33,435 bases of DNA from a virus. Each line of letters starts with the position of its first letter. The first letter of the stretch is position 1. Shown in pieces: positions 1 to 33,435 of the stretch. The translations under genes and the position numbers were made by a program. The notes below the pieces were generated by a model. The model was not told the DNA's origin, ran no database searches, and saw only the letters and a list, made by a program, of their open reading frames with translations. The DNA lies in the IMG/VR virus record IMGVR_UViG_3300031576_000222, positions 1 through 33,435 of that record, one strand, 5' to 3'.

Positions 1-99
1 CCTCGCCATGATGGCGCCGCGCCTGATCGAACTACGCCGCACGCTCAAGCGCACGGGCACGCTCTATCTCCACTGTGACCCGACGGCGAGCCACTACCT
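1..99 (+). repeat. Exact inverted repeat, left copy (partner 33019-33117)
   Basis: The first 99 bases are identical to the reverse complement of 33019-33117. The first mismatch is at base 100 (c against g). It encodes the shared methyltransferase stretch around [17 protein letters not shown]. The copy starts exactly at the window edge, so the true repeat may be longer. Confidence 0.95.
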
Positions 100-1345
100 C
101 AAGCTGCTGCTCGATGCGGTGTTTTCTCCGAAGCACTTCGTTGCGGAAATCACCTGGCAACGGACGAACGCGAGGGCAACTTCCGGTCGTTGGCCCCGCC
201 TTCACGACACGCTTCTTCAGTACAGCAAGGGCGACAGATACTTCTTCCAGCCGACGCGGATTCTCGCCGACGAGCGCAAGCTCCCACATACGCTAATAAC
301 GGGACGCGACGGCGAGAAGTATCAGACCTATGAACTGACCGGTCCGGGCGCGACCAAAGAAGGCGATAGCGGGAAGCCCTGGCGCGCCTTCGATCCGAAC
401 AAATACGGCCGACATTGGGCCAATAACTATCCGACGATGGATGCGTGGGACGCCGACGGCCTGATTCACTGGCCGAAGGACGGCGGTTTTCCACGTCGCC
501 GCGCTGCAACGCCGTTCGATCCCGGAGCCCGCGAGGTCGTCGTCGGTGACGTTTGGACCGACATAGATCGAATAAACCAGAGCGCCAAGGAGCGCCTCGG
601 ATACCCGACGCAGAAACCAGAGGCGCTCCTAGAGCGCATCCTCACGGCTTCGAGCAACGAAGGCGATACCGTGCTCGATCCGTTTTGCGGCTGTGGGACA
701 GCGGTCGCCGTCGCGCAAAAGCTCAACCGCCGCTGGATCGGCATCGACATCACGCACCTCGCCGTGAACTTGATCCGACACCGTCTCCGCGACGCGTTCG
801 GCGAAAGCCTCAAGTTCGACGTAGTCGGCGAACCTGTGAGCTTTGCCGACGCCCAGGAGCTTGCCGCCGCTGACCCGTACCAATTCCAGTGGTGGGCGCT
901 CGGTCTCGTCGGCGCTCGGCCCGTCGAGCAGAAGAAGGGCGCGGATCGTGGCATCGACGGACGGCTCTACTTCCACGACGACAAGAAGGGCGCGAAAACG
1001 AAACAGATCATTCTGTCCGTGAAGGCGGGCAAGGTGGACATCACGCAGCTTCGCGACCTGCGCGGAGTCATTGAACGCGAGAAGGCGGAGATCGGCGTTT
1101 TCATCGCATTCAACGAACCGACGCGCGCAATGATGAAAGAGGCCGCAAGCGCCGGGTTCTATGATTCGCCCGGCTGGCGGAAGAAGTACCCGAGGCTTCA
1201 GATTCTCACCGTGCGCGAGCTGCTCGACGGCAAGGGCATTGAGTACCCGCCGACGCGGGACGTGAACGTGACCTACAAGCGGCCGAAGAAGGTGAAGCGC
1301 GGGAAAGCGACGCCGACGTCGGAAATGTTCGGCGACGACGACTAG
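2..1345 (+). CDS. Beta-class DNA methyltransferase fused to Mrr-like nuclease domain, 5' partial
   Basis: Predicted to methylate an amino group of A or C in a specific DNA site. The reading frame is open to the window edge and the first in-frame ATG is at 8. The paralogue at the right end has about 108 more residues before this point, including motif IV DPPF, so the gene is cut by the edge. Counting from the ATG at 8, residues 1-40 match the paralogue. About 45-190 form a target-recognition region unrelated to it. [14 protein letters not shown] then leads into motif I, DPFCGCGT, at about 224-231. The order IV-TRD-I is the beta class. A C-terminal domain with GADRGIDG and, 22 residues after its Asp, SVKAG fits a restriction-endonuclease-like Mrr fold (D...SxK). 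It is the only real plus-strand gene and converges on the DUF3800 gene. Methylation specificity and cleavage activity cannot be read from sequence. Confidence 0.9.
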   Translation, partial: LAMMAPRLIELRRTLKRTGTLYLHCDPTASHYLKLLLDAVFSPKHFVAEITWQRTNARATSGRWPRLHDTLLQYSKGDRYFFQPTRILADERKLPHTLITGRDGEKYQTYELTGPGATKEGDSGKPWRAFDPNKYGRHWANNYPTMDAWDADGLIHWPKDGGFPRRRAATPFDPGAREVVVGDVWTDIDRINQSAKERLGYPTQKPEALLERILTASSNEGDTVLDPFCGCGTAVAVAQKLNRRWIGIDITHLAVNLIRHRLRDAFGESLKFDVVGEPVSFADAQELAAADPYQFQWWALGLVGARPVEQKKGADRGIDGRLYFHDDKKGAKTKQIILSVKAGKVDITQLRDLRGVIEREKAEIGVFIAFNEPTRAMMKEAASAGFYDSPGWRKKYPRLQILTVRELLDGKGIEYPPTRDVNVTYKRPKKVKRGKATPTSEMFGDDD

Positions 1346-2211
1346 CGTCCGTTCGGCTTCACGTCCCTGCGTGCTCGCGAGTGAGCGCGCGCGTGGACGG
1401 CGGCCCCATACACCATCTCTATGTACCGCCCGGCTCCGTAGTACGCACCTCGCAGGTTAATGCCCTCGCGACTGAGCGCAGCCCACGACTTTCGCACCGG
1501 TCGTTTCCCGCGTTCGACGAAGCGGTTTTTAATGTCCTTCATCGCCTCATACGCGAGAATGTCCGCCGCCTGGATACCGACGCGTTCGTGTCGGCTTCGG
1601 AATTGCACCATCGGGTCAAAGATGTCGAGCTTCAACTGGGTCGTGATGCCCTCGAACGCGCGGCGTAGTCGCGCCGTGCGTTGCCGGTCATAGTCGAAAA
1701 CGCACGCAATCGGCTCTCCTCGCCGCGTGGGTATCTCACCGCGGTCGTACGCACCCTTGAGCTTCGTCAGGCACGCGATGAGGCACACGGAGTACGGGTC
1801 GGCGTAGTCGGGCACCTTCAACCGCCGGAGTTGTTCCCTTACCGCTCCGCAGTCGGCGGCGAAGATGCCTTGCGCGACACCGAGCGTCGTATGCCCGCGA
1901 ATCAATCCGATTAACTTCTTGATGAGCGCGACCCGCTGTTCCGCCGTTAGGTTGGCAAATGCTTTTTTCCCGCTCTCGAAATCCGTCATGTGGAAGACGG
2001 GCGGCGAAATATCGAACGCCTCTAGAGTCCGAATCCACTGCTTGCCGAGCTTCGCCCAGCGGTAGTTAGGCGCGACGTATCCCGCAAGGGTAGTGATTCC
2101 GCCCCTGGCGCTGCCGTCGAAGTAAGCCCGGAATACAGCCACCGGCTGCACCTCCGAATCGAAATAAAGCCCGTACCCGTAGCGGACCAAATCCGCCTCG
2201 GAGACCCTCAC
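1342..2211 (-). CDS. DUF3800 domain protein
   Basis: A 289-residue protein with the DUF3800 pattern: an N-terminal beta strand with an acidic residue (RAYFDGSARGG) followed by LAGYVAP at about residues 28-46, a central CVFDYDRQ, and a C-terminal GIQAADILAYEAMKD at about 215-229. DUF3800 is thought to have an RNase H-like fold in which these acidic residues would form the metal site. Its substrate is unknown, and members turn up in mobile elements and defence neighbourhoods. The start is a GTG at 2211. It overlaps the end of the broken methyltransferase frame by four bases, which suggests translational coupling. The stop codon shares a CTAG tetranucleotide with the stop of the plus-strand methyltransferase. 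The family assignment is from motif recall, and no function is claimed. Confidence 0.75.
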   Translation of the reverse strand: MRVSEADLVRYGYGLYFDSEVQPVAVFRAYFDGSARGGITTLAGYVAPNYRWAKLGKQWIRTLEAFDISPPVFHMTDFESGKKAFANLTAEQRVALIKKLIGLIRGHTTLGVAQGIFAADCGAVREQLRRLKVPDYADPYSVCLIACLTKLKGAYDRGEIPTRRGEPIACVFDYDRQRTARLRRAFEGITTQLKLDIFDPMVQFRSRHERVGIQAADILAYEAMKDIKNRFVERGKRPVRKSWAALSREGINLRGAYYGAGRYIEMVYGAAVHARAHSRARRDVKPNGR

Positions 2212-2462
2212 GGCGCACCCCCACGGACGCGCCCGGTTCTAGCCGCCCCGGAGCCTATATGCCCTGGGTGTCTACAGCAACAGAATCGCCTGTCGAACAG
2301 GCTCCAGAGCCGGAACCGCTCGGCCTGCCATGGCAGCAGGGCTGGCTTTCCGGCCGGGCCGAAGCCTATATGCCCTGGGTGTCGATTCAAACAGAATCGC
2401 CGCCCGGCTGCGTGACGCCAGTCCGGCTTGTAGTCCACGCCGTAGGGCGGATCCGTCACCAT
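2208..2462 (-). pseudogene. Remnant of the methyltransferase part of a ParB-methyltransferase gene
   Basis: The frame begins MVTDPPYGVDYKPDWRHAAG, the catalytic motif IV (DPPY) and following residues of phage ParB-methyltransferase fusions. After HAAG the similarity to the family stops. The remaining ~65 residues are encoded by a repeat-containing insert (2253-2401) and contain none of the later methyltransferase motifs: no TRD and no FxGxG motif I. The fragment lies one frame away from the ParB-like ORF just upstream, and the two join if one G is added to the G9 tract. It is therefore best read as a broken, non-catalytic remnant. A sequencing error could explain the frameshift but not the missing C-terminal part. 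Confidence 0.7.
2253..2401. repeat. Pair of 38-bp direct repeats flanking a palindromic core
   Basis: Copies lie at 2253-2290 and 2364-2401, 111 bp apart. The first 20 bases (gcctatatgccctgggtgtc) and the last 11 (acagaatcgcc) are identical, with a variable 7-bp middle, giving 33 of 38 matches. Between them are the 12-bp palindrome ctgccatggcag and short gccggaa/ttccggc arms. In the plus frame both copies read AYMPWVS..TESP. The segment sits where methyltransferase similarity ends, so it looks like an inserted repeat element. Confidence 0.75.
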
Positions 2463-3064
2463 GAGCGCCGCCCCCCCCCGACGCCAAAGCAGCGGGCGAC
2501 GTCGGCCGCGACCGTAGCGTCCCCGCAGCCTAGGCGGTGGTCGCGAAGCCGCCAGAGATCGCCGAGGGCCGAGACAACCTTTTCGACGGGTTCCCCAACG
2601 TCGTCCTCATCCTCGGTCGCGCCCGACGGTGGATCTTCGGTTGGGACAGGATCGGCATCCGCCGCCACGTCCGGCTCGAAGTCGTCCGGCGTGATGAGGT
2701 CGGCATCGTCCCAGCCGCTCGCCGCGAGCTCGGCCAGTTCCTCCGCCAACATGCCAGCGTCCCACGTCGCCCGCTCCGCCAACGCGTTGTCGGCAAGGCG
2801 AAAGGCGCGAGCCCGAACGTCCGCGAGATCGTTGACACGGATGACGGGAACCTCAGCCAAACCGGCGAGGGCAGCGGCCGCCAGTCGCCCTCGCCCCGCA
2901 ACGAGCATCCCGTCGCGGTCCACGAGCAGCGGTACGTTGAAACCGAACTCGCGGATTGATCGGGCCAGATCGGCGACTTGTTTGTCCGAGTGTACGCGCG
3001 GGTCGCGGTCGTACGCCCGCACCTGGCCGAGCGGCCAGTACTCAATCTCTAGGCGCTCGGCCAC
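2456..3064 (-). CDS. ParB/sulfiredoxin-like N-terminal domain of a ParB-methyltransferase (frameshifted)
   Basis: From a GTG at 3064 the product starts with AERLEIEYWPLGQVR, a typical beginning for the ParB-like domain fused to phage methyltransferases. HSDKQVADLARSIREFGF (about 26-43) and LVAGRGRLAAAALAG (about 54-68, the ParB GxxR-type motif) follow. An acidic linker leads to GDLWRLRDHRLGCGDAT at about 170-186, which normally precedes the DPPY catalytic motif. Here the frame ends at RRSW after the G9 tract. The long ORF extends further upstream, but GTG 3064 begins 8 nt after the stop of the upstream lipoprotein gene and matches family starts. The family usually directs DNA methylation. This copy has lost the catalytic half, so any remaining role would be DNA binding only. 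It is unlikely to be the partition ParB that recognises the parS at 15165. Confidence 0.75.
   Translation of the reverse strand: MAERLEIEYWPLGQVRAYDRDPRVHSDKQVADLARSIREFGFNVPLLVDRDGMLVAGRGRLAAAALAGLAEVPVIRVNDLADVRARAFRLADNALAERATWDAGMLAEELAELAASGWDDADLITPDDFEPDVAADADPVPTEDPPSGATEDEDDVGEPVEKVVSALGDLWRLRDHRLGCGDATVAADVARCFGVGGGRRSW
2471..2479. other. C9/G9 homopolymer at a frameshift junction
   Basis: On the coding (minus) strand the frame reads GTC GGG GGG GGG CGG and then terminates. With ten G, or a -1 slip, it reads GTC GGG GGG GGG GCG GCG CTC ATG GTG ACG GAT CCG and enters the DPPY frame. Sequencing error, phase variation and slippage are all possible. Confidence 0.8.
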
Positions 3065-3071
3065 GTGTGTT

Positions 3072-3584
3072 CTAGCGCAGGCAGACGGCGAAGCCTTTCG
3101 TGGCTCCGCTCTTGTCGCGAACAAGAGCCTCTAGGACGAGCGGGCCCGTGAGCACCCGAGCCGGCACCTGCGGGTATACCCCGAGCCCGAGGGACGTCGC
3201 GCTGTCCGCGCATTGGCCGTCCGCGCTCCACTGCGCCACGTGCGCGCCGCAAGCGCCGCCGGCCCCGAGGCAGGCACGCAGCGTCAGATCGACGCCGCCG
3301 TCCTCGCCAGCGCAGCTCCAAGACACGACCTTCCGCGATTCCCCGGCCGCCAGGATGAGCACCGGGTGACTGCGCCCCTTGTCGCTGCTGGAGACGTTCA
3401 CACAGAACGGCCGAACCGCCGGCGTTGCCACGATGGCCTTCCCGAGCGGCGCCGCCGTGACCGCGACCGGAGCGTTGGGCTTCCCCTCTACCGCGTCCTC
3501 AGCCGCCGCACGACCGCATCCGATTGCTAGCGCCATGACCGCCAAAAGGACGGCCGCCCGAACACTTCCGCTTTTCTGGTTCAT
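3072..3584 (-). CDS. Predicted lipoprotein of unknown function
   Basis: A 170-residue product with a charged start, a hydrophobic core and a lipobox-like LAIGC at about residues 19-23, consistent with signal peptidase II processing and lipid anchoring. The mature part has four or more cysteines (SCAGEDGG, CLGAGGAC, GQCAD, AVCLR) and looks like a small beta-rich extracellular domain. I do not recognise the family. The ATG at 3584 is preceded by GGGGAGGG, a strong ribosome binding site. It sits at the end of the exported-protein block, just before the ParB-like gene. In prophages, phage-encoded lipoproteins can act as receptor-blocking superinfection exclusion factors. That role is a possibility here, not something the sequence shows. 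Confidence 0.75.
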   Translation of the reverse strand: MNQKSGSVRAAVLLAVMALAIGCGRAAAEDAVEGKPNAPVAVTAAPLGKAIVATPAVRPFCVNVSSSDKGRSHPVLILAAGESRKVVSWSCAGEDGGVDLTLRACLGAGGACGAHVAQWSADGQCADSATSLGLGVYPQVPARVLTGPLVLEALVRDKSGATKGFAVCLR

Positions 3585-3638
3585 CGCCCCACCCTCCCCA
3601 CTTGCCCGGGCGGCCGCGTGTGCGCGACCGGCCTCTGT

Positions 3639-3920
3639 CTATTCCGGCGCCGGCGTCTTCGGCGCGGCCGCCGCCCTGTCCTTCGCTACGAGCTCGGCCA
3701 CCTGCGCGCGCGTCTCGAGCGACTTCCGGGAGTCGTCAACGAGATACTTCTCGATGGCCGCCAGCTTCGTCGAAATCGTAAGTACGGCGACACCCCAAAG
3801 GATCACCTTCGTGAACACGAAGAGTCCGGAGAGAATTGCACCGGCTTGCGCTGCGCGCGTCGCCCATCCCGGCCACCGAATGACTACGCCCGGCGCCGCC
3901 GAGCCTACCTGATCTGACAT
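3639..3920 (-). CDS. Small one-pass membrane protein with helical tail
   Basis: A 93-residue protein starting at ATG 3920, chosen over the longer frame because GGAGGGG lies directly upstream. It has one hydrophobic segment at about residues 26-50 (GAILSGLFVFTKVILWGVAV), then a charged amphipathic helix (KLAAIEKYLVDDSRKSLETRAQVAELVAK) and an Ala/Pro tail. Size and layout fit phage membrane accessory proteins such as holin-like or spanin-like proteins, but no diagnostic motif is present. No endolysin is visible next to it, so a lysis role is only a suggestion. It lies between the two small exported proteins. Confidence 0.75.
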   Translation of the reverse strand: MSDQVGSAAPGVVIRWPGWATRAAQAGAILSGLFVFTKVILWGVAVLTISTKLAAIEKYLVDDSRKSLETRAQVAELVAKDRAAAAPKTPAPE

Positions 3921-4038
3921 TGTTCCCCTCCGAAGTCCCGGCAACCACCACGCACGCCGCCCCATGCTTCGTGCCACAGTCGCCACATCCGCTCGCCCGC
4001 CGATGATACCGCGCCGCCCGCCCGGCATCTAGCCCAGG
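3921..4038. other. Short intergenic region, no supported gene
   Basis: 118 bp between two minus-strand genes. It holds the ribosome binding site of the downstream membrane protein and a possible 27-codon ORF (MWRLWHEAWGG...) overlapping that gene's start, which has no clear ribosome binding site. I see no terminator-like hairpin. Confidence 0.5.
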
Positions 4039-4476
4039 TTACGGGTCGCAAGCGACGACCGTTGCCGTCACGGTGCCGGCGAATGGGGGCGAGAGCGGCT
4101 GGCCGAGTATCGGCGAGGACGCCGAAAGGATCGCATGAGTCATCGACGACACGTCGCCGGGGTTGTCGGTCAGCCACGAGCAAACGGCAAGCTCGGATGG
4201 CAGAAAGGGCCGGCGCCCGACGTCGCACTTGAGCGTGTTGTAAGCGTTGTTTTCGGTGCAGTTGTAGTCGCCACCATCCGGGCCGTCGCAAACGACGTTG
4301 GAACCGCCGCCCTCGAAGTCACCGAACTGGTAGTAGTGCGTCCGCCATTCGACCCGCGAGTAGCTCGCGCCGCTCAGTGTGAACGCGACGTCACAGCGGT
4401 AGCCGTAGGCTCGGGCCTCCGCTGCAAGGGTGCAGGTGAGAAGCAGGGTCGTCAGTAGTATTGTCAGAGTTTGCAT
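4039..4476 (-). CDS. Small secreted Cys-containing protein
   Basis: A 145-residue product with a clear signal peptide (MQTLTILLTTLLLTCTLAAEARA, cleavage likely after ARA). The mature domain has five cysteines (YRCDVAF, NVVCDGPDGGDYNC, TLKCDV, AVCSWL) and a sixth near the C-terminus (VVACDP), suggesting disulphides and an extracytoplasmic location. The family is not recognised. GGAGG sits 8 nt before the ATG, inside the 3' end of the upstream LamG gene, which it overlaps by 86 bp in another frame. The pair is therefore probably translated from one message. It could be a virion accessory or a secreted host-interaction protein; nothing in the sequence decides between them. Confidence 0.75.
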   Translation of the reverse strand: MQTLTILLTTLLLTCTLAAEARAYGYRCDVAFTLSGASYSRVEWRTHYYQFGDFEGGGSNVVCDGPDGGDYNCTENNAYNTLKCDVGRRPFLPSELAVCSWLTDNPGDVSSMTHAILSASSPILGQPLSPPFAGTVTATVVACDP

Positions 4477-5821
4477 TGTGCCGTCCTCCGTTTTCTTCGT
4501 TCCGCGTCGTCACGGCTTGCACCAGGGCGACCTCGGCGAGCGCCTGAATGTAGAGCGTCTCGAGCCGGACTTTCCCGCTACCGACGTTTTTTTTTAAGCC
4601 GACGACCAGATCGTCCGGCATTCCCGCGCCAATGCTGGAGGAACCGTCGCTCGCGAGCAGCCGCTCCCATTTGTGGGACCTGAGCGCGTTGTGCGTGTTG
4701 AAGACGCCGCTCACCTGGTCGCCGCTCGACGAGCACAAACTGCTGATCGAGCGTGCCGAGTCGGTGTTGTAGATAAACTCCACCTGATTGTTCGTCGTTT
4801 CTTCGACGGAGACGGCTTCAATGACGATCGCGCCGACCGGCTCCGTAAGCCCAACCGACGAGATATAAGCCGGCTGCCTCACCTTGTAGGCCACGCAGTC
4901 CGTATTATCGTCGAGCCGCACCGCATGCGTGCCCGCCGAGTTGTCGTCGGTGCCGTTGCCAGGCTCCGTGTACGTTCCGTCCACGCACTCGAGCGAGGTC
5001 TGGGCACTGCAGTCGCCGCGCAAGAGCACGCCGCTCGACGCGTACACGCTCTCGACGTCCAGCAGGTAGACGCCCTCGGCGTACTGGCGGATTTGCTCTT
5101 GAGTGCCGGCGTTCAACGTGACAACGACATCGTCCACATACCGGTCGGCCGTGACGGGAGAGCCTATCGCCTCGAAGCACGTGACCTTGAAGCCGTCGGG
5201 GTCGGGCGTGAACAATCCCGTCGAGCAGCTCTCGGTGGCGACCGACGACGGATCGTTGTCCACCCACAGTTCGACACTCCCCAGGATGGTGGTCGAGCTG
5301 TAGCCGATGCAGTAGCGGTGCCATTCGCCGTCGTCGAGCGTCATCGAGTGCGTCGCGCTCGTGCACGTGCCACCGATCCGAACGCCCGCATTCCCGTCGG
5401 CACGGATGAGCGCCTGTCCGGTGCCGTTTCCGTGACCGGCGCTCGTCTCATCGAACCCGGCCAAGTCGGTGAGGCCGGTCGAACTGACGGCCCCCGGCGG
5501 AATCTTGATGGAGACGCAGCCGATAATTATGTTGCCCTCTCCGGTGACCGTCGTCTGCCCGTTCGTCAGTTCGTCATAGAAGCTGGTGAAAAAGACTTGG
5601 CCGGTAGTGGAACAGTCCATCGCGGCGCTCTGCCCGCCCGTGCGCATCTCGGTCGTCGAGTACGTGATGCCACCGCCGCTCGCTTGGTCCCACCACCAAA
5701 ACGGCGTGAACTCGGTACCGTCCTCGAAGCCCTGGAGCGCGAGATACTTCATGGCCGCGCTGGCGCTCACCGGTGAGAGTACGAGTGCGGCGACGAGGAG
5801 GGTGCGTCCTAGTATTGCCAC
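4391..5821 (-). CDS. Exported LamG/concanavalin-like protein, probable receptor-binding component
   Basis: A 476-residue product. It starts with a signal peptide (MAILGRTLLVAALVLSPVSASA) and then a jelly-roll-like domain at about residues 25-240. GFEDGT.FTPFWWWD, the DDGEWHRYCIGYSST segment and VELWVDND are features of LamG/concanavalin-like sandwiches, which commonly bind carbohydrate. A second beta-rich region with a related DGTYTEPGNGTDDNSAG motif follows. The start is a GTG at 5821 that overlaps the end of the tail fibre gene by 13 bp. The last ~30 residues are encoded in the overlap with the next gene. An A9 run near codon 410 (LKKN) stays in frame, and both shifted frames terminate, so I read it without a frameshift. 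Position after the fibre suggests a host-recognition accessory protein. Confidence 0.75.
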   Translation of the reverse strand: MAILGRTLLVAALVLSPVSASAAMKYLALQGFEDGTEFTPFWWWDQASGGGITYSTTEMRTGGQSAAMDCSTTGQVFFTSFYDELTNGQTTVTGEGNIIIGCVSIKIPPGAVSSTGLTDLAGFDETSAGHGNGTGQALIRADGNAGVRIGGTCTSATHSMTLDDGEWHRYCIGYSSTTILGSVELWVDNDPSSVATESCSTGLFTPDPDGFKVTCFEAIGSPVTADRYVDDVVVTLNAGTQEQIRQYAEGVYLLDVESVYASSGVLLRGDCSAQTSLECVDGTYTEPGNGTDDNSAGTHAVRLDDNTDCVAYKVRQPAYISSVGLTEPVGAIVIEAVSVEETTNNQVEFIYNTDSARSISSLCSSSGDQVSGVFNTHNALRSHKWERLLASDGSSSIGAGMPDDLVVGLKKNVGSGKVRLETLYIQALAEVALVQAVTTRNEENGGRHNANSDNTTDDPASHLHPCSGGPSLRLPL

Positions 5822-8800
5822 TCGAGGTGTACCTGGAGCCAGTCGGTCGCCGCCGTGGAGTCTGCGCTAAAATGCAATCCAAGCCGGTTGTCCGCGCTCA
5901 CCGACGCGCTACTGATCGTCGTCGTGCACCCGCTGCTGCAGGCAGTGGTCGCCGGCGTATTGTCGCAAACAAGATTCGCGGCCAGGGTGTTTGGGTCCGT
6001 CGTGCATACGGTCCCTGTCGAGAGCGTCGTCTCGCCTATCTTGCAAATGTCAATCGTGGCGGTGGTGGCCCCCGGGCCGACCTGGCACGACACGCGGGTC
6101 AGCGTTGCGGCCTCTGGGACCCAGCACGTGACCTTTCCACCGTCGGTGGCGGCGGGATTCAACAAGTTGATCGAGCACTGGCCCGATCGCAGCGCTGCTG
6201 TGTGGCTCGCGTTGCTGAGATACGCGCCCTCGACGTTGCTCGTGTCCGTCGTCTGCACGATGCCATCGATGACGCGGAGCCGGCGGTCGGCGACCGGCGA
6301 CGCATCCATGTCCTCAAGCTGCACCGGAACGTGCGGCTCGACTGCCGCCGCAGACCAATCCATCAGCGGCACGACGGTGTGATTCACCCGTACGTTCAGC
6401 GTGGCCTTAGCGTCGAAGCTACTCGCCGTGAGATCCGTCCACGTGTAGGCCAGGCCGCCCATGTCTGAATTCGACCCGACGTTGGTGTCCGCGCCGAACG
6501 TCACCTCCGGGCCAAAGCCCACGGCCGCCGTGCCCGTCGAGTTTGCGTATATTCTCGCGACGGCCGCGACGGCGTTCGTCGTCGCCGTCGGCGCCTGCAA
6601 CGTCACGCGCCGGAGTGTCGAGTCGTACTGCAGAAAGAGATCGTCCGCCGTGATCGTGTCGCCCGTGTAGGTGCCGACCGGATCGCCGACGTGCATCGCG
6701 TAGAACAGGACGTCCGACTTTTCGCTACCGTCCGTCGCCGTGTCCCACCGCACGCGCATCGTCGCTGCGATTTCCTTGGCACCGCCTGCGTCCTCCAGCG
6801 CCCAGTCAACGTCGGAGCCGCCACCGACACCCATCACTCCGCTTGAGTCGTTGTAAAGCTCAAGCAGCGGGGCGACACCCGTTGTCGTCGCGGTGTAGTT
6901 GAGGATGCGAAAGCCACCGTCCGTCGCGGCGATCGCTTCGAGTCGCGCGATGTCCGCGCCCCCCGCTGCCTCGAAGGTGAAGCCGCCGATGTTCGACAGC
7001 AGGCCCGTGGTTGCGAGTTCGAGAAACTGCGCGCCCGCGACTACGAGGGCAACGCGATCCGCACCGGGGCGGAAAAGCCCGGTGTTCGTGTCGCCGGTGA
7101 AGTACAGCGAAGGTGTTCCCACGGCTCCCACGGCCAAGTCCTCGATCGTTCCACCGTTCAGGTCGAGGCCGCCAGCGTCCATTGCTGCCCCGCTGGTCAC
7201 CGCCTGGATTGAACCTGCCGAGCGAATCCCCGGCGTCACGTCCAGCAACAAAGAATCCAGGATCATTCGCAACGTGCCGGCCGTCGCCCAGACGATCTTG
7301 TCCGTTGCGTCGTCGAAGTACATACCCGTGTCCGGATTGCCGCCGGAGACGACTGACGGCGCGGCGGCCGTTCCCTGCCCGGCCTTGATCTGGCCCGTCA
7401 TCGTCGTCGAGCCGTCGAGCGCAAGAAAGGCCCCGCCCCCTCCGTCGTCGTCAATGTCTTTCCAGCCCGCAACGCCTCGGCACACAAGCACCGAGCCATC
7501 GGTGTCCAGGTTCGTATCGAACCACAACCGACCAGCTTCGCCCGCTGCATCGCACGAACCGGCCACTTCGCCCGCAGCCGAATATAGAACAGGCCAACCT
7601 GTCGAGGTGAAAGTTAAGTCTGCGGACGTCTTCGTGGCCGCAGTGCCCCACAAGTCCTGACCGGTCAGCGAGTCAATGTCTTTCTCTTGAAGGCCAGCGA
7701 GGTCGAGGACGGCCTCCATCTCCGTCTCTACGGCCGCCTCGTCCAAGTCGTTCGAGCCGAGCGCGCCGTCAACGTCGCCGACAAGCGTGAGCGCGCTCGA
7801 GGCCTCATCGTGCGCGACGTGGCAGTACCACGGTGTCCCGTACTTCACGCACGTGAGGACGTCCCCCTGGCTCGTGCCCGCCGCGAGGTCCACGTTGTCG
7901 TTGCCTTTGAGATTCGCGTTCGTCGAGAAGTCCACCGTCGTGTTGGCATCGTCAATGACGATCGTGATCTGCTGGCCCTCGCCACCGCTCGCAAAGTTCG
8001 TGTAGGTGGTGGCGGCGGTATTGGCCGTCTTAAACATCCACGCCGCGGAGACATCCGGCCCGTTCGTGTTGGCGGGCAACGCCGTGAGAGACGGCGCGCG
8101 CAGGTTCTTCCGCAGCGTCACGCCGTCCTCGGACGTATTGAGTACCGTCTGGTACGTGCCCGTCGTCGGGTCGAAAGCCTTCAGTGCGAGCACGAGGCGG
8201 TCGTCCGACGGCATCAGCGAAAGAAAGCCCGTAGCGACGTCGGTCTCTATGAAGAGGTTGTCGATCGACGCGTTGCCCTCGTCGGGACGAAGCGGTCCCG
8301 GCGGACCGTTGCCCTGCACGCGCTCGCCGGTCGAAAGGTTCTTTATGTCGTACGACGACTGCGCGTCGAGTGCGTACTCGAAGAACGGGGAGCAATCCGA
8401 GTTCGTCGTGCACTCCTCAAGCGAAGTGCGGCACGTGCACGTCGGGTCGCCCGGGTCGCACGGATTCGCCGCGGCCTCGTCGCAGACCTGACCAGACCCG
8501 GGCCACGCGTTGCTTTCGAAGTTGGCTCCATCCCAAGAGAAATAGGCCACATCGAAAGTGCTGCCCATCACCTCGTTGGTGCCGTCGTGCGTGACGAGGT
8601 AGCCGTTCACGTCGTTGCGGATCTTCACGTACGCCTTGAACTGATTGTAGCGCGACAGGCCCGTCGTGCCGTTCGCGCTCTCGGCCTTCGTGAAGTTGAA
8701 CACGTCCTCGATCGTGTCGGCGTCAATGTAGAGGTCGGCCGTCGTTTGCCGCGCGAGGCCCCGCCACGGCGTCACGGTGCCGGACGAGTTGCGAATCCGA

Positions 8801-11736
8801 ATGTTGTCGAGCTGATAGTTCCACGCGCCCTCGGCCGTGATGACGCCCTGCCCGGTCTTTCCGATCGCGCAGTTGTCACATTGGATGTTCGACATGACGA
8901 CCGGCTGGAGGTCGCCTTCGTCAGGGGGCGTGGCCGACGTGCCGAGCAAGTAGAGGCACATCCATTCCGAGTCGCGGACAGTGACGTTGCTGATCGTGAT
9001 GTTTTCATTGCCGCCGTTGAAGCTCGCGGCACTCTTGCTCTCGACGCTGATTCCGATGTCGGCGTTCTCGATCAAAATGTCATCAATGAACGCGTCCTCG
9101 ATTCCGAACTGCAGCGAGATCGCCTTGCCGCCGCCCTCACCTATGTAGGCGGAGAGCTGATCCGAGCAGTGTGCGGGGCAACCGGTGCCAGTGCCTGCCC
9201 CCGTGCAGCAAGCGTACGGGGCTCCCGCCCCCGTGCAGTCGGCGACGGTCATGTCGCTTGCGGCGCGCGCGTTTTTGATCTTCACGCCGGTCAGCCGAAA
9301 ACCCTTCACATGATCAGTGCGGCAAATTCCCGACTGCGTCCCGCCGCCACAGTCCGCGTTCGTCGCGCAGAACTCCGTCAAGCCGTCTGCTGGGTCCTCG
9401 CATATCGTCTGGCCGGTCACAGCCACCGCGTTGTCGTTCCCCTGAAGGTTTGAGTCGATCGTGCCTCCTTCGATCCACACGTTGTCGGCGTTACGAACGA
9501 CGAGTATGCCACCCCATGAGCAGCCGCTGGGTACGCCGACAAACTTGATGACCGCGCCCGGATGCATCGTGATCCGTACGTTGTCCGACGTCGTAATGCG
9601 TACGAGTTCGTTCACAAGAAACGTCCCCGCGGGGATGTAGTACCAGCCGCTCACGTTGAAGAGCGTGCGGAAACACGCCTCGTTTGGCGTCGTTCCGTTG
9701 CCAACCGCGCACCGTGTGGTGACGTCCACCATGGGGGAGTCGGGCGCGTAGCGGCGGGCGACGCTCGTCGTCGCCCCGTCGCAGTACTCGAACGTCCCGT
9801 CGTCCCTGACGACAAACTTGCCCTGGTTCGAGCCGCCGCACGTGAGCGTCCCGGTCCCGCCGTCAGCGATGAAGTTGGCCTCGGTGCTGTCCGTGACGAG
9901 AGTGCCGGAGTTGTTATCTATGCCGGCGCCGCCTACTAGGGCCCCGAAGTCACCAACCTCCGGTACGTCGTCATCCGTTCCGCCGACATTGTGAAAGTCG
10001 TTAGAGAGCGCGGCCTGTACGTCGGCCAACGTGACGTTGTCGGCGTCCGCGCCGGTGACGCCCACGACGCTCGCGATCGTCACGACACCCGCCGTGGCGT
10101 TGAAGTGCGTATTATCGAAAGTCGCCGCGCCCTTCGTGATGCCGTCGTCGTCGGCGTCGGCGATTGAGAGCGTGAGCACCGCGCCCTCGCTGCCCGCCGC
10201 GCCGCCGCCCAGCGGCCCCGTCGTCGCAACCGACGCGACAAAGTTGCCCTGCGTCTGCGTCCCGAGCGTCGGGTTCACCTCGTCGGCCTCAAGCGAGCCG
10301 TCTATGCGAGCGTCCGCGAACACGCCCGTCGTCGTGTCGGCGGCGTCCAGCGCAGAAATGGAAGTCCCGGTGTGGGCATGGCTGTCGTCAACGACCGTGA
10401 CGAGGCCGCCACTCGACATCGTCGCGTCCTGGCTCATGGCGACGAACGCGCCAACGCCGGTGCCCTGGCCAACGTAGATTTCAGAGATCAGGATCGTCGG
10501 AGGGTCGATCGCCTCAAGGTCGTTGACCTCCGCGCCTCCCTGGTCGGTGACGCAAACGAACGCGGTGCCGTTCCAGTCCAGCTTCCCGGTTGTGTCGTTG
10601 CAGTTCTGTAGCGCGGTAAACGCAGCCGTACCCGCGCCGGTCCCGACTGAAACTTCGTCGTCGAGGATGTTGGTAAGAGTCAGCGCTTCGAGTGCAATGG
10701 AGCCGGTCGCGTGCGTGAGAGCATCGGAAACCTTTGCGTCCGTCTCTGCCGTGTCGTCGTCGGTCTGACACTCGACGCCGGTCCCTGCGACGTTACCGCC
10801 GAGCACCTGAATGTCGGTACAGGCCGACGTGAGCGTCGTGACGGCGGGGATGCGCGCGGCGGCGAAAACGCCCGTCGTCGTGTCGGCCGCGTCCAGCGCG
10901 GAGACGGTCGTCCCCGTGTGCGCGTGGCTGTCGTCAACGACGGTCACGAGGCCGCCACTCGACATCGTCGCGTCCTGGCTCATGGCGACGAACGCGCCAA
11001 CGCCGGTGCCCTGGCCAACGTAGATTTCAGAGATCAGGATCGTCGGAGGGTCGATCGCCTCGAGATCATTTACCTCGGCCGTCCCGACGGGCACGGTCCA
11101 ACCGCCGGCTGCATTCAGGAAGTTCGTCGCGACGCCGCCCGATGCCGGCACGAGCCCCTTGAGCGCCGACGTGAACACGTCGAGCAGGGTTGTCGCCTGG
11201 GTCCCGGTCAATTCTTCGACGTCCCCCGCGGCCGCCGTGACGCGACCGAGTAAGCGTGCCGTCGCGACGTTCTGAAGCTCGTCGTTGAAGCTGATCGACT
11301 CCACGTCGATCGTGGGCGATGCCCAGGTGTTCCCGAGGATGCCACCGGGGGTCGTGCCCACAATGATCTCTGCCGTCAGAACGGCGTCGGCCGTGCCGAC
11401 GAGATAGTTGACGCTGGCCGGGGCGTCCACCCCCGCGCAGGGTGCCCACGCCGTGCCTTTCTCAAAACAGCAGGCCCACGTAGAGGCGCCGCCCACGGTG
11501 CAGTCGGTGGGTGAGAGCGCGTCCCGGACTATGACGGCGCCGCGGCCGAGGCTCGCGGCGGTCGGCAGATCCGCAATGTCCAGGGTCGCGCCGCCGACAA
11601 TGCCGGTGCCACCTTGCGGCGGTTGCTGCGCGTCGTCGTGCTGCGCTGCGACATCACTGCCGAGTGCGCACACCAGGAAGAGTCCGGCGACGAGTGCATG
11701 GGCGCGGCGCGCCCACTCTGACCGGCGCCGGGTCAT
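5809..11736 (-). CDS. Giant tail fibre/tailspike protein with signal peptide and beta-helix
   Basis: A product of about 1975 residues and the second largest gene here. The N-terminus (MTRRRSEWARRAHALVAGLFLVCALGSDVAAQ) is a convincing Sec signal peptide. The next ~600 residues are Asp/Thr/Gly-rich fibre sequence with tail-fibre hallmarks: DDSHAHTG twice and DADDDGITKGAATFDNTHF. A stretch at about 225-263 is exactly duplicated at 407-445. Around 720-1010, repeated NVTVRDSEW/FRLTGVKIKNA/VWIEGGTIDSN coils indicate a right-handed beta-helix of the pectate-lyase type, as in tailspike depolymerases. Cys-rich loops (CATNADCGGG, CTTNSDC) interrupt it. The C-terminal 900 residues are further fibre and jelly-roll-like repeats. 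The ATG at 11736 follows AGGGGG. It lies downstream of the hub and probably binds or degrades surface glycans. Export of a fibre is unusual. Confidence 0.88.
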   Translation of the reverse strand: MTRRRSEWARRAHALVAGLFLVCALGSDVAAQHDDAQQPPQGGTGIVGGATLDIADLPTAASLGRGAVIVRDALSPTDCTVGGASTWACCFEKGTAWAPCAGVDAPASVNYLVGTADAVLTAEIIVGTTPGGILGNTWASPTIDVESISFNDELQNVATARLLGRVTAAAGDVEELTGTQATTLLDVFTSALKGLVPASGGVATNFLNAAGGWTVPVGTAEVNDLEAIDPPTILISEIYVGQGTGVGAFVAMSQDATMSSGGLVTVVDDSHAHTGTTVSALDAADTTTGVFAAARIPAVTTLTSACTDIQVLGGNVAGTGVECQTDDDTAETDAKVSDALTHATGSIALEALTLTNILDDEVSVGTGAGTAAFTALQNCNDTTGKLDWNGTAFVCVTDQGGAEVNDLEAIDPPTILISEIYVGQGTGVGAFVAMSQDATMSSGGLVTVVDDSHAHTGTSISALDAADTTTGVFADARIDGSLEADEVNPTLGTQTQGNFVASVATTGPLGGGAAGSEGAVLTLSIADADDDGITKGAATFDNTHFNATAGVVTIASVVGVTGADADNVTLADVQAALSNDFHNVGGTDDDVPEVGDFGALVGGAGIDNNSGTLVTDSTEANFIADGGTGTLTCGGSNQGKFVVRDDGTFEYCDGATTSVARRYAPDSPMVDVTTRCAVGNGTTPNEACFRTLFNVSGWYYIPAGTFLVNELVRITTSDNVRITMHPGAVIKFVGVPSGCSWGGILVVRNADNVWIEGGTIDSNLQGNDNAVAVTGQTICEDPADGLTEFCATNADCGGGTQSGICRTDHVKGFRLTGVKIKNARAASDMTVADCTGAGAPYACCTGAGTGTGCPAHCSDQLSAYIGEGGGKAISLQFGIEDAFIDDILIENADIGISVESKSAASFNGGNENITISNVTVRDSEWMCLYLLGTSATPPDEGDLQPVVMSNIQCDNCAIGKTGQGVITAEGAWNYQLDNIRIRNSSGTVTPWRGLARQTTADLYIDADTIEDVFNFTKAESANGTTGLSRYNQFKAYVKIRNDVNGYLVTHDGTNEVMGSTFDVAYFSWDGANFESNAWPGSGQVCDEAAANPCDPGDPTCTCRTSLEECTTNSDCSPFFEYALDAQSSYDIKNLSTGERVQGNGPPGPLRPDEGNASIDNLFIETDVATGFLSLMPSDDRLVLALKAFDPTTGTYQTVLNTSEDGVTLRKNLRAPSLTALPANTNGPDVSAAWMFKTANTAATTYTNFASGGEGQQITIVIDDANTTVDFSTNANLKGNDNVDLAAGTSQGDVLTCVKYGTPWYCHVAHDEASSALTLVGDVDGALGSNDLDEAAVETEMEAVLDLAGLQEKDIDSLTGQDLWGTAATKTSADLTFTSTGWPVLYSAAGEVAGSCDAAGEAGRLWFDTNLDTDGSVLVCRGVAGWKDIDDDGGGGAFLALDGSTTMTGQIKAGQGTAAAPSVVSGGNPDTGMYFDDATDKIVWATAGTLRMILDSLLLDVTPGIRSAGSIQAVTSGAAMDAGGLDLNGGTIEDLAVGAVGTPSLYFTGDTNTGLFRPGADRVALVVAGAQFLELATTGLLSNIGGFTFEAAGGADIARLEAIAATDGGFRILNYTATTTGVAPLLELYNDSSGVMGVGGGSDVDWALEDAGGAKEIAATMRVRWDTATDGSEKSDVLFYAMHVGDPVGTYTGDTITADDLFLQYDSTLRRVTLQAPTATTNAVAAVARIYANSTGTAAVGFGPEVTFGADTNVGSNSDMGGLAYTWTDLTASSFDAKATLNVRVNHTVVPLMDWSAAAVEPHVPVQLEDMDASPVADRRLRVIDGIVQTTDTSNVEGAYLSNASHTAALRSGQCSINLLNPAATDGGKVTCWVPEAATLTRVSCQVGPGATTATIDICKIGETTLSTGTVCTTDPNTLAANLVCDNTPATTACSSGCTTTISSASVSADNRLGLHFSADSTAATDWLQVHLEWQY
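10401..10515. repeat. 115-bp exact direct repeat, copy B
   Basis: Identical over 115 bp to 10947-11061 and embedded in a longer diverged duplication that encodes EVNDLEAIDPPTILISEIYV through DDSHAHTG. The copies are 546 bp apart, a multiple of three, so recombination between them would keep the fibre gene in frame. Confidence 0.95.
10947..11061. repeat. 115-bp exact direct repeat, copy A
   Basis: Partner of 10401-10515. The flanks differ by synonymous and conservative changes (TTVSALDAAD against TSISALDAAD), so the exact identity inside probably reflects recent duplication or gene conversion. Confidence 0.95.
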
Positions 11737-11751
11737 CAACGGTAAGCCCCC

Positions 11752-12567
11752 TTATCCGGCGAGCAGCGCCTTCAACTTGGACGGCGTCGCGTACTGATCG
11801 CCCCGGCCGGTCACGAGCCAGTAGGCCATGCCGGCGTCGCTGCAGTCGGCAACGCTTAGCCCCGTCGCCCTGTTCCGCGCCCACAGCCACCGTCGCTTCG
11901 AATCGCTCGAGTCACGCCAGTCGTAGAAGTTTGAGTGACTGACGCGGAGTCGGTCGTTCTGGTCAGGTAGACGCGTCCGCTTCGGCGGCGACGACATGCG
12001 ACCGATCGAATTCCAATCCCATCTCGACCCGTGATTGTCGTTCGCGTGGTTGTCGTTCCACGTCGAGTGACCGATGACGGTGACGTGCTGCCGGCGGCTC
12101 GATGCGGCCTTCGACAGCGCCTCGCCGATGACGTGCAACGGCCCCGCAGCAATGATCCAGAGCGGGTCGGACGACGTTGACTTGTTGATCTCGTCTCGTA
12201 GCCGGTTGATCGCCGTCGTGGTGTTGGCCTTGGCGTTGATGAACTTGCTGAGGTCGAAGCCGCCGTAGAGACGCGCGGTCTCGACCGCGCTCCGCTGCAT
12301 CGCCTGTTCACGGTTGCCATCGTTGCAGCCACCCTGCGTATTCCAGATGTGGTCGCTGTGACCGTAGTAGCGGAGTCGCGATGCGTTGCCGGTCTTGGCG
12401 ATGAGCGCGACGGTTACAGCCGTCGCGAAAATGTCGTCGCAATCGTGGGCGTTGCCGTCGGAGCTGACCGCGATGCGCCCCGGGACCGTAGCCGCCTCCA
12501 CCGTCGCGGCGAACGTAGTCAAGCCGACCGCCACCGCACCCAACCACACCACCATCCGCATCCACAT
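11752..12567 (-). CDS. Exported nucleoside-hydrolase-like (IUNH-fold) protein
   Basis: A 271-residue product with a signal peptide (about residues 1-25, ending VEAA). It then has GRIAVSSDGNAHDCDDIFATAV, where the DGNAHDCDD motif (37-45) resembles the calcium-binding DxDxxxDD motif of inosine-uridine nucleoside hydrolases. Later segments (SRLRYYGHSDHIWN, ETARLYGGFDLSKFINAK, DPLWIIAAGPLHVIGEAL, HVTVIGHSTWNDNHAND, DCSDAGMAYWLVTG) match a family of secreted nucleoside-hydrolase-like proteins related to DUF1593. I recall this family from free-living bacteria, not phages. It could cleave an N-glycosidic or other glycosidic bond at the cell surface. The substrate is unknown. It is the first gene after the terminator at 12597-12623 and ends 15 bp before the tail fibre start, so it is probably co-transcribed with it. 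Confidence 0.75.
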   Translation of the reverse strand: MWMRMVVWLGAVAVGLTTFAATVEAATVPGRIAVSSDGNAHDCDDIFATAVTVALIAKTGNASRLRYYGHSDHIWNTQGGCNDGNREQAMQRSAVETARLYGGFDLSKFINAKANTTTAINRLRDEINKSTSSDPLWIIAAGPLHVIGEALSKAASSRRQHVTVIGHSTWNDNHANDNHGSRWDWNSIGRMSSPPKRTRLPDQNDRLRVSHSNFYDWRDSSDSKRRWLWARNRATGLSVADCSDAGMAYWLVTGRGDQYATPSKLKALLAG

Positions 12568-12596
12568 GCGGCCATCGTAACACGGGACTTAGACAC

Positions 12597-12623
12597 AAAA
12601 CGGCCGGAGTCTCCCCCGGCCGT
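12597..12623 (-). terminator. Intrinsic terminator after the tail hub gene
   Basis: On the minus strand, ACGGCCGG, an 8-base loop and CCGGCCGT form a perfect 8-bp GC-rich stem followed by TTTT. It lies about 210 bp beyond the hub stop and 30 bp before the next gene's start, so it separates the tail operon from the exported-protein block. Confidence 0.75.
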
Positions 12624-12833
12624 CTCGTACGAGCACCTGGCTAGATTCGCGCCCTCGACTCACTGCCAGGTGCCCGAGTGGCTTGCGCCCCCAACCAAGC
12701 GTCGAAGCTGAAGCAGGAAGGCGGGCCAAGCCTAGCCGCGCGAGCCACGCCGGTCAACAGGGTCGCTCGATAGTTCGAACATCACGACATCACGGAATCC
12801 GGGATGTCCGGACGTTCATGCTGCGGCGGGCGG
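12624..12833. other. Intergenic region with a second hairpin
   Basis: 210 bp without a supported gene. gcacctggc (12633-12641) and gccaggtgc (12665-12673) form a perfect 9-bp stem with a 23-base loop. There is no T-run after it, so it may be an mRNA 3'-end structure. I could not identify a promoter for the downstream block. Confidence 0.55.
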
Positions 12834-15800
12834 CTACGCGTCCTTGTACCACGCGATCGCAGTGGCCGAGCCGGGCGACTGGCCGTACGTGATCGTCTGG
12901 TTCGTGCCGCCGCTCAGCGTGAACTCGTTCGGGCCCGGGGCCGATGCCTTGCGCCACCGGATGCCCTGCTGCACGAAAATGAAAACGTCATTCGTGCCGG
13001 TGAGATCCGGCTGGGTCGGGAGCGCCGTGTTAGATGCGAGCTTGCGGGGCTTGTACCCGCCCGTGACGCCGCCGGCCTCGAGCACCTCGACCCGGTTCGT
13101 CAGTCCGTGGAGGCCGCCCGTCGTGATGCCGTCGTCTACGGCGACGGTGAACTCGTGCACCGTGCTGCCGTCCTTCCACAGGCCGGGGCCGCTAGTCGCC
13201 CCGAGGCGGGACACCGAGACGAACGCGATCTCGACGATGCGCCCCGGCTCGAAAATTGTGTACCAGTCGATCGTCTGTCCGGCTACCGCCGCGAAGTCGA
13301 TGGTCGCGGCTCCCGCCGGGAAAAGCGTCGCCGCGTCCTGGTACCGCCAATAGATACGAACGCCGACGATGAGCGCCTCGGCGACGTCGCCCGTTGGCAC
13401 GACGGCACGGAACCCGACGCGCGTCGCAATGGTGATGGCCACTTGGCCGAGAATCTCGATCAGTTCGGGCGCTGGCGGGCTGGTCCAACGGTAGTCGGGC
13501 AGCTCCTCGGGGAGAAGGTCCGGGATGGCTGTCGTCGGTGCGTAGACGGTCGGGTCCGCCGGCTTCTCCCGCAGTTGGTACTCGATGGCCGCGCCGCTTA
13601 CGCGCTCGTCTTGTTCGATGGTCCACTCCGTGGCCGTCGTGAGCCCGAGCGCCGCCGTCGTCACCGTGGCCCTGTCGCGGGGCACGGCCGCCCGGTTCGC
13701 CGTGCTCGCCCGAATATGCAGCCGTCGGTCCTTCGCCAGCCAGAGCGCGGCGTAGGCCCCGAGGCGGTCGGCCACCTCCCAGGTTCGAACGTAGGGCGCC
13801 TCGATCACAAGCAGCTCACGGCCAACAGTCGTCGCGACGGCACGCGCGAAGGTCCGATGCAGGTAGACCTGATCCGGCTTGTCCGGGGTCAACGTGCGCT
13901 TGTACTTCACGGAGACGGACTTCGGGATCTCGGAGAGGGGGGCGCGTCGAAGATTCGCCGCTTCTTCGATGTTCGACGCCCCGCCGTCAACCCACCCAAA
14001 GGCCCATGGCGATCCGGCCACCGCCTGCCAGCCAAACCCGGCCGTCCAGGTGCCGGCCCCTCGTGCAAGCGTGAGACCATAGACTTGCATTGTTGCAATG
14101 ACTTCGGACGCTACTTTCTCCTCCGTTAGGGCACCGCCGAAGAAGATGCCGAGGTCCCTAAGTATCGATTCGCACGCATCAAACGTCGTAGAATCGGCGA
14201 CCGAGTCGAGGCCGTAGACGTCGCTCTCGATGAACCGGCGGGCCCATCGTGCCGGGTTGCCGCGGGCGGTGAAATAGTGGGCCCGAACGTTGGCGGCCGT
14301 GAGGGCTACCGCGACGCCCTTTCGAATCACGAGCTCGTCGAGCTGGCCGATCAACCAAACTTCGAGCGAGGCCGAACTCAAGAGACTACCGAGCGCCCCC
14401 TCCGTTGTCGTGCCGTCGGGCAGCCCGTCCACGTAGAGCTCGACGTTGCCGCCCCGCACGACCTGCAGCCACACCTCGTGATACTTGCCGTCGCAGAGGT
14501 CGAGCGTGCTCGTAAGTACCCGATTGTTCGTGCCGTCCGATGCCGTCGCCGTTACCTTGCCGTTCGTTCCAATCTCGAACTTCCAGCCGATGCCCCCCGT
14601 AAACTTGCCGACGAGAATTTCGGTCGCCCCCGGATTCGTCACCCTCTTGAACCAGACGAGCACGCCGAGATCCTCGGTCACCGTCGCGTAGAGATCCGCG
14701 CTGTCGCCCTCCCGGACGAAGCCTGCCGCCTGGCTGAGCGCGCTCGTGCTGTTGCCGCTCTGGCCGGTCGCGTAGGTGAAGTCCTCGCTACCCGCCGCGT
14801 TGAACCAGACGAGCCTACCGAGCTTCCCGGCGAACTTCTGCCCGCCCCGGTTTTTCATCACGTAGAGCTTCGTCAGTGTGTTCGAGAGCGAGCCGACCAC
14901 CGCGACGCTCTTCGTGGCCTCGACGACGCCGTCCACCGTGAGCGTCATGAGATCGGTCGCCCGGTCGAGCTCGCCCTTGATCGTGTGGAAGCGGGTGTCG
15001 CCGTCGAGGCGGTTCAAGCCGTCGATTCGAATGCTCTCGGCCCCCGTCGCGCCTTGCACCCAGAAGTACGGCACGCCGCCCGTGCAGCCGAGCTCATACC
15101 CCATCGCCGAGCCGTTGCCCCACTTGGCAGCTATGGGCCCGTCGAGCGCTTTCACGATGTCTCTTGTTTCACGTGAAACAGTCGCCTCGATTCGGAAGGA
15201 AAGAAGGGCGGAAACGTCGAAAATCGTCGTCCCGCTTCCGGCCTCGAACTCCCCTCCGAGCTCGGGCAGTTTCCCGCTGTGCAGGGCCGAGGTCGGGATC
15301 ACCCCCTCGTCTACGTAGACGAGCGTCGCCTCGCTGCCGGCGAGCGCCGTCAGGTTGTGGCCGTTGCCGCTGCTATCGGTCGTGACGCCGCCGAAGAGCC
15401 AGGCGCCGATCGCGGTGCTCGGAAACAGCTCCGCCCCCTTCTTCTCGTCCGAGAGGCTGCGACGGAAGGCCCAGTGCCGGGTGACGGACGCCTCGGCAGT
15501 GTTGAACTCGGTTGCCTCGGCGTCGGCGTAGATCTGGCTGTTGATGTAGCGCCCGTCGGAGAAGCGCGCGATCACGACGCCCGTGTAAATGTCGTGCCGC
15601 TCCTCATAGGCCGAGGGCGTGACGATGCGCAGCCGGTTGTCGTCCCCGACCAGGTAGAGCGTGTTGATCCTGGTCCTGACGAACGCGTCGGCGGCGTCGT
15701 AGGCGATAGCCCAGTCGAACACGCGCGCCGCCTGGCCGTTCCGGATCGCGGTGGCGGGGAAGTGCTCACGCGTCCCGCCGATAACGACGGGCACGACGCC

Positions 15801-16292
15801 TCCCAGGCTGTCGGGCGGGATCTCCGCCGTCGCAACGCCGAACGTCGTGGTCGTGATGGCCGGCGGGATGAGCGTCCGTGCGGAGTCGGCCGCTGCGCTC
15901 GAGGCCGTCACTTGGACGGTTCGGCCACCCGCAACGTCGGCTCCTTGGCTCACGTCCTCGACGATCCCCTCGAAAATGAGCGTGCTCGCACCGTGACGGT
16001 CGAGCGTCGTGACCTCGTACACCCTGAGGACGGATCCGCGCGGGTCGTTACCCGCCGTCGGGTCTAGCCACGCGTTTAGGTCGCCGGAAATGTTCTCGAT
16101 TGCAAGAGCGCTGAGGTTCTCAATTTGGCCGGCATCGGCCGTGAGCACTCCGCGGACGATGCGCGGCTCGCCGAGAATGCGCGCCTCCCATTCTACGCCC
16201 CCCGAATAGCTGGCGATGGTCGAGAAGCGCCGCGTCCCACCGGGCGCCACGATCTCGACAAGGGACACGAGCTGGGGATTCGTCTCGGCCAT
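12834..16292 (-). CDS. Tail hub/tip attachment protein with two LamG insertions
   Basis: An 1152-residue product. Residues 1-260 (TRRFSTIASYSGGVEWEARI, VLRVYEVTTLDRHG.STLIFEGIVEDVS) look like the hub/attachment domain of siphovirus tail tips. Two LamG/concanavalin-like domains interrupt it. The first is at about 285-500, with AWLFGGVTTDSSGNGHNLTA and LTVDGVVEATKS. The second is at about 515-665, with VWFKRVTNPG, KYHEVWLQVV and VELYVDGLPDG. The hub fold resumes from about 680 (RWARRFIESDVYGLDSVADSTTF) with a gp27/baseplate-like region, and a beta-rich C-terminus follows. It would sit at the tail tip, joining tube, fibres and host surface, and the LamG domains could give initial glycan binding. 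ATG at 16292. It follows the distal tail gene and precedes the terminator. A consensus parS lies at codons 371-376. Confidence 0.82.
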   Translation of the reverse strand: MAETNPQLVSLVEIVAPGGTRRFSTIASYSGGVEWEARILGEPRIVRGVLTADAGQIENLSALAIENISGDLNAWLDPTAGNDPRGSVLRVYEVTTLDRHGASTLIFEGIVEDVSQGADVAGGRTVQVTASSAAADSARTLIPPAITTTTFGVATAEIPPDSLGGVVPVVIGGTREHFPATAIRNGQAARVFDWAIAYDAADAFVRTRINTLYLVGDDNRLRIVTPSAYEERHDIYTGVVIARFSDGRYINSQIYADAEATEFNTAEASVTRHWAFRRSLSDEKKGAELFPSTAIGAWLFGGVTTDSSGNGHNLTALAGSEATLVYVDEGVIPTSALHSGKLPELGGEFEAGSGTTIFDVSALLSFRIEATVSRETRDIVKALDGPIAAKWGNGSAMGYELGCTGGVPYFWVQGATGAESIRIDGLNRLDGDTRFHTIKGELDRATDLMTLTVDGVVEATKSVAVVGSLSNTLTKLYVMKNRGGQKFAGKLGRLVWFNAAGSEDFTYATGQSGNSTSALSQAAGFVREGDSADLYATVTEDLGVLVWFKRVTNPGATEILVGKFTGGIGWKFEIGTNGKVTATASDGTNNRVLTSTLDLCDGKYHEVWLQVVRGGNVELYVDGLPDGTTTEGALGSLLSSASLEVWLIGQLDELVIRKGVAVALTAANVRAHYFTARGNPARWARRFIESDVYGLDSVADSTTFDACESILRDLGIFFGGALTEEKVASEVIATMQVYGLTLARGAGTWTAGFGWQAVAGSPWAFGWVDGGASNIEEAANLRRAPLSEIPKSVSVKYKRTLTPDKPDQVYLHRTFARAVATTVGRELLVIEAPYVRTWEVADRLGAYAALWLAKDRRLHIRASTANRAAVPRDRATVTTAALGLTTATEWTIEQDERVSGAAIEYQLREKPADPTVYAPTTAIPDLLPEELPDYRWTSPPAPELIEILGQVAITIATRVGFRAVVPTGDVAEALIVGVRIYWRYQDAATLFPAGAATIDFAAVAGQTIDWYTIFEPGRIVEIAFVSVSRLGATSGPGLWKDGSTVHEFTVAVDDGITTGGLHGLTNRVEVLEAGGVTGGYKPRKLASNTALPTQPDLTGTNDVFIFVQQGIRWRKASAPGPNEFTLSGGTNQTITYGQSPGSATAIAWYKDA
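15165..15180. promoter_or_regulatory. parS: Exact consensus bacterial parS site
   Basis: TGTTTCACGTGAAACA is a perfect 16-bp palindrome identical to the conserved chromosomal parS bound by ParB/Spo0J in most bacteria. It is inside the hub gene, in the first LamG domain. The overlapping codons ACT GTT TCA CGT GAA ACA AGA all end in A or T, unlike the GC-ending codons around them, which suggests selection on the DNA. No ParA or segregation-type ParB gene is in the window. Confidence 0.85.
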
Positions 16293-16325
16293 GCGCGCGA
16301 CGCCTCCCGCCGCCGTCGTCGAGGT

Positions 16326-17156
16326 CTAGATTACCTCACTCAGCGTTAGATCGACGGTCGCCAGATTCCCCTCGGTCGCGTAGCTCCCCGGCCCGGTGCG
16401 TTCACAGAGCGCGGCCGCTCGGTAGTCGTCACGATTCTCGAAGTGAAGGATCCGTTCGTCACCTGTCGCCCCCGCCATCGCACGGGCGTGCGCAATGGCC
16501 GTCGCATGCCGGGTTCGGTCCCAACGCCCCGACAACTCAAAGACCCCAGCCATCGGCCCGAGGGCTCCGCCACGAATAGACCCGCCGGGCAACGTCGCAC
16601 GCGCCTGCGCATCGGACGCCGACTCCTGTTGCTGCGACCAGTTGAACGACGGGATCTCGGTCAGCGCTCCAATGAGAACGATGCGCCCCACCTGGAACTC
16701 TCCCGTGCCGTCCGTGCGTGCGGTCGCGTTCGGGATGTTCACACCCCAGAACGTCTGCGCCGCCCACCCGCCTGGTACCGCGAACAGGTGCTTGTAGCGG
16801 CGCGTGAGTGGATCAGGCCCCGAGAGGCTCACCGCCTGTACGTGCGTCGCGCTGCTGAGATCGCCGTCGCTGTCCGCCCGAATCTCGAAGTCGGCGACGT
16901 TCAGTCCGTCCACCCACACATACGCCGGCTTCCGCGAGCTGCCGAGTCCCACCGCCACGTACGCCGCGGTCGTCCCCGAGCTCCGCCAGGGCCTCGCCAG
17001 CTGGACGTCGCTCACGTTCACGGCAGCGTATCCGGCCTTCGGCGTGCTTGAGGTGTTCGTGCCGCCGTGCGCCATGAAGTCGCCCTCGAGACTCGTCGAG
17101 GTTGTGAACGGCCTGCCGATGGCACGATGAAACCGCCCGGAGCCTAGTACCGCCAC
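16326..17156 (-). CDS. Distal/minor tail protein
   Basis: A 276-residue protein between the tape measure and hub genes, the usual position of a distal tail protein. It has no signal peptide or membrane segment. The composition is beta-rich (AYVAVGLGSSRKPAYVWVDGLNVADFEIR at about 63-91, FQVGRIVLIGALTEIPSFNW at about 153-172). The C-terminal WDRTRHATAIAHARAMAG...RILHFENRDDYRAAALCERTGP resembles phage tail proteins that dock onto the tube end. I recognise the position more than the family. The start is a GTG at 17156, preceded by AGGGGGACGT. The stop lies 33 bp before the hub start. Confidence 0.7.
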   Translation of the reverse strand: MAVLGSGRFHRAIGRPFTTSTSLEGDFMAHGGTNTSSTPKAGYAAVNVSDVQLARPWRSSGTTAAYVAVGLGSSRKPAYVWVDGLNVADFEIRADSDGDLSSATHVQAVSLSGPDPLTRRYKHLFAVPGGWAAQTFWGVNIPNATARTDGTGEFQVGRIVLIGALTEIPSFNWSQQQESASDAQARATLPGGSIRGGALGPMAGVFELSGRWDRTRHATAIAHARAMAGATGDERILHFENRDDYRAAALCERTGPGSYATEGNLATVDLTLSEVI

Positions 17157-17164
17157 ACGTCCCC

Positions 17165-20100
17165 CTAGAGTCCGCCGAGCATGCGGCGAAGGTCGGCCTT
17201 GAGTGACGCGTCGAGCATCGCGAGGCGCAGCAAGCGGCGTAGCTCCCTCACCTTCTCCATTTCCTCGATAGCGTCGCCTCCGCGCCTTCTCCCCTTGCCG
17301 TCGTCACGCGCGTCGCGCGACTCGGCTTCGTGGTACTCGATGACCGGCTGAATGCTGGCCGACACGCTCCGGCGACCGAGCGCCGCCTCGAGCCGCGTGA
17401 GGATAGCGCCGACGTCGCCGTCGTCGGTGCGCGCCCTCCGAATCTCGTCGATGCCGACGGCGCTCCGAATGATGCCGGGCAGCCGTGCCAGCGGTATGAC
17501 CGCCTCGGGGCCGTGAAGGATGGCCGGCTGAAAGCCGCGCGTCACGATGCCGCCGGAGGCGAGGCCGATGGCCGTGAACGGATCCTTTTGCGCGCCGTCG
17601 TGGCCGACTTCGAAAATGTTGATGCCCTGGTCGAGACGCTGGAGCACCTTCGTCATGGTGTCGCCGATCGGTTTCAGGTCGTCGAGGGAGCCAGCCTTGT
17701 CGGCCGTCTTCTCCGCCGCCTTGAGCGAGCGACGCTGCAGCTCTGCCTGCGCACCGACCATGAACTCGCGCAGCAACCGGAGCTGCTCGGCCGCCGCTTC
17801 CTGCACGTCCCGGATGCGTTCCTGGATGGCGTCGCGCTCGGCCTCTTTTGCCGCCGCCTCGCGCGCCACGTCACTCAGCGCATTCACGACGCTGCCGCGC
17901 AGCAGCTCGAACTCGGGGCTTCCCGGTCCGATGCCCGCCTGTTCGGCGAGCTCGAGCAGTGCCGGGCCGAGTTGAATCAACGCCTGCGCGCCCGCGAGTC
18001 GCTCGGCATCCGTGCCGGTTCGGAAATCATCGAGCGCTTCGAGGAAGCGGCGCTCGGTCGCGGCAAACTCCTTCGGCCCCTTGTCGAAAGAATCGAGGCC
18101 GGCGAACTGCACCTGATCGAGTGCGTCGCGCGCGCTGTCTGTCAGGCTCGCCCATTCCTCAACAAGCTGTAGCTGCGACTCGAGCACCGCTATCTCTGCG
18201 TTCGCCTTCGCCGCCGTCGCCTCGGCCACGGCCTGAAGCTGATCGACGAGGCCCTTGAGATCGTCGTCCGACAGTTTCTTGATGCTCTTTCGGAACGCCT
18301 TCAGCCCGACGTCCTCCAAGTCGAAGCCCGGCTCTGTCAACGCGCGGCGCCCAACGATTTTGAAGAGCGCGGCAAACGCCGGTCCGAGCGTCTTCTCGGC
18401 GTTCGCGATCGCAGTCGCCTGCGCATCTGTCGCCGCCTTTACGGCGAGCTCTAGGCGCGCTTGTATGCCGTCGCCCGTGAGGTCGGCGATGAGCAAGTCG
18501 ATTGCGTCCAGCGCCTTGCCGGCCGCCTGCGCCGCCTGCGCGAAGCTCGTCACGGCAAGCTGAATGCGTCGCTGTAGCTCCGCGAACTGCTCGAGCAGCG
18601 GCCCCATCTCCTCCGCCCTCCGCGCGAGCGCTTCGAAGTCCGTGCCCATCGTTGCGACAATTTCGTCGATCGCCGACGTCGCCTCGCCCGCCGTGAGCGT
18701 GCCCTCGGCGAACTTCTTCAGCACGCCCTCGACACCAACCTCCAAGTTTCGGAACAATGGCCCGAGAAGATTCTCGAAGTCCGTGACCTTAAGGAACGCC
18801 TCCGACAACGTCTTCTGCGCGCGCTCGGCCACGGCCTTCGTCAGTGATGCACCGAGGGCCTCCAACGCCTGCTTCGTCGGCTTGCCGCTGACGATCTCCT
18901 GCGTGCCGGCGAGGATGGCGGCGGCAAGAGAGCCGAACGCCTCCAACTCGATTTCGAGGCTGCGCTGAATCTGATCGCCGTCCACGGTAAGGATGTCACC
19001 GCGCTTCCTGAGGGCGGCCGGCGCCAGCCGCTCGGCTCGTCGCCGAAGCTGCTCGTCGCTTCCCGTTGCCCCGCCATCCTTCAGGTCGGCGAAGATCGCC
19101 TCGACCTCGCGGGCCAGCGCCTTTTTCTGCGACTCGACGAACGCGTCGTCCACGATCTTCGGGATGCTGTTCTTTACGGCCTGCGGCATTTCGGTGGAGA
19201 AGATGTTGACCATCTCCTCGACGGCGTCCTCTAGCGGCAGCAAGAAGCCTTCCTTGATGAGGCGTCGCAGCGCCTCCTTCTCCGTCTCCCCTTCGACCGC
19301 GCGCACTTTCCGCTTCTGCTCGGGCGTCAAGTCCTCGAAGTCGGTTGTCCGCGTCGGCTGGAACTTCCGCCCCGTCCGTATGTCGGCCCCCCTGATTTCG
19401 TCCACGATACGAAGAAACTGCGCCTGCATCTTCGTGATCGCATCGCCTAACCCCTCGGAGAACGCCCCGGCGACGGCCGTGCTCACCTTGTCCTGCTTGT
19501 CGGGGAAGTCCTCGAGGATGGATTGGAGCTGGCCACCGAAGATCGAAAACAGCCGGCGGTTGCCCGGTCCGCCAAACGGCGTGTCGCCAGACGACGCGAG
19601 CAGCGCGAGTACGCGCGCACGGTCGCTCACCGGCTTGCCCTCGTCGAGTCTGTCACCGAGCGTCGGCACTTCCTTGCTCACTACCTTCTCGCGACCGAGC
19701 GCCCGCAGTTCCTCGGGCGTGATGATGCCGAGGGTCTTCACGAGCAGCTTCGTCAGGCCGTCGCGCACGTCCTTCTTCACGTCGTCGGCGAGCTTCGGCG
19801 AGAACGCCTTGATGATGCTCGCGAGGATTGCCGCGAACACGATCAGCACCGCCGCGGCAAAGGCGGCGTACCCGGCCGTCGCCGCCCCGCCGGTGGCCCC
19901 CGCTGCGCCCTCCGCGCCGCCTGCTGCGCCCGCAGCCTCGCCGCCAGCCGCCGGGGCACCGGCGCCCGCCGCACCCGCCTCCTTGCCGCCGAAAATACCG
20001 CCTATTCCCTTGAACGTTTTGAACAGCGACGCCAGGCTCTTGAAGCCGCCGACGAGCCCACGAAACGTCGCCCCGAAGGTCGTCAGGATGCGCGAGCTGA

Positions 20101-22513
20101 GCGCGGTGAAGAGTCCGCCTATGCCGCCGACGTTCTCTTCGAACGGCGTGTCCAGTTTCTTGATCTTCTCCGATATGACGTCGGAGAACATCCGGGCGAA
20201 CCCGGCGACGACCGCGTCGCGTACGCCGCCCACGATGTCCTTCAGCTTCCGCGTTCCCTGTACGATGCCCGTGAACGTGTCCTCGATGATCTGCGAGAAG
20301 GTTCGCGAGAGCGCCTCGCCCACGGTCTCTATCGACCCTGCGACCTTCTCGTTCTCCGACTTCACCGTCTTCGCAAACTTCGCGTAGCGCGCCTCGGCCG
20401 TATCGATCGTCGTCTCGAGCGTCCCGAGCGCGGCAATCTGTTTGCGAAGCGAGTCGGCTTGCGCGAGTTCCGCGGCACCTTGCGCGCCGGTGGCTTCGAT
20501 CACCCGCAGCTTCGCCTCGAGCACCCCGCGCTCGGCAACGATGAGGAGGTGGTCGGCAGCAACACTCGTCGCGATCGCGTCTTGTACTTTCTTCTGGCTC
20601 CCGGCGAGGGCGTCCGTCGTGCCGATCTGGTCTTGGAGCTGTTCGACGACGGCCTTCGCGGCCTCCGCCTGCGCCTTGGCACCGTCCACTGCGAATTCGA
20701 ACGGCGCTGCGGCTGCGCTCAACGCCTTCGACAGCTTGTCCGTGTCGTCACCGAGATCCCCGATGCCCTCGCCGAGGCCGTCAATGACTGGGCGAGCCTT
20801 CGTCGCCTCGGCGGCAATGAGTCCGAACTCCTCCGCCAACCGGCGGTTCGTCGCCGAGAGCGCGATGCCCTTCTCACGGAAAAACTCGAGCCGGCGCGCC
20901 AGGTGCTCTATCCCGCCACCCTCTTCGGACGTACCGTTCTGGTCGGACGTGCCCTCCAGGAACGATCGCGTGAGTAGGTCGTTCTGCACTGCCGCGGTCT
21001 TCGCTGCTTCGCCGGCTGCGTAGAGACGGGCCACGACTTCGTCGGTCGCATCACGGGCAGCCGCGACGTCGGCGGTGTACTCGTCCCACACCGTCTCGAA
21101 CATCGGCGTGCCAGCCGCGACCCTCTCGGCAAACTTTTCGTCGCGTATCCAGTCCGGCATCGCATCGTTGGCTTTCGTCATCATCGAGTCGAAGAAGGCA
21201 AACCACGCGTTGAAGTACGCCTTCGGAACATCGGACGGCTTGAAGTTGAAGGCGGCCCTGAGGGCTGGTCCAACCTGCCCGGCCGCCGTGATGAGCGCGG
21301 CCATGGCCGGAATGAGCGTGTCCACGAGCGTCGTCGTGAACGAGCCCAGGTCGTCCGTCGCATCGTTTAGGCCGTCGGCGAGCGCGCGCATGACCTCCGT
21401 GATGCCGGGTGCGAGCGCATCGAACGCCAGTTCCTCTACGCGGCGCTTTGCGTTCTCGAGAAGCTGCGTCTGACTCTCGACCGTCGCGCTCGCCTTCGTG
21501 AATCCGTCCTCGAGCTGTTCCGTGCCGTCGCGCATATCGTGCGCGGTCTCGATCCAGAGTCGCCCCTCGTCGCTCGCGGTTGCGAGGGCGACCGCGAGGG
21601 CCTTCGGGCCGCCCACTGCTCGCTGAAGCACGGCGGTGTTCTTACCTGCCTCCTCCGTCACCCGGACGAGCGCGCCGGCGAGGCCGAGTTGCTCGATTGC
21701 CGCGCGCCCCGTTTTGAAACCGGCTGCGTCGAGAAGCGCGAGCATTTCCTTTCCGGGCCGGTTGAATGCGCTGATCACCCTCGTGAGACCGGACTGCGCA
21801 TCCGTGGCGCTGAGTCCCTGCTGGGTGAGTGCGGCGTAGCCGGCAGCGAGATCCTCGAAGTCTAGGCCGAGCCGCTTCACGTTGAATGAGGCGGCGCCAA
21901 TCTGTGTGCCGAGCTGCCCTATCTCGAGCGCCCCCTTCCGGGCTGCGATGAACAGCGCATTCGCGACCTGTTCCGCGTCGTCGGCCGTGCGGTTGAACCG
22001 CGTCAACGTTCCGGCGACCGTGTCGGCGGCGACCTCGACCGTGATGAAACCGGCCGTCGCCAGCTTCGTGCTCGCCCCGAGAATCTTGATGGCCGCGCCC
22101 GCATCTTCAAAACCGCCAGCAACGATCTTGAGTGCACCGGCACCAAGGTCGTCGGCGTCTTTCGGAACCGTCTTTAGAAGCTGGAGAACCTCCTCGCGCA
22201 GCGCGCCAATGGCCGGCGCGGCGTTCCCCCTGATCTCAGCGGCCGCCTTGGCGAACGTCGTCTCAAGGCGCGCCCCCTCCCTGACTGCGCCTGCTAGGTA
22301 GGCGATGGCCGGACGCGCAAACTTAGAGACCAGCTCGAGCCCTTGGTTGAGCGTGACGACGCTCGCGCCGAACCGACCAAACGAGCCGCTCGCCTTGCCC
22401 GCCTTGCCGGCGACGCTCTCGATCTCTTTCCCGGTCTCGCGGAGAATCCGAACGGCACCCGAGTCGGTGACCTCGAGCTTCAGGCTTAGGCTGTCAACAG
22501 TTTTAGAACCCAC
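17165..22513 (-). CDS. Tape measure protein
   Basis: A 1782-residue product whose length fixes tail length. At roughly 0.15 nm per residue, the known scaling, it implies a tail near 270 nm. The N-terminal third carries the TP901-type core (ARLETTFAKAAAEIRG, KGALEIGQLGTQIGAASFNVKRLGLDFEDLAAGYAALTQ). Long Ala/Glu/Lys-rich helices follow throughout. Around residues 845-905 a Gly/Ala-rich stretch leads into a transmembrane-like helix (AAFAAAVLIVFAAILASIIKAF), as in tape measures that help DNA cross the inner membrane. I see no lytic enzyme motif. The GTG start at 22513 has no good ribosome binding site and lies 19 bp after the stop of the frameshifted chaperone, so translational coupling is likely. 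It is the largest virion gene after the fibre. Confidence 0.93.
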   Translation of the reverse strand: MGSKTVDSLSLKLEVTDSGAVRILRETGKEIESVAGKAGKASGSFGRFGASVVTLNQGLELVSKFARPAIAYLAGAVREGARLETTFAKAAAEIRGNAAPAIGALREEVLQLLKTVPKDADDLGAGALKIVAGGFEDAGAAIKILGASTKLATAGFITVEVAADTVAGTLTRFNRTADDAEQVANALFIAARKGALEIGQLGTQIGAASFNVKRLGLDFEDLAAGYAALTQQGLSATDAQSGLTRVISAFNRPGKEMLALLDAAGFKTGRAAIEQLGLAGALVRVTEEAGKNTAVLQRAVGGPKALAVALATASDEGRLWIETAHDMRDGTEQLEDGFTKASATVESQTQLLENAKRRVEELAFDALAPGITEVMRALADGLNDATDDLGSFTTTLVDTLIPAMAALITAAGQVGPALRAAFNFKPSDVPKAYFNAWFAFFDSMMTKANDAMPDWIRDEKFAERVAAGTPMFETVWDEYTADVAAARDATDEVVARLYAAGEAAKTAAVQNDLLTRSFLEGTSDQNGTSEEGGGIEHLARRLEFFREKGIALSATNRRLAEEFGLIAAEATKARPVIDGLGEGIGDLGDDTDKLSKALSAAAAPFEFAVDGAKAQAEAAKAVVEQLQDQIGTTDALAGSQKKVQDAIATSVAADHLLIVAERGVLEAKLRVIEATGAQGAAELAQADSLRKQIAALGTLETTIDTAEARYAKFAKTVKSENEKVAGSIETVGEALSRTFSQIIEDTFTGIVQGTRKLKDIVGGVRDAVVAGFARMFSDVISEKIKKLDTPFEENVGGIGGLFTALSSRILTTFGATFRGLVGGFKSLASLFKTFKGIGGIFGGKEAGAAGAGAPAAGGEAAGAAGGAEGAAGATGGAATAGYAAFAAAVLIVFAAILASIIKAFSPKLADDVKKDVRDGLTKLLVKTLGIITPEELRALGREKVVSKEVPTLGDRLDEGKPVSDRARVLALLASSGDTPFGGPGNRRLFSIFGGQLQSILEDFPDKQDKVSTAVAGAFSEGLGDAITKMQAQFLRIVDEIRGADIRTGRKFQPTRTTDFEDLTPEQKRKVRAVEGETEKEALRRLIKEGFLLPLEDAVEEMVNIFSTEMPQAVKNSIPKIVDDAFVESQKKALAREVEAIFADLKDGGATGSDEQLRRRAERLAPAALRKRGDILTVDGDQIQRSLEIELEAFGSLAAAILAGTQEIVSGKPTKQALEALGASLTKAVAERAQKTLSEAFLKVTDFENLLGPLFRNLEVGVEGVLKKFAEGTLTAGEATSAIDEIVATMGTDFEALARRAEEMGPLLEQFAELQRRIQLAVTSFAQAAQAAGKALDAIDLLIADLTGDGIQARLELAVKAATDAQATAIANAEKTLGPAFAALFKIVGRRALTEPGFDLEDVGLKAFRKSIKKLSDDDLKGLVDQLQAVAEATAAKANAEIAVLESQLQLVEEWASLTDSARDALDQVQFAGLDSFDKGPKEFAATERRFLEALDDFRTGTDAERLAGAQALIQLGPALLELAEQAGIGPGSPEFELLRGSVVNALSDVAREAAAKEAERDAIQERIRDVQEAAAEQLRLLREFMVGAQAELQRRSLKAAEKTADKAGSLDDLKPIGDTMTKVLQRLDQGINIFEVGHDGAQKDPFTAIGLASGGIVTRGFQPAILHGPEAVIPLARLPGIIRSAVGIDEIRRARTDDGDVGAILTRLEAALGRRSVSASIQPVIEYHEAESRDARDDGKGRRRGGDAIEEMEKVRELRRLLRLAMLDASLKADLRRMLGGL

Positions 22514-22531
22514 GGTGTGTGGGCCAGTTTA

Positions 22532-23448
22532 TCACTCGACCTCGCCCCCTTCCCCCGCGCCCCAGAGCGCTAGAAGGTCGGGCTCGAGCTCTTCGACGAG
22601 GGCCAGCCACTCGGGCTCGTCGTAGAAGTCGGGCGGCTCAGGCTCGTACTCGCTCGAGTCCTCGCGGTTCATCGCGTCGCAGAACAAATTCAGCCAGTAC
22701 ATCGCCTCCGACTGTTCCGCCTGTACGATGCCCTCCACCTGGAAGTAGAAGGCGCACCGCGCCGTGTCGATGTCATAGCTAACGGCCCCGTTCTTCTCCT
22801 CGTGACGAAGGGCCACGCGGGCAAACAGGTTCCACCACCATGTTGTGCGCCATCCGTAGGCCGTACGAATGCACCGCTCGCCGCCGTGGCACGGGTCCGG
22901 GTCGAACGCCATGCCCATCGCCCGGAGCTGCGCGCAGTCGTCACAGCTCCGGGGCGTGGCCCTGTGCTTTATAGCGCCGGCGAGCCTGCGGAGTTTTTTT
23001 CGAGAATCGCCCGCTCGGCCTTCCGTATCAGTTCGAGGCTCTTCGCGAGCTCGATGATCCGTTCGAAGAGATCCGCGTAGCGCGTGTGCTTCCCGAGGCT
23101 CTCGAGAACACCGAGGCTGAACGGGACCTCCCCGCCGTACTCCGCCCGGATCTTTTCGACGGACTCGGCGGCGAGCGGCATCAGGTCGAGAATGAACTCA
23201 AGCTTGAAGCCACGCCAGTCGCGAATCACCTCTTCGACGAGCAGCTTTGCGTACTTCTCGTGATCGAGCTCCCCGTCGCGTCCGGCGAGTCGGTCGGCGC
23301 GGTTGAGCTTCCGCGTTGCGGCCTTGATGAGGTCGTTGTTTCGGCTCGGCTCGAGGTAGCGCACGCGCACGTCGAAGCCCGGCATGGCCGGGTCCACCTC
23401 CTGCCACACCTCGGGGGATGCCCCGAGCTTCAGTTCTAATCCTTCCAT
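22532..23448 (-). CDS. Tail assembly chaperone fusion (G-GT type) made by -1 frameshift
   Basis: This is the long product of the chaperone pair. Ribosomes translate the short form to codon 152 (AAC at 22995-22993), slip back one base, and continue with CTC CGC AGG into the frame that contains MGMAFDPDPC. The result is about 305 residues. The extension contains CDDC at the start, then CHGGERC and a Trp-rich TTWWWNLFARVAL, and ends with an acidic tail (DSSEYEPEPPDFYDEPEW, GEGGEVE). I checked that no stop codon lies between the slip and the second frame. In lambda-like phages the fused form binds the tape measure while the short form binds tail tube subunits. Position directly before the tape measure fits. 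If the frameshift did not occur, the second frame would be an independent 128-residue ORF from 22918. Confidence 0.85.
22921..22953 (-). other. Perfect 10-bp hairpin downstream of the slippery site
   Basis: cccggagctg (22921-22930) and cagctccggg (22944-22953) pair fully around a 13-base loop. It lies 40 nt after the slip, farther than usual stimulators (5-9 nt), and the loop encodes part of CDDC. It could modulate frameshifting or be an RNA structure of another kind. Confidence 0.6.
22969..23448 (-). CDS. Tail assembly chaperone, short form (gpG-like)
   Basis: A 159-residue helical protein between the major tail tube and tape measure genes, the standard place of the tail assembly chaperone. 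It has a beta-rich start (MEGLELKLGASPEVWQEVD, FDVRVRYLEPS) and then a helical domain (DRLAGRDGELDHEKYAKLLVEEVIRDW, KHTRYADLFERIIELAKSLELIRKAERAI). The last codons contain the slippery A AAA AAC, and the zero frame ends eight codons later at TAA. The ATG at 23448 has only a modest GGGG-type ribosome binding site. The short form is expected to be in large excess over the frameshifted one. Confidence 0.85.
   Translation of the reverse strand: MEGLELKLGASPEVWQEVDPAMPGFDVRVRYLEPSRNNDLIKAATRKLNRADRLAGRDGELDHEKYAKLLVEEVIRDWRGFKLEFILDLMPLAAESVEKIRAEYGGEVPFSLGVLESLGKHTRYADLFERIIELAKSLELIRKAERAILEKNSAGSPAL
22993..23000 (-). promoter_or_regulatory. Programmed -1 ribosomal frameshift slippery site
   Basis: On the minus strand the zero-frame codons are GAA AAA AAC, so the heptamer A AAA AAC fits the X XXY YYZ rule exactly. 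A -1 slip joins the two chaperone frames with no intervening stop. The same kind of site controls the lambda-like G/GT pair. Confidence 0.88.
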
Positions 23449-23752
23449 CCCGTTTTACCCCGCGCCCCGAAACGTAGCCGCCCGGCCGCCTGCGGGGGGA
23501 ACGCAAGCAGAGCCGGGCGGCCGTGGCACGGTGGGACGGTCCGCGCCATCCGTAGGCACACGCCGAGCGCGCGCCGTTTTGTAGTTGGTTTTCCCCCGAG
23601 CATCCCGCCCCGTTCCAGAAGAACTGCCCGGTCGCGCAACCTCTGCCGCTCGACCACCACCACCGCGCAATCAGCCCACCGACGCCGCCAAAGGAGACTC
23701 AGCGGGTCGGGTTGCGCCGCGACCGGGCATGTTCTGCGTTACGCCGCCGCGC
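23449..23752. other. 304-bp non-coding gap with two inverted repeats
   Basis: No convincing gene. A 10-bp perfect stem pairs gccgcccggc (23477-23486) with gccgggcggc (23512-23521). A larger inverted repeat pairs 23620-23641 with 23710-23735, with about 22 paired bases and small bulges, enclosing roughly 70 bp. Both lie between the tail tube and chaperone genes. They could attenuate transcription after the abundant tube gene or fold as an RNA. There is no T-run typical of a terminator. A 75-codon minus-strand frame ending at 23436 has no family features, so I left it out. Confidence 0.65.
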
Positions 23753-24754
23753 TTACTTGCTCGTCAGCGTGAACTCCCCCTCGTCCGTGTCGCTCTGCAC
23801 CTTGCACTGCAGGACCCAGTTGCGCTGTCCGGCCTCGCCGTCTTGCGGCTGGAAGCTCGTGATCTGCAGCTCGGGAAAGCTGAACGTCCAAATGTTCCCC
23901 GCCACCGAGCCCAGCTGCATCGTCGCAGTGAGCGTCTGGCCGTTTGTGCGGTGCGCGTTGAAGTCGGGAATGTCGCCGGTGCCTATGGTCTGCTTCGCCT
24001 GAACGACGAACTCGATGGTCGGCGAGGTCCGCACGACCGCCAGCTCGGCGAGACCCGTGGCGCTGTTCGCATCGAGCACGCGCTCGATCTGCATGCCACG
24101 GTCGAAGCTGAACGACTTGAAGCGCAGCGGCCCGCCGTTGGCCTCCGACGAGCTTCCGTTCCACGTGTCCGTGCCGTCGCCGAGAACGAGCGCCATCGAC
24201 TTCATGGCGAGCGCGCGGTTCGTACCACCCGCCCATCCCGAGAAGCTCGGGGAGCCCGGTGCCGGCAGCACGTAGCGGCCCTGGACGTCGAACGTGACCT
24301 CCATGCCCTGTGCCGCGCTGCCCGCTATGACAACGTTGCCGAAGGCGCCGTTGGTCTCGTAGCTGACACCGTCCAAGTTGACCGCGATCGACGCGCTCTG
24401 ATAGCCGGCGGACGCGGCGCGCGGCTTGTAGACAACCGACGACGCCGCCGTCGTCTCCGCCATGCCGCATGCCTTGAACAGGTTGTTGAACTTGACAGCG
24501 GTCGCGGCGACTCCGCTCCCCTGCATGAAAGTCTTACCGCTGAAGCGCGTAAGCTCAGCGCCGATGATCGACTTCTTCGGGGTGTTGCTGCCCGTCAGGG
24601 GCAGGATCTCGATGCTGTCTGTCTCGACGGTCACCGGCGTCGAGACGTCGTAGAGCGCGACACCGTGTGTCGCTGGGGTGAACCCCGGATTGGTTCCGTA
24701 CGTGGTCTCGATCACCGCCATCGCTTGCGCGATGCTCATGCGCGATGCGCCCAT
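23753..24754 (-). CDS. Major tail tube protein
   Basis: A 333-residue protein that polymerises into the tail tube. The start ATG 24754 is chosen because GAGGAGG lies 6 nt upstream; a longer frame exists. The sequence is beta-rich and soluble, with the tail-tube pattern: an early IAQAMAVIETTYGTNPGFTPATHG, then ETDSIEILPLTGSNTPKKSIIGAELTRFSGKTF (about 44-76), a central VTFDVQGRYVLP, and a C-terminal GNIWTFSFPELQITSFQPQDGEAGQRNWVLQCKV. The last part is the conserved tube-2-like segment. It follows the tail terminator, the unknown protein and the glycosyltransferase, and precedes the chaperones after a structured gap. The many Ser/Thr residues could be targets for the adjacent glycosyltransferase (inference). 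Confidence 0.85.
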   Translation of the reverse strand: MGASRMSIAQAMAVIETTYGTNPGFTPATHGVALYDVSTPVTVETDSIEILPLTGSNTPKKSIIGAELTRFSGKTFMQGSGVAATAVKFNNLFKACGMAETTAASSVVYKPRAASAGYQSASIAVNLDGVSYETNGAFGNVVIAGSAAQGMEVTFDVQGRYVLPAPGSPSFSGWAGGTNRALAMKSMALVLGDGTDTWNGSSSEANGGPLRFKSFSFDRGMQIERVLDANSATGLAELAVVRTSPTIEFVVQAKQTIGTGDIPDFNAHRTNGQTLTATMQLGSVAGNIWTFSFPELQITSFQPQDGEAGQRNWVLQCKVQSDTDEGEFTLTSK

Positions 24755-24810
24755 TACCGCCTCCTCTGCCCGCCCCGCGCCCGGTCCGTCCACCGCGCCG
24801 TCGGTGTTGA

Positions 24811-24833
24811 ATCGTTGACGCTATGCTACCAGC
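24811..24833 (-). promoter_or_regulatory. GGTAGCATAG motif upstream of the tail tube gene
   Basis: On the minus strand CGCTGGTAGCATAGCGTCAACG lies about 67-75 bp before the tail tube ATG. A similar sequence, CGCGGTAGCATAGGCGCAATCG, is at 29656-29673 before another virion gene. Ten bases are identical and the CAA-CG context is shared. It may be a late promoter or regulator site. I cannot fit it to -35/-10 spacing. Confidence 0.3.
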
Positions 24834-25837
24834 GAAACCCCCGGCCTTGTACCAACGAGGCCGAGCCGCAACGCGCAAGCAGCGTCGGCTCGCTCGGCCG
24901 TGCGCTCCCACGTCCACCGCCTCGCGTTGTCGGCATTCGAATCGGCGGCCGCTGCCGCTTCCGGATAGCGCGCCATCACGAGCCGCATGGCCTCGGCGAG
25001 TACTGGCGGGTCCACCCACGAGCTCGTGACAATGGTCCCGTCGCTCGTCTCCGTCCGCACCGGGCGACCCTTCACCGAGGTGAACGTTCCGGGCGCCGCG
25101 AAGTCCCGCATGCCCGGGACGTCGGTCATCACCGCCGGCAGCGCCGTCGCCAAAGCCTCGTGTGCGACGAGCCCCCAGCCCTCGCCGCCCGTCGGTAGGA
25201 CGAAGCCGTGCGCGGGCCAGTAGATCTCGGAGACGAGCTGTTCGGTTGAGAGGCGGCGCCAGTCGGTGATCACGTTTTGCTCGCGCTCAATCTGCTCGGG
25301 GCGAGAGCCGTGCGAGGTCTTGAGATAGAGCTCGACCTTGTCGCCGTGTGCGGCGAAGGCCCCGTTCCACGTCATCATCAGGACGTCGAGCCCCTTCCTG
25401 AAGTTCGGCGCCCCGACCCATAGCCACCGGAAGGGCAGCGTCCGTGGCCGCGGCACGGGCGGCGGCTTGAACACGTCCGGGTCTACGCCGCAGCCGATCA
25501 TCGCCACGGGCTTCTCGGTCGCCGACATGAGCACACCGCGCGACCAGCTCGAGGGGGTGAGAATCAAGTCGGCGCGGTCGAGCCCGCGCCTCGTATCGCT
25601 TGGGACCTCTTCGGTCTCCGTCATCGTCACGAGGACGTGCGGCAGGTGTTCGGCGCCCGGCACCCGCTCCATCGCTGAGGCCTGGCATGCCTGCCAAACG
25701 ACCTCGGCGTCGGTCGCACCCCCCGTCCATTCCCAGCCGCGGGCGGTGAGGGCATGCGCCAGCGCCGCCGTCATTGTCGCGTAGCCGTAGCCGTTCCCTA
25801 CGTGGGCGATGCCTCGGTCGTGCCAGAATCCCCGCAT
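24821..25837 (-). CDS. Glycosyltransferase, GT4-like GT-B fold
   Basis: A 338-residue product starting at ATG 25837, where GGGGGAGGGG directly upstream supports this start over the longer frame. It opens with MRGFWHDRGIAHVGNGYGYATM, the N-terminal donor/acceptor loop of GT-B enzymes. Then it has LTPSSWSRGVLMSA, GCGVDPDVFKPP and RWLWVGAPNFRKGLDVL, which typically end the N-domain and begin the nucleotide-binding domain. Next is GGEGWGLVAHEALATALPAVMTDV with the two-glutamate EX7E motif that binds the donor sugar. It would transfer a sugar from a nucleotide-sugar donor. It is embedded in tail genes: it overlaps the preceding gene by 40 bp and ends 67 bp before the tail tube start. Virion protein glycosylation or host surface modification are candidate roles. 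Confidence 0.85.
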   Translation of the reverse strand: MRGFWHDRGIAHVGNGYGYATMTAALAHALTARGWEWTGGATDAEVVWQACQASAMERVPGAEHLPHVLVTMTETEEVPSDTRRGLDRADLILTPSSWSRGVLMSATEKPVAMIGCGVDPDVFKPPPVPRPRTLPFRWLWVGAPNFRKGLDVLMMTWNGAFAAHGDKVELYLKTSHGSRPEQIEREQNVITDWRRLSTEQLVSEIYWPAHGFVLPTGGEGWGLVAHEALATALPAVMTDVPGMRDFAAPGTFTSVKGRPVRTETSDGTIVTSSWVDPPVLAEAMRLVMARYPEAAAAADSNADNARRWTWERTAERADAACALRLGLVGTRPGVSLVA

Positions 25838-26433
25838 ACCCCTCCCCCAGCGAGGGCGCGGCGCGCCCTCTTCCTCACTTTGACGGCCCGAAGTAGTCGC
25901 GGTCTCCCGCCCGTCGCACAGCGACCGGTGCGCCGCCGAGCCTTTCGCATTTCGTGGGCATCGTAGACCTCGGGAACGTCGGCCCGATTGTCGAGCGCAT
26001 CCAGCCACGGCCGTAGTATCCCGGCCCGGACCCAGTCCTGATCGAGGCCGAGCATGTCGCATACGTCCCCGAACGGGATGAAATCGCATTCGCGCGGGTG
26101 CTCGTCGAGCAGCCACGAGAGCTCGTCGTCTACGCGCTCCTCGTTCACTGTCAGCGTAGACTTCCCCTGGCGCTTGAGCACCCGCCCGAAGCGCCGCACG
26201 TGTTCGGCCGCCCGGGTTAAGGTGGCGACGCATTCTTCGAGAAGCGCGAGCAGCAAGCGCCGTTCGGGGGCGACCTCTAGGTCGCCCTGCCCCTGCGGCG
26301 ATAGATACTGGCACGCGAGGAGGCGGCCAATGAACACGGTGTCGCCCCACAGCACGACGCCTGGCCGCCGCCGACGGTCACGGCGTCGGATACGCGTGAG
26401 AACAACCACGCTTGGGGCCGAGCTAGCGGCCAT
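25798..26433 (-). CDS. Conserved hypothetical protein of a deltaproteobacterial/phage-associated family
   Basis: A 211-residue protein with a conserved core at about residues 57-150: RRLLLALLEECVATLTRAAEHV, then DDELSWLLDEHPRECDFIPFGDVCDMLGLDQDWVRAGILRPWL. I recall similar sequences (FSF-NVCE-LGLDPDYLR) as hypothetical proteins in Deltaproteobacteria, Acidobacteria and related genomes, with no known function. The C-terminus is very basic (RKARRRTGRCATGGRPRLLRAVKVRKRARRAL), suggesting nucleic-acid or virion binding. The ATG at 26433 overlaps the stop of the tail terminator gene as ATGA, so it is translationally coupled. Its end overlaps the glycosyltransferase start by 40 bp. Position inside the tail operon makes it likely to be expressed with virion genes. 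Confidence 0.75.
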   Translation of the reverse strand: MAASSAPSVVVLTRIRRRDRRRRPGVVLWGDTVFIGRLLACQYLSPQGQGDLEVAPERRLLLALLEECVATLTRAAEHVRRFGRVLKRQGKSTLTVNEERVDDELSWLLDEHPRECDFIPFGDVCDMLGLDQDWVRAGILRPWLDALDNRADVPEVYDAHEMRKARRRTGRCATGGRPRLLRAVKVRKRARRALAGGGVCGDSGTTEASPT

Positions 26434-26897
26434 CAGAACACCGCCGGTCGAGCGCTCGGAGACTCGTACTGGATCTCGAAGTAAATCTCGGTCACGAGCT
26501 GGCCGTTATTGTTCCACACGTCCACGCCGCGGCACCATATTTCGAGCGACAGAGTGACGCCGTTCTGGTCGGTGACGGAGAGGTCGATGCCCATCGCCTT
26601 CCGGACGTCGCCGGCGTGCTCCGTGTGGCGTTCGTCGGCATCGCTGTAGTCGGTCTCGGTGACCGCCACCATGACGTCCATCTTCGAGTTGTCGGTGCGG
26701 CTCGCGAGATCCTGGCGGATCTCCTCCTTGCCCACCTTCACGTAGACCGTAAGCGGCGAGTCGGGCAGCGCCGGCAAATCGTCGGGGGCCGACGTGACGA
26801 GCACCGGCGTGAAGTGGTACTCGGGGCGACGCAGCGTATCCATGCGCACTTTCACGGCGTCCGAAATCTTCTGCCGAAGGTACGTGTCAGCCGCCAC
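26433..26897 (-). CDS. Tail terminator/completion protein
   Basis: A 154-residue protein after the HK97 gp10-like gene, the normal place of the tail terminator that caps the tube. The start is a GTG at 26897 with AAAGGGGGACCGG before it. The longer frame reads through the upstream gene. Features: TYLRQKISDAVKVRMDTL, then YHFTPVLVTSAPDDLPALPDSPLTVYVKVGKEEI (about 27-60), MDVMVAVTETDYSDADERHTEHAGDVRKAM and a C-terminal GQLVTEIYFEIQYESPSARP. This is the strand-helix-strand pattern of tail completion proteins. It overlaps the preceding gene by 11 bp and the following gene by ATGA, so the set is translated as a chain. Confidence 0.75.
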   Translation of the reverse strand: MAADTYLRQKISDAVKVRMDTLRRPEYHFTPVLVTSAPDDLPALPDSPLTVYVKVGKEEIRQDLASRTDNSKMDVMVAVTETDYSDADERHTEHAGDVRKAMGIDLSVTDQNGVTLSLEIWCRGVDVWNNNGQLVTEIYFEIQYESPSARPAVF

Positions 26898-27609
26898 CCG
26901 GTCCCCCTTTGGCGAGTGCGCCCTGTGTGTCGAGAACGTGGGTGAGGGCAACGCCGAGCCGCGTCTCGATTGCCTCCGACCATATCTTCATCTCGGGGGC
27001 CAGGAAGGAGCGCTTCGGAATCTTCACGGACTTCTTCAGCACGAACAGCGCGACGAGGTTCCCAACGTCTTTCTTCGAGCGTGCGCTCGCGAGCTTGCCA
27101 ACGATGAGGAGCGAGCCGCCGAAGCCCTCCGTGACGAAAGTCCCGTCGAACTTCCCGCCCGCCCCCTGCTTCGCCTCGTAAGCCGTCCACCGCTGCACGC
27201 CCGCTGGCGTGAGACTGGCCGGCAACGGAATGGTGAGCCACTTCTTCCGCACTGGCCGGATCGTCGCGCCGAACTCATGCGCGGCTGCGTAGACGAGGGC
27301 CTCGGTACGTTTCAGTGTGCCGAGCTCGGCAACGCCGCGTCCGCGCTGCGTTGTCACCTTGAAGCCGATGCTGCGCTTGAGTTGCGCGCTACGTGTCCCG
27401 AGCGGCGCGCCCTCGGGCGTCCGGTTGCCGAACATCGAGCGCCGGCCCGAGAGCCGGTTCTCCTGGATGCGCCGCGCACCCTTGGCGCTCTCCTCCGTGA
27501 GGATGGCCTTGATCGCTGCACTCAGCGTCTCGTCGGCGCTGTTCATTTTCAGCAGCAAGCGCCGCCCGTCGAACTTCACGCGCCACGGTGATGCCGACGT
27601 GACCGGCAC
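26887..27609 (-). CDS. HK97 gp10-like neck/tail completion protein
   Basis: A 240-residue product. It has the HK97 gp10-like arrangement: an N-terminal helix (AIKAILTEESAKGARRIQENRL), then YAAAHEFGATIRPVRKKWLTIPLPASL (about 107-133), where HEFG is the usual signature. A later LFVLKKSVKIPKRSFLAPEMKIWSEAIETRL (about 188-218) corresponds to the conserved IPARPF-type segment. These proteins join the connector to the tail. The start is a GTG at 27609, four bases after the gp6-like stop, with only a modest ribosome binding site. An internal ATG at 27546 (MNSADETL) is an alternative. It is about 80 residues longer than typical gp10-like proteins. Confidence 0.8.
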   Translation of the reverse strand: MPVTSASPWRVKFDGRRLLLKMNSADETLSAAIKAILTEESAKGARRIQENRLSGRRSMFGNRTPEGAPLGTRSAQLKRSIGFKVTTQRGRGVAELGTLKRTEALVYAAAHEFGATIRPVRKKWLTIPLPASLTPAGVQRWTAYEAKQGAGGKFDGTFVTEGFGGSLLIVGKLASARSKKDVGNLVALFVLKKSVKIPKRSFLAPEMKIWSEAIETRLGVALTHVLDTQGALAKGGPGGG

Positions 27610-27612
27610 GGC

Positions 27613-28221
27613 CTACCACCCGCCGAGGATCGCGTGGCCATCGAGTACGGCACGCACGTCCTTCAGTAGCTCGCTCGGTGTCGATACGGTGAAGCTCCCG
27701 CCCTGGACGCCCTGGCTTTGGACGCCAAGTGAGAGCCGGCGCTGCCACCAGAACGCGACCTGCTTCACGCACGCCGCCCGTATGTCCTTTGGTACGTGGG
27801 TGAGGTCGGTCCCAAACCCACCGGTCCACGTGACCCGGAGCGCTTGCGGCCCCTCGCGCCAGAGCGCCCCGTACTTCCGGTGCAACATGCCGGTGCGATC
27901 GTCGAACACGTAGGCTTTGGGATCGACGAGTGTGCCGCCGGTCCATTCTTGGTCGAGGCTTCCGTTGACCGCCGAGACGGTGCCTGCCGTTCCGGTCCGG
28001 CTGCCGAAGGCCGGAAGCTGGATCATCGAGACGTCGCGCTCGACGTCGAACACGACGGTGCGTGACTCGAAGTAAAAAAGACGGCCAGTCTCTTGCTCCG
28101 CCCGTTCCGAGAAGGCGCGGATCTCGCCGGCGCACCAATCGCGCCCCGCGGCGTCCACAGTGTTGAGTCCGGGGTAGCGCTCTAACTCGGTCAGACTGCA
28201 GAGCTCGAGCAGCGATCCCAC
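27613..28221 (-). CDS. Head-tail connector (gp6-like adaptor)
   Basis: A 202-residue protein that would sit under the portal ring and start the neck. Features: LTELERYPGLNTVDAAGRDWCAGEIRAFSERAEQETGRLF (about 10-49), helices of the gp6/gp15 adaptor fold; then a beta region (VVFDVERDVSMIQLPAFG and GTVSAVNGSL) and the closing helices VPKDIRAACVKQVAFWWQRRL (about 143-163), where the DI-AAC-Q-A-W pattern is typical. The GTG start at 28221 overlaps the previous stop (TAGTG), so it is translationally coupled. Its place between the small beta protein and gp10-like gene matches a siphovirus order. Confidence 0.85.
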   Translation of the reverse strand: MGSLLELCSLTELERYPGLNTVDAAGRDWCAGEIRAFSERAEQETGRLFYFESRTVVFDVERDVSMIQLPAFGSRTGTAGTVSAVNGSLDQEWTGGTLVDPKAYVFDDRTGMLHRKYGALWREGPQALRVTWTGGFGTDLTHVPKDIRAACVKQVAFWWQRRLSLGVQSQGVQGGSFTVSTPSELLKDVRAVLDGHAILGGW

Positions 28222-28616
28222 TACGTCACCTTCTCCGCATTCCTAACGTTTACGTGCACGAGCATGAGTCCGGTGCGCGTCATGCTTTGGTCGTCGAGCC
28301 ACGAGAAAAGGAACTGCGCCACGTGCCTCTCGACGCTCCGTTTCTGATCCGTGATCGCCATGTCGGCAACGACGAGCTTCATTCGGAACTTCCCCTGCGC
28401 GTCCACCGCGAACTCGCCGGTCGTACTAGGAGCACCGACGAGAACCTGTACGGCCGTGCGGCTGTTGATCACCGGGCTGCTGGACTCGTCGAGATTGTAG
28501 AGGGTGAAAACGACCGACGAGACGTCGGTGGTCACAAGAGCATCGCCGTCCTCGTCGATCAGTTCGCCCGTCAGTATCGGGCTTGTTTTTTCCCACCCCT
28601 CGACGACATGCAGCAC
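28221..28616 (-). CDS. Small beta-rich phage protein in the connector region
   Basis: A 131-residue product with an early TSPILTGELIDEDGDALVTTDVSSVVFTLYNLDES (about 11-45) that looks like an Ig-like or carbohydrate-binding beta sandwich, followed by FAVDAQGKFRMKLVVADMAI and FLFSWLDDQSMTRTGLMLVHVNV. Proteins of this kind are often found beside head-tail connectors, where they may decorate the head or neck. I do not recognise a named family. The GTG start at 28616 has GCGGAGG 7 nt upstream. Its stop overlaps the next gene's start. Confidence 0.75.
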   Translation of the reverse strand: MLHVVEGWEKTSPILTGELIDEDGDALVTTDVSSVVFTLYNLDESSSPVINSRTAVQVLVGAPSTTGEFAVDAQGKFRMKLVVADMAITDQKRSVERHVAQFLFSWLDDQSMTRTGLMLVHVNVRNAEKVT

Positions 28617-28628
28617 AGCCGCCTCCGC

Positions 28629-29150
28629 TTACTTACTTCGTCGAGGGTTCCGGCGCCGGGGCCGACTGGCACGTTTCTGCTTGTCGCGAGACTCGCTCGA
28701 GTTCTGCAGCAACGAGGCGAGCGCCCCGCGGGAGATCGGCGTGAGGTTCGTCATGTAGAGCCGCGGACCCCACTCGATGTATCCCGACACGTCGAGCGGC
28801 GCCGTCGTCCGCCCGAGCTTCTCGCGGTAGAGAATGCGGAGCTCCCGATCGACGCGCTCGTCGTCGAGAAACTGCTTGGCCGAGCCCTCGGTCGAGAAAC
28901 CATACGACCGCAACGTCGCGACGCACGCCGGGAGTACGCGCGCGACCTCCCGCTCGTCGAACCCCTTTGCCACGAGCTGGCGGCCGAGCCACCGCTTAGA
29001 AAGCAGGCCCCGCCGACGCACCCGTCCGCCTGACTTTTCCCGTTGCGTAAGTGCACTGGCGGCCGCCCGCCGTGCGTCCCTCTTCGTCCCCGTCCCTCGA
29101 AGTACGCGTGCCGCGGCTGCGGCAACGCCCTTGCTAGTTTTTTCCGCCAT
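28629..29150 (-). CDS. Basic phage protein of unknown function
   Basis: A 173-residue, strongly basic protein. It begins AEKTSKGVAAAAARVLRG and AASALTQREKSGGRVRRRG, a pattern I recall from hypothetical proteins near phage head genes. A helical middle follows (QLVAKGFDEREVARVLPACVATLRSYGF), then a beta patch (RTTAPLDVSGYIEWGPRLYMTNLTPISRGAL) and an Arg/Lys-rich tail. It could bind DNA or nucleocapsid. It starts at ATG 29150 with a weak GGGG-type ribosome binding site and ends 12 bp before the next start. Confidence 0.7.
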   Translation of the reverse strand: MAEKTSKGVAAAAARVLRGTGTKRDARRAAASALTQREKSGGRVRRRGLLSKRWLGRQLVAKGFDEREVARVLPACVATLRSYGFSTEGSAKQFLDDERVDRELRILYREKLGRTTAPLDVSGYIEWGPRLYMTNLTPISRGALASLLQNSSESRDKQKRASRPRRRNPRRSK

Positions 29151-29165
29151 CGTCCCGTCCCCCCA

Positions 29166-29627
29166 CTAGGCGTTGCCATGCCTGAACACGACTCCGACGC
29201 CGGCGGATTCGTCGGCCCACTTGAAGATGAAGTCCCCGCTATTGGTTACGCGCGCGACCGCAAGATCGACCTTGCCGATCAGGTAGCTATCCGCGTCAGT
29301 CGTTACCGGTCGAACGATGAGTCCGGCCGCGATGGTCCCGGCCTCTATGGCCGTCCACGTCTCGTTCGCCGCCTTGAGTTCGATGCGATCGTTCGCGTTG
29401 TCCTGCAGCACCGTCTTTGTGCTGAGCACATGCCGGCCCGAGCCGCCGAAACCGGCGACGTAGCCGGTGCCGGATAGCTCGCCGAGCGTCGTAATGTCGC
29501 CCACGAAATCGTTGTCGGCGGTCGCGTTGTTTGCACTCGTGACGAGGATGACGCGGACGGTATCGTTGACCCAGTCGTGGACTTTCTTTGCAAAGTCCGC
29601 CTTGGCCCGATTCGTTATGAACCCCAT
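29166..29627 (-). CDS. Virion structural protein candidate (head decoration/fibre-like)
   Basis: A 153-residue protein: MGFITNRAKADFAKKVHDWVNDTVRVILVTSANNATADNDFVGDI at the start, then GELSGTGYVAGFGGSGRHVL (about 49-68), LKAANETWTAIEAGTIAAGLIV, and a C-terminal beta region ending VVFRHGNA. I recall similar sequences as small structural proteins next to phage capsid or head-decoration genes, but their exact role is not settled. GGAGGGG lies 4 nt before the ATG at 29627. It comes before the connector genes, as expected for a head-associated protein. The GGTAGCATAG motif lies about 35 nt upstream of its start. Confidence 0.65.
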   Translation of the reverse strand: MGFITNRAKADFAKKVHDWVNDTVRVILVTSANNATADNDFVGDITTLGELSGTGYVAGFGGSGRHVLSTKTVLQDNANDRIELKAANETWTAIEAGTIAAGLIVRPVTTDADSYLIGKVDLAVARVTNSGDFIFKWADESAGVGVVFRHGNA

Positions 29628-29655
29628 CCGCCCCTCCGCTCCGCCGCCTAACGAT

Positions 29656-29673
29656 TGCGCCTATGCTACCGCG
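29656..29673 (-). promoter_or_regulatory. GGTAGCATAG motif upstream of the virion protein gene
   Basis: Partner of the motif at 24811-24833. On the minus strand it reads CGCGGTAGCATAGGCGCAAT, about 30-46 bp before ATG 29627. The shared ten bases and the CAA-CG context make a common regulatory role possible. Chance similarity is not excluded. Confidence 0.3.
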
Positions 29674-29687
29674 TCGTCGGCCAATCA

Positions 29688-30743
29688 TCACGCCAGCTCG
29701 ACCCACGCGGCCCCCGCCTCTCTAAGCCGCACGACGGTGCGAGTCGTCGCCTCCGCGACGACGACGTAGCGCGCTCCACCTTCCGAGAGCGCAACGGTGC
29801 GCACGCTCGCTTCGATGAGTTCCACGTAGAGGGCACCGGCCTCGACAAGCGTGACGTTCGCCGCGGTGATTGCATCCGGTACGTCCCCGCCGATCGTTAC
29901 GCCGTCGCCATCCGGTGCGCTCCAAACGGACGCCGCGACGACGCTTGCCCCGTTTGCCGCGCCTACGGTCCCGGCCGCCTGCGCGGACGTCCACGTAGAG
30001 AGCGCCGCGAGGCCCGAGGCCGAGACGGCACCAGCCGCACCCGTTCCGTTGGGGGCCGTCCAGGTAGAGAGCGCGACCACGGCGGTACCGGACGCGGACC
30101 CCGGAGCGCCGCTCGCCGCCGGGGCCTCGTACGTAGAGACGGCGGCCGTGCCGGCACCGGTTACGGCCTGGGGGGCACCGGCGCCGGCAGGTGCCGTCCA
30201 TGCGCTCGATACGAGCAGCCCGGCGCCGGCAACTAGGTTTTGACTGGACGCGTCAGGGGCGGTCCACGCAGACGCCGCGACAAGGCCGGCGCCGCTTGTC
30301 GCACCGGCGGCACCGGTGGGGACGGGGGCCGTCCACGGCGCCTCGGCCGCCACCCCGACCCCCGAGGCGGCACCGGGCGCCCCGGCGCCAGCGGGGACGG
30401 TCCAAGTAGAAGCGACAAGTACCCCGTCGCCCGACGTAATGGCGGAACTGTCGGCGACGGGGGCCGTCCAGGTAGACGTGACGAGCGAGGCCGTGCCATC
30501 GACGGCGCCGGCCGCCCCTGTCGCCGCTGGTGCGGTCCACGTCGAGACAGCGGCAACGCCGCTGCCCGATGCCGCCCCCACGGCGCTCGACCCCGCTGGG
30601 GCCGTCCAGGCCGTCGCGACGAGTAGGGCGACGCCGGTGACGATGCCGACGAAGCCCGAGCCGCCGGGCGAACTCCAGGAGGACTCGACGACGACGCCGT
30701 CGCCCGTCTGTTCGTTTTGGTCGAGAAGTAGGAGGAGCGACAT
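29688..30743 (-). CDS. Repeat-rich protein with 11-12 units of a 22-24 residue WTAP motif
   Basis: A 351-residue product. After MSLLLLLDQNEQTGDGVV it carries about eleven to twelve imperfect tandem units of 22-24 residues, each starting with TWTAP or a variant and continuing with small residues (PAGAGAPGAASGVGVAAEA type), at about residues 20-275. Trp and Pro recur at fixed positions, suggesting a solenoid or fibrous beta repeat. The C-terminal 70 residues are charged beta strands (TLVEAGALYVELIEASVRTVALSEGGARYVVVAE). It is likely to be a surface fibre or decoration. It has no signal peptide and a weak ribosome binding site, and I do not recognise the family. The DNA repeats are high GC and could vary in number by recombination. 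Confidence 0.7.
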   Translation of the reverse strand: MSLLLLLDQNEQTGDGVVVESSWSSPGGSGFVGIVTGVALLVATAWTAPAGSSAVGAASGSGVAAVSTWTAPAATGAAGAVDGTASLVTSTWTAPVADSSAITSGDGVLVASTWTVPAGAGAPGAASGVGVAAEAPWTAPVPTGAAGATSGAGLVAASAWTAPDASSQNLVAGAGLLVSSAWTAPAGAGAPQAVTGAGTAAVSTYEAPAASGAPGSASGTAVVALSTWTAPNGTGAAGAVSASGLAALSTWTSAQAAGTVGAANGASVVAASVWSAPDGDGVTIGGDVPDAITAANVTLVEAGALYVELIEASVRTVALSEGGARYVVVAEATTRTVVRLREAGAAWVELA

Positions 30744-30769
30744 GCCGACGACCTACGTGCGCCGCGGGC

Positions 30770-31075
30770 TCAGCCCGAGCCGGGTTCCCGTCGCTGTTCC
30801 TCGAGCAGTAGGACGAGGAGTTCTCGCTCTACCTCCCGGTTTTTTTTCGCCAGCGACTCGTTTTCTTTCGTGAGGCCCGCATTCGTTGCCCTCTCCGCGC
30901 CGAGCTCGTCCACGAGGGTTTCGACGCGAGCCTCGAGCTGGTCCACGTAGGTGCGCGACGCCGCCTGCCGAATGCCGAGAGCCGTCATGCAGAGCGCACC
31001 GGCGGAAATGGCCACGGCCGCTACGGCGATCCACGGCGAGAGCAGTGCCGGGCTCGTGCTGGCCTCGGCCGCCAT
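30770..31075 (-). CDS. Small membrane protein with coiled-coil tail
   Basis: A 101-residue protein from ATG 31075: MAAEASTSPALLSPW, a hydrophobic helix at about residues 16-37 (IAVAAVAISAGALCMTALGI), then a long charged coiled coil (YVDQLEARVETLVDELGAERATNAGLTKENESLAKKNREVERELLVLLLEEQ). The topology resembles the 93-residue protein at 3639-3920, though the sequence does not. The longer frame to 31603 is a shadow of the next gene. No good ribosome binding site is seen. An A8 run (AAA AAA AAC) near codon 82 contains a slippery heptamer, but a -1 shift makes only a short basic tail. Confidence 0.6.
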   Translation of the reverse strand: MAAEASTSPALLSPWIAVAAVAISAGALCMTALGIRQAASRTYVDQLEARVETLVDELGAERATNAGLTKENESLAKKNREVERELLVLLLEEQRREPGSG

Positions 31076-31107
31076 GGCGCCCCCGGTGTAGAGGACGAAG
31101 AGGAGGG

Positions 31108-31569
31108 CTAGGAGCTGCGGCCAGATCTTAGGCGCACGCCCGCCGAGATTCCCGCGAGACCTCCCTCCCCACCCCGGTCGAGGACAGCCAGCGTGTAGAA
31201 GAGCCCCATCAGCAACCCGTTGGCGCTCTGCAGCCAGACGCGCGGCGTCGGTAAGTCGGCCCCGAAGGATCCGAAGTGGACGGCAACACCGCCAAAGGCC
31301 GACATCAGGACCAACGTGTGCTGTGGCAACAAGAGCAAGCGCGCCTGCCATGAGGTGGGCGAGAGCCGCAGCGAGGGGAGAGCGCAGGCGGATGCGACGA
31401 GCATCAGGACACGCAAAAACTCGAGTCCGATCACTTGAGCGAAAATCGCCCACTGGATTCGCGCTAGCGCTTCCTCCGGTGTCGGAAGCGACAGGGTGAG
31501 GATCACCCCCCAGCTCGCATGGAGCGCCGTCACGTACGAGATCATCCAACGCGCGCGCCCGCTCTCCAT
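31108..31569 (-). CDS. Four-helix membrane protein, unknown function
   Basis: A 153-residue product with four likely transmembrane segments at about residues 9-28, 38-65, 82-105 and 115-132. The start ATG 31569 has GTGAGGCAAG upstream, a reasonable ribosome binding site. No enzyme motif is seen. Holins have 1-3 membrane spans, so four would be atypical. It ends 33 bp before the coiled-coil membrane protein, and the two may work together. It follows the methyltransferase gene on the same strand. Confidence 0.6.
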   Translation of the reverse strand: MESGRARWMISYVTALHASWGVILTLSLPTPEEALARIQWAIFAQVIGLEFLRVLMLVASACALPSLRLSPTSWQARLLLLPQHTLVLMSAFGGVAVHFGSFGADLPTPRVWLQSANGLLMGLFYTLAVLDRGGEGGLAGISAGVRLRSGRSS

Positions 31570-31778
31570 AGTCTTGCCTCACGGCGCCTCCCTTGCCCCC
31601 CACTGGGTAATTCTACACAGGAGGGCTCGCCGCTTTCGCGTGCGCCATCCGCCGCGGCCTACGGTCGAAGCCGAAAGAAACGATGCCCGCCTATCGTCAC
31701 CGTTGCCTTCCCCGCCTCCGCCCACGCCGGAGCCTTCTTTATGGGAAGTATGTACTTAGCGAAACCCCCTAACGGGTG
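31570..31778. other. Intergenic region after the right methyltransferase
   Basis: 209 bp without a supported gene. On the minus strand the short stem CCC-GTTA-GGG followed by GGTTT occurs just after the methyltransferase stop and may be a weak terminator. A short palindromic aagta-tg-tactt lies further on at 31744-31755. The rest shows no clear signal. Confidence 0.4.
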
Positions 31779-33434
<1,656 letters not shown>

Positions 33435-33435
33435 T

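Follow-up and report, generated by a model that had tools for sequence, protein, structure and literature searches.

A consensus chromosomal-type parS site in a probable tail gene of a GC-rich virus record, and its counterparts in other phages

Described parS systems and the site in the window

Chromosomal-type parS sites inside virion genes have a precedent in the phages phi29 and B103. phi29 carries four copies, each with one mismatch: one in the connector gene 10, one in gene 15, one in gene 17 and one immediately following gene 16. The two copies that B103 keeps in genes 10 and 15 lie at codons homologous to those of phi29, and at about half of the identical residues the two phages use different codons. 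That Spo0J takes part in trapping phi29 DNA inside spores was published by Meijer et al. 2005, as cited in PMC9437464. Within the open-licence PMC literature, phi29 was the only phage found for which a role of a host-type parS is described, and no paper describing a wider phenomenon of phage-borne host parS was found there. A first-pass annotation of the DNA analyzed here had stated that no established case was known of a consensus host parS embedded in a phage tail gene. This statement must be revised, since phi29 and B103 both carry host-type sites in virion genes and a role has been described for those of phi29.

Two other known systems are instructive for comparison. The mobile element SGI1 exploits the ParABS system of IncC plasmids through mimics of parS, with the result that SGI1 is stabilized and the helper plasmid is destabilized (PMC10954446). 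SGI1 resembles the role proposed below for phages in that it has only a cis-acting site and borrows the ParA and ParB of another replicon; it thereby demonstrates that a borrowed ParABS can serve a mobile element. It differs from the window in that the sequence imitated is the parS of a plasmid rather than the chromosomal consensus, and in that binding and stabilization were shown by experiment. In the RedRock-type extrachromosomal mycobacteriophages, the parS read by ParB consists of clustered 8-bp direct repeats (PMC7157519). As in the role proposed here, phage DNA is partitioned via a ParB; however, these phages have their own ParA and ParB, and their sites are 8-bp repeat clusters rather than the universal palindrome. 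Bacterial chromosomal parS sites cluster near oriC, whereas the copy in the window lies in a phage record. Their 16-bp consensus, for which PMC12704722 cites Livny et al. 2007, is identical to the sequence found here.

The window, by which we mean the whole stretch of 33,435 bases that was analyzed (65.6% GC), is one entire IMG/VR virus record. At positions 15165-15180 it contains a 16-bp palindrome that matches TGTTTCACGTGAAACA with 0 mismatches. By this match the site is a consensus chromosomal-type parS, as the first-pass annotation had recognized in assigning it to ParB/Spo0J. The check for mismatch variants proposed at that stage was run as a scan of the whole window, which revealed exactly one copy and no second one at up to 3 mismatches. 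A phage-borne cluster of parS sites in the window is thus ruled out by the single copy. Dinucleotide shuffles are expected to yield 0.05 matches even when 3 mismatches are allowed; the window has 1. For an exact copy, the expectation computed on this window ranges from 0.9e-6 (i.i.d.) to 6e-6 (third-order Markov), so the earlier figure of about 8 in a million, and fewer at high GC, was right.

The palindrome occupies codons 371-376 (T-V-S-R-E-T) of an ORF of 1152 amino acids on the minus strand (12834-16292). The minus-strand codons over the site are ACT GTT TCA CGT GAA ACA AGA, encoding T-V-S-R-E-T-R (aa 371-377). The run of seven A/T-ending codons that had been pointed out in this C/G-preferring gene is indeed the longest among the genes examined, the next comprising 5, and the GC3 of the gene is 0.85. 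Given the protein and the codon usage of the window, the probability of the site is 4.6e-7.

The ORF is situated two genes downstream of that for a tape-measure protein of the TP901 type (17165-22513, minus strand), which was recognized by a domain/family match and marks a long-tailed phage module. A Laminin_G_3 (ConA-like lectin) domain is located at aa 539-633. From the synteny with the tape-measure gene and from this domain, the ORF probably encodes a distal-tail/tip protein. No PHROG or PDB match to it was obtained, and its description as a tail gene is therefore reasonable by synteny, with no family naming the ORF. Relatives of this gene were sought in viral contigs, INPHARED and GTDB and none were found; the tape-measure gene likewise had no relatives in the scans, INPHARED giving weak TMP matches only. 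Because no relatives were found, membership of the window copy in a selected class of sites rests on its improbability and not on conservation.

The window shares with phi29 and B103 a chromosomal-type parS inside virion genes. phi29, however, has four one-mismatch copies and a spore-forming host. The window, from a GC-rich phage that is known from sequence alone, has a single perfect copy, which lies in a tail gene. phi29 and B103 are without a ParB_N protein; the window has an ORF with ParB_N only.

Abundance of parS in phages relative to a matched palindrome

We compared the occurrence of exact parS with that of TTTGTCACGTGACAAA, a control palindrome whose dinucleotides are identical to those of parS. 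Exact parS is present in at least 120 IMG/VR stretches, some of which may be bacterial contamination, versus 11 for the control. At a GC content of at least 0.60 there are 18 loci among the 120 parS matches listed, versus none of the 11 control loci; 12 of these 18 GC-rich loci, among the matches listed, have a single site inside an ORF. The difference is also seen in the GenBank phages (INPHARED), in which 315 records have parS and 0 have the control; here the queries were an 18-base, A..T-flanked parS and an equally built control, matched over at least 16 bases. Flanks of T..G, as in the window, are found at 6 loci among the 120 exact-parS matches listed, and at least 119 IMG/VR stretches, those 6 loci included, carry parS with these flanks. 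As a rough estimate, which assumes that both IMG/VR listings share one order, about 2,000 or more IMG/VR records have exact parS.

These counts bear on the question of chance, i.e., on whether the window merely contains a 16-mer equal to parS that was noticed because the sequence is famous. Isolated chance copies do exist, as is clear from the 11 IMG/VR stretches with the control palindrome, and relatives of the tail gene that could show conservation were not found in the collections scanned. In addition, RaK2-like Klebsiella phages carry the parS variant TGTTCCACGTGGAACA in a baseplate gene. Against this, the control is much rarer than exact parS, most markedly so among the GC-rich loci and in the GenBank phages. 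By these ratios, a given GC-rich exact site has a chance of a few per cent at most of being background. Chance is rejected for phage parS as a class; for the window copy the rejection is not complete, and we consider coincidence very unlikely.

Most of the IMG/VR loci, and 8 of 15 named phages, have a single copy per carrier. The locations of the sites are varied, and include the genes for portal, TerL, connector, capsid protease, exonuclease and primase as well as intergenic positions; among the matches listed, 72 of 146 sites lie outside predicted genes, even though about 90% of the sequence is covered by ORFs. That sites are found in many genes and between genes favors a position-independent role over the control of a single gene. 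This distribution is also what weighs against the notion that the site acts not in inheritance but in transcription, with the ParB loaded there silencing or tuning the late genes or an antisense transcript nearby. Such an effect would be consistent with the many phage parS copies in late virion genes, and ParB-parS is known to repress neighboring genes in P. aeruginosa (PMC5521831), but the presence of sites in exonuclease and primase genes and in intergenic regions makes the location inconsistent. We regard transcriptional silencing as an unlikely explanation.

The identical 16 bases are found again in phages whose hosts belong to the Bacillota, the Actinomycetota and the Alphaproteobacteria, and the carriers include phages of Microbacterium, Gordonia and Listeria, hosts that are not known to form spores; KaiHaiDragon of Microbacterium foliorum and Woes of Gordonia terrae are examples. 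The Pseudomonas-type variant TGTTCCACGTGGAACA, in turn, is commonest in Pseudomonas phages (17 of 58 records), which fits a matching of the site to the host. Palindromes are typical operators, and the site might accordingly be read by a different DNA-binding protein of phage or host, e.g., a phage repressor. However, the common factor among such diverse phages is ParB-parS, and the host-type variant is seen most often in Pseudomonas phages; a reader other than ParB thus seems extremely improbable.

The variant TGTTCCACGTGGAACA also occurs in the RaK2-like Klebsiella jumbo phages JQ513383.1, MT708547.1, NC_019526.1 and NC_027399.1, and in three of the four the annotation of the gene that contains it is baseplate wedge. 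Enterobacteriaceae are not known to have a chromosomal ParABS; this RaK2-like copy is probably a chance site inherited within one cluster. Exact parS was observed, too, in small single-stranded-DNA phages, i.e., Microviridae such as phi-CA82 and Spiroplasma phage 4 (records include HQ264138.1, MG945524.1, M17988.1 and PQ006097.1). Records of bajarodino viruses have 10-12 matching places each, equivalent to about 5-6 palindromic sites.

Preservation of the site in portal and terminase genes

Preservation was assessed in two families, portal and TerL, in which the queries were picked for carrying parS but the relatives fetched were not. Portal relatives (the family being that of PHROG portal) were retrieved via conserved peptides away from the site, and those of TerL likewise without use of the site. 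All 8 of the portal relatives that are at least 77% identical and cover the position keep the site, 2 of them with one mismatch; 3 of these 8 loci are near-identical copies. In two relatives that are 75% identical (L253 and L254), the residues V-S-R-E-T are kept and the codons differ, and more distant portal relatives have other residues at this position. Six members of the portal clade share 374 invariant residues, and at only 53 of these the codon does not vary either. The parS site itself nevertheless forms the longest stretch of unvarying codons, 5 in number; the next stretch has 3. A second parS copy in the portal gene lies near the N-terminus, where the protein itself varies.

In the TerL family, four loci (L167, L421, L424 and L425) have the exact site and a fifth (L423) has it with one mismatch, and the site is found at the same place in L439, which is 64% identical. 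L422, which is 86% identical, has K-E-R-E-H at this position instead. Of the 259 residues that are invariant here, 33 have an unvarying codon as well, and the site forms a run of 6, with runs elsewhere not exceeding 2.

The excess over matched palindromes and the preservation at the synonymous level, in portal and TerL as well as between phi29 and B103, indicate that phage parS sites, as a class, are under selection on the DNA. The first-pass annotation had proposed such selection for the window itself; what these comparisons uphold is the proposal for the class of phage parS sites, through the excess over controls and the preservation of codons in portal and TerL. Beyond what is described for phi29, the site appears to be preserved synonymously in unrelated phages, in the genes for portal and terminase and in others.

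In a RecB-like exonuclease family (L155, L159 and L207, with 15 similar loci), all 18 members collected have the site at one and the same position. These members were chosen by the site and do not constitute an independent test.

The probable reader of the site and the remainder of the record

A search of the whole window with PF02195 gave a single match, to a ParB_N (CTPase-fold) domain in an orphan ORF at 2456-3124 (minus strand), which lies about 12 kb away from the palindrome. ParB_N alone passes the cut-off in Pfam, and matches to the NCBIfam partition models are weak and below the cut-offs. Among the PHROGs, phrog_498, which bears the label DNA methyltransferase, matches best, the match spanning positions 18-217 of 633; the ORF thus resembles the N-terminal part of the ParB-methyltransferase fusions of this family, the methyltransferase half of which was unmatched in the ORF. 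Domain searches identified no HTH or further domain in it. Because there is no recognizable HTH, and with ParB_N only and a ParB-methyltransferase family as best PHROG, this ORF is, as judged from its domain matches, unlikely to be the reader of parS.

ParA had no match among the window ORFs searched. A phage-encoded ParABS of the RedRock or P1 type, with genes for ParA and ParB beside a parS cluster, was considered, and what the window contains instead is no ParA match, an orphan ParB_N ORF and a single site. It might still be argued that we are dealing with a plasmid-like prophage: its own ParABS, of chromosomal specificity, would lie in a missing part of the genome, and the parS in the window would belong to this system. 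No portal or terminase was matched among the window ORFs searched, so the IMG/VR record is probably a fragment, and the ParB_N ORF is at hand. However, that ORF has the ParB_N domain only and is akin to methyltransferase fusions; ParBs of the RedRock type read 8-bp repeat clusters, not the palindrome (PMC7157519); and a lone site within a tail gene is unlike the layout of a par locus. Furthermore, at E <= 0.001, ParB_N was detected in only 4 of 99 parS-bearing IMG/VR records (window excluded) and in 3 of 15 named phages, and was absent from the other 95 and 12, respectively. We therefore consider a ParABS of the phage's own to be quite unlikely.

Because most carriers are without ParB_N, and because the ORF in the window has no recognizable HTH, host ParB is the parsimonious reader of the site. 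The virus record that bears the site has a tail module, is apparently a fragment, and contains as its sole ParB-like ORF one with ParB_N only. The analysis establishes the site and how improbable it is, together with the surplus of parS in phages and the maintenance of the class in other phages; that host ParB binds, that the phage benefits and that the orphan copy in the window is a member of the selected class is inferred. The first-pass annotation had put forward partition, SMC recruitment, titration of host ParB and silencing as candidate functions. Many unrelated phages carry parS and some of them preserve it, and therefore such phages probably borrow the sorting machinery of the host. 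Our preferred explanation, in which we have moderate confidence, is accordingly that the window site is a loading site for host ParB, by which the phage DNA hitchhikes on the host partition/SMC machinery.

Under this explanation, a cis-acting site would be kept by selection at the DNA level, written where the tail gene tolerates V-S-R-E-T. ParB-CTP loads at parS, closes as a clamp, slides, and can engage ParA and SMC (PMC12704722). In the same manner, the palindrome would serve host ParB-CTP as its point of loading, from which it would slide along the flanking phage DNA; the loaded ParB would link this DNA to the ParA- and/or SMC-based chromosome machinery of the host. Intracellular phage genomes may in this way be held, organized and inherited together with the host origin region. 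The arrangement would be of greatest use when lysis is delayed, i.e., in a carrier state, in pseudolysogeny, in an extrachromosomal prophage or during sporulation.

Loading of host ParB could also serve the phage differently, if the site were a decoy that titrates ParB during replication and disturbs host segregation to the advantage of the phage. Replicating phages reach high copy number. The mimics of SGI1, which stabilize their element and destabilize the helper plasmid, provide a parallel (PMC10954446). Most carriers, however, are single-copy, including those 8 of 15 named phages, and this suits loading better than titration; a decoy function is in our judgment decidedly unlikely.

We lean, with somewhat modest confidence, towards a widespread strategy in which ParB-less phages of several phyla, those of non-sporulating hosts included, keep host-type parS, the window being one such case. 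It seems similarly plausible, on balance, that within this strategy one or a few sites, in many cases accommodated in virion genes by synonymous codon choice, put the phage DNA under host ParB, ParA and SMC. The role in phi29 is explained by sporulation, and parS in phages of hosts that are not known to form spores would extend it beyond that setting. If true, the chromosome-segregation machinery of the host would act on phage DNA much more generally, and parS provides a simple sequence marker that yields directly testable phages.

The remainder of the record has further features. The ORF at 29688-30743 (minus strand) contains seven degenerate copies of a 59-nt repeat, at intervals of about 66-69 nt or of multiples of that length; it had no Pfam or PHROG match, and no relatives were found when they were sought. 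At 8-1345 (plus strand) and 31779-33431 (minus strand) there are N6/N4 methyltransferase genes with Mrr-like C-terminal domains. Relatives of the methyltransferase are 52-67% identical, belong to many, mostly environmental, phyla and point to no single host. The two genes, one at each end of the record and in opposite orientation, are 81% complementary over 814 nt.
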